From Haloarchaeobius iranensis (GTDB taxonomy: Archaea; Halobacteriota; Halobacteria; Halobacteriales; Natrialbaceae), in contig NZ_FNIA01000019.1 in the NCBI RefSeq assembly GCF_900103505.1, positions 1 to 63,081 of the forward strand: a stretch of DNA of 63,081 nucleotides, given 5' to 3'. How positions within the stretch are numbered: position 1 is the first letter of the stretch; the number at the start of each line of letters is the position of its first letter. Below are positions 1 through 63,081 of the stretch, piece after piece. The notes beneath the pieces were generated by a model that was not told where the DNA came from, searched no databases, and saw only the letters and a program-made list of their open reading frames with translations. The translations under genes and the position numbers were made by a program.

Positions 1-623
1 CCGACCGCGGGCTTCTCGATGATGTTCGCGAGGAACGCGCTCCCGCCGGTCTCGCGGTACGGACCGTACGCCACTGTGGGGCGGATGGCGACGTGGTCGA
101 CGCCGAACTCCTCGTTGTACACCCGGGCCTGGTGCTCGTTGTACTCCTTGGTCGCGCCGTACAGCGTGTCCGGATAGACCAGGTCGTCCTCGGTCACCCA
201 CCAGTCACTGCCGTCGTCGTAGTTCGCGGGCGGGGCGTACACCGCGGCGGAGGAGGCCCAGGCGACGCGCTCGACCTGGTCGTCGAGCGTGCGCGCGGCC
301 TCGAAGATGTTGTTCGTGCCCTCGATGTTCACCTGCATGGCGGCACGGGGGTTCGACTCGGCCGTGTTCGTCAACAGTGCGGCGAGGTGGACGATGTGGG
401 TCGTGTCGGTCTCGGCGACGGCGTTGACCACGTCGGTCGGGTCGCTCACGTCGCCCCGGCGGATCTCGACGTCCTCGGCGATGTCGAGCTTCTCCAGGAT
501 GCGCGGGTCCGTCGAGAGGTCGTAGGCCACCACGTCGTGGCCGTGGTCGACCAGGTCCTTCGCGACGTACGAACCGATGAAGCCGGTGCCACCGGTAACG
601 AGTACGGTATTGCTTTCTGGCAT
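1..623 (-). CDS. NAD-dependent epimerase/dehydratase (partial, 3' end outside window)
   Basis: Extended short-chain dehydrogenase/reductase of the sugar-nucleotide epimerase type. The protein starts MPESNTVLVTG and the Rossmann NAD-binding motif GGTGFIG lies at residues 11-17. An acidic GDVSD segment follows, and the catalytic YxxxK is read as Tyr155-Gly-Ala-Thr-Lys159 in LYGATKEYNE. At least 207 residues are present; the C-terminal substrate-binding part lies beyond the left edge, so the substrate (UDP-glucose, dTDP-sugar or other) cannot be decided. The ATG at 621-623 is the first good start and precedes the Rossmann fold by the usual few residues. The gene lies on the same strand as the two metabolic genes to its right but is separated from them. 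Confidence 0.9.
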   Translation of the reverse strand, partial: MPESNTVLVTGGTGFIGSYVAKDLVDHGHDVVAYDLSTDPRILEKLDIAEDVEIRRGDVSDPTDVVNAVAETDTTHIVHLAALLTNTAESNPRAAMQVNIEGTNNIFEAARTLDDQVERVAWASSAAVYAPPANYDDGSDWWVTEDDLVYPDTLYGATKEYNEHQARVYNEEFGVDHVAIRPTVAYGPYRETGGSAFLANIIEKPAV

Positions 624-681
624 CTCTTCTACCGAGACGCACGGTCGCAAAAAGCGTTGTGTTGCCAGCGGCTCGTGACGG

Positions 682-2394
682 TTACTCGTGGAGCCCGCCG
701 ACCTCGGCGTAGAACGACGACTGGAGGTGCTCGACCATGTCCGGTTCGCGGTCGATACGCACGTCGACGACCGTCGGGACGTCCGCCGCCTTCGCCTCTG
801 CGAGTCTGGCATCCAGGTCTGCGGGGTCGTCGACCCGCATCGCGTCCGCACCGAAGCCGGAGACGACAGCCGTGAAGTCGGTGTCGTGGAACTCGACGCC
901 GGGGATGGAGTCGTCCATCTGCCGGACCATCCCGAGGCTCGTGTCGTTGAGGACGACGAACGTCGGCGCGACGCCGTACTCGACGGCGGTCTCGACACAG
1001 GTCATCGTCATGGTGAAGCCACCGTCACCGGCGACTGCGACCACGTCCTTGTCGGTCGTGATGGCGGCAGAGACGCCGGCCGGACCGGCCCAGCCCATGC
1101 CGCCGACGCCACCGCTGCCGAAGTACGTCCGGACGGCGGGCGTCTGGAGGTAGTTGAGCAGCCAGAAGCGGTTGTTGCCGGAGTCCGCAGTGACGATCGT
1201 GTCCTCGTCGACGATATCGTCGATGGCGGCGACCGCACGCTGGGGCATGATGGGCGTGTCGTCGGACTCGCACTCGGGCACCGAGAAGTCCTCGCGTGCC
1301 TCGGCAGCACGGCCGAGCGCCCAGTCGGTCCCGCCACCGGATTCGACGGCGAGCGAGGCGAGGCTCTTCCCGGCGTCGCCGATGAGGCCGACGTCGGCGG
1401 GGTACACCCACCCGGCGTTGCGCGTGTCGATGTCCGCGTGGATGATGGTCTGCTCGTCGGGGCGGATGAACGACGCGGCCTGCCAGTTCGTGTCCATCGG
1501 GTTCATCCGGCAGCCGACGACGAGCAGCGTGTCGGCCTCGCTGACGACCTGGTTCGCGCCCTCGTGGCCGAACGAGCCGATGACGCCCGCGGCACGCTCG
1601 TGGGTCTCCGGAATCGTCGACTTCCCGAGGTACGAGGTGACGACGACAGCGTCGTAGGCGTCGGCGACGGCCTGCAGCTCGTCGTAGCACTGGGAGGAAT
1701 GGACACCGTTCCCGGCGACGATGACCGGTCGCTCGGCGCTCGAGAGGGCGTCTGCTGCCGCCCGAACGTCGGAATCCGTCGGCGCGGACTGCCAGTTCCT
1801 GGTCTGTCGTTCGGGCGACCAGACTGGCGGGGTCTCGTCCTCGGGGACCTCGCTGGTGACGGCGTCACCGTCGAGGATGACCGCGGTCGGACCGGGGCGA
1901 CCGGCGGTGGCGTGCTTGAACGAGAGCTGGAGGCTCCGGAGCGTCTCGTTCGGCGTCCGTGGGAACCACCACTCCTTGGTGATCCCGTCGAGGATCTTCG
2001 GGAGCGAGAACCCACCGTAGTCGCCGCGGGCCTGCTGGTACGGCGCGAGCGTGGAGTAGTCGCCGCGCTCGCTGGCCTCCGTGATGGCGACCATCGGCGA
2101 GGAGCCGAGACGGGCCTCCATCTGCCCGATTGCACCGATGCTTCCGACCCACGGCCCCTGCCCGGTGAACACGCCGGGGTCCTGGTGGTAGCGGCCGTAC
2201 ATCTCGGCCATCACGCTCGCCTCGCGTTCGTCGCGTGGCCGCACGACCTCGATATCCGAGTCGACGAGTGCTTCGAGTAGTTCGATGGCCCGGCCGCCGG
2301 GGTAGCCGAAGAGGTACTCTACGTCGAGATCTTCCAGCGTCTGTACGATCTGGTGGCTTACTGTCGTCATATCGATGGGCTCCGCTCCGGACAT
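682..2394 (-). CDS. Thiamine pyrophosphate-dependent 2-oxoacid decarboxylase / acetolactate synthase-like enzyme
   Basis: 570 aa, full length for the TPP-enzyme superfamily (acetolactate synthase, benzoylformate and other 2-oxoacid decarboxylases). The N-terminal PYR domain carries the cofactor-activating glutamate region DERE at about residues 55-58. A central NAD/FAD-like domain follows, then a PP domain with the TPP/Mg motif starting at Gly456-Asp457-Gly458 and closing with LND about 27 residues later. The start may be Met1 or Met9 (MTTVSHQ, ATG at 2368-2370). No regulatory small subunit is adjacent, which argues against a biosynthetic acetolactate synthase. With the downstream aldehyde dehydrogenase, a route from 2-oxoacid to aldehyde to carboxylic acid is a reasonable inference. 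The substrate is not readable from sequence. Confidence 0.85.
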   Translation of the reverse strand: MSGAEPIDMTTVSHQIVQTLEDLDVEYLFGYPGGRAIELLEALVDSDIEVVRPRDEREASVMAEMYGRYHQDPGVFTGQGPWVGSIGAIGQMEARLGSSPMVAITEASERGDYSTLAPYQQARGDYGGFSLPKILDGITKEWWFPRTPNETLRSLQLSFKHATAGRPGPTAVILDGDAVTSEVPEDETPPVWSPERQTRNWQSAPTDSDVRAAADALSSAERPVIVAGNGVHSSQCYDELQAVADAYDAVVVTSYLGKSTIPETHERAAGVIGSFGHEGANQVVSEADTLLVVGCRMNPMDTNWQAASFIRPDEQTIIHADIDTRNAGWVYPADVGLIGDAGKSLASLAVESGGGTDWALGRAAEAREDFSVPECESDDTPIMPQRAVAAIDDIVDEDTIVTADSGNNRFWLLNYLQTPAVRTYFGSGGVGGMGWAGPAGVSAAITTDKDVVAVAGDGGFTMTMTCVETAVEYGVAPTFVVLNDTSLGMVRQMDDSIPGVEFHDTDFTAVVSGFGADAMRVDDPADLDARLAEAKAADVPTVVDVRIDREPDMVEHLQSSFYAEVGGLHE

Positions 2395-2553
2395 CCCGCC
2401 GGGTCCGCGCGACAGCCCGCGGCACGGTGCACCGCTGGCTGGACCGTGGCCTGTCGGACGACTCGAACGGTGGTCCGGTAGTGACAGCAGCTTCCAGTGC
2501 GGTCGCCTTGGTTCTATCGGTGGGAGTGCGTGGCGGGAGCCGTCGGGGGACCC

Positions 2554-3915
2554 CTACTGGACCCAGAGCGTCTTCCGGTTGACGAACTCGCGGATGCCCT
2601 GCTTCGAGAGCTCCCGGCCGTAGCCGGAGGCCTTGATGCCGCCGAACGGAACACGGGGGTCCGACTTCACGAGCTCGTTGACGAAGACGGAGCCGGTCTC
2701 GAGTTGGCGACCGACCTGTTCGCCCCGGTCACGGTCCTCGGTCCAGACGCTCGCACCGAGGCCGAACCGTGAGTCGTTGGCGAGGTCGACGGCCTCCCGT
2801 TCGTCGTCGACGCCGAAAACCGCCGCAACGGGCCCGAACGTCTCCTCACAGGCGGCTGGGGCGCTCCGGGGCACGTCGGCGAGGACGGTCGGAGCGTAGT
2901 AGTGTCCGGTCCGGTCGAGCCGCTCACCGCCCAGTTCGAGCGACGCACCGGCCTCGATGCTCCCTTCGACCTGTTCGTGCAACTCGTCGACGAACTTGCC
3001 TTTCGCCAGCGGACCGATGTCGGTCTCCTCGGCGGCTGGGTCGCCGACGGTGAGCTCCGCGACGGCCGCCGTGAACCGGTCGACGAACTCGTCGTAGGCG
3101 TCATCGACGACGATGAAGCGCTTGGCCGCGATACACGACTGACCGGTGTTCATGTAGCGCGCGGTGACGGCGGTCTCGACTGCGGTGTCCAGGTCGGCGT
3201 CGTCCAGGACGAGGAACGGGCCACTGCCGCCGAGTTCGAGGACGGTCTTCTTGAGGTGGTAGCCGGCCGTCTCCGCGACCTTGCGTCCAGCGTACTCGCT
3301 GCCGGTGAGCGTGGCAGCCTTGACTCGGTCGTCGGCGAGCACCCGTTCGACGTCACTCGAACCGACGAGCAGCGTCGTGAACACGCCCTCGGGATAGCCG
3401 GCCTCCGCGAAGATCTCCTCGATGGCGAGGGCACATCCCGGGACGTTCGACGCGTGTTTGAGGAGCCCGACGTTCCCGGCCGTGAGTGTCGGCGCGGCGA
3501 ACCGGAACACCTGCCAGAAGGGGTAGTTCCAGGGCATCACCGCGAGGACGGCTCCGAGCGGTTCGTAGACCACCTTCGTGTCCGCCTCGGGGATGGTCGC
3601 GAGACGTTCGTCGGAGAGGTGCGCGGCGGCGTGTTCCGCGTAGTACTCACAGACCCAGGCGCACTTCTCGACCTCGCTCCTGGCCTCCGCTATCGGTTTG
3701 CCCATCTCGGTCGTGATGAGCCGGGCGTACTCCTCGGCGTTCTCACGGAGGACGGTCGCCACGTCGCCGAGTTTGGTCTGCCGTTCCTCGATAGGGCGAG
3801 CGCGCCAGTCCTCGAATGCAGTGGTCGCGCGTTCGAGGGCCTCGTCGATGTCGCCGTCCGAGTGTGACTCGTACTCACGGACCGGTCGCTCGGTTGCCGG
3901 GTTCGTACTCTGCAT
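2554..3915 (-). CDS. NAD(P)-dependent aldehyde dehydrogenase (succinate-semialdehyde dehydrogenase-like)
   Basis: 453 aa, the compact length seen in archaeal aldehyde/succinate-semialdehyde dehydrogenases. It contains MPWNYPFWQ, the catalytic glutamate region LELGGSGPF (Glu near 227), and the nucleophile Cys261 in [12 protein letters not shown]. It also has the C-terminal [12 protein letters not shown] signature. It oxidises an aldehyde to a carboxylate with NAD(P). It is transcribed toward the TPP-dependent enzyme, 159 bp away on the same strand, and shares a divergent intergenic region with the Liv transporter operon. It may therefore oxidise the aldehyde made by the decarboxylase. SSADH versus another aldehyde is not resolvable here. 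Confidence 0.9.
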
Positions 3916-4033
3916 GCCAGCCGAATTTCGGGGTGCCCAAGTTAGGTGTTTCTACCGAGGCAGTCCCGGTGCTCGCCCGATCCGGCCGCGGCGCACACGT
4001 CTCCGAGAGTAATAACCGACGGTTCGTCCAGAA

Positions 4034-4052
4034 ACACGTCCGTTCGACGTGT
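4034..4052. promoter_or_regulatory. Perfect 7-5-7 inverted repeat, candidate operator
   Basis: ACACGTC, five spacer bases (CGTTC), then GACGTGT form a perfect inverted repeat. It lies in the divergent gap between the aldehyde dehydrogenase and the Liv operon, 20-38 bp upstream of the Liv TATA box. Position and symmetry fit a regulator site; the regulator is unknown. Confidence 0.5.
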
Positions 4053-4070
4053 CAGGTTGGACGACCAAGA

Positions 4071-4079
4071 ATTTATAAT
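4071..4079 (+). promoter_or_regulatory. TATA box of the Liv operon
   Basis: TTTATAA at 4072-4078 lies 24-30 bp upstream of the ATG at 4102. This is the haloarchaeal geometry for a leaderless transcript starting at or next to the start codon. Confidence 0.6.
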
Positions 4080-4101
4080 GAATGAATAGAACAGTGCAGG
4101 T

Positions 4102-5373
4102 ATGGTTGAGATTGACAGACGGCGTTTACTCAAAGCAGCGTCAGCAACCGGCGTCGCAGGACTGACTGGATTGGCTGGTTGTCTCGGTGGTGGCGGTGGC
4201 GGCGCGGACAGTCTCTCGATCGGGGTCGTGACCGATACGTCCGGGCCCTACGCGCACCTCGGGAACTCTGTCATCCGCGGGATAAAGCTCGGGCTGGCCC
4301 AGTCACTCGACGCGGACACCGAGGGCCTCGCCGACTCGAACACCGTCGAAGGAAGCGGTATCACCGTCGAAATCCTCGCCGAGGACTCGGGGCTCGCAGC
4401 GGACACGGGTCGACAGAAGGCACGGAAGCTGGTCCAGAGCGACGAGGTCGACATCCTGCAGGGAAGCGTCTCGTCCTCGGTCGCGGCCGCCGTGCAGGAC
4501 GTCGCGACGGACGCGAGCACACCGATGTTCGTCGACACCGCGGCCGCGACGTCGCTGACGGGCGAGAACTGCAACAAGTACACGTTCCGGACCTCCCAGA
4601 CGACGTACCAGGACGCGCTGGCGGGTGGGCAGTACGCCGCCGAGAACCTCGGTTCGAGCTTCTACTTCGTCGGGGCCGACTACTCGTGGGGACACGACTC
4701 CGTCGCCCAGTGGAAGTCCGTCATCGAGGAGAACGGTGGGAGTGCCGCCGGTGAGTCCTTCGTCTCACCCGGCACGTCCAACTACACGCCGTATCTGCAG
4801 AACGCGGAGGAGAGCGGTGCGGACTCGATCGTCGTGGCACTCACCGGGACCGACGGCATCCGGTTCAGCCGGGACCTGGCCGACTTCGGTACGGACTTCG
4901 AGGTCACCGCGACCGGCGTGACGACCGTCCCGTGGATGCAGCAGGTCGGGACGGCTGCAACCGGGTTCAGCGGTATCCCGAAGTACTTCTGGCCGTTCCC
5001 GGACAACTCGACGAACGACTGGATCATCGAGCAGTACTCCAGCCAGTGGAACGCCGTGCCGTCCATCTTCACGGCGGGTGCCCACGCAGCGGGCTACGCC
5101 ATCGGTCAGGGGATGCAGTCCGCCGGCTCCAACGACGCGGACCCGCTCATCGAGCAGTGGCACGGGATGACCATCGAGAAGACCGCCCGCGGCGACGGTG
5201 CCTACACCATCCGCGAATGCGACCACCAGGCGGAGTTCCCGATGTACCTCGGTCACTTCGAGGAGACGTCCGGCGGCTCGATGGATGTTGAACCGGTCCT
5301 GGACGACACCTTCGAGGCAGAGTCGAGCATCCGCCCCTGCGGCGAGACCGGGTGTTCGGGCATCGAGCTGTGA
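4102..5373 (+). CDS. ABC transporter substrate-binding lipoprotein, branched-chain amino acid (LivK) type
   Basis: 423 aa. A Tat-type signal (DRRRLLK at residues 5-11) is followed by a hydrophobic stretch and a lipobox LAGC with the lipidated Cys at 27. The protein would be anchored outside the membrane after Tat export, as is usual in haloarchaea. The mature part is a type I periplasmic-binding fold (Peripla_BP_6) opening with LSIGVVTDTSGPYAHLG. It heads a five-gene operon (binding protein, two permeases, two ATPases) with overlapping genes. The family binds amino acids but also carboxylates, amides, urea and aromatic acids. Neighbouring enzymes suggest a carboxylate or amino-acid-derived substrate, by inference only. 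Confidence 0.92.
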   Translation: MVEIDRRRLLKAASATGVAGLTGLAGCLGGGGGGADSLSIGVVTDTSGPYAHLGNSVIRGIKLGLAQSLDADTEGLADSNTVEGSGITVEILAEDSGLAADTGRQKARKLVQSDEVDILQGSVSSSVAAAVQDVATDASTPMFVDTAAATSLTGENCNKYTFRTSQTTYQDALAGGQYAAENLGSSFYFVGADYSWGHDSVAQWKSVIEENGGSAAGESFVSPGTSNYTPYLQNAEESGADSIVVALTGTDGIRFSRDLADFGTDFEVTATGVTTVPWMQQVGTAATGFSGIPKYFWPFPDNSTNDWIIEQYSSQWNAVPSIFTAGAHAAGYAIGQGMQSAGSNDADPLIEQWHGMTIEKTARGDGAYTIRECDHQAEFPMYLGHFEETSGGSMDVEPVLDDTFEAESSIRPCGETGCSGIEL

Positions 5374-5378
5374 GCGCG

Positions 5379-6281
5379 ATGACGCCGCTGTCCGTGGGTC
5401 TCGGCGACCTCGCAACCACGTTCGTCAACGGCGTTTCGTACGGGATGATCCTCGTACTGGTAGCGCTCGGTCTCTCGCTCGTGTTCGGCCTGATGGGCGT
5501 GCTCAACTTCGCCCACGGCGCGTTGTTCATGCTCGGCGGCTACATCGGGCTGGCGGTGATGAAGCTCACGGGTGGGGGCATGACGGGCTTCGCGCTCGCA
5601 CTCGTCGTCGCGCCACTGGCCGTGGCCGCCATCGGTGCCGGACTCGAGCGGACGGTGTACAAGCCGCTGTACGAGACCGAGCCCATCTACCAGCTGCTGT
5701 TGACGTTCGGACTGGCGGTGGTCATCGAGGAGGCGGTCAAGTACATCTGGGGAGCGGCACCCCCCGGTGTCCCGCCCCGTCCGGCGGTGTTCGACGGGGC
5801 GGTCGTGTTCATGGGCATCAGCCTGCCGTACTACCGCGTGTTCACCATCCTGCTCGGCGTCGCGGTCGTCGCCGGGACGGCCCTGTTCCTCTCCCGAACC
5901 AGGTTCGGGCTCATCGTCCGGGCGGGGGTGTACAACACCGACAGAACGGCGACTCTCGGCCTGAACGTGGAACGCGCGTTCACGGCCGTGTTCGGGCTCG
6001 GGGCGTTCATCGCTGCCCTCGGTGGCGTCGTCTACATCTACCGAGCCATCGAGCCGAGCGTCGGAGCCTCGATAATCCTCCCGGCGTTCATCGTGGTCAT
6101 CGTCGGTGGCCTCGGCTCGTTCTGGGGCTCGGTCATCGCCGGGCTGCTCATCGGCGTCATCTGGCAGTTCGCCGCGGTGTACGCCCCCGTACCCGCTGGG
6201 ACGGTCATCTTCCTCGTGATGATTGCCGTCCTCCTGCTGCGGCCGCAGGGCCTCCTCGGCGAAGCGGAGGTGGAGGTATGA
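5379..6281 (+). CDS. livH: Branched-chain amino acid-type ABC transporter permease (LivH)
   Basis: About 300 aa, strongly hydrophobic, with the LivH signature region LGLSLVFGLMGVLNFAHGALFMLGGY near the N-terminus and a conserved C-terminal segment ending LLLRPQGLLGE. It is one of the two membrane subunits of the Liv-type importer. The ATG at 5379 lies 5 bases after the binding-protein stop. An alternative GTG at 5370 would give a 4-base GTGA overlap, as seen elsewhere in this operon, and cannot be excluded. Immediately followed by livM with an ATGA overlap. Confidence 0.9.
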   Translation: MTPLSVGLGDLATTFVNGVSYGMILVLVALGLSLVFGLMGVLNFAHGALFMLGGYIGLAVMKLTGGGMTGFALALVVAPLAVAAIGAGLERTVYKPLYETEPIYQLLLTFGLAVVIEEAVKYIWGAAPPGVPPRPAVFDGAVVFMGISLPYYRVFTILLGVAVVAGTALFLSRTRFGLIVRAGVYNTDRTATLGLNVERAFTAVFGLGAFIAALGGVVYIYRAIEPSVGASIILPAFIVVIVGGLGSFWGSVIAGLLIGVIWQFAAVYAPVPAGTVIFLVMIAVLLLRPQGLLGEAEVEV

Positions 6282-7387
6282 GCTACATCGAACGGTCGAA
6301 CGAGCTGTTCGAGTCGGTGAAGACGCCGTACATCGGAGCGGCCCTGCTCGCTCTCGTCGCGGTCTTCCCCCTCGTAGCGAACGCTATCGGGGGGCTGCCG
6401 TTCCTCACGAGCATCGCGATAGAGATGATGATATTCGCGGTGTTCGCGATGAGCTTCAACCTGCTCGTCGGCTACACCGGGTACGTGAGTTTCGGCCACA
6501 CGGTGTTCCTGGGGTCGGGTGCGTACATGACTGCGGTCCTGATGAAGAAGTTCAGCGTGCCGTTCATCGCTGCCGCACCAGCAGCGGTGATCGGGACCGG
6601 CCTGTTCGCCCTGGTCGTCGGTGCCATCGCCTTCCGACGGTCGGGCGTCTACTTCGCGATGATTACGCTCGGTGTCGCCCAGGTGTTCTACACGCTCTTC
6701 CAGAGCTGGAACTACGTGGGCGGGGACACCGGTATCATCATCGACCCGCCGGTCGTGTTCGGGTACGAGTTCAACCCGTTCGAACCGATGGGGTACTACT
6801 ACCTGGCACTCGCAACCGTGGTCGTCACGTACCTGTTCACGCGGTACCTGGTCAGGTCGCCGTTCGGCCACGTCCTGCAGGCGATCCGGGAGAACGAGGA
6901 GCGGGCCCGGGCGGTCGGCTACAGCGTCCGCACGTTCAAGCTCGCGGCGTTCTCCGTCTCCGGGGGACTGGCGGCCGTCTCCGGAGTGCTCTACGCGGCG
7001 TACTTCACGCAGGTCGCGCCGGGAAGTACGCTGTACTGGACCACCACCGGTGACGGGCTGTTCATGATACTCATCGGGGGCATGGGCACCCTCGTCGGGC
7101 CCATCATCGGCTCGGTGTTCGTCATCGGGACCCAGTACGCACTGTCGACGTACCTGGTCGACTTCATCCCCGAGGGTGCGCCGGCGCTCGTCGCACGGCT
7201 CCCCGAGCGGTGGCCGCTCCTGCTCGGGCTGTTGTTCATGCTGACCGTGCTTCGGTTCCGGAGCGGTATCGCCGGTGGGCTGGGCTTCTCGAGGGTCCGG
7301 TCCATCGACGACGTCCTGACCCGCGTGAGCGGGAGCGCAGAGACGGAGGAGCCGACCGTCAAGAGCGATGGAGGTGACGAGAGATGA
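6278..7387 (+). CDS. livM: Branched-chain amino acid-type ABC transporter permease (LivM)
   Basis: 369 aa with about ten hydrophobic segments. The LivM core is clear: FAMSFNLLVGYTGYVSFGH, the loop RSGVYFAMITLGVAQVF, and the cytoplasmic coupling segment RSPFGHVLQAIRENEERARAVGY (about 197-219), which contacts the ATPase. The ATG at 6278 overlaps the livH stop by 4 bases (ATGA). The C-terminal 40 residues are a charged tail. Together with LivH it forms the transmembrane path of the importer. Confidence 0.92.
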   Translation: MSYIERSNELFESVKTPYIGAALLALVAVFPLVANAIGGLPFLTSIAIEMMIFAVFAMSFNLLVGYTGYVSFGHTVFLGSGAYMTAVLMKKFSVPFIAAAPAAVIGTGLFALVVGAIAFRRSGVYFAMITLGVAQVFYTLFQSWNYVGGDTGIIIDPPVVFGYEFNPFEPMGYYYLALATVVVTYLFTRYLVRSPFGHVLQAIRENEERARAVGYSVRTFKLAAFSVSGGLAAVSGVLYAAYFTQVAPGSTLYWTTTGDGLFMILIGGMGTLVGPIIGSVFVIGTQYALSTYLVDFIPEGAPALVARLPERWPLLLGLLFMLTVLRFRSGIAGGLGFSRVRSIDDVLTRVSGSAETEEPTVKSDGGDER

Positions 7388-8139
7388 CCGACGACCCAAT
7401 TGTCCGCTGTACCGACCTCAGGAAAGAGTTCGCGGCCGTCACGGCGGTCGACGACCTGACGATCGATATCCACGACGAGTTCACGAGCGTCATCGGACCG
7501 AACGGTGCCGGCAAGACGACGACGTTCAACCTGCTCGCGGGAACACTGTCACCGACGGCCGGACGCATGGAGCTGAACGGGACCGACGTGACGGCCAAGG
7601 GTCCCGAGAGCCGGGTCCATCACGGCCTCTCCCGCACGTACCAGATCACGAACCTCTTCGACGAGCTGCCGGCGTTCGAGAACGTCCGCCTCGCTGTCCA
7701 GGCCGTGAGTGACGTCCCGTACGCGAACGTCTTCGCGGACGCCCTCTCGGACCAGGAGATCAATCGGCGCACGACGGAGATACTGGACCTCGTCGGCTTC
7801 GAAGAGGACCGGACCACCGCCGCCGAGAACCTCTCGCAGGGGTACAAGCGCCTGCTCGAGATAGCCATCGCCCTCGCGCCGGAACCGGACGTCCTGTTGC
7901 TCGACGAGCCGACAGCGGGGCTCGCCGTCGACAAGAAGGAGCTCGTCTTCGACGTCGTCGGCGACCTCGCCGACGAGTACGCCGTCGTTCTCATCGAGCA
8001 CAAGCTCGACGTCGTGCGAGACATGTCGGACCGACTGGTGGTCATGCACAACGGCCAGGTGCTCGACTCCGGGCCACCGGAGGAGACGCTCTCGAATCCG
8101 GAGGTACAGGAGGCCTATCTGCGGGGGGTGACCTCGTGA
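7384..8139 (+). CDS. livG: Branched-chain amino acid-type ABC transporter ATP-binding protein (LivG)
   Basis: 251 aa ABC ATPase. Walker A is GPNGAGKTT (about residues 38-46), the Q-loop lies in SRTYQITNLF, the signature is LSQGYKR (Gln for the usual Gly), and Walker B is VLLLDEPTAGLA, followed by the switch histidine in LIEHKLD. LivG-type subunits carry the longer loop before the signature, seen here. The ATG overlaps the livM stop by 4 bases (ATGA at 7384-7387). Powers the importer with LivF. Confidence 0.93.
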   Translation: MTDDPIVRCTDLRKEFAAVTAVDDLTIDIHDEFTSVIGPNGAGKTTTFNLLAGTLSPTAGRMELNGTDVTAKGPESRVHHGLSRTYQITNLFDELPAFENVRLAVQAVSDVPYANVFADALSDQEINRRTTEILDLVGFEEDRTTAAENLSQGYKRLLEIAIALAPEPDVLLLDEPTAGLAVDKKELVFDVVGDLADEYAVVLIEHKLDVVRDMSDRLVVMHNGQVLDSGPPEETLSNPEVQEAYLRGVTS

Positions 8140-8861
8140 TGAGCGACCACCCGCTCCTCCAGCTCGACGACGTCCACGCCTACTACGGCGACCATCACGT
8201 GCTCGACGGCATCACGTTCGACGTCGACACCGACGAGGTCGTCGCGTATCTGGGCCGGAACGGCACCGGGAAGACGACGACGTACAAGCTCGTCACCGGT
8301 CTGCTCGAACCGCGCCGCGGGACGATAACGTACAAGGACGAGGTTATCAACGGGCAGGAACCCCACAAGATCGGCCGGAAGGGTGTCTCCTTCGTCACTG
8401 CCGACGAGAAGGTGTTCCCCCACCTGACGGTGCGCGAGAACATCCGACTCCCGACGCTCGAACGGGACGTCGAACCCGACTTCGAGTACCTGTACGAACT
8501 GTTCCCGGACCTCCGCGAGTACGAGCGCTCGCGGGCCGCCGACCTCTCCGGCGGCCAGCAGCAGATGGTCGCCATCGCCCAGGCGTTGGCGGCCGACCCG
8601 GACCTGCTCCTGCTCGACGAGCCGGTCCAGGGGCTCGCCGTGCAGTTCGTCGAGAAGGTGTCCTCGCTGCTCGACCGGCTCACGTCCGAACAGGACCTCG
8701 CGGTGATGATAATCGAGCACGACATCGACCTCGCGCTCGAGGTCGCGGACAGAGTGCTGGTGCTCGACGAGGGCCAGATAGTCTGGCAGGGGTCGAGCGA
8801 GGAGCTCGCGGAGAACGACGAAATCATCGACCGCTACATCGGCGTGCAGGGGTTCGCCTGA
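8139..8861 (+). CDS. livF: Branched-chain amino acid-type ABC transporter ATP-binding protein (LivF)
   Basis: 240 aa ABC ATPase. Walker A is GRNGTGKTTT, signature LSGGQQQM, Walker B LLLLDEPVQGLA and the switch His lies in IIEHDIDLAL. The ATG at 8139 shares one base with the livG stop (TGATG); a GTG at 8136 is an alternative. It is the second ATPase of the Liv-type importer and the last gene of the operon. The next gene starts 115 bp downstream behind a separate ribosome-binding site. Confidence 0.92.
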   Translation: MSDHPLLQLDDVHAYYGDHHVLDGITFDVDTDEVVAYLGRNGTGKTTTYKLVTGLLEPRRGTITYKDEVINGQEPHKIGRKGVSFVTADEKVFPHLTVRENIRLPTLERDVEPDFEYLYELFPDLREYERSRAADLSGGQQQMVAIAQALAADPDLLLLDEPVQGLAVQFVEKVSSLLDRLTSEQDLAVMIIEHDIDLALEVADRVLVLDEGQIVWQGSSEELAENDEIIDRYIGVQGFA

Positions 8862-8913
8862 GGGAACCAACCCCTGCCCGATACGAATCCACGACCAGGA
8901 CTCCAGTGCAATC

Positions 8914-8986
8914 GGAGGAAACCAACATGAACCAACACAGGACGAAGGCACTCCCCCCAAGTCAGGTGAGCACAGATGACGAATAG
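8914..8986 (+). other. Shine-Dalgarno plus 19-codon mini-ORF overlapping the next gene start
   Basis: GGAGG at 8914-8918 stands 8 bases before an ATG at 8927 that opens a 19-codon frame (MNQHRTKALPP...) ending at TAG 8984-8986. This overlaps the first codons of the following flavoprotein gene (ATG 8976) by 11 bases in another frame. It may be a leader peptide coupling translation, or chance. Confidence 0.3.
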
Positions 8987-10964
8987 CTACGACGCCCTGT
9001 TCGAGCCGCTCGAACTCGGTCCAGTGGAGATCCCGAACCGGGTGTACCAGCCCCCCCATGGCAACGCCTACGGCCTCGGTGACCAGCAGACGGCGTTCCG
9101 CGCCGAGAAGGCAAAGGGCGGGTTCGGCCTCATCATCCAGGAGTACAGCCAGATACACGAATCGACGGACGTCACGCCCGTCGACCCCGGGTTCCTCCAC
9201 ACCGACGAGACGATAGAACCCCAGCGGGAGATGGTCGAGGCGGTGCACGACCACGGCTCGAAACTGTTCGTCGAACTGTGGCACGGTGGACTCACCGCGT
9301 CGAACTACGGGAGCCGCCACCCGCCGCTCTCGTCGTCACAGACACCGAGTGGCAACTACTACACGCCGAAGGAGATGGAACACGAGGACATCAGGGAGAT
9401 CGTCGAGGCGTTCGGCACCGCGGCCGACCGCGCCCGCCGGGCAGGCTACGACGGTGTCGAACTCCACGCGGCGCACGGCTACCTCATCTCCCAGTTCCTC
9501 TCGCCGTTCTACAACGACCGCGACGACGAGTACGGCGGCTCGCTGGAGAACCGGATGCGCTTCTTCGAGGAGGTCATCGACAGCGTGGACGACGCGATCG
9601 GCGACGAGATGGCCTTCGGTGCACGTTTCACCATCGACGAGCGCGTCGAGGGCGGACTGACGGCCGACGGTGAAGGGCTGGAGATCGTCGAACGAGTCGG
9701 CGACGACCTCGACTTCTGGGACCTCGACATCGGCGTCAAGCAGTCCATCGACGACATGATCGGGCCGAGCCGGCGGCACTCGAAGAACTACCAGATCGAG
9801 TTCATCGAGGAGGCCACCGAGGTTCTCGACGTCCCGGTCGGTGGGACGGGCAGAATCACCGACCCGCGCGACGCCGAGCGGCTTCTCGAGAGCGGTTCCC
9901 TCGACATGGTCGGGATGGCGAGACAGTCCATCGCCGACCCGCACTGGCCCAAGAAGGCCAGGGAGGGCCGGGTCGACCAGATACGCGAGTGCATCGGCTG
10001 CAACATCTGTGTCTCGCAGTCGCGGCAGGGCATCCCGCTCATCTGTACCCAGAACCCGACCGTCGGCGAGGAGCAACGCTGGGGACCGGAGGCGTACGAA
10101 CAGGTCGACGAGCCGAAGGGGATTCTCGTCGTCGGCGGCGGTCCCGCGGGGACCGAGTTCGCTCGCGTCGCTGCCGAGCGTGGCCACATCGTCCACCTGA
10201 ACGAGAAGGAGCGGGAGCTCGGTGGCCGCGTCAATTTCGAGGGGAGCCTCCCCGGTCTGAGCGAGTGGAAACGAGTGCGCGACTGGCGCGAGACCGAACT
10301 CGACAGACTCGACGTGGCGGTCCACACGGGCAGCCGTGCGGAGATGGAGTACGACGACGTTCGCACCTACGGGGCGGAGGTCGTCGTCATCGCGACCGGT
10401 GGCCACTGGTCCGAGAAGGGAGTCACGTCGGGGACCCATCAGCCGGTTCCGGGCTGGGACCAGGACCACGTCCTCACCCCGAAGGAGGCAGTGGACGCCG
10501 ACCTCTCCGACGAGCGGGTCGTCATCTTCGACGAGGAGGGGTACAACGTCAGCGCCGGCGTCGCGCAGACGCTCGCCGAGGACAACGACCTCACCTTCGT
10601 GACGCCCCGGACGAGCGCGTTCCAGGAGGCGCTCCATACGTTCGAGCGCAAGACGATCTACTCGGACCTCTACTCGGCTGGCGTCGACTTCGTCCCCGAT
10701 CACACGCTCACGCAGGTGGGCGAGGGGACCGTCACCGCGACGAACGTGTACTCCGACGAGGCGACGATGTTCGATGCGGACTACGTCGTGTTCACGACCA
10801 TGCGGAAATCGAACGACGGCCTGTATCGTGAACTGAAGGCGAACGAGGAGGCGCTCACCTCGGAGACGGAGATCGAGGAGGTCCACGCCATCGGCGACTG
10901 CGTGTCTCCCCGCCGTATCGCCGACGCAATCTATCACGGCCACGAGCTCGGCCGACAGACGTAG
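8976..10964 (+). CDS. Old Yellow Enzyme-family iron-sulfur flavoprotein (2,4-dienoyl-CoA reductase / trimethylamine dehydrogenase-like)
   Basis: 662 aa with the three-part architecture of 2,4-dienoyl-CoA reductase and tri/dimethylamine dehydrogenases. An FMN-binding TIM barrel (about 1-330) carries ELHAAHGYLISQFLSPFYN. A 4Fe-4S ligand set follows with Cys339, Cys342, Cys345 and Cys357 (CIGCNIC...LIC). The rest is an FAD/NAD(P)-type two-domain part starting near VVGGGPAGTEFARVAAERG. The ATG at 8976 has GGTGAG 5-10 bases upstream. It could reduce an unsaturated acyl-CoA, demethylate an amine, or belong to a further subfamily. Context with a 2-oxoacid/aldehyde pathway and importer suggests catabolism; the substrate is unproven. 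Confidence 0.88.
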   Translation: MTNSYDALFEPLELGPVEIPNRVYQPPHGNAYGLGDQQTAFRAEKAKGGFGLIIQEYSQIHESTDVTPVDPGFLHTDETIEPQREMVEAVHDHGSKLFVELWHGGLTASNYGSRHPPLSSSQTPSGNYYTPKEMEHEDIREIVEAFGTAADRARRAGYDGVELHAAHGYLISQFLSPFYNDRDDEYGGSLENRMRFFEEVIDSVDDAIGDEMAFGARFTIDERVEGGLTADGEGLEIVERVGDDLDFWDLDIGVKQSIDDMIGPSRRHSKNYQIEFIEEATEVLDVPVGGTGRITDPRDAERLLESGSLDMVGMARQSIADPHWPKKAREGRVDQIRECIGCNICVSQSRQGIPLICTQNPTVGEEQRWGPEAYEQVDEPKGILVVGGGPAGTEFARVAAERGHIVHLNEKERELGGRVNFEGSLPGLSEWKRVRDWRETELDRLDVAVHTGSRAEMEYDDVRTYGAEVVVIATGGHWSEKGVTSGTHQPVPGWDQDHVLTPKEAVDADLSDERVVIFDEEGYNVSAGVAQTLAEDNDLTFVTPRTSAFQEALHTFERKTIYSDLYSAGVDFVPDHTLTQVGEGTVTATNVYSDEATMFDADYVVFTTMRKSNDGLYRELKANEEALTSETEIEEVHAIGDCVSPRRIADAIYHGHELGRQT

Positions 10965-10976
10965 ACGGCTCCTCCC

Positions 10977-11759
10977 TCAGTTCACACCGCCGGTGTTGGA
11001 GATGCCACCGTCGACGACCAGCGAGGACCCGGTGACGAACTCCGAGAGGTCGCTGGCGAGATAGACCGCAGCGTTCCCGACGTCCTCGGGCGTACCGAAC
11101 CTCTGCAGCGGAATCGACTGCCGATACTCGTCGGCCCGGTCGCTGCCGATGATGTCGATGTCGTCGGCTATCATCTTGGTGTCTACCGGGCCCGGGTGAA
11201 TCGCGTTCACCCGGATTCCGTGCGGGCCAAGTTCTGCCGCCAACGAGTAGGTCAGGAGCCGGATTGCTCCCTTCGACGCGCAGTAGATGCTGTTGTCGCT
11301 CCCGCCGACGATGCCCGCCATGCTCGAGATGTTGATGATGGAGCCGCCATCACCGTCCTTGAGGGCCGCCGCCGCCGCTTTCGAGCCGAAGAACGTGCCC
11401 TTGACGTTGATGTCCATCACCCGGTCGAACTGCTCCTCCGAGAGCCCGGTGATCGGCCCGCTCTCGAGGACGCCCGCGTTGTTGACCATGATATCGAGTC
11501 CACCGAACCGGTCCGTGCGTCCAATCGCGTCGCAGGTGTCGTCCCAGTCGGTGACGTCGCACTCGACGAAGACGGCCGCGGCCGCTGTCGTCTCGTTGAT
11601 GTGCTCGTGGGTCGGGACGCCACCCTCCCTGGGGTCCCGCCGGACGTCGGCCACGACGACGTCTGCACCGTACTCCGCCAACCGAGTGGCGATCGCTCGA
11701 CCGTTCCCACTGGCAGCACCAGTCACGACAGCGGTTCGACCATCGAGTAGGTCCGGCAT
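10977..11759 (-). CDS. Short-chain dehydrogenase/reductase (SDR)
   Basis: 260 aa classical SDR. The TGxxxGxG cofactor motif reads TGAASGNG at residues 13-20, followed by NNAG in DIMVNNAGVLE. The catalytic Tyr159 and Lys163 lie in YCASKGA, with the upstream serine in INISSMAG. An NAD(P)-dependent alcohol/ketone oxidoreductase is expected; substrate unknown. The start is the ATG at 11757-11759. A longer in-frame start upstream would read through the promoter palindrome and is unlikely. It is convergent with the Old Yellow Enzyme gene, 12 bp apart. Confidence 0.92.
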   Translation of the reverse strand: MPDLLDGRTAVVTGAASGNGRAIATRLAEYGADVVVADVRRDPREGGVPTHEHINETTAAAAVFVECDVTDWDDTCDAIGRTDRFGGLDIMVNNAGVLESGPITGLSEEQFDRVMDINVKGTFFGSKAAAAALKDGDGGSIINISSMAGIVGGSDNSIYCASKGAIRLLTYSLAAELGPHGIRVNAIHPGPVDTKMIADDIDIIGSDRADEYRQSIPLQRFGTPEDVGNAAVYLASDLSEFVTGSSLVVDGGISNTGGVN

Positions 11760-11763
11760 GTGA

Positions 11764-11782
11764 ATCCGTTGAATCAACGGAT
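11764..11782. promoter_or_regulatory. Perfect 9-1-9 palindrome between TATA box and start of the SDR gene, candidate operator
   Basis: ATCCGTTGA, one base, TCAACGGAT forms a perfect palindrome. On the minus strand it sits just downstream of the TATA-like element and 5 bases before the SDR start codon, so it would cover the transcription start. This is the classical position for a repressor site. Confidence 0.55.
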
Positions 11783-11783
11783 G

Positions 11784-11792
11784 TATATTCTT
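11784..11792 (-). promoter_or_regulatory. TATA box of the SDR gene
   Basis: Minus-strand AGAATATAC is centred about 29 bp upstream of the SDR ATG, consistent with a leaderless mRNA. Confidence 0.5.
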
Positions 11793-11799
11793 TTGCACG

Positions 11800-12468
11800 G
11801 GGGGCGTGCACCCTGGCGGACCCGCCGAAGCACAGCGACAGGTGTAGCGTTCGCACGACGACAATGTATAAGATACCAGTTCTGTATACTCGAATGGTAG
11901 TACGGTCAGATATGCTTTTCCGTTGTACGCGACCTGTGGGCGCGAACCGTCCCCCGGCCCTCCGACAAAGCAACCACCCGGACGCTACGGTCGAGGAGTC
12001 TGAAACCCCGGGAGCAGTGAATCGGGCTAACTGTGACGGACGACTGTGCGGCTGTCCCCCGGTTTCACCGACCGCCCGCTACAGTTCGAATTCCAGGGTG
12101 AGAGGGTGGTGGCCCGTGTCCCCCGTCGAAGATCCCCCGAGCAACTGGACCCCGGTCGCGGGCGACGTGAGGGTACGAGGTGTTCCGTTCCCGACTCGAA
12201 GTACTTGAAGAGGGCGCACGGATATAGTAACTCTTCAAGCATGAGCTTGTGAATATTTGTTTTATTATGTGTTTGTGCAGGGCCCTCCCAGAGATACCGC
12301 CGGAAACTGGATGCAGCCGGACGGTACACTGACTCGGCTGGTGGGACCGTACCTGAGAACGGACACCATCCCGGTTGCATACGCTTACGCGGACCCAGTC
12401 GGCGGGGTGTCCGACGAGGGACCCGGTGGTCACGCGCCGAGCGGGGCTGATTCTCCGGCTCGAGCCGT
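11800..12468. other. Long intergenic region without a supported gene
   Basis: About 670 bp. It holds AT-rich patches (11864-11925 and 12221-12285) and a 9-base inverted repeat CTTGAAGAG (12204-12212) / CTCTTCAAG (12231-12239) around an 18-base loop. The short frames present (for example 11864-12208 plus, 12065-12433 minus) have no recognisable motif or haloarchaeal amino-acid composition, so none is called. Confidence 0.5.
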
Positions 12469-12687
12469 TCAGTCCGTGATGTGGACCTCGCTGTCGACCC
12501 GGTATATGTAACCGCGCAACTCGAGGATCTCGAGCGCTGCGTCGGCATCGGCCGTGGTGAACCCCTCGGATTCGAGCGTCCGGAGTGCGGCCTGCTCGCT
12601 GAGTCCGGCGGAGTCGTCTACCGACTCCCTGAGCACAGCGAGTGCCTCTTCCGCGAACTGTGGGAGTGGCGTGGGCTCACCGTCCAT
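12469..12687 (-). CDS. Small hypothetical protein, winged-helix-like C-terminus
   Basis: 72 aa, acidic, beginning MDGEPTPLPQFAEEALA and ending LELRGYIYRVDSEVHITD. The composition (rich in Glu/Asp/Ala) is typical of true haloarchaeal genes. The pattern helix-helix followed by RGYIYRVDSEVHIT resembles the wing of small winged-helix proteins, which is only a suggestion. No family name is claimed. It stands alone on the minus strand between the long intergenic region and the universal stress protein gene. Confidence 0.6.
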   Translation of the reverse strand: MDGEPTPLPQFAEEALAVLRESVDDSAGLSEQAALRTLESEGFTTADADAALEILELRGYIYRVDSEVHITD

Positions 12688-12916
12688 GGACCTTCGTGAG
12701 ACGATGTTTTGTCTCGACTGTAGTAGATATTCCGCCGAAGAGACACGCCGAACGGCCGACCCGTCAGAGAGCCATGATTACCGGGCAGGTCGCACATCCG
12801 CTCGGTTGTTCTGGTGGGTGCCCGTTGCTCTACTCGGGCCTTCGATTGGACGCCGCCGGCAGTGGACGGTTCCCGCTGTCCCCCCCGTTTAGGGTGAGGC
12901 GGACTGCGGTCACCGC

Positions 12917-13348
12917 TCAGACCGGCGTGACCGGAACGTCGGTCCCGCGAAGCACCCGGTCGGTGACGGAGCCGAGGTGGTGGGCACCCTCGTCCGGCTC
13001 TCCGGCGGCGCCACGCTTGCCCATCACGATGGCGTCCACCTCGTTCTCCGCCGTGTACGCGAGAATCTCCTCGTGCGGGACCCCCCGCCGGACCGCGGCC
13101 GTCGTCTCGATGTCGTGCTCGATTGCCTCCTCCACGATGTCGCCGATGAGGTCCTCGGCGTCCTCGGCCAGCTGCTCGAGTGCCGCCTCGTAGCTGCTCA
13201 GCGCGGGCGTCGAACCGTACACCTTCTCGTCGACGACGAACAGCACGTGCAGTGTGGCGTCGTGCTCCGCCGCGAGGTCGGTACCGTGTTCCACGCCACG
13301 TTCGGCGTGCTCGCTCCCGTCCGTCGGCACGAGGATGTTCGAGTACAT
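12917..13348 (-). CDS. Universal stress protein (UspA family)
   Basis: 143 aa, a single Usp domain. It opens MYSNILVPTDGSEHAERGV, the usual family start with the first beta strand and the Asp/Ser of the nucleotide site. The ATP-binding loop near the C-terminus reads GKRGAAG...GSVTDRVLRGTDVPV, matching the G-x-x-G-(about 9)-G-S/T pattern. Start at the ATG 13346-13348; an upstream ATG (near 13374) would add nine residues that do not fit the family. It lies just downstream of the DsbA/membrane-protein genes on the same strand and could be part of that transcription unit. Confidence 0.88.
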   Translation of the reverse strand: MYSNILVPTDGSEHAERGVEHGTDLAAEHDATLHVLFVVDEKVYGSTPALSSYEAALEQLAEDAEDLIGDIVEEAIEHDIETTAAVRRGVPHEEILAYTAENEVDAIVMGKRGAAGEPDEGAHHLGSVTDRVLRGTDVPVTPV

Positions 13349-13419
13349 GTGTAGAACGACGACAGCGACTCTCATGAGTGGTGTGCTGGTTCCCGTGGCG
13401 GGGGAATCGGTGTGTGGTC

Positions 13420-13836
13420 TCAACACCGCCGACAGTTGACGCGCTGGTAGTAGAGGAGACCGACGAAGAGGACCATGCTCGCGACGCCCAGCAGCGGACG
13501 GAGCGGGTCGAAGTACGTCATCAGCGCGGAGCTGCTGAACAGCGCGAGCAGGAGGGCGTTGCAGATCGGACACCCGAACGCCAGGACGCCGGTGACGACG
13601 CCGCCGACGGCGACACCGTCACCGACTGGCTCCGCCGCCAGCAGGCGCTGGTAGACGAACGTCGCCGCGAACGCCGACGTGGCGAACAGGAAGAGGTAGT
13701 CTGCCGGCGTCCTGGCGACCATCCGGACGTAGAGCGGGTTCGGGACCAGGCCCGTCACCGTCCCGAACACCAGGAGCACGCCCAGCCCGACCGCGATGGA
13801 CAGCAGCACGTCGTGTCGCTCACCGGCCACGTTCAC
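13420..13836 (-). CDS. Cysteine-motif integral membrane protein, downstream partner of DsbA-like protein
   Basis: 138 aa with about four hydrophobic segments. A GCPIC motif lies in a membrane segment (VLAFGCPICNALLLALFSS), followed by TYFDPLRPLLGV and a cysteine-containing tail (VNCRRC). The GTG start at 13836 overlaps the upstream membrane-protein stop by 4 bases (GTGA); no better start exists because the frame upstream belongs to that gene. I do not recognise a named family. The paired cysteines inside or next to the membrane, and the operon with a DsbA-like thioredoxin, suggest a thiol-redox or cysteine-delivery role. This is inference. Confidence 0.7.
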   Translation of the reverse strand: MNVAGERHDVLLSIAVGLGVLLVFGTVTGLVPNPLYVRMVARTPADYLFLFATSAFAATFVYQRLLAAEPVGDGVAVGGVVTGVLAFGCPICNALLLALFSSSALMTYFDPLRPLLGVASMVLFVGLLYYQRVNCRRC

Positions 13837-14378
13837 GATATCTCGCCAACGTTGCAGGTTCTGGGGTCGCCGGTCCGGGCGAGGAAGCCCACGAGCAGCA
13901 GGATTCCAGCGGCTCGGAGGAGGTTCCCCTGGAACGGGAGCGCCGCCATCGCCCCCACGAACCCGAGCATCCCCAGGACGCCGGCCCCGCAACTCGCACA
14001 GCCCGCAGCGAGGACACCCGGTAGCACCGTCGCCAGCGACGTTGCGCCGCTCGCCCGTGTCTGCCGATACAGCGCGGCAGTGTGGGTCAACGCGACGCCG
14101 GTCAGGAGCGCGTACAGCACGACGAGGGCGAGCCCTATCCAGCCCGTGGTGAGGTACACCTCCCGGGTGAGCGTCGAGACGGCGTAGCCGATATCCGTGG
14201 GGTCTCGCGAGACGAGCTGCAACGAGAACTGCGGGAACGTGCTCAGGACGAGCACGAGGTAGGTCAGTCCGGTGGCACCACCGGCGAGCAGCAGCCGCCG
14301 GTCGGACGTGAGGGGATAGGCCAGGGCCTCCCGGAGGGAGCGAAGGTGGCGCTGGCCGGTGCCGTCGGCTGCACTCAC
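13833..14378 (-). CDS. Cysteine-motif integral membrane protein, middle gene of DsbA-like cassette
   Basis: 181 aa, about four membrane segments (around 30-50, 75-100, 113-135 and 140-170). A cysteine pair in AAGCASCGAGVLGMLGF sits within the third segment, the same arrangement as GCPIC in the next gene. The N-terminal 20 residues are polar. The GTG start at 14378 overlaps the DsbA-like stop by 4 bases (GTGA), and its own stop overlaps the following gene in the same way. The family is not recognised. The parallel Cys-x-x-Cys arrangement and strict coupling argue that the two membrane proteins act as a pair. Confidence 0.7.
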   Translation of the reverse strand: MSAADGTGQRHLRSLREALAYPLTSDRRLLLAGGATGLTYLVLVLSTFPQFSLQLVSRDPTDIGYAVSTLTREVYLTTGWIGLALVVLYALLTGVALTHTAALYRQTRASGATSLATVLPGVLAAGCASCGAGVLGMLGFVGAMAALPFQGNLLRAAGILLLVGFLARTGDPRTCNVGEIS

Positions 14379-15112
14379 GCTTCTAACACCCTGTCGAGTG
14401 CGTCCACGAAGTTCTCGTAGGGGTGTGCTCCGACGATCTTTCCGGCGGCGTCGGCATCCCGGTTGTAGAGCACGAACCCGGGCGTCCCCTGGACCCCCGA
14501 GTTCCTGGCGAGACTCACGTCCACCTCGATGCCGGACTGTATCGCGTCCGAGTTCTCCTGGCGACACTCCTCGACCGCGGGGACGGTGATGCCCGCCGTT
14601 CGCTCGGTGATCGACGCGAAGGTCTCCTCGTCGGCCCAGTCGTGGCCACCGCCCGACTGTGCCTCGAACGCTTCACCGTGCCAGTGCCAGTACGTCGACG
14701 GCTCGCTCTCGGCGTTCAGTCGCCAGACGCACCGGTCCCAGTGGGCGGAGGGCATCGAGTACTGGCCGATGTTCGGGTACGAGAGGAACACCAGGCGGAC
14801 CTCGCCGGACTCGATGTAGTTCCGACCGATCTTCGGTAGCGTTTGCGTCTCGAACTCCTTGCAGAACGGACAGAGGTAGTCCGTCCAGTAGTACATGTCC
14901 ACGGGGGCATCGCGTTCGCCGACGACCGGTCTATCGGCGAGTTCGACTCCGTAGCCCGTCGTGCCCCCGAGCGACTGGTAGGTCGACGGAGTGTACGCCT
15001 CGCTCGACGACTCCGAACGTGACGCGAGATAGGCGACGCCGCCGCCGAAAACCACGGTCGCCCCGCCGGCGACGAGGGCGCGTCGTCGCGTAATATTGCT
15101 CTCGCTATCCAT
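14375..15112 (-). CDS. Secreted DsbA-family thioredoxin-fold protein
   Basis: 245 aa. A Tat-like N-terminus (ITRRRALVAGG) with a hydrophobic segment indicates export; a membrane-anchored form is possible since no lipobox follows. The thioredoxin fold of the DsbA/DSBA-oxidoreductase type has the active site Cys81-Pro-Phe-Cys84 in YLCPFCKEFE and the conserved cis-proline in QGTPGFVLY. It would oxidise or reduce thiols outside the membrane. It is the first gene of a three-gene overlapping set with two cysteine-bearing membrane proteins, which could recycle it as DsbB/VKOR does in other organisms. That role is inferred from context, not homology. Confidence 0.88.
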   Translation of the reverse strand: MDSESNITRRRALVAGGATVVFGGGVAYLASRSESSSEAYTPSTYQSLGGTTGYGVELADRPVVGERDAPVDMYYWTDYLCPFCKEFETQTLPKIGRNYIESGEVRLVFLSYPNIGQYSMPSAHWDRCVWRLNAESEPSTYWHWHGEAFEAQSGGGHDWADEETFASITERTAGITVPAVEECRQENSDAIQSGIEVDVSLARNSGVQGTPGFVLYNRDADAAGKIVGAHPYENFVDALDRVLEA

Positions 15113-15300
15113 TGACGTGCAAATCTATCCGGACCCGACATATCTCTCTTACGGTCGAACCACGGAGCCCTCCCCGGAAATGACCGACTAGAGTCGGGTG
15201 GTTTCGTACCCTGTCTACTTCGCCTTCCGTGAGCTGACACCGCCGTCACGAGTCGCCGGCTGGTGTCCGCGTTCCGCGCAGGTCAGCGCGCAGCCACCCA

Positions 15301-15377
15301 GCTATTTATGGAACTCGGCTGAACGGAGCAGTATGCAACAGATGCTCGCGATTCTCCAGCCGAGCCGCCAGCGATGA
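15301..15377 (+). other. TATA box and leaderless 14-codon mini-ORF overlapping the kinase gene
   Basis: TATTTA at 15303-15308 lies 25-30 bp before an ATG at 15333 that opens a 14-codon frame (MQQMLAILQPSRQR). Its TGA overlaps the kinase ATG at 15374 (ATGA). The geometry suggests a leaderless transcript in which the kinase is translated by coupling to this leader. Confidence 0.4.
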
Positions 15378-16942
15378 CCGGGTTCTACCGCCGATATCTC
15401 GTCGTGCTGTTCCGGTTTCTGCCGTTCGCGCTGGCGTTCCTGCGCGACAGGCGACGGTTCCTCCTCTTCGGGGGGCCCCGGCGCCTCGAGGAGAGCGTCC
15501 ACCGAGCGCGCGCCGAGCGAATCCGCGACACGATGCTCCAGCTCGGCCCCGCGTTCGTCAAGGTCGGGCAGGTGCTCTCGACACGCCCGGATATCGTCCC
15601 GCCCGTCTACGCCGACGAGTTCGGGACACTCCAGGACGAGATTCCCGAGGACGCCGGCGGTGACCCCCGGCACGTCGTCGAGGCGGAGCTGGGCGACGAA
15701 CTCGACCTGGAAACGCTCGAGCCCGTCGCCGGCGGGTCGCTCGCGTTCGTCTACACCGTCCGGTATCGTGGCGAACGAATCGCCCTGAAGGTCAGACGCC
15801 CAGACGTGAAGGCGCAGATCGACCGTGACCTGCGGGTCGTCAAGGGTCTCGTCCCGCTGGTCAGCCTCTTCGCGGACGAGCGACAGCAGTACTCGCTGGA
15901 GAACGCGGCCGAGGACTTCGAGGAGATCATCGCCGACGAACTCGACTTTGACCGGGAGCGGAGCATCATGGCGGAGGTCCGCGACAACCTTGAAGGGAAC
16001 GACGACGTCGTCGTGCCGGCGGCGTACCACGAGCTCTCCTCGGAACGACTGCTCGCGATGGAGTACCGGACCGGTCGGAAGATCTCCGACGACGACGCCT
16101 TCGACGGGCTCGACGTTGGGCCGCACGAGATGGCGGAACGGGTCGCGAAGATATACCTGCGCATGGGGCTCGTCCACGGCGTGTTCCACGCAGACCCGCA
16201 TCCGGGAAACCTGGCCGTCACCGACGAGGGGCGGCTCCTCATCTTCGACTTCGGGATGAGCGAGCGTCTCGCTCCGACGGTACAGGAGGACATCGTCTCG
16301 TTGTACCGGGCCCTGGTCCGTCGGGACGTCGATGGACTCGTCGACGCGCTCATCGCACTGGACGTGCTGGAGGTCGGGGTCGACCGCGCGGAGGTCGGCC
16401 GCGTCCTCGAGCTCGTCATCGAGAACCTCGAAGGCCGGCGCGAGGTCACCTGGCGAGCCATCGTCACCGAGTTGACCACGATGCTGCAGGACTTCCCGTT
16501 CCGGATTCCGCCCGACGTGATGTTGCTCATCCGCGTCGGCACGGTCGGGGAGGGCGTCTGCCGGCAACTCGACCCCGAGTTCGACTTCCTCGCAGTCATC
16601 CGCTCGTTCCTCGTCGAACAGGGACTCATCGAGACGGAGTTCCAGGCACTCCTCGAGGACACCTGGACGGACCTGCGGCGGTCGCTCCCCGCCCTGGCGA
16701 GAACGCCGTACAGGGTCGACAGGACGATGCACCGGCTCGAACGGGGCGAACTGGTGGTCCGCACGGAGCCGGTCGACGGTGCGGCTGGGACCGACGCCAG
16801 GATCGGCTACGCGGTGCTCGCTGGGGCGCTGGTGGTCGCGGCAGCACTGCTCACCTTCCACCGCCAGCCGTACGAGGTTCCGGTCGCCGTCCTTGCGGTC
16901 GTCTTCTCGCTCGCCTATCTCGGCACGAGCTGGCGGGGGTGA
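15374..16942 (+). CDS. ABC1/AarF/UbiB-family atypical kinase
   Basis: 522 aa. ABC1-family marks are present in order: the KxGQ-type segment AFVKVGQVLSTRPDIVPP (about 60-76), the Ala-rich loop/beta-3 lysine in ALKVRRPDV, HADPHPGNLAV in the catalytic loop, and IFDFGMSE with the metal-binding Asp. Two hydrophobic segments at the C-terminus (about 475-515) anchor it to the membrane. Family members are ATP-dependent kinases/ATPases linked to isoprenoid-quinone or lipid metabolism. Haloarchaea have several copies with no fixed target. The ATG overlaps the stop of an upstream mini-ORF. Confidence 0.93.
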   Translation: MTGFYRRYLVVLFRFLPFALAFLRDRRRFLLFGGPRRLEESVHRARAERIRDTMLQLGPAFVKVGQVLSTRPDIVPPVYADEFGTLQDEIPEDAGGDPRHVVEAELGDELDLETLEPVAGGSLAFVYTVRYRGERIALKVRRPDVKAQIDRDLRVVKGLVPLVSLFADERQQYSLENAAEDFEEIIADELDFDRERSIMAEVRDNLEGNDDVVVPAAYHELSSERLLAMEYRTGRKISDDDAFDGLDVGPHEMAERVAKIYLRMGLVHGVFHADPHPGNLAVTDEGRLLIFDFGMSERLAPTVQEDIVSLYRALVRRDVDGLVDALIALDVLEVGVDRAEVGRVLELVIENLEGRREVTWRAIVTELTTMLQDFPFRIPPDVMLLIRVGTVGEGVCRQLDPEFDFLAVIRSFLVEQGLIETEFQALLEDTWTDLRRSLPALARTPYRVDRTMHRLERGELVVRTEPVDGAAGTDARIGYAVLAGALVVAAALLTFHRQPYEVPVAVLAVVFSLAYLGTSWRG

Positions 16943-17009
16943 CGGTCGTCACCGCCCGTCAGGCCCCTCCCCGTTGGCCTCGACCGGCACGGGGGTTCAA
17001 TAGTAAACC

Positions 17010-17123
17010 CCTAAACGCTAGCTCCCGTTGTTCCGACCCACGATGTCCGAGACTACCGCCCGTTCCCGTGCGGTCCGTTCGACTCGCCCCCGGCGACCGC
17101 GGAACACGGGTGACCGACCGTGA
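17010..17123 (+). other. TATA-like element and 26-codon mini-ORF overlapping the regulator gene
   Basis: CCTAAAC at 17010-17016 is about 27-33 bp before an ATG at 17043. The frame encodes 26 residues (MSETTARSRAVRS...) and stops with TGA at 17121-17123, overlapping the GTG of the regulator by 4 bases. The peptide is Arg-rich, unlike haloarchaeal proteins, so it may act only as a leader or be chance. Confidence 0.3.
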
Positions 17124-19996
17124 CGGTCGCCGACACCCTGCTCGACGAGACCACGCTCCTGCTCGTCGGTGACACCGACTGGGTCGACCGATTCGAGAAC
17201 GCGCTCCACGACCGGACCGAGGCCACGGTGCGCCGCGAAACGACAGCCGAAGCGGCACTCGATTTCGTCGAGTCGGCGGGTGTCGACTGCCTGGTCGTCG
17301 AACAGTTCCTCCACGGGGGCACCGCCGTCGAGCTGCTCCGGTCGGTCCGTGCCGAGACACGGACGCTCCCCGTCGTCGTGGCAACTGCGGCCGGGGACGA
17401 GTCGACTGCGAGCGAGGCAATCGGGGCCGGTGCGAGCGACTACGTCGCCGTCGGCGACGACCACACGGCTGCCGTGGCGGAACTGCTCGACCGGACGGAC
17501 CGCGCTGTCAGGCGGGCCCGGCGGGAGCGGACCCAGCGGGAGCGCGCCCGACAGTTCGATGCGATGTTCGGCGACGAACGCACCGCGACCTGGGTGCTCT
17601 CGCCTGACGGCCGGCTCGTTCGACTGAACGAGACCGCCCGCGACCTCGTCGACGTCTCGGCCGACGAACTCGTCGGCGAACCGTTCTGGACACTTCCCTG
17701 GTGGTCCGGGGACGACGAATCGAATCCGGACGTCCGCAAACTCGTCGAGACGGCGCTCGATGGCTCCTTCGCGAACGCCGTCGTCGCCCCGTCCTCGTTG
17801 ACCGACCACACCACCGTGGTCGACCTCTCGGTCAGACCGGTGTCGAACGAGCGCGGGGAACTCGTCTCGGTCGTGGTCGAGGGCGTCGAGGTGACCGACC
17901 GCGTCGAACTCGAACGCGACCTCCGCCGCTCCGAGGAACTCCACCGGGTCACCCTCAACAACATGACCGACACCGTCCTGATGACCGACGAGGACGGCGA
18001 GTACACCTACGTCTGTCCCAACGTCCACTTCATCTTCGGGTACACGGCGGCGGAGCTTCGCGAGCGGGTCCCCATCGATGAACTGCTCGGTCCCGACCTG
18101 TTCGACCGGGAGGAGCTCGCAGAGCAGGGGGTCCTGAAGAACATCGAGTGCACGGCCTCCGACAAGGCCGGGAACGAGCACACGCTGCTCGTGAACGTCC
18201 GCGAGGTGTCCATCCAGGAGGGAACGATCCTCTACAGCTGTCGTGACATCACGAAACGCAAGCAGCGCGAGGAGGCGCTCGCGACCCTGCAGGAGACGGC
18301 CCGCGACTTCCTCTACGCGGGCACGCACCAGGAGATCGCCCAGCACGTCGTCGAGGACACCCCGGGCGTCGTCGACCTCGAGGCGAGTGCCGTCTTCCTC
18401 TTCGACGCCGATAGCAACGAACTCCGGCCGAGCGCGTACTCGCCGGCGCTCTCGGAACTCCACGGCCCGCTCCCGGGGATACCACTGAGCGAGGATGCAC
18501 TCCCGAGTTACAGCTTCGTCCAGGACGAGGCGGTGTTCTTCGACGACGTGCATCGCTCACCCCGGCTCAGGAACGAGGCGACGGACCTCCGCAGCGCGGC
18601 CTACATCCCGCTCGGGGACCACGGAGTCTTCTTCGTCGGGTCGGACAGGGTCGATGCCTTCGACGACGTGACCCGGGAGCTTGCGGACCTGCTCGCCGCG
18701 ACAGCGGAGGCCGCTCTCGACCGAGTCACCCGGGAGTCGCGGCTCCGCGACCAGGACCGGACGCTCCAGCGGCAGAACGAACAGCTCACCGCGTTGAACC
18801 GGATCAACGAGACCATCCGCGAGATCGACCAGGCGCTCGTGCAGGCCGAGACGCGGGAGTCGGTCGACCACACTGTCTGCGAGCTACTCACCAACGACGA
18901 CCGGTTCGCGTTCGCCTGGGTCGGGTCGGTGGACCGGGCGACGAACACCGTCACGCCCCGAGCCTGGGACGGTGCCGAACAGGGCTATCTCGACAGCCGC
19001 ACCTTCACCATCGACGGGGATGGTGACGAGCCCGTGGGCAGGACCGCAGCGAGGGGCGAACCGACGACGGTGAGCAACGTCGCGGCCGGGCTGCGGGACG
19101 AGCCCTGGCGGACCGACGCGCTCGCCCGGGACTACCTCTCGGTGCTGAGCATCCCGCTGGCGTACAACGACCTGACGCACGGGGTGCTGACCGTCTACGC
19201 GGATTCCAGGGAGGCGTTCGACGACACCGCGCGGACGGTCCTGGAAGAGCTCGGTGGGACGATCGCGTCGGCGTTGAGTGCGCTCGAACGCAAGAACGCA
19301 CTGCTCTCGACGTCGATGACGCGCGTCGAGTTCGCCATCGACGACGACGCGTTCGTGCTGTCACGGCTCGCGCGCGCCGCCGACTGCACGGTCTCCTATC
19401 AGGGTGGCGTGCAACAGACCACCGAGGGGAGCTTCGTCTTCGCGAGATTCGAGGGCGCACCCGTCGAGGATGTCGTTCAGGCTGCCACGGACCTGGTCGC
19501 CATCGAGGGCGTACGGACGGTCAGCACGGACGGTACGAGCGGGGTCGTCAGACTCCACCTGACAGAGCCGTTCCTGGCCTTCGAGCTCGCCGACCACGGC
19601 GCGGTCTTCCGCGAGGCCACCACGACACCGGACTCGACGACCGTGGTGATCGACGTGCCCAACGGCATCGACGTCCGGACGGTGACACAGCTCGTCGAGG
19701 CGACGTTCACCGGCGTCGAGCTCCGGTCCAGGCAGACGCTGGACAACGTGGACGAGCACGACCTCTACTCGTCGTTCCTCGCGACGGTGACCGACAGACA
19801 GCTGGAGGTCGTCCAGACGGCGTACTTCAGTGGCTACTTCGAATCACCGCGGGACAGCAGTGGGGAAGCGGTCGCGGAGACGCTCGGCATCTCTTCGACG
19901 GCGTTCTACCGTCACGTCCGAACCGTCCAGCAGAAACTCTTCGGGGTGCTGTTCGAGGATGGGGCGCGACCACCGACGAGGAGCGGGGTTAGATAG
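17120..19996 (+). CDS. Bacterioopsin-activator-type regulator: receiver-like, PAS x2, GAF x2, BAT, HTH-10
   Basis: 958 aa. A receiver-like domain (about 10-130) has Glu61 where the phosphorylated Asp is expected (DCLVVEQ), so it is probably not phosphorylated in the usual way. PAS domains lie near 149-270 and 275-395 (ITKRKQREEAL closes the second) and GAF-like domains near 400-545 and 575-735. The BAT domain spans about 745-895 and a C-terminal HTH-10 starts at LTDRQLEVVQTAYFSGYFESPR with HTH LGISSTAFYRHVRTVQQKL. No histidine-kinase domain: this is a one-component sensor-activator. It starts at GTG 17120. It reads toward a small zinc-ribbon gene and gdh, possible targets. Confidence 0.9.
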   Translation: MTVADTLLDETTLLLVGDTDWVDRFENALHDRTEATVRRETTAEAALDFVESAGVDCLVVEQFLHGGTAVELLRSVRAETRTLPVVVATAAGDESTASEAIGAGASDYVAVGDDHTAAVAELLDRTDRAVRRARRERTQRERARQFDAMFGDERTATWVLSPDGRLVRLNETARDLVDVSADELVGEPFWTLPWWSGDDESNPDVRKLVETALDGSFANAVVAPSSLTDHTTVVDLSVRPVSNERGELVSVVVEGVEVTDRVELERDLRRSEELHRVTLNNMTDTVLMTDEDGEYTYVCPNVHFIFGYTAAELRERVPIDELLGPDLFDREELAEQGVLKNIECTASDKAGNEHTLLVNVREVSIQEGTILYSCRDITKRKQREEALATLQETARDFLYAGTHQEIAQHVVEDTPGVVDLEASAVFLFDADSNELRPSAYSPALSELHGPLPGIPLSEDALPSYSFVQDEAVFFDDVHRSPRLRNEATDLRSAAYIPLGDHGVFFVGSDRVDAFDDVTRELADLLAATAEAALDRVTRESRLRDQDRTLQRQNEQLTALNRINETIREIDQALVQAETRESVDHTVCELLTNDDRFAFAWVGSVDRATNTVTPRAWDGAEQGYLDSRTFTIDGDGDEPVGRTAARGEPTTVSNVAAGLRDEPWRTDALARDYLSVLSIPLAYNDLTHGVLTVYADSREAFDDTARTVLEELGGTIASALSALERKNALLSTSMTRVEFAIDDDAFVLSRLARAADCTVSYQGGVQQTTEGSFVFARFEGAPVEDVVQAATDLVAIEGVRTVSTDGTSGVVRLHLTEPFLAFELADHGAVFREATTTPDSTTVVIDVPNGIDVRTVTQLVEATFTGVELRSRQTLDNVDEHDLYSSFLATVTDRQLEVVQTAYFSGYFESPRDSSGEAVAETLGISSTAFYRHVRTVQQKLFGVLFEDGARPPTRSGVR

Positions 19997-20107
19997 TACA
20001 CCATCTGCGGAAAGCAGTGTGTCATCTCCAACAGTCGGATATTCCCTTATACACCTATTACCCCTTATCCGAGTGCCCCGGTGTTCCCGCTGGCGCTCGT
20101 GACTTCA

Positions 20108-20251
20108 ATGAGAGATGTAGACGTCAACCCCGACGAGGAGAGCCCGTACGAGTGCTTCGACTGTGGAACCATCATCGTCGCGAGCAACCCACCCGCTTCG
20201 TGTCCCGACTGTGCCGGCGCGATGCGTAATCGACGGACGCCCATCGAGTGA
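20108..20251 (+). CDS. Small rubrerythrin-like zinc-ribbon protein
   Basis: 47 aa: [20 protein letters not shown] ... with two CxxC knuckles (ECFDCG and SCPDCAG) about 16 residues apart, which can bind one zinc or iron. It matches the very short rubrerythrin-like/zinc-ribbon proteins common in haloarchaea. Function is unknown; a metal- or redox-linked role is suggested by the fold only. Its stop lies 2 bp before the glutamate dehydrogenase ATG, so the two are almost certainly co-transcribed. Confidence 0.8.
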
Positions 20252-20253
20252 CA

Positions 20254-21549
20254 ATGTCCTCCCAAACGAGCGGGCCGACAGAGGAGTCGAGCACAGGAGC
20301 CGTCGAACCCGAGTCGGCGGTCGAAACCGCCCGACGACAGCTCGAGCACGCCGCCGAGCTGGTGGACATCGACCCGAACATCGTCGAACGCCTCCGGTAC
20401 CCGAAGAAGGTCCACGAGGTCACGGTCCCGATCGAACGCGACGACGGGACCGTCGAGGTCTACACGGGCTACCGTGCACAGCACGACAGCGTCCGAGGGC
20501 CGTACAAGGGTGGACTCCGCTACCACCCGGAGGTGACCCGCGACGAGTGCGTCGGCCTCGGCATGTGGATGACCTGGAAGTGTGCCGTGATGGACCTCCC
20601 GTTCGGCGGGGCGAAGGGCGGTATCGCGGTCAACCCGAAGGAACTCAGCAGCGACGAGAAGGAGCGGCTCACCCGACGGTTCGCACAGGAGATACGCGAC
20701 GTCATCGGGCCGACGGTCGACATTCCCGCACCGGACATGGGAACGGACCCGAAGACGATGGCGTGGTTGATGGACGCCTACTCGATGCAGCAGGGCGAGA
20801 CGACGCCGGGAGTCGTGACGGGCAAACCGCCAGTCATCGGCGGGAGCGAGGGGCGCGACGGCGCGCCCGGACGGAGCGTGGCAATCGTCACCCGGGAAGT
20901 CGTCGAGTACTACGACAGGGACGTCGCCGGCACGTCCGTCGCCATCCAGGGCTACGGGAGCGTCGGCGCCAACGCGGCCCGGCTGCTCGACGAGTGGGGC
21001 GCTACGGTCGTGGCCGTGAGCGACGTCAACGGGGGCATCTACGACCCCGACGGCCTCGACACCGCAGCCATCCCGTCCCACGCGACGGAACCCGAAGCCG
21101 TGATGGAGCACGAGGCACCGCAGACTGTCAGCAACGAGGAGCTGCTCGAACTGGACGTCGACGTGCTCATCCCCGCCGCGGTCGGCAACGTCCTGACCGC
21201 CGAGAACGCCCGCGATGTCAGTGCCGACATCGTCGTGGAGGGGGCGAACGGTCCAACCACCACCGTCGCCGACGATATCCTCACGGAACGCGACATCCCC
21301 GTGGTACCCGATATCCTCGCCAACGCCGGCGGGGTGACCGTGAGCTACTTCGAGTGGCTGCAGGACATCAACCGCCGTGCGTGGTCCCTGGAGCGCGTCC
21401 ACGAGGAGCTCGAGGCCGAGATGCAGGCGGCCTGGACCGAGGTCCGGAACACCTTCGACGACCGGGACGTGACCTGGCGGGACGCCGCGTACATCGTCGC
21501 GCTCTCCCGCGTCGCCGAGGCCCACGATTCACGTGGTCTCTGGCCCTGA
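20254..21549 (+). CDS. gdhB: Glutamate dehydrogenase (Glu/Leu/Phe/Val dehydrogenase family)
   Basis: 431 aa, full length for hexameric glutamate dehydrogenases. The substrate-binding region is [11 protein letters not shown] ... [17 protein letters not shown], with the catalytic lysine in MTWKCA/GGAKGG, followed by PAPDMGTD. The nucleotide-binding domain has [17 protein letters not shown]. It interconverts glutamate and 2-oxoglutarate + ammonia using NAD(P). Start at ATG 20254; a GTG two codons earlier (20248) is less likely. Haloarchaea carry several paralogues, so the gdhB symbol is by similarity only. It is coupled to the upstream zinc-ribbon gene. Confidence 0.92.
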
Positions 21550-21604
21550 AATCCCGGCTGGCGCTCCAGAAAACACTTCACGATGGACACGACCAACGCA
21601 AACG

Positions 21605-22135
21605 ATGAACCGCCGCAGGTTCCTCGCTTCGACTACCTCCACCCTCGCCGTCGCGATCCTCGCAGGCTGTCTGGGTCCCCTCGGTGGGGACGACGATGAC
21701 GAGTCGACACCGACGCCGACCGACTCCACGAGCGCACCGACCACCACGCACGCATCGACAGACGACGACATCGTGGACACGACTCACGGCCAGACCGACA
21801 CACAGACGGACGGGCCGCTCTCCGACGAGCAGACCTTCGACCCCGACCATCCGATCCGCGTCGAGAACAACGACTCGACCACCCACACCCTGACCCTCCG
21901 CATCCGCAGGGACGGACAGCAGGACCACAGCCTGACCCGCGACCTCGAACCTGGCTTCGAAGACGTGGTCTACAATCTGGAACAGCTGGAGCCGGAGCGC
22001 ATCGTCCAGTATCAGGTTGTCGCCGAGGTTGGCTCGGAACAGGATTCGCGCGCGGTCCAGACCAACGCCTGCTTCGGCGACGTGAACGTCGCTATCTCCG
22101 ACGGGGAGCCACGGGTCGGGTTCGAGATCTGCTGA
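21605..22135 (+). CDS. Secreted haloarchaeal lipoprotein, hypothetical
   Basis: 176 aa. A Tat-type signal MNRRRFLAS is followed by a hydrophobic stretch and lipobox LAGC (Cys near 22), then a Thr/Ser/Asp-rich linker (TPTPTDSTSAPTTTH) typical of haloarchaeal surface lipoproteins. The C-terminal part (about 80-176) alternates hydrophobic and polar residues as in an Ig-like beta domain (VENNDSTTHTLTLRIRRD ...), with a final cysteine pair (NACFGD and FEIC). No enzymatic motif. The start at 21605 places the RR motif at the very N-terminus; a longer frame from 21533 is rejected for that reason. It follows gdh by 55 bp. Confidence 0.8.
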   Translation: MNRRRFLASTTSTLAVAILAGCLGPLGGDDDDESTPTPTDSTSAPTTTHASTDDDIVDTTHGQTDTQTDGPLSDEQTFDPDHPIRVENNDSTTHTLTLRIRRDGQQDHSLTRDLEPGFEDVVYNLEQLEPERIVQYQVVAEVGSEQDSRAVQTNACFGDVNVAISDGEPRVGFEIC

Positions 22136-22165
22136 AGCCGACCGCGAACCGTCCGGTCACCCGCA

Positions 22166-22540
22166 CTAACTATTCGATTCCTCCTCCAGTGCCTCGCGAC
22201 GCTGCTGGTACTCCTCGTCGGTGAGGTCACCACGGGCGTAGGCCATCCTGAGTTCCTCGACTGCACGGTCCGCCCCGGTGTCGTGGCGAGTGAGGAACCG
22301 GTACAGCAGGTAGATGCCGGCGACGAGGGCGGCGAGGAACCCGAGCTGCATCAGGACGCCCACCAGCACGGCCCAGCCGGGTGCAGTCCCACCGTTCCAC
22401 ATTCCGTGTTCCCCGACACCCATCATACTGCCGTAACCCATCATCCCGAACCCCATGAAGAGCAGGGGGAGCACGAGCAGGGCTCCGAGGAAGACGAGGA
22501 CTAGCGTGACGAGTGAGCCGTCGATGGTGTGCTGTGACAT
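22166..22540 (-). CDS. SHOCT-domain membrane protein with Met/His-rich loop
   Basis: 124 aa. Two membrane segments (about 8-32 and 58-80) flank a loop very rich in Met and Gly with one His (FGMMGYGSMMGVGEHGMWN). The C-terminal SHOCT motif reads ELRMAYARGDLTDEEYQQRREALEE. Met-rich loops of this type can bind Cu(I). The gene lies 147 bp downstream of copA on the same strand but has its own upstream region, which shares a long motif with the copA promoter. A role in copper homeostasis is a context inference. Start at ATG 22538-22540. Confidence 0.82.
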   Translation of the reverse strand: MSQHTIDGSLVTLVLVFLGALLVLPLLFMGFGMMGYGSMMGVGEHGMWNGGTAPGWAVLVGVLMQLGFLAALVAGIYLLYRFLTRHDTGADRAVEELRMAYARGDLTDEEYQQRREALEEESNS

Positions 22541-22589
22541 TGGTGTTGCTCCGTGGACCGTCTCCACGGTTCTAGCTACGTGGACATCG

Positions 22590-22643
22590 TTCAATGCGGT
22601 TGTGCTTTCGAGGGGGCCGGAGGGAACGAGTTGGAGTTTCGAA
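22590..22643 (-). promoter_or_regulatory. Copper-type promoter motif upstream of the SHOCT gene
   Basis: Positions 22590-22611 are identical at 18 of 22 bases to 25350-25371 upstream of copA, without gaps. A second TTTCGAA follows at 22637-22643, 47 bases from the motif start in both places. The two TTTCGA elements are 31 bp apart, about three helical turns. A common regulator is likely. Confidence 0.6.
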
Positions 22644-22687
22644 CGACGGGGTCCTGCAGAGGGAAACTTTGGATTCGGAACCCTCGC

Positions 22688-25327
22688 TCAGCGCCCTCGG
22701 CCGAGCAGACTGTAGTCGTGGTCCGGGTCGTACCGGCGGAACAGCAGGCTGTTCGTGAGCACCGAGACGCTGGAGAACGCCATCGCGGCGGCCGCCAGCA
22801 CGGGCTGGAGCAGGCCGAGTGACGCCAGCGGGATCATCGCCGTGTTGTAGCCGAGCGCCCAGACGAGGTTCTGCTTGATCTTCGCGAGCGTCGCGTCGGA
22901 GATGCGGATGGCCTTCACCACGTCGAGCGGGTCGTCGCGCATCAGCGTCACGTCGGCGGCCTCGATGGCGACGTCGGTGCCGGAGCCGATGGCGGTGCCG
23001 ACGTACGCGACGGCGAGGGCGGGCGCGTCGTTCACGCCGTCCCCGACCATCATCGCCTTCCGGCCCTCCGACTGGATGGACTCGACCGCGTCCGACTTGT
23101 CCTCGGGCAGGACCTCGGCACGGACGTTCTCGGGGTCGATACCGACCTGCTCGGCGACGGCCCGGGCGGTGCGCTCGTTGTCGCCCGTGATCATCATCAC
23201 GTCGACGCCACGCTCCTGCAGCGCGCTCACGGCGTCCCTCGCGCTCTCCTTGACGGTGTCCGCGTCGGCGACGACACCCAGGAGTTCACCGTCGCTTCCG
23301 TCCGCGGGCCGACGCCCCACGAGCATCGCGGTCTTCCCCTCGGACTCGAGACGCTCCATCGTCTCGGCTGCAGAATCGGGGTCGATACCGTTGTCGCGGA
23401 GCAGCTTGCGGTTCCCGACGAACACCTCGTCTCCCCCGACCGTCGCCGTCACACCGTGTCCGGGGACGTTCTCGAAGCCCTCGGGACTGCCGACGTCGAT
23501 GCCGCGCTCGCGAGCGCCCTCGACGATGGCCTGGGCGAGCGGGTGTTCGCTGCCGCTCTCGGCCGTCGCAGCGAGCCTGAGCACGTCCGCCTCGGTTCGC
23601 CGGGCCTCGGCGGCGAGTTCGCCACCGTCGGCGGCGGTCTCGCCCCCGGTGACGGCCTCGCCATCCTCGAAGGCGACCACGTCGGTCAGTTCCATCTCGC
23701 CCTTCGTCAGTGTGCCCGTCTTGTCGAAGACCACGGTGTCGACGTCCTTCGCGCGTTCGAGCACGTCACCGCCCTTGAACAGCACGCCGTTCTGCGCGCC
23801 GATGGTGGTGCCGACCATCGTCGCTGCCGGCGTCGCCAGCCCGAGTGCGCAGGGACAGGCGATGAGCACGGCAGATGCGAACACGACGATGGCGAACTCG
23901 AACACCGAGACGCCACCGCCGGCGACGCCGGGGCCGCCCGCGACGAGCCCCCAGAGCGGGAGCGCGTCGACGAAGCCCGCCAGCGCCTCGGGGAACAGGA
24001 ACCAGACGACGCCCCAGAACAGGGCGTTCACGATGACCGCCGGCACGAAGTACGCCGAGATGCGGTCCGCGAGGTTCTGGATGTCGGGCTGGCGGGACTG
24101 CGCCTCCTTGACGGTCTGGACGATCTGCTGGAGGGCGGTGTCGCTGCCGACCTTCGTGGCCTCGACGACGAGGAGTCCGTTCTCGTTGATGGTCGAGCCG
24201 ACGACCTCGTCACCCTCGCGCTTCTCGACGGGGACGCTCTCGCCGGTGACCATCGACTCGTCGACCGCGCTCTGGCCGTCGACGACGACGCCGTCCGTCG
24301 GTATCTTCTCGCCGGGGCGGACCTTCATCCGGTCGCCGACCGAGACCTCCTCGAGCGGGACCTCGCGTTCGGTGCCGTCCTCGTCGACGACGGTCGCCGT
24401 CTCGGCCTCCATCTCGAGCAGCTTGCGTAACGCTTCGCCGGCCTGGCCCTTCGAGCGCGCCTCCAGGTAGTTCCCGAGCGTGATGAACACCAGGATGAGT
24501 GCGGCGGTGTCGAAGTATATGCTGCCGGCGACGAGCTCGAACAGGACGGCCACCGAGTAGACGTAGGCCGTGCTCGACCCGAGGGCGATGAGCACGTCCA
24601 TGTTGGCCCGACGGTTGTTGACGAGCGCGTTGTACGAGTTCCGGTAGAACGGCCACCCGAGCAGAGCCTGGACGGGCGTCGCGAGGGCGAACTCCACCCA
24701 GCCGAGCCGCACCCCGAAGACGGTCTCCGGGACCAACGCACCGCCGAGCAGGAACTTGTCGGCGAGGAAGAACAGCATCGGTGCGGACAGCAACGCCCCG
24801 AACAGCGTCAGCCGGCGCTGTTTGCGTATCTCGGCGTTACGTGCGGCGTCGCGGGCGCTCTCGTCGCTGCCGTCGCCGTCGGCGCTCCCCTCCGTCCCTT
24901 CCGACTCCGCTCTGACGGGTTCGTATCCGGCGTTCTCGATCGCCTCGTAGAAGGTATCGAGCGACGACTCCGCCGGATTGAACGTGACCTGCGCCTCGTC
25001 CGTCGCGTAGTTCACGTCGGCGCGGACGACGCCCGGGAGCGACTCAAGCGCGTCCTGCACCGTCTCGGAGCAGTTCGCACAGGACATGTCCGTGATGGCG
25101 ATGGTCACAGACTCGGTGACGGGGCTGTAGCCGGCGTCGCCGATGGCCTCGAATATCTCGTCGAGTGTCACCTGGTCCGGGTCGTACTCGACGGTGCCCT
25201 CGTCAGTAGCGTAGTTGATGTTCGCCTCCGAGACACCCTCCAGCCCGTCCAGGCGCTCGGCGATGGTCTGTGAGCAGTTCGCACAGCTCATCCCCTGGAT
25301 GTCGATGTGGCTTCGATGCGTGCTCAT
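22688..25327 (-). CDS. copA: Copper(I)-exporting P1B-type ATPase
   Basis: 879 aa. Two N-terminal heavy-metal-associated domains carry MSCANC motifs (Cys15/Cys18, and a second about 65 residues later). The membrane metal site is Cys491-Pro-Cys493 in [10 protein letters not shown]. The phosphorylated Asp535 lies in [10 protein letters not shown], with TGE, TGDN and [10 protein letters not shown] in the actuator and ATP domains. The last helices contain the Tyr-Asn (GYNTAMIP) and Met-x-x-Ser-Ser (MAFSSVSVL) residues that mark Cu(I)-specific P1B-1 pumps. It exports Cu(I) from the cytosol. It diverges from the Zn/Cd-type ATPase and carries a 22-base motif in its promoter. Confidence 0.95.
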
Positions 25328-25349
25328 GGCTAGTCCTACGGGCTACTCC

Positions 25350-25403
25350 TTCAATCGGTTTGTCCTTTCGATACCGTTGGGAAACGCCCGCTGAAATTTC
25401 GAA
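25350..25403 (-). promoter_or_regulatory. Copper-type promoter motif upstream of copA
   Basis: A 22-base block at 25350-25371 and TTTCGAA at 25397-25403 are shared, with the same spacing, with the SHOCT gene upstream region. On the minus strand the block reads TCGAAAGGACAAACCGATTG, with TTGAA 23-27 bp before the copA ATG, so it overlaps the expected TATA/BRE position. Confidence 0.6.
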
Positions 25404-25560
25404 TCGAAGGCGCCGTCCGCAGAACGCGCCCCGAACGGGAGCGGAACGCGGTGGTCGGGAGGGTGGAATCCGGGAGAATGCACCGTCCCGAGAACCGAAG
25501 ACCGCCGACGGGACGGTCCGCACTGAGCGACCGACCTGGCTCTCGGACTCGCGCCCAGGC

Positions 25561-25632
25561 TATTAAACTGGCTACGCGTGGTTAATACTTTGAGCACATC
25601 GAACCCCCGCTTAGTAGTAGCTGGTTTAATAA
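25561..25632. promoter_or_regulatory. Divergent metal-ATPase promoter with repeated TATTAAAC / GTTTAATA elements
   Basis: TATTAAAC (25561-25568) is the exact reverse complement of GTTTAATA (25624-25631), with a related GGTTAATA at 25580-25587. The last element (TTTAATAA, 25625-25632) sits 25-32 bp before the ATG at 25657 and is the likely TATA box for a leaderless mRNA. The other copies may be regulator half-sites. The rest of the gap to copA has no gene. Confidence 0.5.
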
Positions 25633-25656
25633 CTCCCGGTCGCTTAGGCCCAGCTA

Positions 25657-28281
25657 ATGACCTCCCCCGACCGGGATACCCAGGATGCGTGTGACGTATC
25701 CCAGCCCGACGACCCCGACTGCGGCTGTCCGCCGGACGCGGACACCGGCGGTTCGTCCGCTACGGGGTCGAACGCAGCGGCAGACGGTAGCGTGACGCAG
25801 TTCTCGGTGCCCGACATGGACTGTCCGTCCTGCGCGGGCAAGGTCGAGAACAGCGTGCGCACACTCGACGGCATCGCCGCTATCGACGCACAGGAGACGA
25901 CGGGGACGCTGACCGTCACCTACGATGCGTCCATGACCTCCCCCGAGGCGGTCGCCGACCGCATCGAGAAGGCCGGCTACAGCATCGACCGCGGCAAGGC
26001 GGCCACGCTCTCGCTCACCGTCCCGGATATGGACTGTCCGTCCTGTGCTGGCAAGGTCGAGAACGCAGTTGGCAGCTTCGACGGCGTGAGCTCCATCGAC
26101 CCGCAGCCCACGACCGGTACGGTGACGGTCGGCTACGACGACAGGCACCTCTCCGAGGCAGATATCGTCGGGGCCATCGAGAGCGCCGGCTACGAGGTGA
26201 CGGAGACCGACGGCACCGCCACCGGAGCAGAGTCGGGCGACAGCATCTGGACGAGCCCTCGCGCGCTGAAGACCTGGGCCAGCGGCGGCTTCCTGTCGGT
26301 GGGGCTGCTCCTCGAGTTCCTGCTCCACAGCCAGAACGCGTCGGTGACGAGCGTCCTCGGGAGCGAGCTGTTCGTCGCCGACGTCCTCTTCCTCGTCGCC
26401 ATCGCGACCGGCGGCCAGGAGATCCTCCGGAACGGCTACTACTCCGCCCGGAACCGGAGCCTCGACATCGACTTCCTGATGTCGGTCGCTATCCTCGGTG
26501 CGCTCGTCGCCAGCGTCGCCTTCGGCGAGGCGCTCTACTTCGAGGCCGCCACCCTCGCCTTCCTCTTCAGCGTCGCCGAGCTCCTCGAACGGTACTCGAT
26601 GGACCGCGCCCGGAACTCGCTCGAGGAACTGATGGACCTCTCGCCCGACGAGGCGACGGTCAAGCGGGACGGCGACGAGGAGACGGTGCCCGTGGACGCG
26701 GTGGGAGTCGGCGACATCGTCGTCGTCCGGCCCGGGGAGAAGATACCGATGGACGGCGTCGTCGTCGACGGACAGAGCGCGGTCAACCAGGCACCCATCA
26801 CGGGCGAGAGCGTGCCGGTGGACAAGACCGACGGCGACGACGTCTACGCGGGCACCATCAACGAGGGCGGCTACCTCGAGGTGGAGGTCACCTCCGAGGC
26901 CGGCGACAACACGCTGTCGCGCATCGTCGAGATGGTCGAGGACGCACAGTCGAACAAGACCGAGCGCGAGCAGTTCGTCGAACGGTTCGCCGGATACTAC
27001 ACCCCGGTCGTGGTCGCGTTCGCGGTGGTCGTCACTCTCGGGAGCCCGTCCGTGCTCGGCACGACCTGGTCCACCGCGGTGGTCTACGGGCTGACCCTGC
27101 TCGTGCTGGCCTGTCCGTGTGCGTTCGTCATCTCCACGCCGGTCTCCGTGGTCTCGGGCATCACGAGCGCCGCGAAGAACGGCGTGCTCATCAAGGGCGG
27201 CAATCACCTCGAGGCGATGGGCGCAGTCGAGGCTGTCGCCCTCGACAAGACCGGTACGCTGACCAGGGGCGAGCTGACGGTGACCGACGTCGTCCCCCTG
27301 AACGGCAACACCGAAGAGGAGGTGCTCAGGTGTGCCCGCGGGCTGGAGGCTCGCAGCGAGCATCCCATCGGCGAGGCCATCGTCGAACAGGCCGCCACCG
27401 TCGGGGTCGCCGAACGCGACGTCGACGACTTCGAGAGCATCACCGGGAAGGGAGTCCGGGCTGCCCTCGACGGCCGGCCGCACTACGCCGGCAAGCCCGG
27501 CCTGTTCGAGGACCTCGGCTTCGACCTCTCGCACGTCCACGCCACCACGGACGGCGGGGTCGTCACCCAGACCGCACAGACCATCTGCGACCGCAACAAC
27601 TGCCTCGACCTGCTGCACGACACCGTCCCGGCGCTCCAGTCGGAGGGGAAGACCGTCGTGCTGGTCGGCACCGAGGACGAACTGGAGGGCGTCATCGCGG
27701 TCGCGGACGAGGTCCGCCCGGACGCAGCTCGGACCGTGACCCGGCTGCGGGAACTCGGCGTACAGCACACCATCATGCTCACCGGGGACAACGAGCGGAC
27801 GGCCCGAGCCATCGCCGAACAGGTCGGCGTGGACGAGTTCCGCGCCGGGCTGTTGCCCGACGAGAAGGTGGCTGCTATCGAGGCGCTGAACGACGAGTAC
27901 GACGGCGTCGCGATGGTCGGCGACGGCGTCAACGACGCGCCAGCCCTCGCGACGGCGACGGTGGGCGTCGCGATGGGTGCCGCGGGGACGGACACCGCGC
28001 TCGAGACGGCGGACATCGCGCTGATGAGCGACGACCTCTCGAAGCTCCCGTACCTCTACGAGCTCGCGAACGACGCCAACGGCGTCATCAGGCAGAACAT
28101 CTGGGCGAGCCTGCTCGTGAAGGCGCTCCTGGCCGTGGGTGTCCCGTTCAGCCTGGTCCCGATCTGGCTGGCGGTCCTCGCCGGGGACGCCGGCATGACG
28201 ACGGCGGTGACGGCGAACGCGATGCGGCTCTCGCGGATCCGTCCCGATGGTGCCGAGGCGACGGGGACGGCTGGCGACTGA
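25657..28281 (+). CDS. Zinc/cadmium/lead-type P1B ATPase (ZntA-like)
   Basis: 874 aa. The N-terminus is Cys-rich (DACDVSQPDDPDCGCPPD). Two HMA domains follow with MDCPSCAGK motifs (Cys56/Cys59 and Cys127/Cys130). The membrane site is Cys486-Pro-Cys488 in LACPCAFVISTP, and the phosphorylated Asp530 lies in DKTGTLTRGE. Near the C-terminus, Lys in NIWASLLVKALL and Asp in LAVLAGDAGMT match the charged residues of the P1B-2 (Zn2+/Cd2+/Pb2+) group rather than the Tyr-Asn/Met-Ser-Ser set of copper pumps. It exports divalent soft metals. Divergent from copA. Confidence 0.92.
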   Translation: MTSPDRDTQDACDVSQPDDPDCGCPPDADTGGSSATGSNAAADGSVTQFSVPDMDCPSCAGKVENSVRTLDGIAAIDAQETTGTLTVTYDASMTSPEAVADRIEKAGYSIDRGKAATLSLTVPDMDCPSCAGKVENAVGSFDGVSSIDPQPTTGTVTVGYDDRHLSEADIVGAIESAGYEVTETDGTATGAESGDSIWTSPRALKTWASGGFLSVGLLLEFLLHSQNASVTSVLGSELFVADVLFLVAIATGGQEILRNGYYSARNRSLDIDFLMSVAILGALVASVAFGEALYFEAATLAFLFSVAELLERYSMDRARNSLEELMDLSPDEATVKRDGDEETVPVDAVGVGDIVVVRPGEKIPMDGVVVDGQSAVNQAPITGESVPVDKTDGDDVYAGTINEGGYLEVEVTSEAGDNTLSRIVEMVEDAQSNKTEREQFVERFAGYYTPVVVAFAVVVTLGSPSVLGTTWSTAVVYGLTLLVLACPCAFVISTPVSVVSGITSAAKNGVLIKGGNHLEAMGAVEAVALDKTGTLTRGELTVTDVVPLNGNTEEEVLRCARGLEARSEHPIGEAIVEQAATVGVAERDVDDFESITGKGVRAALDGRPHYAGKPGLFEDLGFDLSHVHATTDGGVVTQTAQTICDRNNCLDLLHDTVPALQSEGKTVVLVGTEDELEGVIAVADEVRPDAARTVTRLRELGVQHTIMLTGDNERTARAIAEQVGVDEFRAGLLPDEKVAAIEALNDEYDGVAMVGDGVNDAPALATATVGVAMGAAGTDTALETADIALMSDDLSKLPYLYELANDANGVIRQNIWASLLVKALLAVGVPFSLVPIWLAVLAGDAGMTTAVTANAMRLSRIRPDGAEATGTAGD

Positions 28282-28403
28282 GGCGACTCCGCGACCCGAC
28301 TTCGCTGTCCGCTCTGTTCTCTCCAGTACGCCGGACAGCCTGGCGTCCGCCGACCGTCGACGGCCTCCGTCCGTGCGGCCGGGTCCAGCCACGGACTGAA
28401 TCG

Positions 28404-28417
28404 ACAACCGAAATATG
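28404..28417 (+). promoter_or_regulatory. Promoter of the small HMA gene
   Basis: ACAACCG (28404-28410) directly precedes AAATATG (28411-28417), which is 23-29 bp before the ATG at 28440. ACA(A)ACCG next to the TATA position also occurs in the copA and SHOCT upstream regions (minus strand), so the three may share a regulator. Confidence 0.45.
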
Positions 28418-28439
28418 TCCGGAGCGCCTCCCTTCGGCC

Positions 28440-28637
28440 ATGACGACGACCATCAGCGTCGAGGGGATGAGCTGTGGCCACTGCGAGCAGACCGTCGAGG
28501 AGGCGCTCCGCGACGTAGCGGGCGTGACTGAGGCCGACGCCGACCGGGAATCGGAACGTGTGAGCGTCGAGGGTGACGCCGAGATGTCGGCACTCGTCGC
28601 GGCGGTCGAGGACGCCGGCTACACCGCCCACGCCTGA
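28440..28637 (+). CDS. Heavy-metal-associated domain protein, CopZ-like copper chaperone
   Basis: 65 aa, a single HMA domain. The metal motif GMSCGHC has Cys12 and Cys15, followed by the expected beta-alpha-beta segments (EEALRDVAGVTEADADRESE ... AVEDAGYTAHA). Such proteins carry Cu(I) to CopA. It starts at ATG 28440 and lies 158 bp after the Zn/Cd-type ATPase with its own promoter. It is probably part of the copper response rather than an ATPase subunit. Confidence 0.9.
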   Translation: MTTTISVEGMSCGHCEQTVEEALRDVAGVTEADADRESERVSVEGDAEMSALVAAVEDAGYTAHA

Positions 28638-28661
28638 CCACTGCCGCGCCAGCGTCGCGAG

Positions 28662-30071
28662 TCAGACAGCGCGGTCACCCTCCGAGCCGGGCGTCTCCGG
28701 TCGGTCGTCCTCGCTTCCGCCGCCGAACGGTCGGAAGACACGCCAGAGGACCTTCGGACGGAACAGAGCCGTGGGAGACGCCTCCAGTCTCGTGACCCGT
28801 GCGTACACCTCGCTCAGGAACGGGTCGTCGTGAGCTCTCCTGACGAAGCGGTCCATATACCAGTTCGTGACCCCGGCACCGGTAGGCTCCGGCCCGCTCG
28901 TCTCGGCGAAGGCGAAGTCGCTCCCGACGACGACCCGCCAGACGCCGTCGACGATGGCGGCAGCACGGTCGAAGAACCGTGGCCCGAGCTCGTCGAGTCC
29001 GCCGTCGGCCAGCGCGTGGTGCAGGCCCAGCGCCTCGAGCGCCGCCACGGACATCCCCTGCCCGTAGATGGGGTTGAAGCTCGCGAGTGCGTCGCCCGTC
29101 ACGACGAGTCCAGCCGGGAAGCGGTCGAGGGCCTCGTACCGGTGGCGGCGACTCGCGGGATACGGGTACCGTTCGGCCTGCGCCGTCCGCCACTCGTGGG
29201 CCGCGAGGGTGGCACCGAACTCGTCCGCCGGGAGGCTGTCCGCGAACCGCTGGAGCGGCTCGGGGTCGGTCGGTGGGTCGTCGCCGTGGACGCCCTGCAG
29301 GATGACCTCCCACTGGCCGTCCTCGGCCGGGATGAGGGCACCGCCACGGGTCCGTGGTGCGGTCGGGGCGACGAGGAACAGCCGTCTGTCGTCCGGCGGT
29401 CGTTCGACGCGGATGGTGCTGTAGGCGACCTCGATTGTCACCTCGTCGGTCGCCGGTCTCTGGAAGCCGGTCTCGGCCAACCACGACGGCGTGCGACTCG
29501 TCCGTCCGGTCGCATCGACGACCAGGTCGGCCGCGAGCGTGAACGGCTCGCCCTCGCCGTCCCGTCCGGTCACGCCGGTGACCGTCTGGCCAGTCGCATC
29601 CGTCTCGTAGCCGGTGAACCGGTGCTCTCCCCGCAGGTCGACGCACTCCAGCCCTCGGGTACGCTGGCGGAGCACCGCCTCGAGGAGTGGACGACTCGCG
29701 CAGTAGGTCGGCAGCCGACCCGGAGCGTCGGCGATGTAGTCACCGCCGTTGAACTCCCGGAGCTGCCTGCTCGCGTCGACCAGCAGCCCGCCCGCTTCGA
29801 GGAGTGTCTCGGAGAATCCCGGGAACAGGTCCTCCAGCGTGGCACGACCGCCCTCCAGCAGGACGTGGGGATGTCGCGTCTGGGGCGCGCCGTCTCTGGC
29901 GACCGGGTCCGCCGGTAGGGGGTCCCGGTCGAGCACGACCACCGACTCGAACGCGTCTCGCAACACGCGTGCAGCACAGAGTCCGGCGACGCTCCCGCCG
30001 AGGACGACTGCACGCTCGCCGACGGTGCCCACGCTCGACTCGTCGTACCGGGGGACTGTCGCGAGCGTCAT
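28662..30071 (-). CDS. FAD-dependent oxidoreductase/monooxygenase-like protein
   Basis: 469 aa. The dinucleotide motif GGSVAGLCAARVL (about 25-37) is followed by VVVLDRD. A DATG motif (LVVDATGRTS) and a second FAD motif GDALASFNPIYGQGMSVAALEA near 310-330 place it in the PHBH-like/geranylgeranyl-reductase-like flavoprotein group. The halogenase motif WxWxIP is absent. Substrate unknown. The ATG at 30069-30071 overlaps the stop of a 33-codon frame (ATGA); the longer in-frame start at 30146 adds a basic, non-haloarchaeal extension and is rejected. Confidence 0.82.
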   Translation of the reverse strand: MTLATVPRYDESSVGTVGERAVVLGGSVAGLCAARVLRDAFESVVVLDRDPLPADPVARDGAPQTRHPHVLLEGGRATLEDLFPGFSETLLEAGGLLVDASRQLREFNGGDYIADAPGRLPTYCASRPLLEAVLRQRTRGLECVDLRGEHRFTGYETDATGQTVTGVTGRDGEGEPFTLAADLVVDATGRTSRTPSWLAETGFQRPATDEVTIEVAYSTIRVERPPDDRRLFLVAPTAPRTRGGALIPAEDGQWEVILQGVHGDDPPTDPEPLQRFADSLPADEFGATLAAHEWRTAQAERYPYPASRRHRYEALDRFPAGLVVTGDALASFNPIYGQGMSVAALEALGLHHALADGGLDELGPRFFDRAAAIVDGVWRVVVGSDFAFAETSGPEPTGAGVTNWYMDRFVRRAHDDPFLSEVYARVTRLEASPTALFRPKVLWRVFRPFGGGSEDDRPETPGSEGDRAV

Positions 30072-30169
30072 CGCGCTCCGACCTCGCTCTCGCTGGTTTG
30101 GCGAGCTCCGCTGCCGCTCTGGCCCGCGTACTCGACCTGCTGGCACATACGGACCGCTTCCGTCTCCAC
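30068..30169 (-). CDS. Possible 33-aa small protein upstream of the FAD oxidoreductase
   Basis: GTG at 30169 opens a frame reading METEAVRMCQQVEYAGQSGS and ending SESEVGAR, with TGA overlapping the FAD oxidoreductase ATG by 4 bases. Its acidic composition looks like a true haloarchaeal peptide. A TATA-like ACTTAAATA on the minus strand at 30201-30209 is 32-40 bp upstream. No motif beyond one Cys. It could be a small gene or a translation-coupling leader. Confidence 0.4.
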   Translation of the reverse strand: METEAVRMCQQVEYAGQSGSGARQTSESEVGAR

Positions 30170-30200
30170 ATCCGAGGGGGCATCGCGGCGTATGCGAGGC

Positions 30201-30209
30201 TATTTAAGT
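30201..30209 (-). promoter_or_regulatory. TATA box for the small ORF / FAD oxidoreductase unit
   Basis: Minus-strand ACTTAAATA is 32-40 bp upstream of the GTG of the 33-aa frame, giving a leader of roughly ten bases. Confidence 0.45.
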
Positions 30210-30280
30210 GATTCTGGCGAGACCGGCGCGAGCGACGGACTGTCCGTCCTCCCCGAGTGACGCCCGCTCGGGAACCCGAC

Positions 30281-30613
30281 TCAGTGTGCCGCCATCTCCG
30301 AGACGACGTTGACAGCGTACACACCGACGAGAATGCACAGGATGCCGAGCGCCCCGGCCAGGTCGACGGGTTCGTCGAACAGCACGACCCCGATGCCAGC
30401 CACGCCGACGATGCCGAGCGCGGCCCAGGTGCCGTAGACGACGCCGATGGGCAGTTCCTCGAGCGTCAGCGACACCAGATAGAAGGCGACGCCGTACCCC
30501 ACGACGACGGCAAGACTGGGCAGCGGCTTCGAGAACCCGTCGGACAGTTTGAGTGCGGTCGTCCCGACCAGTTCCGAGACGATAGCGGCGGCGAGCAACG
30601 CGTAGGGATGCAT
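30281..30613 (-). CDS. Small multidrug resistance (SMR/EmrE-family) efflux protein
   Basis: 110 aa, four transmembrane helices. The membrane-embedded glutamate essential in EmrE is at position 14 (AAIVSELVGTTALKLSDGF), followed by GYGVAFYLVSLTLEELPIGVVYGTWAALG, the standard SMR core. It acts as a dimer exchanging protons for cationic compounds or guanidinium. The ATG at 30611-30613 puts the glutamate at its usual position; the frame upstream is not family-like. No second SMR subunit is adjacent, so a homodimer is expected. Confidence 0.92.
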   Translation of the reverse strand: MHPYALLAAAIVSELVGTTALKLSDGFSKPLPSLAVVVGYGVAFYLVSLTLEELPIGVVYGTWAALGIVGVAGIGVVLFDEPVDLAGALGILCILVGVYAVNVVSEMAAH

Positions 30614-30739
30614 GGTCGTCGTTCCCCGCGGCGGTCGTATGACCGTTGCCGAATCCGATGCCACTTGCAGTCAGTTTTCAAGGGTCGGAGTCGTCGGGGC
30701 TCGCATCACTTTTGTCGGTCACCCGAGAAGCTGGGACCG

Positions 30740-31525
30740 ATGACGGAGCTCGGAGAACTCGGGCTGTCGAGCTACGAGGAGCAGGCCTACCGCACGCTGC
30801 TCGTGACCGGTGCGACGACGGCAGCCGACCTCTCGACCGCCAGCGACGTGCCCCGTGGCCGGATCTACGACGTGCTCAACGGGCTGGCGTCGCGCGGACT
30901 GGTCGGGACACAGGCGACGGAGCCGACCCGGTACCGGGCCGTCGAGCCGGCGGTCGCTGTCGACAGGCTCCTCGCCGAACGGACCCGCGAACTCGCCGAC
31001 GAGTGGGAGCGGTACCGGGGTGTCGCCCGCGCCGTCCGGTCGAACCTGCTCCCGACTGCCCCCGCGGACGCGAGCGTCTGGCTCGGGTCGCTCGGCAGCG
31101 AGGAGATGCAGACGGCGATGCGGGAGCACGTCCGGACCGCGACCGAGTCCGTCCTGGCGACACTCGGCCCGCCGTACCAGCACGCGTCGTGGGGGACGTT
31201 CGAGACCGAGGTCGCGGCGTTCCTCGACGGGGCCGCAGACGGGCTCTCCGTCTCGATCGTGCTCGCGGACAGCGTGGTGGACAGCCTCCCGGAGACGTTC
31301 CCGGACCTCGTCGAATCCGCACCGGGCAGCGTCGAGATCCGGGCGCATCCCACGGTTCCGGTGTCGTTCGACGTCGTCGACGGGGAGCTGACCACGGTCG
31401 ACCTCCCCAGTCCACGCGACTCCGGCGACCGGCTGGGCGTCGTCGGGGTCAACGCTCCCGAGGTGGTGGCCGCGTTCGAGCGCGAGTTCGAGGCCCTCTG
31501 GGCTGATGCCACACCGTTGCTCTAG
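30740..31525 (+). CDS. TrmB-family transcriptional regulator
   Basis: 261 aa. The N-terminal TrmB winged helix-turn-helix (about 1-70) reads LGLSSYEEQAYRTLLVTGATTAADLS...GRIYDVLNGLASRGLV. A short coiled segment (RLLAERTRELADEWERYRG) and a C-terminal effector-like domain follow. TrmB proteins in haloarchaea repress or activate sugar and central-metabolism genes. Convergent with the MFS transporter; the two stop codons overlap within a CTAG at 31522-31525. Confidence 0.85.
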   Translation: MTELGELGLSSYEEQAYRTLLVTGATTAADLSTASDVPRGRIYDVLNGLASRGLVGTQATEPTRYRAVEPAVAVDRLLAERTRELADEWERYRGVARAVRSNLLPTAPADASVWLGSLGSEEMQTAMREHVRTATESVLATLGPPYQHASWGTFETEVAAFLDGAADGLSVSIVLADSVVDSLPETFPDLVESAPGSVEIRAHPTVPVSFDVVDGELTTVDLPSPRDSGDRLGVVGVNAPEVVAAFEREFEALWADATPLL

Positions 31526-32874
31526 GCGTCGGCCGTCGATTCGATACTCCCCCGGGCGACCAGTCCGAGCAGCACCAGGATGGGCACGAACAGCAGGCCG
31601 GCGACGACGAACGGCGACCAGTACGCGATGGCGACGTAGAGCAGGCCGGCGGCGGCCGGACCGAACGTCCGGGCGAGGCTGCTCGCGGACTGGGTGAGCC
31701 CGAACGCCCCGCCCTGCTCGTCGGCGTCGGCGTTGAGCGACACCAGCGCGTTCAGGGAGACGTTCGTGAGGGCGTTGCCGAACGCGAGCGGTGTCGAGAC
31801 GAGGGCAAGTGCGACGGCCCCTGACTCGACCGGCCCGAGGGCGGGCACGAACGACCACGACAGCGAGAACGGGACCAGTGCGAGCGTCACGACCTGGATG
31901 CCAGCGCCGACGAGGGCGAGCCGGTACTCGCCGAAGCGGTCCGTGAGCGGCCCGATGAGCCCGCCCTGCACGATGGCGATGAGCACCCCGATGTACGTCA
32001 GCAGTACCGCGTTCTCGGCGGTCCCGTAGCCGAGTCTGTCGCTCGTGAGGAAGATGAACTGGCTCTCGAACGCCGAGAACGCGAACGAGGCCAGGAAGAA
32101 GGCCACGACGAGCGAGCCGATATCGGGCGAGCGCACCGCGTCGTACAGCTGTCTGAGGCGGGACTCGTTCCCCACCGTGGTGCGTTCCCGTCGATTCGGC
32201 TCCGGCAGGACGAAGAACGCGAGGACGAGGTTCCCGGCGGTCAGCGCGGCGGCGGTGAACGACGGCATCGTGAACTCGCTGACGGGGACCGCCGCGGGGA
32301 GCACCGACTCGAACAGCGAGAGCGCGGCGGGACTCGATACCAGGCCGGCGATGGCGGGGCCGAAGACGAACCCCAGTCCGAACGCTGCGCCGAGGATACC
32401 GAGGCCCTTCGCCCGGTCCTCTGGCGACGTGATGTCCGCCATGTAGGCGTTCGCCGTGGCGATGTTGCCGCCCATCGCCCCGGCCAGCGCCCGTGCGAAG
32501 AACAGCACGACGAGCCCGTTGGCGGCTCCGATGACGCTGCCGAGCTCCCCCGCCAGCCCGAACAGCGTCCACGCCAGCACGCTCCCGGTGAGCGACAGGA
32601 GCAGGACGGGCCGCCGTCCGCGTTCGTCGGAGAGACGGCCGAGGATGGGTGCGCCGGCGAACTGGAACAGCGAGTACGTCGCGATGAGCAGGCTCCCGAC
32701 GAACTCGTTCGCCCCGAAGAACTTCGCGTAAAGCGGGATGACCGGGATGAGGATACCGAAGCCGAGCAGGTCGAGGAAGATGACGAGGAACAGCGTGCCG
32801 ACGACGCGGCGACGCGTCATGCCCGGCACGGGAACGCCGTCCTCGCTCGGGTCGTCGTCGGCCTCCTCGTTCAC
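31522..32874 (-). CDS. MFS transporter (drug/tetracycline-efflux-like)
   Basis: 450 aa, twelve hydrophobic segments. The MFS motif between helices 2 and 3 reads GRLSDERGRRPVLLLS. Helix 1 begins VVGTLFLVIFLDLLGFGILIPVIPLYA, like TetA-type drug:H+ antiporters. Substrate unknown. The N-terminal 20 residues are acidic (MNEEADDDPSEDG). The ATG at 32874 fits a typical cytosolic lead-in before helix 1. The stop overlaps that of the TrmB gene on the other strand. Confidence 0.9.
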   Translation of the reverse strand: MNEEADDDPSEDGVPVPGMTRRRVVGTLFLVIFLDLLGFGILIPVIPLYAKFFGANEFVGSLLIATYSLFQFAGAPILGRLSDERGRRPVLLLSLTGSVLAWTLFGLAGELGSVIGAANGLVVLFFARALAGAMGGNIATANAYMADITSPEDRAKGLGILGAAFGLGFVFGPAIAGLVSSPAALSLFESVLPAAVPVSEFTMPSFTAAALTAGNLVLAFFVLPEPNRRERTTVGNESRLRQLYDAVRSPDIGSLVVAFFLASFAFSAFESQFIFLTSDRLGYGTAENAVLLTYIGVLIAIVQGGLIGPLTDRFGEYRLALVGAGIQVVTLALVPFSLSWSFVPALGPVESGAVALALVSTPLAFGNALTNVSLNALVSLNADADEQGGAFGLTQSASSLARTFGPAAAGLLYVAIAYWSPFVVAGLLFVPILVLLGLVARGSIESTADA

Positions 32875-32923
32875 GCGGTTGCGGTGGTACGCGCCGACGA
32901 AAGAAGTTCCGGTGGCGGCTGCC

Positions 32924-33952
32924 TCAGCGGGGGTCCAGTCCGACCGCGTCCGCGAGGAGCTCGTGCGACCGCAGCCCGTCGTCGTGGTCGGCCACGACGT
33001 GCTGAATCATGACCTCGTCGACGCCGACCCGGTCCGCGAGCTGGTCGAGGAGCCCCGCCATGGTCTCCGGACTGCCGGAGATGGCGCGGGGCCACTCGCC
33101 GTCGTCGAGTGTCTCGGGGGCCGGGTCCGGAACGCCACCGAGCTCGTCGATTGCCTCCTCGACGGACGGCGTCGTCCCGAGCTCGCCGCGGCGAAGTCGC
33201 TGGTGCGACGCCTCGGCGACGGCGCGCAGGCGGGCCGCCTCCTCGTCGGTCTCGGCGCAGACGGCGTTGACCGCGACCATCCCGGCGGGCTCGTCCACGC
33301 CGCCGGCGAGCCGGGACGGCTGGAACTCCTCGTGGTAGGTCTCGAAGGAGTGTGCGGCCCACTGCGGCCGGATGAACCCGGCGAAGCAGTACGGGAGCCC
33401 GAGCTCGGCCGCGAGCTCGGCGCTGGAGGGGCTGGAGCCGAGCAGCCACGGCTCGGCAGGCCCCCAACCGGACCGGGGGATCGACAGGTCGGCGTACTCG
33501 TGTTCGTCCGGGAAGTCGTCGAAGAGGTGGTTCAGCACGGCCTCGACGCGTTCGCGGTGGTCGGCGTCCGGGTCCTCCACGTAGCGGTCGGTCCCGAGGG
33601 CCTGGTCGCTCGCCGGCGAGCCGTTGGCCCGGCCCAGCCCGGCGTCGATGCGTCCGGGTGCGAGCCCGTCGAGCGCGCCGAACACCTCCGCGACCTTGAA
33701 CGGGCTGTAGTGGTTCAGGAGGACCGCACCGGAGCCGAGCCGAATCGCGTCGGTCTCGGCGGCGAGGTGCCCGAGCAGCACCTCGGGAGTGGTCCCGGCG
33801 AGGCGTTCGGCCATGCCGTGGTGTTCCGCGACCCAGAACCGCTCGTACCCGAGTCGCTCCGCCTGCTTCGCTGCCTGGACGGTGTTCGCGTAGGCTTCCC
33901 CGGCTGTTCCGCCGTCGGGGACCGGGGAGAGGTCGACTATCGAGAGATCCAT
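32924..33952 (-). CDS. Luciferase-like (LLM class) flavin-dependent oxidoreductase
   Basis: 342 aa, a TIM-barrel bacterial-luciferase fold. It starts MDLSIVDLSPVPDGGTAGEAYANTV and contains RFWVAEHHGM, LGSGAVLLNHYSPFKVAEVF and GRIDAGLGRANGS, which are diagnostic of the alkanal-monooxygenase-like subfamily. It uses FMNH2 or F420 with an unknown substrate. The ATG at 33950-33952 matches the family start; a longer frame to 34069 is not family-like. Confidence 0.92.
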   Translation of the reverse strand: MDLSIVDLSPVPDGGTAGEAYANTVQAAKQAERLGYERFWVAEHHGMAERLAGTTPEVLLGHLAAETDAIRLGSGAVLLNHYSPFKVAEVFGALDGLAPGRIDAGLGRANGSPASDQALGTDRYVEDPDADHRERVEAVLNHLFDDFPDEHEYADLSIPRSGWGPAEPWLLGSSPSSAELAAELGLPYCFAGFIRPQWAAHSFETYHEEFQPSRLAGGVDEPAGMVAVNAVCAETDEEAARLRAVAEASHQRLRRGELGTTPSVEEAIDELGGVPDPAPETLDDGEWPRAISGSPETMAGLLDQLADRVGVDEVMIQHVVADHDDGLRSHELLADAVGLDPR

Positions 33953-34010
33953 GCCCGCCTTCGGGGAGTCCGTCGGAAAACGGTTTGCCAAGCAGCAGTC
34001 GCCGTTCGCC

Positions 34011-34295
34011 TCACCCGCCCAGCGACGACCGGAGGAGCGACCCGAGGCCGACGACCGTGAACAGGCCACCCATACCCATCAGCGGCAGCGGGGCGCCCGT
34101 CCGCTTCGGCTCGAGGTATGCCCGCCCCGGCTCCTCGGGGAGGACGTACGCGGTAACAACCGTGTCAGTCTCGTACTTCCCGAGTCGGGCTTCGGCATCG
34201 TCGCCCGTCTCGACGGTCGAGCCGACCGACCCGGGGGAGACGTTGCTCGACGTGTACCACGAGGTGGCCCCGCCTGGACGGCCGAGCGGACTCAC
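34011..34295 (-). CDS. DUF3592-like membrane protein, N-terminally truncated
   Basis: 94 aa from a GTG. The order YTSSNVSPGS ... KYETDTVVTAYVLPEEPGRAYLEPKRTG followed by one hydrophobic segment (LPLMGMGGLFTVVGLGSLL) matches the C-terminal half of DUF3592-type proteins. The expected N-terminal membrane helix is missing: in-frame stops lie upstream and only 50 bp separate it from the divergent AMP phosphorylase gene. It may be a gene remnant or a short form. No function is known for the family. Confidence 0.5.
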   Translation of the reverse strand: MSPLGRPGGATSWYTSSNVSPGSVGSTVETGDDAEARLGKYETDTVVTAYVLPEEPGRAYLEPKRTGAPLPLMGMGGLFTVVGLGSLLRSSLGG

Positions 34296-34345
34296 ATCGG
34301 GCGGCTGTCCCCTGATTTCATTATCGCGTCGCCTCTGGGTGCCCT

Positions 34346-35824
34346 ATGGACCTCACAGCCCGCGAGATCGATATCGCGACGCCGACGCCGACGGTCATCC
34401 TCCACACGGCCGACGCCGAGGAACTCGGCGCGCACCCGCTCGACAGACTCCGCATCGAGCAAGCGGAGCGGACGTACACCGGCGTGGTGGAGACGACGAC
34501 CGAACTCGTCGAGGAAGGGGTGCTGGCCGTGACCAGCCGACTCGGACACGTCACCGGCCCGGTTACGGTCTCACTCGCCCCGAAACCACGTTCGGTCGCC
34601 CACATCCGGACCAAGCTCGAGGACCACGAGCTGGAGCAGTCGGACCTCCAACAGCTCGTCCGGGACATCGACCGGAACCGGCTCACCGACGTCGAGCTCG
34701 GGGCCTACGTCGCGGCGCTCCACGCGAACGGGCTCTCACACGAGGAGACGCGCCACCTGACGCAGGCGATGACCGATATCGGAGAGCGCCTGGACTGGTC
34801 GGAGTCCGTCGTCGCCGACAAGCACTCCATCGGCGGCGTGGCCGGCAACCGCGTGACGCCCATCATCGTGCCCATCGTCGCCGCTGCTGGCGTCACCATC
34901 CCCAAGACCTCCTCACGGGCCATCACCTCGCCCGCTGGCACCGCCGACACCATGGCGGTGTTCTGCGACGTGGAGTTCACGACCGACGAGGTGCGCGAGG
35001 TGGTCGAGGAGACCGGCGGCTGTCTGGTGTGGGGTGGGGGCGTGGAGCTCTCGCCCGTGGACGACAAGATAATCCGGGCCGAGAACCCGCTGTCGGTCGA
35101 CCCACCGGGACAGGTCATCGCCTCCGTCCTCTCGAAGAAGAAGAGCGCCGGCTCGAACCGGGTGCTCATCGACATCCCGTACGGCGAGCACGCGAAGGTG
35201 ACGAGCCTCGTCGCGGCCCGCGACCTCGCCGAGGACTTCCGGCTCGTCGCCGAACACCTCGACATCGACATCGCGTGCACCATCACCCGCGGTGGCCAAC
35301 CGATCGGCGAGGGTATCGGGCCGATTCTGGAGGCCAGGGACGTGCTCGCGGTCCTCGACGGTGGCGGACCGCTCGAGCTCAGACTGAAGAGCGTCAGGTT
35401 GGCGGACATCCTGTTCGACCTGTGTGACGTGGACGCCGATGCGACGGAGCTCCTCGACTCCGGTGCTGCCCTCGAGAAGTTCCGCGAGATCGTCGCGGCC
35501 CAGGGCGGTGACCCGGACGTAGCCCGCGACGACCTGAGGCCCGGCGAGCGTCGCCACGTCGTCACTGCTGGCCGGGACGGCATCGTGCTGAGCATCCAGA
35601 ACCGGACCATCAGCCAGGTGGCACGCCGCGCCGGCGCACCGCGGGACGCCGGGGCGGGTATCCGGCTCCACTGTCGGGAGGGCGACGCGGTCGAGGCCGA
35701 GGACGAACTGTTCACCGTCTACGCGGAGAAGGCCGGGAAACTGACCGAGGCAGTCGAGTACAACGCCGGCGTCGAGGCGGTCCGCATCGGCGACCCCGAC
35801 GAGGCCCTCATCGAGCGGCGCTGA
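34346..35824 (+). CDS. deoA: AMP phosphorylase (thymidine phosphorylase family)
   Basis: 492 aa, close to the length of archaeal AMP phosphorylases. It has an N-terminal about 85-residue extension absent from bacterial thymidine phosphorylases. The catalytic core contains KHSIGGVAGNRVTPIIVPI and KTSSRAITSPAGTADTM, followed by KKKSAGSNRVLIDIP. It converts AMP + phosphate to adenine + ribose-1,5-bisphosphate in the archaeal nucleoside/pentose-bisphosphate pathway that feeds type III RuBisCO. Ribose-1,5-bisphosphate isomerase and RuBisCO are not in this window. The ATG at 34346 is 50 bp from the divergent DUF3592-like gene. Confidence 0.92.
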   Translation: MDLTAREIDIATPTPTVILHTADAEELGAHPLDRLRIEQAERTYTGVVETTTELVEEGVLAVTSRLGHVTGPVTVSLAPKPRSVAHIRTKLEDHELEQSDLQQLVRDIDRNRLTDVELGAYVAALHANGLSHEETRHLTQAMTDIGERLDWSESVVADKHSIGGVAGNRVTPIIVPIVAAAGVTIPKTSSRAITSPAGTADTMAVFCDVEFTTDEVREVVEETGGCLVWGGGVELSPVDDKIIRAENPLSVDPPGQVIASVLSKKKSAGSNRVLIDIPYGEHAKVTSLVAARDLAEDFRLVAEHLDIDIACTITRGGQPIGEGIGPILEARDVLAVLDGGGPLELRLKSVRLADILFDLCDVDADATELLDSGAALEKFREIVAAQGGDPDVARDDLRPGERRHVVTAGRDGIVLSIQNRTISQVARRAGAPRDAGAGIRLHCREGDAVEAEDELFTVYAEKAGKLTEAVEYNAGVEAVRIGDPDEALIERR

Positions 35825-36077
35825 CGACCGGGGTCCGATTCGGTCGGCCCCGGTTCGGAAACTCGGGCGGCAGTCGGCGGGTCATCAGTGGCCAGTGGCC
35901 GCAACCGTTGGCACGCCCCCGGACTGCTTTTTACAGGCGGTCGAGGCGAATGCCCCGGGGCTTGACCCCGAGGCGATTCACCAGTTCTTCTCCCGGTCGA
36001 GTCGGTCCCGGTGCGCACGACTGGGGCCGGCGTCCAGTTCCGGAGGCTTGAAGCCAATCTTGTGGCCAAGGTACGGT

Positions 36078-37103
36078 GTGAACGTTCGCAACGCCGCCGC
36101 GACGCTCGTCGGGTTCGCCATCGCGGCTGCCGTGCTGCTCGGACTGGCGTCCCTCGTCGGCACCGGCGAGATACTCGACGCGATCAGCCGCGCGAACCCG
36201 GTTCGGGTCGTGATGGTCCCGCTGGCCATCTTCGCCTGGCTCTGTGTCTGGGGGGTGTCCCTGCAGGTCATCCTCGCTGCGGTGGGGGTCGAGGTATCCG
36301 TGGTCGACGCGGTGCTCGTCCACGCCGGCGCGGCGTTCGCGAACCACATCTCACCGTTCGGCCAGGCCGGCGGTGAGCCCATCGCGGCGTGGCTCGTCAC
36401 CGAGACGAGCGACGCCGAGTTCGAGCGCGCACTGGCGGCGATGACCAGCTTCGACACCATCAACGTGGTCCCGTCGCTGCTGTTCGCCCTCGTCGGGCTG
36501 GGCTACTACGCGGTCCAGGCCGTCCTCATCCAGCGCATCCAGTATCTGGCGGTCGGACTGGTCGTACTCACGGTGACGCTCCCCGTACTCGGTGCGCTCG
36601 CGTGGCGGAACCGGGACGCACTGGAACGTCGGCTCGTCGGCGTCGTCGTTCCGCCGCTGCGGTTCCTCGACCGCGTGGTTCCCAAGTTCTCGATGCCGGG
36701 GCGTGCAGCCGTCGAACGGACCGTCAAGGAGTTCTTCGTCAGCATCGAACGCATCGCGACCGACCGCCGGCGACTCGTCATCGCCCTCGTGCTGTCTGCG
36801 GCCGGCTGGGCGCTCCAGGCGGCCGGGCTCTGGTTCGCGTTCTGGGCGCTCGGAATCGTCATCCCGCCGTACATCCCGCTGTTCGTCGTCACGCTCGGGG
36901 CGTTCGCCGGTGCGCTCCCGACGCCGGGCGGTCTCGGCGGTGTCGAGACACTCCAGATAACGCTGCTCGTCGCGACGACGTCCGTCCTCGCGCCGACCAT
37001 CACCGCCGCGGTCGCGATCTCCCGCGTCGGCGGCTTCTTCTTCACGACCTCAGTCGGCGCGGCCGCTATCGGCATCCTGAAGGTCAGGACGAAGTCGGTC
37101 TGA
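36078..37103 (+). CDS. Lysylphosphatidylglycerol synthase TM domain / UPF0104-type flippase-like protein
   Basis: 341 aa, about eight membrane segments. Family markers are AAFANHISPFGQAGGEPIAAWLV near residue 90-110 and GALPTPGGLGGVETLQITLL near the C-terminus, as in the UPF0104/AglD2-like group. These proteins move or modify lipid-linked compounds; exact role unknown. The GTG at 36078 (VNVRNAAATLVGFA) starts just before the first helix. An upstream in-frame extension to 35895 has no coding character. Convergent with the alkaline-phosphatase-like gene, 5 bp apart. Confidence 0.88.
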   Translation: MNVRNAAATLVGFAIAAAVLLGLASLVGTGEILDAISRANPVRVVMVPLAIFAWLCVWGVSLQVILAAVGVEVSVVDAVLVHAGAAFANHISPFGQAGGEPIAAWLVTETSDAEFERALAAMTSFDTINVVPSLLFALVGLGYYAVQAVLIQRIQYLAVGLVVLTVTLPVLGALAWRNRDALERRLVGVVVPPLRFLDRVVPKFSMPGRAAVERTVKEFFVSIERIATDRRRLVIALVLSAAGWALQAAGLWFAFWALGIVIPPYIPLFVVTLGAFAGALPTPGGLGGVETLQITLLVATTSVLAPTITAAVAISRVGGFFFTTSVGAAAIGILKVRTKSV

Positions 37104-37108
37104 CCGCC

Positions 37109-38026
37109 TCAGCGATAGCCGAGCTGTTCGAGTCGACTCTCGACGTCCGCGTCGACCGACTCGTCCGCGTCGACCAGGTCGCCCGCCGCCACGGGGTCGT
37201 ACTCGCCCTCGTCGGTCGCCGTCGTGACCGCCCACGGGACCGTCCTGAGCTCGGGCAGGGCGATACCTGCGGCGTGGCCGTAGAGGCCCTTCTCGCCGAC
37301 CGCGTTGCCGTGGTCGGCCGTGACGACGGTCCGGCCGGCGTCGACGTTCGACCGGAGCAGGTCGACGTCCTCGAGGACGAGCTCGAGGTTCTTGCGGTAC
37401 GCGTCCCACACCTCGTCGACGGTCCGGTTGCCGAAGCGGAGGTCCTCCCAGACCGAGAGCGACTCGTCGCCGAAGTCGTCGAGCGCGATGCCGTCGTCGC
37501 GGTCGTCCGCCAGGGAGGGGAAGTGGGGCTGCATGTAGTGGACGACCAGGCGGTCCGCGTCGTGGGTCCGCGCTGCCCGGACCGCCGCCGCGGTCACCTG
37601 CCGCGGTGGTGTGGTCCCGACGTCGTCGTCCCAGCCGTCTCGCCAGACCTCCTCCACGAACGCGAACGCGTCGTGGTCGATGTGCGACGCGCTGTACGGG
37701 TTCGCGGTGACGTAGCCCACGTCTCCGAGCTCGTCCGGGCTACGCGGGCCGAACGTCGCGTCGAGCCACTCCGTCGAGGTACCCCCTGGAGAGACGCGCG
37801 TCTCCTCCGTCGGATAGCCGAAGTCGCCCGCCGTCTCGGCCCAGAGGTCCGCCCGACAGGCGTCGAGGACGACCAGCATGTCCCACTCCTCGGCGAACAT
37901 GTCGTCAGCGTCGAGGGTGCGGGCGTACCGCAGGTAGGACCGCGAGACGAACTCCCGAACGGCCCCGAACCCCGCCCCGCGGAGGTTCTTCACGGTCTCG
38001 TCGACGAGCGAGACTGCTTCGTTCAT
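37109..38026 (-). CDS. Alkaline phosphatase/sulfatase-superfamily protein
   Basis: 305 aa. The start region MLVVLDACRADLW matches the metal-binding Asp and following nucleophile position of the alkaline-phosphatase fold as seen in haloarchaeal sulfatase-like proteins. HYMQPHFPSL and TADHGNAVGEKG...YGH supply further metal ligands near the C-terminus. Without a signal sequence it is probably cytoplasmic. The ATG at 38024-38026 (MNEAVSLVDE) is preferred over a longer frame to 38218. Substrate unknown; related haloarchaeal genes occur near glycosylation or lipid loci, in keeping with the flippase-like neighbour. Confidence 0.78.
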   Translation of the reverse strand: MNEAVSLVDETVKNLRGAGFGAVREFVSRSYLRYARTLDADDMFAEEWDMLVVLDACRADLWAETAGDFGYPTEETRVSPGGTSTEWLDATFGPRSPDELGDVGYVTANPYSASHIDHDAFAFVEEVWRDGWDDDVGTTPPRQVTAAAVRAARTHDADRLVVHYMQPHFPSLADDRDDGIALDDFGDESLSVWEDLRFGNRTVDEVWDAYRKNLELVLEDVDLLRSNVDAGRTVVTADHGNAVGEKGLYGHAAGIALPELRTVPWAVTTATDEGEYDPVAAGDLVDADESVDADVESRLEQLGYR

Positions 38027-38153
38027 ATCACAGTCGTGGTCTATCGAGCGGAAAGCTACTTCGATACGGCCCGACAGCGCTGTACCCGGTGGCAGTAGAG
38101 CGAGCTGTGGGAATCCTGCAGTTTCAAGGGCCGAGATGCGGTAGTCGTTTCCG

Positions 38154-39056
38154 ATGAGCGCGGACCGCAGGGCGCCGACAGTGTTCCGTCTGCTGTCGGA
38201 CGAGACACGACTCGACATCCTCTGTGCCGTCGCGGAGGCCCAGGAGGAGTACGAGGAGTTTCCGGAAGGCCCCGTCCAGTTGTCGTTCTCCGAGATCTAC
38301 GAACGCGTCGCCGTCGACAACACGTCGAAACTCTCGTACCACCTCGGCGAACTGGACGGCGTGTTCCTCAGGAAGAGCGAGGACGGCTACTCCTTCACGC
38401 ACGTCGGTGAACGGCTGACCCGGTTCGTCCTCGCTCGGAACTACGAGCGACCCGCGTCCTTCGAGCCCATCGGGACGGCGGGCACCTGCCCGTTCTGCGA
38501 GGCCGAGTCGCTCGAGGCCCGCCTCCACCACCAGTTCCTCCTGGTCACGTGCACCGAGTGCGGTCAGGCGGTGTCGAACTACCAGGTCACCCCCACCCAG
38601 GTCCGGACGCACGACGAGGAGGGCCTGATACGGTCGGTCAAGCGGAAACAGGCGACGGACTACGGACTCGTCCGCCGGGGGACCTGTCCGGAGTGTACCG
38701 GCAGTCTGTCGACGGAGATACGCAGTTTCGAGTCCATGCTGCCGTTCGAGGCTGACCCCTTCTTCGTATTCGACCACTGCAGCGAGTGCCTCCGGTTCTA
38801 CAACGCACTGCTCACGTACGGCATCGCGTACCATCCAGCCTCGGTCTCGTTCCACTGGGACCACGGTATCGACGTGACCTCGATGGGACTCTGGGAGTTC
38901 CACGAGTACCTCACGGCGGGGAAGTGGACATCCGAGCGGGTGTCGACGGAGCCCCCGGAGTACCAGGTGGAGTTCACCATCGGGGGGGACCTGCTGCGGT
39001 GTACGGTCGACGAGGAGGCCACCGTCACCGGGACCGAACGCGTGCGACGCAGATGA
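38154..39056 (+). CDS. ArsR-like HTH regulator with zinc-ribbon domains
   Basis: 300 aa. An N-terminal winged helix (about 8-95) begins VFRLLSDETRLDILCAVAEA and contains NTSKLSYHLGELDGVFLRKSEDGYSFTHVGERL. Two CxxC pairs follow (CPFC/CTEC near 111-141 and CPEC/CSEC near 180-215), likely zinc ribbons. The C-terminal part is a mixed alpha/beta domain. Such haloarchaeal transcriptional regulators have no fixed target. It stands alone, divergent from the phosphatase-like gene. Confidence 0.85.
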   Translation: MSADRRAPTVFRLLSDETRLDILCAVAEAQEEYEEFPEGPVQLSFSEIYERVAVDNTSKLSYHLGELDGVFLRKSEDGYSFTHVGERLTRFVLARNYERPASFEPIGTAGTCPFCEAESLEARLHHQFLLVTCTECGQAVSNYQVTPTQVRTHDEEGLIRSVKRKQATDYGLVRRGTCPECTGSLSTEIRSFESMLPFEADPFFVFDHCSECLRFYNALLTYGIAYHPASVSFHWDHGIDVTSMGLWEFHEYLTAGKWTSERVSTEPPEYQVEFTIGGDLLRCTVDEEATVTGTERVRRR

Positions 39057-39202
39057 CCGGATTCGGCTCGAAACGGTAATCCATCTTTCAAAAGCTCCGT
39101 TTACGCAGGACTGAAATACCCCCGCCGGAGCTTCGAATATCCCTCGTACCGGTCCTGCTGGGAGCTCGTGTACTCAACTGGCGTTTTGAAACGGCTCTGG
39201 TA

Positions 39203-39210
39203 ATATATCA
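39203..39210 (+). promoter_or_regulatory. TATA box of the methyltransferase gene
   Basis: AT-rich TATATCAA after TAA at 39201; transcription would start near 39232, leaving a leader of about 24 bases containing GGTGG. Confidence 0.45.
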
Positions 39211-39255
39211 ATAGTTCGATAATTGTTAAGGGTGGTCGGCTCACTGTTCTCGACC

Positions 39256-39990
39256 ATGAGCGAGTCGATACCCAGCCGGTCCACCGACCGAGAGCGCGAG
39301 CACAGCTCGACCCCCGGCACCGACACGAAGCACACCACGTCCGACACTGAGAGACCGATGTCCCTGCGTGAGATCCAGGCTGCGTACGCCGAGTACGCCG
39401 ACGCCTTCGAACGGTTCGCCGTCGTCGGCCGGGCGGTCACCGGCCGCTACCGCAGGCGTCAGTTCGCCGATGCCGAGGGACGGGTCCTCGATGTCGCCTG
39501 CGGCACCGGGACGAACTTCAGGTACCTGCCGGAGCACGTCGACCTCGTCGCGGTCGACATCAGTCCCGAGATGCTCTCGAAAGCGCGCGAGACGCTGGCG
39601 GGCCTGCCGGTCGACGGCGACCTCCAGCGGATGGACGCGGCGTCGCTCTCGTTCGACGACGACAGCTTCGACACGGTCGTGTCGGCCCTCTCGACCTGTA
39701 CGTTTCCCGACCCCGTGGCGGCGCTCCGGGAGATGGAGCGGGTCTGCGAACCCGACGGTCGAATCCTGCTCGTCGAGCACGGCCTGAGCGACTTCGGCCC
39801 GCTCGCCCGCTACCAGCGGTGGCGGGCGGACGCCCACTACGAGAAGGCCGGCTGTCGCTGGACCCAGGAGCCACTGGCCGTCGTCGAGGAAGCCGGGCTT
39901 CAGGTCGAGAACGCTCGAACCGGTCTCCTCGGGATGGTCACCAGTATCGAGTGTCGGCCGCGACGCGCCACCGCCGAACCGGAGCGATGA
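39256..39990 (+). CDS. Class I SAM-dependent methyltransferase
   Basis: 244 aa. The SAM-binding motif I is VLDVACGTGTNF (about 79-90), followed by VAVDISPEML (motif II), QRMDAASLSFDDDSFDTVVSAL and LLVEHG. This is the UbiE/Methyltransf_11 type, so a small-molecule or lipid substrate is likely. The first 35 residues are polar and low complexity. The ATG at 39256 is preferred over the TTG at 39223. Its stop overlaps by ATGA a 39-codon frame leading to the RND gene, so the genes may be co-transcribed. Confidence 0.9.
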   Translation: MSESIPSRSTDREREHSSTPGTDTKHTTSDTERPMSLREIQAAYAEYADAFERFAVVGRAVTGRYRRRQFADAEGRVLDVACGTGTNFRYLPEHVDLVAVDISPEMLSKARETLAGLPVDGDLQRMDAASLSFDDDSFDTVVSALSTCTFPDPVAALREMERVCEPDGRILLVEHGLSDFGPLARYQRWRADAHYEKAGCRWTQEPLAVVEEAGLQVENARTGLLGMVTSIECRPRRATAEPER

Positions 39991-40106
39991 GCGTCGCCCA
40001 CCACGGAGCCGTGTCGGCTGCCAACAGTGGCGCGACCTGCGACGGCCGGTTTACCGCCACCGAACCGCTCGCCGCTGTCCTGTCGGCGGCGCAACCGCTC
40101 CCCTGA
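39987..40106 (+). other. 39-codon ORF bridging the methyltransferase and RND genes
   Basis: ATG at 39987 overlaps the methyltransferase stop (ATGA). The frame MSVAHHGAVSAANSGATCDG... ends at 40106, 6 bp before the RND GTG. Composition is neutral and without motif. It may be a small gene or only a coupling ORF. Confidence 0.3.
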
Positions 40107-40112
40107 ACACCC

Positions 40113-42635
40113 GTGCGACGGAACCCGCTCCAGTTCGTCGTCGGCTTCGTCACGGACCACAGCCGCATCACCATCGCAGTGATGCTACTGCTGACGGTCG
40201 TGGCGGGGGCCGGCGCGACGATGATCGAGGCACCGCCCGACCAACAGCTCGCCAGCGACGCCCCTGCTCAGGAGAAACTCGACTACATCAGCGAACAGTA
40301 CGACACCGGTGACTCGGACGTGGAGACCGTCAGCGTCTACGTCCGAGACACCGACGGGAACGTCCTCTCCAAGGGCGCGCTCGTGGACGTGTTGGAGTAC
40401 GAGCAGCGCATCGCCAGCAACGCCTCCGTGGCGCGGTCCCTGGCCGACGGTCGGGGGACGACCAGCGTCGCCGGACTCGTGGGGGCGCGTCTCGCCGGCG
40501 ACCCGTCCGCGAGCGCCGAACGACGGCTGACAGCGCTTCGGTCCGCCGACGCGACCGAGGTCCGGTCCGCGGTCCGCGCCACGCTCGCCTCGGACAGCGA
40601 TGGCCTGTCGCTGATGCCTGCGTCCTACGAGCCACGGACCGCCAGCGCCGAGTCGACCAGAGTCGTCGTCCACTTCGCCGCGGACGCGCGGTCCGACGCA
40701 GGTACCGAGCCCGAGGCCGTCCTCCACCGCGCGGCCCTGAGCGAGTCGGACGGCGGGGACCGCGAGTACTTCATGCTGACCGGGCCCGCGACCGAGGACT
40801 TCGGCAAACGCACCGTCGTCGACAACCTCGAGCTCATCGGCCCGCTCGCGCTCCTGCTCATCCTCCTCACCCTGGCGTTCGCCTACCGGGACCTCCCCGA
40901 CCTCCTGGTGGGCATGACCGGGGTCCTGCTCACCCTCGTCTGGATGTTCGGACTCATCGGGTGGCTTGGCGTGCCCTTCGGCTCGGCTGGTATCGTCGCT
41001 CCCATCCTCCTGATCGGGCTGAGCATCGACTACGGCATCCACGTCTTCATGCGGTACCGCGAGGAGCGGGCGGCATCCCCCGACCTCGGGGTCCGGTCGT
41101 CGATGAGACGCGGCCTCCGTGGCGTCGGCGTGGCGCTCGCGCTGGTGACGCTCACGACCGCAATCGGCTTCCTCGCGAACCTGACGAACTCCCTCGGGTC
41201 AATCCGCCAGTTGACGCTCGCGACGGCGCTCGGGGTGGTCGCCGCCCTGATCGTCTTCGTCACCATCGTTCCGGCGTTGAAGGTCGAACTCGACGCGCTG
41301 CTCGACCGGCTCCTCGGTGACCGGAACATCCCGCCGATCGGGGCCGCCGGCGGGCGGCTCACGCGGTTCCTGACGGCCGGTGTCACGGCGGCCCGCATCA
41401 GCGCCGTCGGCGTGGTGCTCGTCGCGGTCGTCGCGGGGGCCAGTGGCGCGTACGCCTCGACGGAACTGGACCGCGAGTTGGGAACCTACCCGGACGAGCC
41501 GGCCGACTGGAAACAGGACCTCCCCGACCCCGTCGGCATCGAGGAGTACCCCTTCCTCGAGCGCAACAGCTACGTCCGGAGCAACTATCGGGCCACCGGA
41601 GCGGACTACTCGCCGGCCCAGATTCTCGTCGAGGGTGAGGTGACCGACCCGGAGACCCTGGAACGCATCGACACCGCCACGGCCCGTCTCTCCGACTCGG
41701 AGGCAGCCTACCGACGCGCCGACGGCTCGGTGCCGATCCGTACGCCGCTGACAGTGATGGACCGTGTGGCCGCCCGTGACGACTCGTTCGCGTCGGTCTA
41801 CCGCGCGGCCGACACGAACGGCGACGGTGTCCCCGACCGGCATCTCGAGCGTGTGTACGATGCCCTCTTCGGGTCGGCCCCCGATCAGGCGTCTACCGTC
41901 GTCGAACGCGACCAGGACGGCTACCGCTCGGTCCGCGTGGTGGTCCCGATGCGCCAGTCGTCCGACGACAGGGACGTCGCCGCGACGATGTACGGGGGTG
42001 CGGAACCAATCGACGAGGCCGCCGACCTCTCGGCGACGGCCACCGGTGACAGCGTCATCAGGGAGGTGCAGGGCGACCGCCTGACGAGCAACATCTTCGC
42101 GACGCTCGTGGTCTCTCTGGTCGCCATCGTGGCGCTGCTTGCCGGCATCTACCGGCTGACCGAGGGTCGGGCGTCGCTCGGTGTGGTGACCGTGCTCCCG
42201 GTCGCACTCGTCGTGACCTGGGTTCTCGCGGGGATGTGGCTGCTCTCGGTCCCGCTGACGATGTTCACCGCACTGATGATAAGCCTCGCCATCGGACTCG
42301 GCGTCGACTACAGCATCCACGTCACCGAGCGGTTCGCACAGGAGTTCGGGGCGGTCGCCGACCCCTTCCAGGCGCTGGAGACGACCGTCGTCGGCACCGG
42401 TGGTGCGCTGCTCGGGAGCACCGGGACGACCGTCGGCGCGTTCGCGACGCTCTCGCTCGCCACGTTCCCGGGCCTCAGGCAGATGGGGCTGATGGTCGGG
42501 CTCGCACTGCTGCTCTCGTTCGTCGCGAGCGTGTTCGTCCTCCCGAGTCTGCTCGTGCTCTGGGCCCGGGCGGTCGGGCTGGACGCCGGCACCGCGGCCT
42601 CGCGTGCGACCGGTGCTGCAGAGGGAACCGACTGA
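40113..42635 (+). CDS. RND-superfamily (MMPL-type) membrane transporter
   Basis: 840 aa with the two-fold RND layout. One helix at the N-terminus, a large extracellular domain (about 40-240), and a cluster of helices with LSIDYGIHVFMRYREE. A second extracellular domain (about 440-660) is followed by a second helix cluster with LGVDYSIHVTERF. The Asp-Tyr pairs in these helices are the proton relay of MMPL/HpnN-like proteins, which move lipids or hydrophobic compounds. It starts at GTG 40113. Substrate unknown. Confidence 0.9.
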   Translation: MRRNPLQFVVGFVTDHSRITIAVMLLLTVVAGAGATMIEAPPDQQLASDAPAQEKLDYISEQYDTGDSDVETVSVYVRDTDGNVLSKGALVDVLEYEQRIASNASVARSLADGRGTTSVAGLVGARLAGDPSASAERRLTALRSADATEVRSAVRATLASDSDGLSLMPASYEPRTASAESTRVVVHFAADARSDAGTEPEAVLHRAALSESDGGDREYFMLTGPATEDFGKRTVVDNLELIGPLALLLILLTLAFAYRDLPDLLVGMTGVLLTLVWMFGLIGWLGVPFGSAGIVAPILLIGLSIDYGIHVFMRYREERAASPDLGVRSSMRRGLRGVGVALALVTLTTAIGFLANLTNSLGSIRQLTLATALGVVAALIVFVTIVPALKVELDALLDRLLGDRNIPPIGAAGGRLTRFLTAGVTAARISAVGVVLVAVVAGASGAYASTELDRELGTYPDEPADWKQDLPDPVGIEEYPFLERNSYVRSNYRATGADYSPAQILVEGEVTDPETLERIDTATARLSDSEAAYRRADGSVPIRTPLTVMDRVAARDDSFASVYRAADTNGDGVPDRHLERVYDALFGSAPDQASTVVERDQDGYRSVRVVVPMRQSSDDRDVAATMYGGAEPIDEAADLSATATGDSVIREVQGDRLTSNIFATLVVSLVAIVALLAGIYRLTEGRASLGVVTVLPVALVVTWVLAGMWLLSVPLTMFTALMISLAIGLGVDYSIHVTERFAQEFGAVADPFQALETTVVGTGGALLGSTGTTVGAFATLSLATFPGLRQMGLMVGLALLLSFVASVFVLPSLLVLWARAVGLDAGTAASRATGAAEGTD

Positions 42636-42666
42636 GGGTATTGCTCGCCCTCGATTCGGCGGCGCG

Positions 42667-43995
42667 TCACTCCCGTTCGACGACCGTCCGGTAGACTGCC
42701 GGGTACTCCCGAAGCTTGGCGCGTCCGACCAGCGCGTACAGGTACGCCTGCAGTCGCGCCCGCCAGATCTCCCAGTCCGACCCCGCGTCCTCGTCGACGG
42801 TCGCCACCTGGAGATCCTCGACGGCCCGCCCCGCCTGGCGCGTCAGCAGCGGGGGCGGGTCGGCGCCGACGACCGACCGATACACCGACCGCGCCCGACG
42901 CTTCTCCGCGAGCACGTGCCCCGAGTCGAACCCGGAATCGCCCTCGTCCACGACGAGTTCGTCGACGGCGAAGCGGTGGGCACGCACGCGGGCGACACCC
43001 TGCGAGAGGGCGACCACGGTCGCGACACGTAGCTCCTCGTCGACGGCCGTGGTCCACGGAGCCGGGGCCGCGGTCGGGAAACACCAGTCAGCGAGCCGAC
43101 GGTGGGAGAGGGCGTACGGACCGGTCTGTTCACCGTCGCCGAGGCCGAACCGGGCAAGGACCTCGTCCTCGGACGGAACCTCCGAGAGCGCGAGCTGGAA
43201 CTCGGCCCTGGCCGACTGCAACGCCCCAGCGTGCGGCCGGGCGTCGCTCCCGAGGCGGTCCGCGAGGTGCCGCTGGAACCGTTCCGCGCTCTCGACGTTG
43301 ACCTCGGCCTGGAGCAGTTTCGCTGTCGCCTCACCGACGCCGGTCGCCTCGACGTCGTCCGGGTTCCGTTCGTCGGCGGAGCCGTCCTCGTCCGCCGCCC
43401 ACCACTCGGTCCGCTGGTCGGCCCGCAGGGCTTCCTGCTCGATCTGCAGGTACCACGCGAGGTCGGTCGCCGGGTCTGAGACGCGATACGGGTCGAGGGT
43501 GGCGACAACGGCGTCGACCCGGTCCCGCAACGCCTCCCCTCGCTCGGCCAGCTCGTCCAGCGTCACCTCCCCGAGCGCCCAGCGGGCCTCCCCGAGGTAC
43601 TCGCCGGCGAACTGGAGGCCGTAGGTCGCCTTCCAGAGGGCGTCGTGTGTCTTCCCCGAGCGGAGGTCCTGACGGGCGTCTTCGAGCCAGCCCCCTGCCC
43701 CGGTGAATGGCCTGTCTCGGTCGAGGCGCTCCCAGCGTGGTTCGGACTGCTCGACGGTTCGTGCGAGCAGTTCGACCGCGAACCCGGCGTGGTCCTCGGT
43801 CACCGTCGGTCGCCAGTGGGCGGTCACCTCGGGCGGTGTCGGGTAGTGTCTCGTCGCGGCGTCGGTGAGCCTATCGGGCAACGCTGTCGGCTCGGTCACG
43901 CCCACAGCGGCGGTAGTGCCCGCGCCGAGCGTCGCCAGCCCGGCGACACTGCCGAGAAGCCGTCGTCTACTGAGGGAGGGGAGGTCGGGGACCAT
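42667..43995 (-). CDS. Tat-exported hypothetical protein
   Basis: 442 aa. The N-terminus has a Tat motif SRRRLLGSVAG followed by a hydrophobic segment (LATLGAGTTAAVGV) without a lipobox, so the protein is probably exported and released or held by an uncleaved anchor. The rest is largely alpha-helical and acidic, with no motif I recognise. Similar haloarchaeal secreted helical proteins are unannotated. Convergent with the RND gene and divergent from the MBL-fold gene. Confidence 0.7.
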   Translation of the reverse strand: MVPDLPSLSRRRLLGSVAGLATLGAGTTAAVGVTEPTALPDRLTDAATRHYPTPPEVTAHWRPTVTEDHAGFAVELLARTVEQSEPRWERLDRDRPFTGAGGWLEDARQDLRSGKTHDALWKATYGLQFAGEYLGEARWALGEVTLDELAERGEALRDRVDAVVATLDPYRVSDPATDLAWYLQIEQEALRADQRTEWWAADEDGSADERNPDDVEATGVGEATAKLLQAEVNVESAERFQRHLADRLGSDARPHAGALQSARAEFQLALSEVPSEDEVLARFGLGDGEQTGPYALSHRRLADWCFPTAAPAPWTTAVDEELRVATVVALSQGVARVRAHRFAVDELVVDEGDSGFDSGHVLAEKRRARSVYRSVVGADPPPLLTRQAGRAVEDLQVATVDEDAGSDWEIWRARLQAYLYALVGRAKLREYPAVYRTVVERE

Positions 43996-44116
43996 GTCGT
44001 TATCGCACGTTTCCGTGTCCCGTCACTTAGTTGTCGTCCCGACGTAGTCGACGAGGGTCGACGGCATCCCACCGGGTCGCCTCGGCCCCCGTCTCGCAGC
44101 TCTCTCCGGGCGCGCC

Positions 44117-44132
44117 GATGTCAGCAGACATC
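44117..44132. promoter_or_regulatory. Perfect 6-4-6 inverted repeat in the divergent gap before the MBL gene
   Basis: GATGTC, AGCA, GACATC. It lies about 120 bp from both the Tat-hypothetical start and the MBL gene start. Could be a regulator site; no other support. Confidence 0.3.
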
Positions 44133-44200
44133 TCGGACAGGCAATGTATTTCTGATTGGTGATTCCCATTGTGTATATTTTAACCCCGGTTCGGACAGGA

Positions 44201-44207
44201 TTTTAAT
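44201..44207 (+). promoter_or_regulatory. TATA box of the MBL-fold gene
   Basis: TTTTAAT is 29-35 bp upstream of the ATG at 44236; a second TATA-like stretch (TATATTTTAA) lies at 44173-44182. Confidence 0.45.
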
Positions 44208-44235
44208 CTTGGAGGCCGTAGGCGCTTCCACTCGA

Positions 44236-45882
44236 ATGGAACTGAGCTTCCAGCACGCCACCCCCCACAGGGGTGCCGAGTCGGTCCTGCTCCGGCTCCA
44301 CGGTGGCGTCACCGACCAGACCGCCTGCGTCCTCGTCGACGCGGGGGAGGGTGTCGACGTGGACGACCTCCTCGACGAAGACGAGTACCTGACGGCGGTC
44401 CTCCTCACCCACGCGCACCTGGACCACTACGCCACGCTGGGCGAGAACCTCCGTGACGGCGCACCGGTCTACGCCGCCGAGCCGACGGCGGCGATGCTCG
44501 GCGAGGTGCTCGGCGAGGCGCGGACGAACTTCGACGTCTCGAACGTGGATGCCGTCCTCGACGCGCTCACGCCGGTTTCCGACTGGACGACCGTGATGGG
44601 CTCGCTCGACCTCCGTCCGGTCCCCGCAGGGCACGCCCCAGGCGCAGCCGGGTTCCTCCTGCGGTTCGAAGACTCGTCCCAGACGCGGACGCTGTTGACC
44701 ACCGGCGACTGGACGCGTCGGTCCGTCGCGGGATTTCCTGGTCTGCCGTCGTCGCTCTCTCCAGATGCAGTCGTCCTGACTGGAGCCACGAACGACGGCT
44801 TCGAAGCCACGCTGACCGACGCAATCGAGCGGATCGTCGCCCGGAGCCGAGCCGGGTCGTCCGTGCTGGTCACCGCTAGCGGCCTCTCGGGTGTCCACCT
44901 CGCCGCCCTGCTCGCCGGGCTCGGCGAACCCGTCGACGTGCCACCTGTCACCCTGGTCGGCCACGCGGCGAAGCTGTACGAGACCCTCGGGCTCGCCCAC
45001 GAGGCCGTCACGACGGTCCCGACGTTCCAGGACCCAGCAACGCTGGTCGAGCCGGGGGCCGTCACCGTCGCCGGCCCCGAGGTGCCCGTCGAGGGCAGTG
45101 CGGCCCGCCTCTTCCAGGTCGTCGAGGACGACCCCGGTGCGACGCTCGTCCAGCTCACCAGCGGCAGCGTCAGACCCCTCGAGTCCGCTCGTTGCACCGT
45201 CGAGCGGTTCCGATACAGCAACCACCCGGCCGAGGCGACGGTCGACGAACTGGTCGAGACGATGGCCCCGAAGCAGGTCGTCGTCACCCACCAAACTGGC
45301 GAGGGGCTCTCGCGGTACAAGGACCGCTACGACAGCTTCGTCTGGGCGACGACCGACCCCGACGAGTACACGTTGTACGAGGACGGCACCTGGGTCGCAC
45401 CGCCGTGGGTGAACGAGCACGTCGCCCGTGAGCTTCGGAGCCGCCAGTACGCGAGCGGTAACCCGGCCAGGGTCTCCGTAGCGGACGAAGGGACGGTACC
45501 GGTCGCCCCGCAGGAAGTGACACCGGCCGACGAGGGGGTGGACGTCTCGGACCTCAGGACGCGAATCGCACACGGCGACACAGCAGTGCCCCCGCAGGAC
45601 GGGACGCAGGACTCGGCCGATGCCGGCGGCACTCGCCCGGCGGCGACCGACTCCGGTTCCGAGCCGCTCCCGACCGCGAGCCTGTCCGACATCGAGTCGA
45701 GGCTGGACCGCATCGAGCGCCATCTGGCCGACGCCAGCGAGGGAGGGGGACGACGGGTCCGGACACGGGTCGTCGACGCGGGTGATGGGGACGTGTTCCT
45801 GCGACTCCTCGACGAGGGCGGCGACCTGGAGTTCCAGCACGGTGAAACCGTGACGGTCAGACTGCAGCCGGACTGCCGCTGA
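44236..45882 (+). CDS. MBL-fold metallo-hydrolase with C-terminal extension
   Basis: 548 aa. The metal motif HAHLDH is at residues 59-64 in VLLTHAHLDHYATL, followed by further ligands in VPAGHAPGAAGF and TTGDW. The layout resembles archaeal MBL/beta-CASP-type hydrolases that cut nucleic acids: a central inserted domain, then KQVVVTHQTGEG. A DNA/RNA nuclease role is an inference. The C-terminal about 150 residues are acidic linker plus a short helix (IESRLDRIERHLAD) and a small beta domain not typical of the family. The ATG at 44236 is chosen because the metal motif then lies at the usual place; the longer frame to 43645 is antisense to the neighbour. Confidence 0.82.
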   Translation: MELSFQHATPHRGAESVLLRLHGGVTDQTACVLVDAGEGVDVDDLLDEDEYLTAVLLTHAHLDHYATLGENLRDGAPVYAAEPTAAMLGEVLGEARTNFDVSNVDAVLDALTPVSDWTTVMGSLDLRPVPAGHAPGAAGFLLRFEDSSQTRTLLTTGDWTRRSVAGFPGLPSSLSPDAVVLTGATNDGFEATLTDAIERIVARSRAGSSVLVTASGLSGVHLAALLAGLGEPVDVPPVTLVGHAAKLYETLGLAHEAVTTVPTFQDPATLVEPGAVTVAGPEVPVEGSAARLFQVVEDDPGATLVQLTSGSVRPLESARCTVERFRYSNHPAEATVDELVETMAPKQVVVTHQTGEGLSRYKDRYDSFVWATTDPDEYTLYEDGTWVAPPWVNEHVARELRSRQYASGNPARVSVADEGTVPVAPQEVTPADEGVDVSDLRTRIAHGDTAVPPQDGTQDSADAGGTRPAATDSGSEPLPTASLSDIESRLDRIERHLADASEGGGRRVRTRVVDAGDGDVFLRLLDEGGDLEFQHGETVTVRLQPDCR

Positions 45883-45949
45883 CTCCAACGAGCACCCGAC
45901 CGTTCGGACCGCGGTACAGTGTCGGGCTCGAACCGCGTGGGAGGAGCTA

Positions 45950-48010
45950 TCAGACGAGCGGGTTGAAGAAATCACTCTCCGGACGCCAGTAGACGTGCCC
46001 GTCGTATATCGGGACCAGGTTCTCCGTCTCGATGAGTCTCGTGAGTTCCGGCCCCGAGACCGTGAGCTCGAACGGCTTCGCACACAGCTGTGGTGGCCGG
46101 TCGACGTGTTCCGGCCGCCATATGAAACCGGCCTCCGGGATGTAGGGGTAGAGGTTCAGTGCGAACCGGTTCGGACCGAGGGGCTCGACAGTCATCTGCG
46201 TACACCACAGCGACATGGTCCTGACGAGCTGCTGGAACCCGTCACCCACCGCGACCAGCGAGGCGTCGGTGTCCGTGTGCGCGACTGCGTATCTGACCGC
46301 CTGCTCGGCAGTGAACCCCCTGACGAGCAGTCCAGTGACGCACTCCCGGGTCTCCTCGGCGAGCAGGCTGTCCCCTTCGACCGCGAACCCGCCCATACTC
46401 CCCCGCTCGATACAGGCAGTCGTCGTGTCCGCGGTTCGGGCACCGTCCAGAAACACGAGCCGGATGTTCGAGTCCGGGAGGTCTTCCGGGGCGAGTCGTC
46501 CGTCGCGACAGTCGAACCCGTCGGTCACGTCGCCGACGAAGTGCAGGAAGTCGGCCCCACGTTCGAAGAGGTCGCTCAGTTCCGCCCGTGACAGTTCGGT
46601 GTGCTCGTGGATCGCCACGGTGTCGGGCGTGTACGTCCGGTACCGGTCGGCCAGTGCGGTCGCCTCGGCCCGGCGGGACGTGTCGTTGCAGGCCACCACG
46701 ACGGCATCCGCACCCTCGTCGCGGTCCAGGTACCGCGGCGCGCTCGTGAAGGTCCTGGGGCAGGCGACGAACGGCCTGGCGTCCGGTCTGGGTGCGTCGG
46801 CGAGCCAGACCACGGCACTCCCGTGACAGGACGCTTCGAGCAGCCTGTCGGGCACGGTATCGTGGAACTCGGCTGGAATCGAGGCGGCCCCGCCGGTCGG
46901 GTAGGTGTCGGGGTCGAAGACGGCTGAGAGGTAGCGCATGAGGCCGGGGAGCGCCTTCGCGTTCTCGAACGTCGGCTCGACGTAGCTCACGGTGTGCCAC
47001 TCCGGCAACGTCGAACTGACGCGATCGAACGGCGCTGCCATGTAGGTCCGGAGACGCTCCGGGAGACTGGCCTCCAGAAGCCGGTCCTCGTCCAGTCCGA
47101 GCGCTTCGATCACGTGCCGCTCGCGCAGGGACTCGTCCCCCTCCGTTCCGTTCCAGAGGACGTTGTCGAGCAGGTAGACGCGTCTGAGCAGTGCCATCGC
47201 CTCGTACTGGAACCGCGGCGGTCCATCGAACCGGTACTCGAAGCTCCCGTCCGTAGCCGCCAGTACCGGGGAACCGTCGTGGACAGTGACGCTCGCACCG
47301 AGGTAGTACGCCAGTGGTGCGCTCTGGAAGAGGAGGTCTCGCCGGTCCGGGATTTTGAGGACGAAGTCCGAATCTGGGACGAGTTCACGCACTGCGTCCG
47401 GAATGTCCAGCGTCTCGCCGAACTCGATGGCTGGCGGGTGCTGCCGGCCGTCGGTGGTCGAGCGCATCGGGCTGGTGGTCTTCAGCGCTGCTGGGAACTG
47501 CGACATCGCCGTTGCCAGTCCCTCGTTCGTCCGGGGGACCGTGACCGTGTGGCGCGGATACCGCAGCATGCTCGCGAACCCGATGGAGACGGGGCTCGGC
47601 TGGTCGAACGAGAGCACGATGTCGTCGGACTCGGTCCGCTCGACAGTCGCGGGGCCGGCGAACCTGACGACGGTCTGGACCGGTGTGTCGACACCCAGTT
47701 CGAACTGGCCACTGTCCAAGACGCAGCTATCACAGATATCGACCTGCTCTACGGACTCACCCTCCGCCTCGTCCAGTCGAGTCAGCGTCGGATACTGCGC
47801 CTGTACCGACAGCTCGGAGACCCGTCCACCGACGACCGCGTCCTGCTGTGTTCGCAAGCCGAGCCGTGGATCGATTTCGTCCCACCCGGTCGTCTCGACG
47901 TCCACCGCGTTGTCCATCCGGTCGACCGCGTGGATGGTTCCGTCGGCGATCTCGACGGTCACCAGCTCGACATCGTCGGTCGACGATCCGGCGACCGGCT
48001 GCTCGCTCAC
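45950..48010 (-). CDS. Haloarchaeal CHAT-family protein with substituted catalytic residues
   Basis: 686 aa. The C-terminal part follows the CHAT (caspase-like) layout of haloarchaeal proteins: FLHFVGD..., FDCRDGRLAPEDL, LVFLDGA, GSMGGFAVEGD and a final region with AVGDGFQQL. Active relatives read HxxGHC and LNAC; here Asp494 replaces the His and Ala524 the Cys, so protease activity is unlikely. The N-terminal about 380 residues match the family body (SFDQPSPVSIGF, HPPAIEFGETLDIPDAVRE, LAYYLGASVTV). A GTG at 48010 overlaps the preceding kinase stop (GTGA) when the kinase frame is restored. Probably a signalling partner of that kinase. Confidence 0.72.
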   Translation of the reverse strand: MSEQPVAGSSTDDVELVTVEIADGTIHAVDRMDNAVDVETTGWDEIDPRLGLRTQQDAVVGGRVSELSVQAQYPTLTRLDEAEGESVEQVDICDSCVLDSGQFELGVDTPVQTVVRFAGPATVERTESDDIVLSFDQPSPVSIGFASMLRYPRHTVTVPRTNEGLATAMSQFPAALKTTSPMRSTTDGRQHPPAIEFGETLDIPDAVRELVPDSDFVLKIPDRRDLLFQSAPLAYYLGASVTVHDGSPVLAATDGSFEYRFDGPPRFQYEAMALLRRVYLLDNVLWNGTEGDESLRERHVIEALGLDEDRLLEASLPERLRTYMAAPFDRVSSTLPEWHTVSYVEPTFENAKALPGLMRYLSAVFDPDTYPTGGAASIPAEFHDTVPDRLLEASCHGSAVVWLADAPRPDARPFVACPRTFTSAPRYLDRDEGADAVVVACNDTSRRAEATALADRYRTYTPDTVAIHEHTELSRAELSDLFERGADFLHFVGDVTDGFDCRDGRLAPEDLPDSNIRLVFLDGARTADTTTACIERGSMGGFAVEGDSLLAEETRECVTGLLVRGFTAEQAVRYAVAHTDTDASLVAVGDGFQQLVRTMSLWCTQMTVEPLGPNRFALNLYPYIPEAGFIWRPEHVDRPPQLCAKPFELTVSGPELTRLIETENLVPIYDGHVYWRPESDFFNPLV

Positions 48011-48180
48011 GGGTCGCTCACCTCGCTCCCGTCGGTCGGCACGGCTTCGTTCACCGGGTCGCCTCGCGCTTCGTCGCCGCGGACCTCGAACTCGAACCGT
48101 GCGCCGCCGGCCTCGTTTTCGGTCAGCGAGACGGTCCAGCCGTGTCCCTCCGTGACCTCCCGGACGATGGCGAGTCCGAC
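48007..48180 (-). pseudogene. C-terminal part of the sensor histidine kinase, out of frame after a one-base deletion
   Basis: In this frame the strand encodes VGLAIVREVTEGHGWTVSLT ... EFEVRG and ends SEVSDP at TGA 48007-48009. This is the G2-box end of a HATPase domain and belongs to the kinase upstream. The DNA reads ACCGCGTCGG where ACCGGCGTCGG would keep the frame, so one G is missing near 48181-48186. The stop overlaps the CHAT gene GTG by 4 bases. Confidence 0.75.
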
Positions 48181-49976
48181 GCGGTCCCACCCGAGCCACC
48201 TGCAGTGGTCATCCCCATCTCGAAGATGTCATCCGCTATCGAGGCCGGAACCCCGGGGCCGTCGTCGGCGACGTAGAAGCCGCTCCCGTCCGCGAGCGTG
48301 TCGACCGTGACCGTCACGTCGCCGCCGCCGTGCTCTACGGCGTTCCGGAACAGGTTCTCGAACACCTGCTGGACGCGTTCGGGGTCACCCTCGACACGCG
48401 GCAGGGCACCGGCTCCGAGCCGAGCATCCTCGGTGTCGACGGTCTCCCAGGCGTCTTGGGCGGCAGTCTCGAGGTCGAGTGGCTCGACCGACCCGATGCT
48501 GTCTCCATGTCGGGCAAGCGTCAGCAGGTCGTCTATCATGGAGAGCATCCTGTCGTGTTCCTCCTCGACGATGTCGAGGTGCGACCCGTCGCCGCTCTCG
48601 CGTGCCAGTTCCAGGTAGCCCATCGCGGAGGAGAGCGGGTTCCTGAGGTCGTGACTGACCATCGACGCGAACGTGTCCAGCTGTTCGTTCTGTCGTTCGA
48701 GGGCCTGCTCGCGCTCGACGAGTTCCCCGATGTCGGTGTAGATGATGTAGCCCATCCTGGAGCCGTCCTCGCTGGAGACAGGAACGCTCCGGAGCAGGAA
48801 CGGAGCCGTTCCCTCCGTCGTTCGGCGCTCGACCTCCCTGTCCGTGTGCTCCCCGTCCATGATCGCGTCGTACAGTTCGACGGCCTCCGAACGCTGGTCC
48901 GTCGGGACGAGCAGGTCGAGCGTGCGCTCACCGACTGCTACTGACGGCTCGTAGCCGAAGTGTCGCACGAACGCGGAGTTCACAGCGTCGATACGCGGCG
49001 TCCCGTCCTCGAAGACGTACCTCACGGCCGGGTCGGGGACGTTCTGGAACAGTTCCGTCGCCCTGTCCCGCTCCTTCGTGAGTTCCCGCTCGTACCGAAC
49101 TCGGCCGTAGGCGTGAGCGACATGGGCGACCAGGAGCTCACCGAAGTCGAGGTCACGCTGGTCGTAGGCGCCGACGCGCTCGGAGAGCAGCTGGAACACC
49201 CCGATATCGCCGAGTGGAAGCGAGAGTACCGACCGGTACGGGAGGCAACCGCCGGCGGCAACGGCTGATTCAGCAACGTCTCCCGTCAGGACGGGCTCTC
49301 CGGTCCGATACGTCTCACCTGCGATACCCTCGTCGAGCCGGAGCCGAGACCGCCCCGGTGTCGGAGCCGCCGCCGTCGCGGCCAACGGGGTGAACTCGTC
49401 GTTTCGTGCCTCGGCGACGACGCAGGCATCGAACTGGAACAGCTCTGATGCCCCCTCGACCGCGAGCTCGCTCACCGACCACTCGGTCCGCCGTTCGTCG
49501 AGAGCGGACGCGACCTCGTGGAGTCGTTGGACGTCATCGTCGATGGTCGATTGCGTGTCAGCCTCCGTGGACTCGCTACTCGTTGCTGTGCTCCCACCGA
49601 GTTCGGTGTCGACCATCTGACGCAGGATTCGCTGCCACTGGTCGGGTTCGGAGTCAGTCCGAACGGCCACCGTCGCTCCGGCTTCGAGAACGGTAGCCGC
49701 CGATTCCGGCCCATCGACGAGCACGATGACCGGGAGCTCGGGATACCGGATTCGGACCGTCTCGACCGTCTGGACGATATCGTGGACACGGGGCTGGGCA
49801 CAGACAAGCCCGCGGAACTCACCTTGTCGAAGCCGTGCGAGGACCGCCGTCGCGTCCAGTCTGGTCTCGTTCGGGACTCGGACGACGGGGGCGCCTGCAC
49901 CAGCCAGAATATCCGCGACAACACCGGCTGTCTCCCGTGGCGGTATCGCGAGCACGGGAGTCTGGCTATCTGACAT
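48123..49976 (-). CDS. GAF/PAS sensor histidine kinase, frameshifted near the C-terminus
   Basis: 617 aa as written. The N-terminal receiver-like domain (about 1-125) lacks the phosphorylated Asp. A GAF domain follows (about 165-300), then PAS (about 310-430). HisKA has the H-box MVSHDLRNPLSSAMGYLEL, the N-box NLFRNAVEHGGG and the G1 box YVADDGPGVP. After GGSGGT the frame is lost: ASDSPSSG replaces the G2 box and the protein stops at 48123. Restoring one base gives about 656 aa with a complete ATPase domain. The DNA could be a true mutation or a sequencing error. Start at ATG 49974-49976. A GTGA overlap with the CHAT gene suggests one operon. Confidence 0.82.
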   Translation of the reverse strand: MSDSQTPVLAIPPRETAGVVADILAGAGAPVVRVPNETRLDATAVLARLRQGEFRGLVCAQPRVHDIVQTVETVRIRYPELPVIVLVDGPESAATVLEAGATVAVRTDSEPDQWQRILRQMVDTELGGSTATSSESTEADTQSTIDDDVQRLHEVASALDERRTEWSVSELAVEGASELFQFDACVVAEARNDEFTPLAATAAAPTPGRSRLRLDEGIAGETYRTGEPVLTGDVAESAVAAGGCLPYRSVLSLPLGDIGVFQLLSERVGAYDQRDLDFGELLVAHVAHAYGRVRYERELTKERDRATELFQNVPDPAVRYVFEDGTPRIDAVNSAFVRHFGYEPSVAVGERTLDLLVPTDQRSEAVELYDAIMDGEHTDREVERRTTEGTAPFLLRSVPVSSEDGSRMGYIIYTDIGELVEREQALERQNEQLDTFASMVSHDLRNPLSSAMGYLELARESGDGSHLDIVEEEHDRMLSMIDDLLTLARHGDSIGSVEPLDLETAAQDAWETVDTEDARLGAGALPRVEGDPERVQQVFENLFRNAVEHGGGDVTVTVDTLADGSGFYVADDGPGVPASIADDIFEMGMTTAGGSGGTASDSPSSGRSRRDTAGPSR

Positions 49977-50106
49977 TTGTGCCAATTACCGTCACCTTGT
50001 TACGCTGTGACTATATCAGTTCGGGCCCGACACCCGTACTCAGAACGGGACGACCTGTTGTTACCGATTCAACCGGTACTGGGGCACGGGCTGGGCGTCG
50101 CGCGCC

Positions 50107-50931
50107 CTACAGGTCCCCCGCGACGAACCGTCGATACCCGACGAGCATGGGGATGCCCGCCCAGAGCACCAGCAGCAGGCCCGCCATCCACCAGTCGACG
50201 TAGAACGGTGCGCTCTCGCGGAGGTACAGGCTGGCGCGCTGGCCGTCGAACCCCAGCTCCACCAGCCGGTAGTACGCCTGGCCCGGTTCGAGGAGCCGGT
50301 AGAGGTACGACCACTCGGGCAGGTTCTGTGGCAGCAGCACGGAGGTGTCGAAGCGGTGCAGGATGAGCAGCGTCACCGTGTGGAGGAGTCCCCAGAAGTT
50401 GACGAGGAGCAGGTATCCTCCGAGTGCGCCGAAGGTGATCCAGCGGTCCCGGGTGGTCGACATCGAGAGCCCGACCGCGATGCCGACGAAGGAGAGGCCG
50501 AACAGCGCGGTCGCGAACAGGAACCAGGGGTACCGCGCGACGCCCTCGGTCCCGTACAGTATCGCGCCGAGTCCACCGGCGAGCACGAGGGCGACGAGGG
50601 TGGGGACGAGCAGCACGACCGCTCGACCGACGAACGTGCCGACGGCCAGGTCGCGACGGTTGTGGGGGAGCGACAGGGTGAGCAGGAGGCTTCCGCTGGT
50701 CCGTTCGTGGACGACGGCCTTGTAGCCGAGCATGATCGCGAGCAGCGGGAGGACCAGCGCGATGACGCCGGCCAGTCCGTTGACGAAGCCGGCGAACGTC
50801 TCCTCCCCGAGATACTGGTGCGCGTAGGCGTACCCCAGCGAGAGCGCCAGCAGGATGCCGACGAGGAGCCAGATGCTCTTGGAGCGGCCCGCGTCGTTGA
50901 TGTCCTTGTGGGCGATGTCACGCCACGTCAT
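50107..50931 (-). CDS. ABC-2 type exporter permease (downstream copy)
   Basis: 274 aa, six hydrophobic segments, starting MTWRDIAHKDINDAGRSKSIW. The conserved ABC-2 coupling segment HERTSGSLLLTLSLPHNRRDLAVGTFVGR lies between segments 2 and 3. It forms a membrane half-channel with the neighbouring permease, driven by the ATPase gene upstream. The ATG at 50929-50931 overlaps the preceding stop by 4 bases (ATGA). Substrate unknown. Confidence 0.9.
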   Translation of the reverse strand: MTWRDIAHKDINDAGRSKSIWLLVGILLALSLGYAYAHQYLGEETFAGFVNGLAGVIALVLPLLAIMLGYKAVVHERTSGSLLLTLSLPHNRRDLAVGTFVGRAVVLLVPTLVALVLAGGLGAILYGTEGVARYPWFLFATALFGLSFVGIAVGLSMSTTRDRWITFGALGGYLLLVNFWGLLHTVTLLILHRFDTSVLLPQNLPEWSYLYRLLEPGQAYYRLVELGFDGQRASLYLRESAPFYVDWWMAGLLLVLWAGIPMLVGYRRFVAGDL

Positions 50932-51743
50932 GAGAGGTCCACCCCCGAGAACCGGAGATAGGCGAGTCCGAGTGGCCCGACGAGCCAGACGACGAACAGT
51001 ACGAGCGCGATCCACTCACTGAGATACCACGCGCCGTCGACGGCCGCGTTCGGGTCGATGAACCCCTCCGTGATGCGCCGGAAGAGTCGCCCGGGCTCCA
51101 GTCCGGCCACGAACTGGAGCGGGTCCGGCAGTTCACCGTCCGTGATTCCGAGTTCTTCGAGGGCGAGCGAAAGGGCCTGCACGACGGTGTCCCAGACGAT
51201 GACGAGCAGGAAGAACACCGTCACCCCGAGGACGAGTGCGCGGCGCTTCGTGGAGACGAGGAGCGAGACGGCGATTCCGATGCCGGTCCAGATAGCGCCG
51301 AAGAGCGCCGTCAACACGACGAAGCCGAGGTACGGGAGCAGGTCGAGCGTCCCGAACGGGTAGACGACGAGCCACCCCGCGATGGCCAGCGACCCGACGA
51401 TGGTGGCTGCAAGCAGCCCCGTTCGTGAGACGTACTTGCCGAGCAGGACGTCCTCACGGCTGATTGGGAGCGAAAGCGACAGCAGGAGCGAGCCGGACTC
51501 GCGCTCGCTGACGACGGAGCCGTACCCGAGCAGGACGCCGACCAGGGGGACGAGCGTCGTGAGCCAGCCCACCGCGTACGTGCTGAACGTCGCGGTCGTG
51601 GTGGCTGCTTCTTCGGGGACCGTGAGCGGGTAGATGTATCCGGCCAGCAGCGTCGCCATGGCCACCAGCGCGAGCAGGACTCTCGTCGACCGCTGGGTCG
51701 CGGTGTCGGAGACATCCTGCCGGGCGATGAGTTGCCAGCTCAT
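50928..51743 (-). CDS. ABC-2 type exporter permease (upstream copy)
   Basis: 271 aa, six hydrophobic segments. It is a paralogue of the next gene, sharing the SERESGSLLLSLSLPISREDVLLGKYVSRTGLLAA coupling region and a similar N-terminus (MSWQLIARQDVSDTATQRST). The two were probably created by duplication and act as a heterodimer. Its ATG (51741-51743) overlaps the ATPase stop by 4 bases. Confidence 0.9.
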   Translation of the reverse strand: MSWQLIARQDVSDTATQRSTRVLLALVAMATLLAGYIYPLTVPEEAATTTATFSTYAVGWLTTLVPLVGVLLGYGSVVSERESGSLLLSLSLPISREDVLLGKYVSRTGLLAATIVGSLAIAGWLVVYPFGTLDLLPYLGFVVLTALFGAIWTGIGIAVSLLVSTKRRALVLGVTVFFLLVIVWDTVVQALSLALEELGITDGELPDPLQFVAGLEPGRLFRRITEGFIDPNAAVDGAWYLSEWIALVLFVVWLVGPLGLAYLRFSGVDLS

Positions 51744-52657
51744 CGGCCTCTGGACCCGGTGTACTCGATGAACATGTCCTCGAGCGACGCCTCCTCGGTC
51801 TTGAAGTTCATCACCTCGATGCCGGCCTGGTGGAGAGCCACGACGATGTCCATCTTCGCGTCGTTCGTACATGTCACCTCGATGGTCGAGTCGCCCACCG
51901 AGGCGACTGTCTCGACGCCATCGATGGTTTCGATCTCCGCGAGCGTGCTGTCGCGGAGCTCGTCCAGCGTGAGCACCAACTTCGTGCCGCCACCCATGGA
52001 CTCCCGCAGCCCCTCGATGGTGTCGACGGCGACGAGTTCGCCGTTCTGGAGGATTCCGACGCGGTCACAGACGGCCTCGACCTGCTCTAGGATGTGCGAG
52101 GAGAAGAAGATGGTCGCCCCGCGCTCGTTCTCCTCGCGCAGTATCCGGCGCATCTCCGCCGCACCGTTGGGGTCGAGTCCGGTGCTCGGCTCGTCGAGCA
52201 GCAGGAGGTCCGGCTCGCCGACGAGTGCCATCCCGAGGACGAGTCGCTGTGCCATCCCCTTCGAGTAGCCACTCGCTTTGCGGCCCGCTGCGTCGCGGAT
52301 ACCCACCCGGTCGAGGATGTCGAGCGGGTTCGTGTCGTGGGCGTCCTTCGACCGGATCGCGTACTCGATATGTTGTCGCCCTGTTAGGCGTTCGATGACC
52401 GAGTAGCCCTCCGGGAGCACGCCGACTCGTTCGCGCGCGTCGACGCCGTCGCGCTGGCAGTCCGTGCCGAAGATTTCTACCTGGCCGTCGCTCGGTTTCG
52501 CGAAGTCCAGCAGGATGTTGATGAACGTCGATTTCCCGGCCCCGTTCGGGCCGAGGAAGCCGAACGTCTCGCCCTCCTCGACCGTGAGGTCGACGCGGTC
52601 GAGCGCCGTGGTCGACCCGTAGTGTTTCGACACGTTCGTCGCATCGATGGCATTCAT
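51740..52657 (-). CDS. ABC exporter ATP-binding protein
   Basis: 305 aa. Walker A is GPNGAGKST, Walker B LLLLDEPSTGLDP, the switch histidine lies in SSHILEQVEAV, and the signature is YSKGMAQRL, the variant usual for ABC-2/NatA-like ATPases. The C-terminal 85 residues form an ACT-like extension (ETIDGVETVASVGDSTIEV ...). It is the first gene of a three-gene exporter operon with two permeases. TATA ATTATAA at 52680-52687 places a leaderless start at this ATG. Confidence 0.92.
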   Translation of the reverse strand: MNAIDATNVSKHYGSTTALDRVDLTVEEGETFGFLGPNGAGKSTFINILLDFAKPSDGQVEIFGTDCQRDGVDARERVGVLPEGYSVIERLTGRQHIEYAIRSKDAHDTNPLDILDRVGIRDAAGRKASGYSKGMAQRLVLGMALVGEPDLLLLDEPSTGLDPNGAAEMRRILREENERGATIFFSSHILEQVEAVCDRVGILQNGELVAVDTIEGLRESMGGGTKLVLTLDELRDSTLAEIETIDGVETVASVGDSTIEVTCTNDAKMDIVVALHQAGIEVMNFKTEEASLEDMFIEYTGSRGR

Positions 52658-52679
52658 ACACCGACCAACTGACGGCAGA

Positions 52680-52719
52680 CTTATAATCGGCGCCCCTCCG
52701 TTTCAGAGCTTGAAAGCTC
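52680..52719 (-). promoter_or_regulatory. Exporter operon promoter with 6-2-6 palindrome
   Basis: Minus-strand ATTATAA (52681-52687) is 24-30 bp before the ATPase ATG. GAGCTT-GA-AAGCTC at 52706-52719 is a perfect inverted repeat about 19 bp further upstream, a candidate operator. Confidence 0.5.
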
Positions 52720-52776
52720 GTGTAGTGTAAAGTGTCAGGTTTTTGTTGTTCGGCGAGCCTGCGTGGCGGTCGGGGC

Positions 52777-53193
52777 TCACTGCTCGGCGCTGTCTGGGCG
52801 TTCCCGACCCGACCGCTCGCCGCTCCGGGCGGAGGTCAGGAGGATGCCGCCGAGCAGGACACCGAGCGAGACCCCTGCTGACGCACCGGCTGCAGCACCG
52901 TTCGCGAACGCGGCGTCGAGCGACCAGGCGGCCAGCAGGCCGAGCGCGGTGCCGACGAGCAGGCTGACCAGCACGGCGACGCCGAAGACCCGGCTGGCCC
53001 AGTCGCCCGCGCCGCTGTAGTTCTCGGCGAACTGGCCGACGAACGCCCCGGCGAGCAGGCCGCCCGAGACCCCGTAGCCCGCGAGGAGTGCGAGCTCGCC
53101 GGACTGCCCCGTCACTACGGCGGCAGTTCCGCCGATGCCCGCGCCGAGCGGGAGGCCGATTCCAGCACCGTAGGTCCGGAGTGTGGAGTTCAT
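52777..53193 (-). CDS. Hypothetical four-helix membrane protein
   Basis: 138 aa, Gly/Ala-rich, with four predicted hydrophobic segments (about 8-30, 34-55, 70-92 and 98-118) and a charged tail (SARSGERSGRERPDSAEQ). The GxxxG-like spacing (GIGLPLGAGIGG, GVSGGLLAGAFVG) is typical of small packed helices. No family is recognised. The ATG at 53193 begins MNSTLRTYGAG. Stands alone on the minus strand between the exporter operon and the dihydrofolate reductase gene. Confidence 0.65.
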   Translation of the reverse strand: MNSTLRTYGAGIGLPLGAGIGGTAAVVTGQSGELALLAGYGVSGGLLAGAFVGQFAENYSGAGDWASRVFGVAVLVSLLVGTALGLLAAWSLDAAFANGAAAGASAGVSLGVLLGGILLTSARSGERSGRERPDSAEQ

Positions 53194-53313
53194 AGGTACA
53201 TAAACGTCGGCTGTGCGCTTAACCCCGATAGCTGACTCCCTCGCCGTGAGAATCAGCCGTCCCGTTCGTCCGCGAGCGATGGGGCTTACTCCTTGGAGCC
53301 AGAAACCGAGCGT

Positions 53314-53796
53314 ATGGACGTCATCGCGGTCGCGGCTGTCAGCGAGAACGGTGTCATCGGGGACGGGCCGACACTCCCCTGGAGTCTACCGGCCGAGGTC
53401 CGCCGCTACAGGGAGCGCGTCGCCGACGACGTCGTCGTCATCGGGCGCAGGACGTTCGAGATGTTCGACGACCCGCCCGGCGCACACCAGCTCGTCCTCA
53501 GCCGGAGTGACCGTGAGTACGCCGACCCATCGGTCACGCACGCCGGGGGCGTCCGTCAGGCGGTATCCATCGCCAGCGAGCAGGGGGCACCGGTCCTGTA
53601 CGTCCTCGGGGGGAGCGCCATCTACGAGGCGTTCCTGTCGGAGTACGACCGGATGCTCCTCAGTCGTATCGAGGGCGAGTTCGAGGGCGACGCACACTTC
53701 CCCGAGTTCGACGGTGACGAGTGGGAGCTGGTCGCCGAGACCCAGTTCGACGGCTACGTGCTGGAGGAGTGGGTGCCCGCGTCGGGCGGGGACTGA
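53314..53796 (+). CDS. folA: Dihydrofolate reductase
   Basis: 160 aa, the usual length. It starts MDVIAVAAVSENGVIGDG, then LPWSLPAEVRRYRE (substrate region), VVIGRRTFEMF (NADPH site), and LGGSAIYEAFLSEYDRMLLSRI. It reduces dihydrofolate to tetrahydrofolate. The ATG at 53314 matches the family start; an in-frame TTG at 53293 is unlikely. No thymidylate synthase gene is adjacent. Confidence 0.93.
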   Translation: MDVIAVAAVSENGVIGDGPTLPWSLPAEVRRYRERVADDVVVIGRRTFEMFDDPPGAHQLVLSRSDREYADPSVTHAGGVRQAVSIASEQGAPVLYVLGGSAIYEAFLSEYDRMLLSRIEGEFEGDAHFPEFDGDEWELVAETQFDGYVLEEWVPASGGD

Positions 53797-54089
53797 GAGC
53801 CCTCCAGAGGAGACAGGACCCTCGCTCGTACTCCCGATACGGATACCGAGGCGAAACGGGACGGCGACCGCCGATATTCCGCCTCATCCGTCGCTACGCT
53901 CGGAGACCTGCTTGCCACCGTCCCAGTAGTGGTCGCCGAGAACCCGTTCGTCCATCCCCCGTGCACGTCTTCGAGGGCCGTCGCGTACGGTGTCGTTCCA
54001 GCGATTGCGGAAGCTGTAGGGGCTGATGGCGAGCACGGGGGTCTGTATCGCCGGCCAACAGCAGCGCTGGCGGACCGAGGCTCGGATGC
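53797..54089. other. Gap with possible minus-strand coding remnant
   Basis: 293 bp. A minus-strand frame ends MDERVLGDHYWDGGKQVSER at 53884, with haloarchaeal-looking composition, but its start is undefined and no family is recognised. It may be the tail of a lost gene. Confidence 0.3.
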
Positions 54090-55157
54090 TCAGTCGTCCG
54101 TCGCGGCGTCCCGGCCGTCGGCCTCGTCGGTCCACACCGTGGCGGTCGTGTCGTCGTCGGTGACGTCGATGCTCCCCATCTCCGGCACCTCCTGGTCCCC
54201 GTACTTCGTCTTGAGCTTCCCGAACGCGACCGCGACCGTGTAGATACCGACTCCACAGAGGACGATGACACCGCCCGCCGTCGCGCCGATCTGGTAGGAG
54301 ATCGCGATGCCGAGGAGGACGGAGAGCTCGGCGAGGACGATGGAGACGAGCAGGGACTCGTTGAAGCTCCGCGCGACCTGTGACGCTCCGGCGACGGGCA
54401 CCACGAGCATAGCCGCGACGAGGATGACACCCATGATCTGCATCGCGCCGACGACCACGAGCGCGGTCAGCATCACCATGATTCGGTTGTACCAGTTCAC
54501 CGGGATGCCCGACACCCGTGCTGCCGTCTCGTCGAAGGTGACGTAGAGGAGCTGATTGCGCGTCAGCGCGACCATCCCGACGATGATGCCGAACAGCACG
54601 AGGAGGATGGCGGCGCTCTGGGAGGTCACCGTGGAGAGGTTCCCGAACAGGTACTGTTCGACGCTGACGGTCATGCCACCGGCGTTGATCGTGATGAGCG
54701 TCGTCCCGAGTGCGAACCCCGTCGAGAGCACGATGGCCATCGAGACGTCGTTGTAGGCGTCGGTCACCTCCGAGATGAGTTCGATGAACAGCGCTGCGAT
54801 CATCGCCACGACGACCGCCGTCAGGTACGGCGTCACCCCGAGGTCGATGACCGCGTTCAGGAACAGCCCGACGGCGACGCCGGCGAATGCGGTGTGGGCG
54901 AGTGCGTCCCCGATGAGCGCCAGCTGTCTGTGCACGAGGAAAGTGCCGATGAGCGGGGCCATGACACCGATACAGAGCCCGACGAGGATGCCCCGTTGCA
55001 TGAAGCCGTAGCTCAACATCCCGATGCCCGCCTCCCGTGCGACCCAGCCCAGCAGCCCGGCCCACTGTTCGAGGAGCCAGTACATCGGTCCGAGGAGGGT
55101 GTCGAGCGTCTCGTTCGACTGCGACTGGAGGAGGACCGGTGCAAGTACGCCGGTCAT
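54090..55157 (-). CDS. Zinc/manganese-type ABC transporter permease (ZnuB/MntB family)
   Basis: 355 aa, about eight membrane helices of the ABC-3 family. Typical segments are VHRQLALIGDALAHTAFAGVAVG and RNQLLYVTFDETAARVSGIPV. A polar acidic tail (DDDTTATVWTDEADGRD) is added at the C-terminus. It is the membrane subunit of the three-gene metal importer. The ATG at 55155-55157 overlaps the ATPase stop by 4 bases. Metal identity (Zn, Mn or Fe) cannot be fixed from the permease. Confidence 0.92.
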   Translation of the reverse strand: MTGVLAPVLLQSQSNETLDTLLGPMYWLLEQWAGLLGWVAREAGIGMLSYGFMQRGILVGLCIGVMAPLIGTFLVHRQLALIGDALAHTAFAGVAVGLFLNAVIDLGVTPYLTAVVVAMIAALFIELISEVTDAYNDVSMAIVLSTGFALGTTLITINAGGMTVSVEQYLFGNLSTVTSQSAAILLVLFGIIVGMVALTRNQLLYVTFDETAARVSGIPVNWYNRIMVMLTALVVVGAMQIMGVILVAAMLVVPVAGASQVARSFNESLLVSIVLAELSVLLGIAISYQIGATAGGVIVLCGVGIYTVAVAFGKLKTKYGDQEVPEMGSIDVTDDDTTATVWTDEADGRDAATDD

Positions 55158-55942
55158 TCCGAACCACCCAGGAAGTTGGCAGCCGTCCCGAAGGCGTGGG
55201 CCAGCGCGTCGCTCTCGACGAACTCCGCGGTCGGGCCGTCGAAGTACACCTCCCGATTGAGACAGACGACGCGGTCGGCGTTGTCCGTGACCGCACCGAG
55301 GTCGTGCTCGATGAGCAGCACGGTGATGCCCCGCTCGTTCAGGGACTCGAGCAGCCCGTAGAACGCCTGGACGGATTCGACGTCGACCCCGACGGTCGGC
55401 TCGTCCAGGACGAGGAGCTCCGCTTCGCTGGCGAGCGCGCGCGCGATGAACGCTCGCTGGCGCTGGCCGCCCGAGAGCTGCGTGATCCGACGGCCGGCGA
55501 AGGCCGACATCCCGACCGTATCCAGCGCATCGTCCACGATCGCCCAGTCTCGGCTGGAGAGTCGGCCGAACCCCACGTGCGGGAACCGGCCCATCTTCAC
55601 CACTTCGCGGACCGTGATGGGCATCTCCTTGGACGCGCTGGCGTGCTGGGCGACGTAGCCGAGCCGCCCGCCGTCGTCGAAGCTGTGGGCGGGTTCGCCG
55701 AAGAGCCTGGCCGCGCCGGTGTCCGGTTCCAGCAGTCCCAGCATCAGCTGCATGAGCGTCGACTTGCCGGAGCCGTTCGGGCCGACGACAGCGACGTACT
55801 CGCCGTTCTGAACCGAGAGCGAGACATCCTCGACGACGGGCGTCGCCGTGTAGCCGAACGCCACGTCGCGAAGCTCGATGACTGGTTCTCGGGCGCCCGA
55901 GACCGCAGTCTCGTCGGCGGTCGCTGAGGGCTGCGAACTCAT
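55154..55942 (-). CDS. Zinc/manganese-type ABC transporter ATP-binding protein (ZnuC/MntA family)
   Basis: 262 aa. Walker A is GPNGSGKST, signature LSGGQRQR, Walker B LLVLDEPTVGVD and the switch histidine IEHDLGAV. The segment GYVAQHASASKEMPITVREVVKMGR is characteristic of the metal-importer ATPases. ATG 55940-55942 overlaps the binding-protein stop (ATGA); a longer frame to 56077 is antisense-like. Central gene of the operon. Confidence 0.92.
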   Translation of the reverse strand: MSSQPSATADETAVSGAREPVIELRDVAFGYTATPVVEDVSLSVQNGEYVAVVGPNGSGKSTLMQLMLGLLEPDTGAARLFGEPAHSFDDGGRLGYVAQHASASKEMPITVREVVKMGRFPHVGFGRLSSRDWAIVDDALDTVGMSAFAGRRITQLSGGQRQRAFIARALASEAELLVLDEPTVGVDVESVQAFYGLLESLNERGITVLLIEHDLGAVTDNADRVVCLNREVYFDGPTAEFVESDALAHAFGTAANFLGGSE

Positions 55943-56982
55943 TGGAAGTTCCTCCACTCGTTCGCCCAGCCCTCGGGCCCAGCTTCCCCGGGGCTCTTCG
56001 TTCCGAGGACGACCTCGAAGGTCGGCATGTTGATCTTGTAGGCGATGTCCTCGTACCCCCAGTTCTCCTCGACCCACTCCTCCCGGACGCCGGCGTACGG
56101 CGTCACCGGGAAGTAGGCCTCGACGTCGGTCTCCTCCATCAGCTGGACGGCCGGTCGTCGTGCCTCGAACACGCCGTTCGCGATGTACCGGATGTCGTGC
56201 TCGCGGATGGTCTCCTGGGCCTGGCGCATGTCCTGTGGAGTCACGTCGCCGCTGGCCGCCAGGTTCGTCACCAGTGGCCGCATCTCGACGCCGTACCGGA
56301 CGCCGATGTACTGGAACGCGTTGTGTGCGGCGAGCTGGACGACGTCCCGTTCGGCCGCGTCGAAGATCGCCTCGTACTCCGCGTCGATCTGGGCCAGTCG
56401 CTCGGACTTGTACGTCTCGGCGTTCTCACGGAGTGTCGACTCCTCGTCAGGGGAGAGTTCGACGAGCCCTTCGGTGATGTTTTCGACGGAGGTCCTCGCG
56501 CGGTGGGGGTCGAGCCAGAAGTGGGGGTCCTTCCCCTGCTGCTCGCCGACGCCCTCCTCCTCGCGGTCGAGACTCGCGGCGAGGTCGACCAGTTCGACCC
56601 CTTCACGGACGTTGATCAGCTGCGTGTCGACGTCGTCGTCCTCCAGCGTCTGGATAGCCCGGTCCGCCCACGGCTGGAAGCCCGGGCCGACGTGGATGAA
56701 CGCCTCGGCCTCGATGATGTCCCGCGTCACCTGTGCGTTCGGTTGCCAGCCGTGGCCGTGCATCCCGACAGGCACGAGGTTCTCGACCGTGATGCTCGTG
56801 CCGTCGGCGATCTTCCGTGCGAAGTCGTAGAAGCTGAAGAAGGATGCCACGGCGGTCGGTCCGTCACTGTCGTCCGCGCTCACGCCACCGAAACAGCCAG
56901 CGATACCGCTCAACAGCGCCCCGGAGCCGGCGGCGAGCGCCTGCCGGCGGGAGAGAGAGGAGATTCCATTCGTTTCGTTCAT
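55939..56982 (-). CDS. Zinc/manganese-type ABC substrate-binding lipoprotein (ZnuA/MntC family)
   Basis: 347 aa. A Tat-type motif SRRQALAAGSG with lipobox IAGC gives an anchored lipoprotein. The cluster A-I fold has metal ligands in GMHGHGWQP, the second ligand region DPHFWLDPHRA, and His in QLAAHNAFQYIGV. A short acidic/charged loop (REEEGVGEQQGKD) precedes the second His, shorter than the His-rich loop of many ZnuA proteins. Start at ATG 56980-56982; GTG at 56988 is an alternative. First gene of the operon, behind a TATA box and a DtxR-like palindrome. Confidence 0.9.
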   Translation of the reverse strand: MNETNGISSLSRRQALAAGSGALLSGIAGCFGGVSADDSDGPTAVASFFSFYDFARKIADGTSITVENLVPVGMHGHGWQPNAQVTRDIIEAEAFIHVGPGFQPWADRAIQTLEDDDVDTQLINVREGVELVDLAASLDREEEGVGEQQGKDPHFWLDPHRARTSVENITEGLVELSPDEESTLRENAETYKSERLAQIDAEYEAIFDAAERDVVQLAAHNAFQYIGVRYGVEMRPLVTNLAASGDVTPQDMRQAQETIREHDIRYIANGVFEARRPAVQLMEETDVEAYFPVTPYAGVREEWVEENWGYEDIAYKINMPTFEVVLGTKSPGEAGPEGWANEWRNFQ

Positions 56983-57007
56983 ACTCACCCGACGGTTGCA
57001 CTCGAAA

Positions 57008-57015
57008 ACATATAA
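57008..57015 (-). promoter_or_regulatory. TATA box of the metal importer operon
   Basis: Minus-strand ATTATATG is 26-33 bp upstream of the substrate-binding protein ATG, giving a leaderless start. Confidence 0.5.
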
Positions 57016-57025
57016 TGGTTCTCAT

Positions 57026-57051
57026 CTAATCAGAGAATTAGACTAGTCTAA
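57026..57051. promoter_or_regulatory. DtxR/SirR-type operator upstream of the metal importer
   Basis: TTAGACTAGTCTAA at 57038-57051 is a perfect 14-base palindrome with the TTAG...CTAA ends of DtxR-family boxes. It overlaps a second inverted repeat CTAAT(N6)ATTAG at 57026-57041. It stands 23 bp upstream of the TATA box. A metal-dependent DtxR-family regulator is the best guess. Confidence 0.6.
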
Positions 57052-57052
57052 A

Positions 57053-57385
57053 ACATATGCAGTGGGTCGGTTTCACCTCTCGAGAAACGAACATCGGTTT
57101 CCACGAGGCGTCGGTTCTCCCGGGCTCAACCACAGGCCGTTTTTCACTGCGCTAAATTTTGGATTAGGCACCACTGGTGGCGGTCTCCACGACCAGTACA
57201 GCCCGGACAGCGCGCGCCGGTACTCGGATTCCATGTCGGTCGGGGAGCTACCGAACAGTCCGAGAAGCAGCCGGGTGAGACAGAATCCGCCGCGACGACC
57301 GCCAGCCCGCTGTCAGCACATCGCCCGCAAGCTCTATCCACTGGTGAGTCCGCCACCCTCCAGAGCGCGGGGGACCGGTGTCCGG
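57053..57385. other. Intergenic region without a supported gene
   Basis: 333 bp between the metal-importer operator and the end of the SCO-like gene. Short frames such as 57144-57356 minus (Cys- and Arg-rich) have no family match and no haloarchaeal composition. Nothing is called. Confidence 0.5.
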
Positions 57386-58060
57386 TCAGGCCTGTCGCAC
57401 TCGTTCGAGGTCCGCCAGGATAGCGTTCACGTCCGGGGACTGGTCGCGATAGGCGCGCTCGACGTAGCCGTCGGCGTTCACGAGCAGCGTCAGGGACGTG
57501 TGGGTGAACATGTACCCGTCCATGTCGTCGGGGTGTGTCCGCCGGAACGCGACGCCGAACTCCTCCTCGACGACCACCCTGGCGCGCTCCGCCGACTCGG
57601 GTCGCAGGAAGTGCCAGTTCCCCGCGTCCGTGGCGACGTTCCGCTCCTCTGCGTAGGTCTGCAACCGGTCGGCGGTGTCCCGTTCCGGGTCGAACGTGAC
57701 CGGCAGGAACGCCACCGCATCCGCGTACCCGTTGTCCGCCGCGTGCGTCTGGATGTTCCGCAGGGCCGAGATGAGTACCGGACAGACCGTCCGGCAGTTG
57801 CTGTAGAAGAACGTCAGGAGGCGGGGTCTGGCGATGGAGCCGAGCTCCAGCTCACGGGACTCCAGCGGGGCGGGGAGCGTGACGTCCGGCAGCTGCTCCC
57901 CCCACGCCGGGTACGCCACGTCCGCGCTGTCGAACGGGCGGCCTGGGTCGCCGAGAACCACGTTCGGGTTCGACTCGCCGCCCAGAACGCCGAGACAGCC
58001 CGACAGGGTGCTCCCCCCGACGACCGTCCCGGCGCTCGCGATGAAGGTCCGCCGTTGCAT
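57386..58060 (-). CDS. SCO1/SenC-family lipoprotein
   Basis: 224 aa. The N-terminus MQRRTFIASAG has an RR motif and lipobox LSGC (Cys22). The thioredoxin-like SCO domain has the copper motif Cys89-x3-Cys93 (NCRTVCPV) and the later His in FTHTSLTLLV. It delivers copper to, or reduces thiols of, the CuA site of cytochrome oxidase at the outer face. No oxidase genes are in this window. Start at ATG 58058-58060. Confidence 0.9.
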   Translation of the reverse strand: MQRRTFIASAGTVVGGSTLSGCLGVLGGESNPNVVLGDPGRPFDSADVAYPAWGEQLPDVTLPAPLESRELELGSIARPRLLTFFYSNCRTVCPVLISALRNIQTHAADNGYADAVAFLPVTFDPERDTADRLQTYAEERNVATDAGNWHFLRPESAERARVVVEEEFGVAFRRTHPDDMDGYMFTHTSLTLLVNADGYVERAYRDQSPDVNAILADLERVRQA

Positions 58061-58224
58061 AGCGAGCTGTTTGCCGGGTCGCTACAAGTGTAATCTGGTT
58101 CGTCGGTCGAATCAGCAGGCTCGACGAGCAGCCGTCGGGACCGTTCCCGGGACACTACCCGAGTTCCCAAACCGGGTATGTAGTTTTATGTCGGCCGCTC
58201 CGCTGGTCTGTAGCAGTCACCGCC

Positions 58225-59442
58225 ATGCAGGTCACGGTAGCAGACATCGAAGACGCACGCGACCGGCTGGACGACGAGTCGGTCGTCCGCGAGACACCCA
58301 TCGAGACGAACCGTTCGCTCGCCGCCGAGACTCAGGCCGAGGTCCGGCTCAAGATGGAGCACCTCCAGCGTACCGGCTCGTTCAAGACCCGCGGCGCGTA
58401 CAACAAGCTCACGCAGGTCGCCGCCTCGGACAGCGATGCGACGCGCGCCGTCGCGGCCAGCGCGGGGAACCACGCTCAGGGCGTCGCACTCGCTGCGACG
58501 AAGGTCGGCCTCGAGGCGACCATCGTCATGCCCAAGGGCGCACCGCAAGCGAAGATCGACGCCACCGAGGGGTACGGGGCGGAGGTCGTCCTTCACGGTG
58601 CGGACTTCCAGGCCGCGATGGCCCACGCGAAGACCCTCGTCGACGACGACAGCGTGTTCGTCCACGCGTACGACGACCCCGATATCGTCGCCGGACAGGG
58701 CACCCTCGGACTCGAACTCGTCGAACAGGTGCCCGACGCCGACACGGTCGTCGTCCCCATCGGCGGTGGTGGCCTCATCGGCGGCATCGCGACCGCTGTC
58801 GCGGCCCGGTCGCCCGAGACGCGCATCGTCGGCGTGCAGGCCGAATCCGCCGCCACCGTCCCCGAGAGCCTCGACAAGGGCGGGCCGGTCACCATCGACT
58901 CCATGCAGACCATCGCGGACGGGATCGCAACCGGTGGCATCTCCGAGCTGACGTACGAGCTCATCGACGCGTACGTCGACGAGGTCGTCACGGTCACCGA
59001 CACCGAGATCGCCGAGAGCGTGCTCTTTATGCTGGAACGCGCGAAGCAGATGGTCGAGGGTGCCGGCGCGGCCTCAGTCGCCGCGGTCCGGAGCGACAGA
59101 CTCGACGTGAGCGACGAGGTCGTCGTCCCGCTGCTCTGTGGCGGTAACCTCAGCATGACCGACCTCCAGACGGTGCTGACACACGGGCTCACCCACCGGA
59201 ACCAGCTCGTGCACCTCCAGGTCCACATCGTCGACCGGCCGGGCGAGATGAGCCGGGTGTCCGAACTTATCGCCGACTGTGGCGCGAACATCCACGACGT
59301 CGAGCACGAACGCTCCGCGAAGGAGCTCGACGTCGGCGACGCCTACCTCCAGTTCCACGTCCAGACGAGCGGGACCGGGCAGACCGAGCGCATCCTCGAG
59401 AGCCTCCGGGACGCGGGCTACGACGTGGAGCTGCTGAACTGA
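58225..59442 (+). CDS. ilvA: Threonine ammonia-lyase (threonine dehydratase) with C-terminal ACT domain
   Basis: 405 aa. The PLP lysine Lys54 lies in GSFKTRGAYNKL, the phosphate-binding loop is VPIGGGGLIGGIA, and ASAGNHAQGVA binds the substrate carboxylate. A single ACT domain follows from about residue 330 (VHLQVHIVDRPGEMSRVSELI), as in short (about 400 aa) catabolic or isoleucine-biosynthetic forms. It makes 2-oxobutyrate and ammonia from threonine. A TTTTAT element at 58184-58189 is 36-41 bp upstream of the ATG. Alone, convergent with the partition genes. Confidence 0.92.
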   Translation: MQVTVADIEDARDRLDDESVVRETPIETNRSLAAETQAEVRLKMEHLQRTGSFKTRGAYNKLTQVAASDSDATRAVAASAGNHAQGVALAATKVGLEATIVMPKGAPQAKIDATEGYGAEVVLHGADFQAAMAHAKTLVDDDSVFVHAYDDPDIVAGQGTLGLELVEQVPDADTVVVPIGGGGLIGGIATAVAARSPETRIVGVQAESAATVPESLDKGGPVTIDSMQTIADGIATGGISELTYELIDAYVDEVVTVTDTEIAESVLFMLERAKQMVEGAGAASVAAVRSDRLDVSDEVVVPLLCGGNLSMTDLQTVLTHGLTHRNQLVHLQVHIVDRPGEMSRVSELIADCGANIHDVEHERSAKELDVGDAYLQFHVQTSGTGQTERILESLRDAGYDVELLN

Positions 59443-59725
59443 GGCTACCGACCGTCCGGAACCACGCTGCAGTCGGGTCGAAGCAATGATGCGGGAAGCC
59501 CACGGCGTCGCTCTGTCCGTCTGCGCACTCCTGAGCACCGACTTCATCGGTGACGGTTTCGAGCGTGTCGTAGTCGAGATCTGTCTGCGCGACGTATCGC
59601 TCGCGTCCCCCGAAAGTTCGGGAACCCGTCCCGGAGTCAGACCATCCCCGGAACCGACGATACACGGATTCGGCCCCTCCATATCGCGATATGAGGTTCA
59701 TCCATCCGGAGGCTCCCCTCAACGG
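59443..59725. other. Boundary region between chromosomal-type genes and partition module
   Basis: 283 bp. A minus-strand frame contains an acidic stretch (VAQTDLDYDTLETVTDEVG) that looks coding but has no defined start, no family match and runs into the antisense of ilvA. It may be a remnant of an element. No gene is called. Confidence 0.3.
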
Positions 59726-60136
59726 CTACTCCTCGAACGTCATCCCGTAGCCCCACTCCTCCAGTTCGCCCTCGACCTCGTCGAGGTGCTCGAGTCCGAC
59801 CATCACCAGAGCCTCGCGGAGGTCCGTGAGCGAGACGTCCGCGTCGAACCGCTCCTCTAGCTCACGGAGTGCGTCGCGTTCCGCACTCTTCGTGTCCGGC
59901 TTGAGGAACAACGGGACTCGGTCGCGGCCGTCCTGGACACCGTCGCGGCGGAACTTGTACGGTATCTGCATCGTCCGACGGCTCGGCCCACCAGCGCTAG
60001 CGGCTGCCGTCGACGAGGAACCATCCCCACCAGACTCCTCCGTGGATTCTGGGGCCGGACTGGACGACGTATCGCCGTCAGTCGATGTGTCCTCCGCGAA
60101 GGGGTCCTCCCCCGCGCCCTCTTTCATTCCCGTCAT
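59726..60136 (-). CDS. Small partition-partner protein downstream of ParA
   Basis: 136 aa. The first about 50 residues are a low-complexity acidic/Ser region (DTSTDGDTSSSPAPESTEESGG). The C-terminal about 85 form a folded, acidic domain (MQIPYKFRRDGVQDGRD ... LTDLREALVMVGLEHLDEVEGELEEWG). It overlaps the ParA stop by 4 bases (ATGA), the position held by ParB-like or centromere-binding adaptors. No ParB motif is recognisable. A DNA-binding partner role is inferred from position. Confidence 0.75.
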   Translation of the reverse strand: MTGMKEGAGEDPFAEDTSTDGDTSSSPAPESTEESGGDGSSSTAAASAGGPSRRTMQIPYKFRRDGVQDGRDRVPLFLKPDTKSAERDALRELEERFDADVSLTDLREALVMVGLEHLDEVEGELEEWGYGMTFEE

Positions 60137-61032
60137 GCGGTCATCACCTCGTGTTCGACGTCGCCGGGTTCCGGCGGATTCGGCGCTTCGAGCCCGACCT
60201 CCCGTTCGAGATGGCGGGCGATACGGTCGAACTGAGCCAGGGTCTCGATTTCGTAGTCCCGCTGCCGGTCACGATGTTCACGGACGTACTGGTAGGCGGA
60301 GCACTGCTGCATCCAGCAGCCCTCCATCAGCGACGCGCGCTCCCCGATGACCTCGGGGATCGGGTACTCAATCTCGTCGAGGATGGTTCGCTGGTCACGC
60401 GTGTTCTTGAACCCGATCGGGACGGCTCCGAGGACCCCGACGTCGACCTCCAGCTGGTCCTCCAGACCGGCGACGAGGGACTCGAGCCCCTCGACCGCGG
60501 CGCGACCCTTCGCACTCGGTTCCACCGGGATGACGAGCGACCGGGTGGCGTGGATGGCGTTGTAGAGGTGTGGTCCCTCGGTCGCCGGCGGGTCGCAGAT
60601 GAGCACGTCGTACTCGTCGGGCACGCCCGCCTCGCGTAGGACGCGGAGCAACTGGGCGTGCATCCCGAACGCCTCTCCCATCGCTTCGGCCTGGTCCTTC
60701 TCACGCTGGAGGTACTCCGCCAGGTCCGAGAGCATGTTGTGTTCGGGGACGATGTCGACGCCCTCGACGGTCCGCACGAGGTCGTCGAACTCGCCCTTCG
60801 GGCGGCGGATCATGTGGCGGACGATGTTGTCGACTGGCTCCGTCCGCTGGTCGTCGACACCGAAGAGCCGGGAGAGGTCGCCGTCCTGCGGATCGAGGGG
60901 GATAACGAGCGGCTTCAGTCCGGCACGGGCGTGCGCCACGGCCAGGTTGGCGGCGGTCGTCGTCTTGCCGACCCCGCCGGCCTCGCTGTACGTCGAGTAC
61001 GCTAACATGCTCGCAGCATCACACCCAGCCAT
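60133..61032 (-). CDS. ParA/SojA-family partition ATPase
   Basis: 299 aa (275 if the internal ATG at 61006-61008, MLAYSTYSEAGG, is used, which is the usual family start). The P-loop is SEAGGVGKTTTAANLAVAHA, where the signature first Lys of the deviant Walker A is replaced by Ala, a feature seen in haloarchaeal ParA. Asp motifs LDPQDGDLSRL and LICDPPATEGPHL follow. It segregates a replicon or partitions an origin region. Forms an operon with the small partner gene; its upstream region holds TGAAC repeats. Confidence 0.9.
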   Translation of the reverse strand: MAGCDAASMLAYSTYSEAGGVGKTTTAANLAVAHARAGLKPLVIPLDPQDGDLSRLFGVDDQRTEPVDNIVRHMIRRPKGEFDDLVRTVEGVDIVPEHNMLSDLAEYLQREKDQAEAMGEAFGMHAQLLRVLREAGVPDEYDVLICDPPATEGPHLYNAIHATRSLVIPVEPSAKGRAAVEGLESLVAGLEDQLEVDVGVLGAVPIGFKNTRDQRTILDEIEYPIPEVIGERASLMEGCWMQQCSAYQYVREHRDRQRDYEIETLAQFDRIARHLEREVGLEAPNPPEPGDVEHEVMTA

Positions 61033-61070
61033 CTTGAATGTTCGTCAGACGTGTTCGTTGTTGGTTCGAA

Positions 61071-61420
61071 TGAACGGAGTCATTGAACACACCGAATGAA
61101 CACAACTACTGAACAAAATTGATGAATACAAACGGTGAATGAATGGGATGAACGGTGTGGTCGGGTCGGTGTGTTCCCTGGGTGTATTCGACTCACGCCA
61201 CGAACGCAACTCGCATCTCGAGCTGGGTCCGTTCGAGAAGTGGCCGGTGAACGCACAGAACGGCAATGAACACCGAACACCATTCGTCGCTGCATACGAG
61301 TGTCTGAATGGAAGAACACACACAGAGAACACCGCTACCGAAACCCAGCAGTAACACCACACAATGAATGAACTCCACGAACACATCTACTGAACGTGGC
61401 TGGTGAACACAACTACTGAA
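61071..61420. repeat. Iteron-like TGAAC repeats upstream of ParA, possible centromere or origin
   Basis: TGAAC occurs ten times on the plus strand between 61071 and 61408; chance predicts fewer than one. A 17-base unit (TGAACACAACTACTGAA) is exact at 61097-61113 and 61404-61420 and has one internal mismatch at 61378-61394. The region is locally AT-rich. Such arrays bind partition or replication proteins. No Rep or Orc1/Cdc6 gene is in the window, so origin function is unproven. Confidence 0.6.
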
Positions 61421-61440
61421 TCCTCTGTACTGCAAAGGGT

Positions 61441-62289
61441 TCACCCGGATGACGAAGCAGCACCAGGTCCGGGTCCGGACCGGGCACGCGGTGGTCGCGG
61501 GGGAACACCGAGAGGCCGCATGGTCCGCGACCGAGTCGCTCGCGCACATCGCCAGTGGTCCAAACAGCCAAGCACGAGCGCGCAGGGGTTCTCGAGACGA
61601 ACCACCACCGGCCACGGGCCCGGAATGCGTTCGCTCCACGGCCGCCGCCAGCAGAAGCCGGGACGGCAAGTGCGGAGCGACACCCAGTGGGACGCTCCGT
61701 AGCGCGATCTCCAGCTCCCTCGTGACAGTCGAGGGCGTCCAACGCGGTGGGCTCGGAAGCACCAGAGCTGCGGACAGCAGGGAACCCACCGCGACAGTAG
61801 CCAGGTCATGCGCTTCGGCGACCCTCCGCACGACGAGCGAAGCTTGCGGGGAGGCCATCCCCAGGCGACTGTTTTCGAGCCAGCACCCGATACCGGCATG
61901 GTAGAGGCCCGGGCTCCTGTCGACACCGATGACAGAGAGAACCGTGGGTGTTCGAGGCCCGCACCGGCGAGCGCCGAGGCGGTAGGGAACGGAAAACGAG
62001 TCCACCGCGCGGTCGCGTTCAGGTAGAGGTCAGGTAGGAAGCGGACAGGGACGCTCTCGTCGGCGGAAGCGGCGGGCTGTTCGGAGGGACCCGCCGAGAG
62101 TCACGCTCGTTTCGGTGGTTAGCAGCTCCAGGGAACGTTCGAACTGGGTGCCACCGGTCCCGGAGCCGGCCTTGCTGCCGCCCGTCTCACCGCGCACGAG
62201 AATAAACCATGGAGCACGATATCGACCGGGGTCGTCACGTCGGTCCACAACCTCGGAGGATGGGTCAGTTTCGGGACGGTTCCCCGCTG
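61441..62289. other. GC-rich region with no supported gene, probably decayed DNA
   Basis: About 850 bp. A minus-strand frame from 62005 to about 61440 is open and has fairly high G/C at third positions (SPQASLVVRRVAEAHDLATV ...), but continues as nonsense into the repeat region. A plus-strand frame (61449-61904) is equally open. Neither has a recognisable domain. Either a decayed gene or antisense openness of GC-rich DNA. Confidence 0.35.
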
Positions 62290-62560
62290 GTTTGGACCCA
62301 TCTCCTCACGAAATGCTCGATTTCGCCTAGCCTGAACGAGATGACCAAGCGAGTACGAGAAAGATAGTTCACTGCACGATTCGATAACGTCTGGTAGACT
62401 CGCTGGGAATCGAACTCTCGGTCACACAGCACAGTCTCCACGGGGACGTGCTCTTTCGCTCGTTGAACGAGTCGCCCGACGACACGGTGAACCTGATCGG
62501 GGGATCCGTCCCACGTTCAGCGTTTCCGGCTTGCACTGGTTGACTGCACGCCTCGCTATC
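62290..62560 (-). pseudogene. Decayed ISH-type transposase fragment
   Basis: On the minus strand 62350-62515 encodes TWDGSPDQVHRVVGRLVQRA followed by VPVETVLCDREFDSQRVYQT, matching the catalytic-Asp region (LCDREFDS) of halobacterial DDE transposases. Upstream the frame shifts (KPETLNV in another frame) and has stops. Downstream the protein degenerates after NYL. No start or terminal repeats are visible. An old insertion remnant. Confidence 0.55.
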
Positions 62561-62769
62561 GCCAGGAGAGACCCCGAGAGACCGTTGGCGGCGCGAGCGG
62601 ACTCGGCGGGAGATCGCCGCTCGGATCGGGGTCGTTGTATGCCTTCGGAGCTACGTCGTTCGGTGCGTTTGGATAGAACAACGAGGCAACCGCGTGGATG
62701 TGCTCGCGTCCGACACCGAGCTCGAACTGTCCACCCCGGCTTCATTGAATCCGCAGAGGGCGACGGGAT

Positions 62770-63081
62770 TCACTGTTTCACGGCTTGTTCGACGTTGTAG
62801 ACTGCGGCGGCGAGCACAATTTCACGAAACTGGCGATACCACGCTCGCGCTCGGACGGCGGAGCCGTACGAGCGCTTAATCACCGAATTCACGGTCTCAC
62901 ACACCGACCGCTGGTTGTAGAGGTCATCGTCGATCCGGGCGTTGTGCGCGTGGTCGTACGGTGCGAAGACGCGATGCTTGATCAGCGGTCGAACGCCTTC
63001 TGCGCGAAGCTCCTCGCGGAAACCCATATCGTCGTAGCCCTTGTCGGCGGCGAGGCTCCGCAGGTCGCCTGCGTTCCGCAG
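62770..63081 (-). CDS. IS5-like DDE transposase, C-terminal part (partial at right edge)
   Basis: At least 103 residues are present and the frame runs off the right edge. It reads LRNAGDLRSLAADKGYD (second catalytic Asp in DKGYD), then LIKHRVFAPYDHAHNARI, and NQRSVCETVNSVIKRSYG with the catalytic Glu, ending VYNVEQAVKQ. This is the C-terminal half of an IS5/ISH-type transposase. An internal ATG at 63027 is not the true start. Inverted repeats are not visible inside the window. Confidence 0.85.
   Translation of the reverse strand: MRNAGDLRSLAADKGYDDMGFREELRAEGVRPLIKHRVFAPYDHAHNARIDDDLYNQRSVCETVNSVIKRSYGSAVRARAWYRQFREIVLAAAVYNVEQAVKQ

Follow-up and report, generated by a model that had tools for sequence, protein, structure and literature searches.

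In the clan CD fold, the catalytic His lies after one strand and the catalytic Cys after the next, and CHAT proteases (PF12770; SAVED-CHAT, 8tl0, and TPR-CHAT Csx29) have both this fold and this His/Cys strand order, and are tied to CRISPR or SAVED sensors. Protease relatives that have lost catalysis and work by binding, such as cFLIP and iRhom, are eukaryotic and are not known to be encoded with sensor kinases; the archaeal clade considered below is similarly composed of dead protease kin, but differs in being encoded beside a sensor kinase. The nearest precedent for that clade is provided by the bacterial pseudo-orthocaspases, likewise clan CD proteins that have lost the His-Cys dyad, are conserved and are presumed to be regulatory (PMC6426788). 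These belong to the p20 family, with Tyr/Ser replacements, and the survey describing them reports none in Archaea and makes no mention of histidine kinases in its main text (PMC6426788). Haloarchaea exhibit a caspase-like activity still without an assigned protein (PMC3615174), and a literature search found no description of haloarchaeal CHAT proteins or of kinase-linked pseudo-proteases. The present analysis defines an archaeal clade of clan CD pseudo-proteases tied to one clade of sensor kinases, and provides a concrete and testable protein pair.

The window analysed, a stretch of 63,081 nucleotides from Haloarchaeobius iranensis (Natrialbaceae, order Halobacteriales; contig NZ_FNIA01000019.1), contains one such pair. 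The initial annotation had described the product of 45950-48010 as carrying Asp494 and Ala524 at the catalytic positions, and its coordinates, strand and residue numbers proved correct. The relevant features are:

45950-48010 (-): pseudo-protease gene, 686 aa, dyad-less CHAT-like / clan CD
47570-47965 (-): N-terminal beta domain, residues 16-147 (secondary structure of the model; clade-specific conservation)
46976-47428 (-): alpha/beta subdomain, residues 195-345 (secondary structure, Foldseek)
46241-46705 (-): one-time catalytic (CHAT-like) subdomain, residues 436-590 (model and conservation)
46529-46531 (-): Asp494 codon, at the catalytic His position, directly after strand 486-492
46445-46447 (-): Asp522 codon (a position held by Asn in all 100 intact members and by Asp in 38/42 of the dyad-less ones)
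46439-46441 (-): Ala524 codon, at the catalytic Cys position, directly after strand 516-522
48007-49985 (-): partner kinase gene (GAF 171-292, PAS about 323-421, HisKA 436-494, HATPase_c)
48175-48195 (-): frameshift in the kinase G2 box, after the G1 box; relatives read GGTGFGLAIV, and the frame shifts between GGT and GLAIV

The pseudo-protease begins with a GTG at 48010 that overlaps the intended kinase stop by four bases (GTGA), and its N-terminal beta domain contains a clade-specific GWD motif (residues 42-44) and Arg63. Asp494 occurs in the context LHFVGD-VTDGF and Ala524 in VFLDGA-RTADT, while alignment with paralogues, among them two from the same genome at 28-30% identity, showed that these keep His and Cys at the equivalent positions, the aligned motifs being HYIGHC or HYIGHA with His at 494, and LNAC with Cys at 524. 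His490 and Cys501 fall at 46529-46543 and 46508-46510 (-), respectively, and neither corresponds to a catalytic residue.

The CHAT layout that had been claimed for the protein was upheld by the predicted fold, but not by profile matches. An AlphaFold2 model generated with 32 family sequences as input had a pLDDT of 87.7, and Foldseek comparison with the PDB matched it to gingipain RgpB (7.1e-5) and separase (2.4e-4), results that speak against the fold being other than CHAT, an outcome that the initial annotation had allowed for. For an intact paralogue from this genome, modelled at pLDDT 87.4, the matches were separase (2.8e-8) and the SAVED-CHAT filament (8tl0; 7.6e-8), together with gingipain and caspases. 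No Pfam or NCBIfam model, CHAT included, matched the pseudo-protease, and some intact paralogues scored only weakly below threshold against PF12770 (best E 0.02, 14.8 bits as against a cut-off of 24). Because of the Foldseek matches and the strand positions of residues 494 and 524, the family is regarded as CHAT-like by modelled fold, though under the Pfam threshold; it differs from the CHAT proteases in having other N-terminal domains, and its dyad-less clade is associated with a histidine kinase, where those have CRISPR or SAVED sensors. Separase (C50) and RgpB (C25) were the best structural matches for the pseudo-protease model, and the length of the alignments suggested that a tandem arrangement of two caspase-like subdomains, one non-catalytic and one catalytic, is shared with them, such that residues 195-345 would probably represent the non-catalytic subdomain seen in both enzymes. 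However, identity to these enzymes was only 11-13%, and the pseudo-protease has neither catalytic residues nor a securin- or cohesin-like context. Sequence searches of the PDB returned nothing for the pseudo-protease, and only coincidental coiled-coil matches plus a weak CHAT match for the family. An assignment to a known anti-phage defence system was not supported, as neither the pseudo-protease nor the kinase nor the intact paralogues matched any PADLOC family.

The extent of the replacement was established initially from neighbourhoods of ~13 kb in genomes of the same taxonomic family, which yielded 86 members with both catalytic residues and 37 without. The addition of further loci brought the protein family to 142 members, 100 with the dyad and 42 lacking it, and confirmed the claim that both residues had been replaced: His494 was present in all 100 intact members and in one of the 42 others, Cys524 in 100/100 and 0/42, and the two together in none of the 42. 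A tree constructed without the motif columns contained a single branch parting the dyad-less from the intact group. When rooted with out-of-order relatives as the outgroup (n = 4, three of which keep His-Cys), the tree placed the dyad-less proteins as one clade (support 100/100) that falls within the intact members, with the near-universal class-A paralogues as its sister group. Because of this nested position, and because three of the four outgroup proteins keep His-Cys, the absence of the dyad from this clade represents a loss. Every genome of the source's taxonomic family has at least one member of the protein family, the dyad-less genes being patchily distributed among genomes; two of the members added later come from another family of the order. 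Halovivax asiaticus and Natrononativus amylolyticus belong to the same group of genomes as the source. A relative from Halovivax asiaticus was found in genome contigs with an alignment as the query; a single-sequence search of genome contigs found nothing, the pseudo-protease being too divergent.

A relative from outside the order (L208, 4543-6606 (-)), in which Arg and Asp replace the dyad, has lost it independently. No kinase match was recorded in the 7.6 kb of sequence covered at this locus, on a contig that ends ~1 kb upstream, and therefore loss of the dyad does not in itself require a kinase.

The association with a sensor kinase was far more extensive than the single locus could indicate. 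A same-strand kinase of GAF-PAS-HisKA-HATPase architecture accompanied all 42 dyad-less members, 39 as direct neighbours and three through a tandem array, and this linkage has phylogenetically one origin, so that the 42 cases are not 42 independent events. In the initial set, the corresponding figure was 37/37 (34 direct, three via an array), as against 0/86 intact genes within ~5 kb on each side, using a profile derived from paired kinases that very different kinases could escape. When this was re-checked with the kinases as blastp queries, the counts were 33/33 for dyad-less loci and 0/80 for intact loci. Of the members added later, all five dyad-less genes had the kinase and 14 intact genes had none in flanks of 1.5 kb, the two members from the other family of the order being seen again with wider flanks; six intact members on named plasmids likewise gave no kinase match. 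The survey proposed in the initial annotation, of whether kinase-CHAT pairs commonly lack the dyad, thus returned an answer of 42/42, with a linked kinase at 0/100 intact genes in the flanking sequence covered. The intact haloarchaeal paralogues have the same domain layout and fold as the pseudo-protease, at about 28-30% identity, but differ in having the dyad throughout and no kinase neighbour. No neighbour besides the kinase was conserved across all of the dyad-less loci compared.

Two of the loci contain tandem arrays with a single kinase, one with three pseudo-proteases (L044, 5495-12431 (-)) and the other with two (L040, 5501-9677 (-)).

The order of the two genes was not fixed, the kinase being upstream in 27 cases and downstream in 10, a distribution requiring three switches on the tree. 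Patristic distances for kinase and pseudo-protease were strongly correlated (Mantel r 0.873; none of 9999 permutations exceeded 0.31), and the cross-genome pairings of paralogues agreed between the two trees in 56 of 56 cases, although some congruence would be expected of any two genes that share their inheritance. The persistence of the pairing through these switches, and over deep divergence, nevertheless suggests that the two genes depend on each other functionally.

All 34 distinct partner kinases contained GAF, HisKA and HATPase_c, with a PAS_4 score in 33, and they share an invariant HDLRNPL. In a comparison with the 20 closest unpaired kinases from the source's taxonomic family, the paired kinases grouped as a single clade (support 93), and none of the unpaired ones had a CHAT-like family member within ~4 kb. 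In the H. iranensis partner, GAF and PAS are present, and both HisKA (59.6 bits) and HATPase_c (44.3 bits) scored above their cut-offs. However, the reading frame as called (48123-49985) is frameshifted near its C-terminus, within the ATP-binding domain, at a point where relatives are open; a second frame continues to the TGA at 48007-48009 that overlaps the GTG of the pseudo-protease. The coupling to a sensor kinase that had been proposed for this locus is borne out by the same-strand kinase of 42/42 dyad-less members, but is qualified by the frameshift in the source assembly. The sequence is compatible both with a sequencing or assembly error and with a real mutation, and the gene pair in the window might be non-functional or wrongly sequenced.

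Mean column entropy in the dyad-less clade, relative to that of the intact group, was 1.52 for the one-time catalytic subdomain, as against 0.99, 1.08 and 1.04 for the three remaining regions, so that constraint in the dyad-less clade is clearly relaxed only in the first of these. Between close relatives, dN/dS values were 0.15-0.42 for the pseudo-proteases, 0.20-0.41 for the kinases and 0.07-0.17 for the intact paralogues; the pseudo-protease is under selection, but apparently not for catalysis. A pseudogene reading was set aside on the basis of these ratios and of clade-wide conservation. The fold is thus retained and purifying selection maintained without the catalytic residues, and the designation as a pseudo-protease in the initial annotation is supported by the alignment, the fold, the rooted tree and the confinement of relaxed constraint to the catalytic subdomain. 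Positions conserved only in the dyad-less clade (e.g. Gly42-Trp43-Asp44, Arg63, Pro138, Arg277, Asp522, Trp631, Tyr683 and Pro684) are candidate interaction sites.

It is proposed, with a probability of roughly two in three (0.68), that the two genes form a dedicated module in which a dead clan CD protease serves as the partner or output of a kinase. On this view, a CHAT-like (clan CD) protease that is near-universal in haloarchaea was duplicated, and one copy lost its His-Cys dyad, once, and was committed as a non-catalytic partner to a single clade of GAF-PAS histidine kinases; the two genes would constitute a self-contained signalling module. The kinase would sense a signal via GAF/PAS, and its state would be conveyed to the pseudo-protease through physical interaction, by binding and/or phosphotransfer. 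The pseudo-protease, presumably no longer proteolytic, would then function as an adaptor or output rather than as a peptidase, by means of the N-terminal beta domain and the caspase-like surfaces that it has kept. Of the original interpretation, the pseudo-protease and its kinase coupling were substantiated, and the binding or scaffolding role is one that we too infer. Throughout the cases examined, the pseudo-protease is encoded next to a sensor kinase of its own and the two have evolved in concert, which suggests a former protease that is now a signalling partner. The pair shows a protease fold recruited beside two-component-type signalling. A bolder version, put forward only tentatively and rather doubtful, is a hitherto undescribed archaeal signalling architecture in which the output reserved for a histidine kinase would be a dead caspase-fold protein in place of a response regulator, and in which the old active site might have become an acidic pocket that accepts phosphate or binds a ligand. 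As an explanation in its own right, rebuilding of the old active site as such a pocket served by the kinase is very improbable: the change from Asn522, invariant in intact members, to Asp is nearly fixed (38/42), position 494 is acidic (Asp/Glu) in 27/42, and the kinase is the sole neighbour conserved across the dyad-less loci compared, but Arg, Pro, Ser, Thr or Asn occupies position 494 in about a third of the clade, no conserved Lys or acidic pair of the receiver-domain type was seen, and response regulators were only insignificant Foldseek matches.

The pseudo-protease might alternatively act mainly on the intact paralogues, as a substrate competitor or inactive dimer partner whose level is set by the kinase, for which cFLIP and its action on caspase-8 provide a model. 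Although the presence of at least one family member in every genome of the source's taxonomic family, the two intact paralogues of the source genome, the sister relationship to the widespread class-A gene and the continued constraint on the non-catalytic domains would all accommodate such a role, it is considered unlikely, the dyad-less genes being linked to kinases and not to intact paralogue genes, and an identity of about 30% making direct mimicry less likely. Continued hydrolase activity with another nucleophile, for example Cys501 with His490, each present in 39 of the 42 dyad-less proteins, has little to commend it: both residues are invariant (100/100) in the intact group beside a normal dyad, and are more simply explained as structural, 6/42 of the clade lack one of them, and constraint is relaxed throughout the subdomain. 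A relocated H490/C501 dyad was rejected on the same grounds, being equally conserved in intact members and hence not clade-specific, and no conserved His-Cys substitute was found elsewhere in the sequence, the initial annotation having named an intact dyad elsewhere as contrary to its reading. Finally, the frameshifted kinase of H. iranensis and the patchy distribution among genomes might indicate a decaying gene pair devoid of present function, but this is scarcely credible given that other partner kinases align across the conserved H, N and G boxes, that dN/dS between close pairs is 0.15-0.42 for both genes, and that the linkage outlived deep divergence.

The intact sister proteins occur widely across Halobacteriales, most of them labelled hypothetical, and are candidate sources of the caspase-like activity that still lacks an assigned protein in haloarchaea (PMC3615174). 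The RefSeq entries for a member of the dyad-less clade and its neighbour in Natrononativus amylolyticus read 'hypothetical protein' beside 'ATP-binding protein'. The class A intact gene, one such candidate, lies between glyA (SHMT) and tbsP, as seen at L033 (5182-7239 (-)) and at some 48 related loci, L060 among them. Class B intact members lie directly behind HalOD1 and/or DUF7504 proteins (L105, L116, L127 and the plasmid loci L198 and L199), a position that suggests a further link between this protease family and signalling. Three intact members with identical active-site motifs are arranged in tandem in one genome of the order (L214, 5072-12306 (+)).
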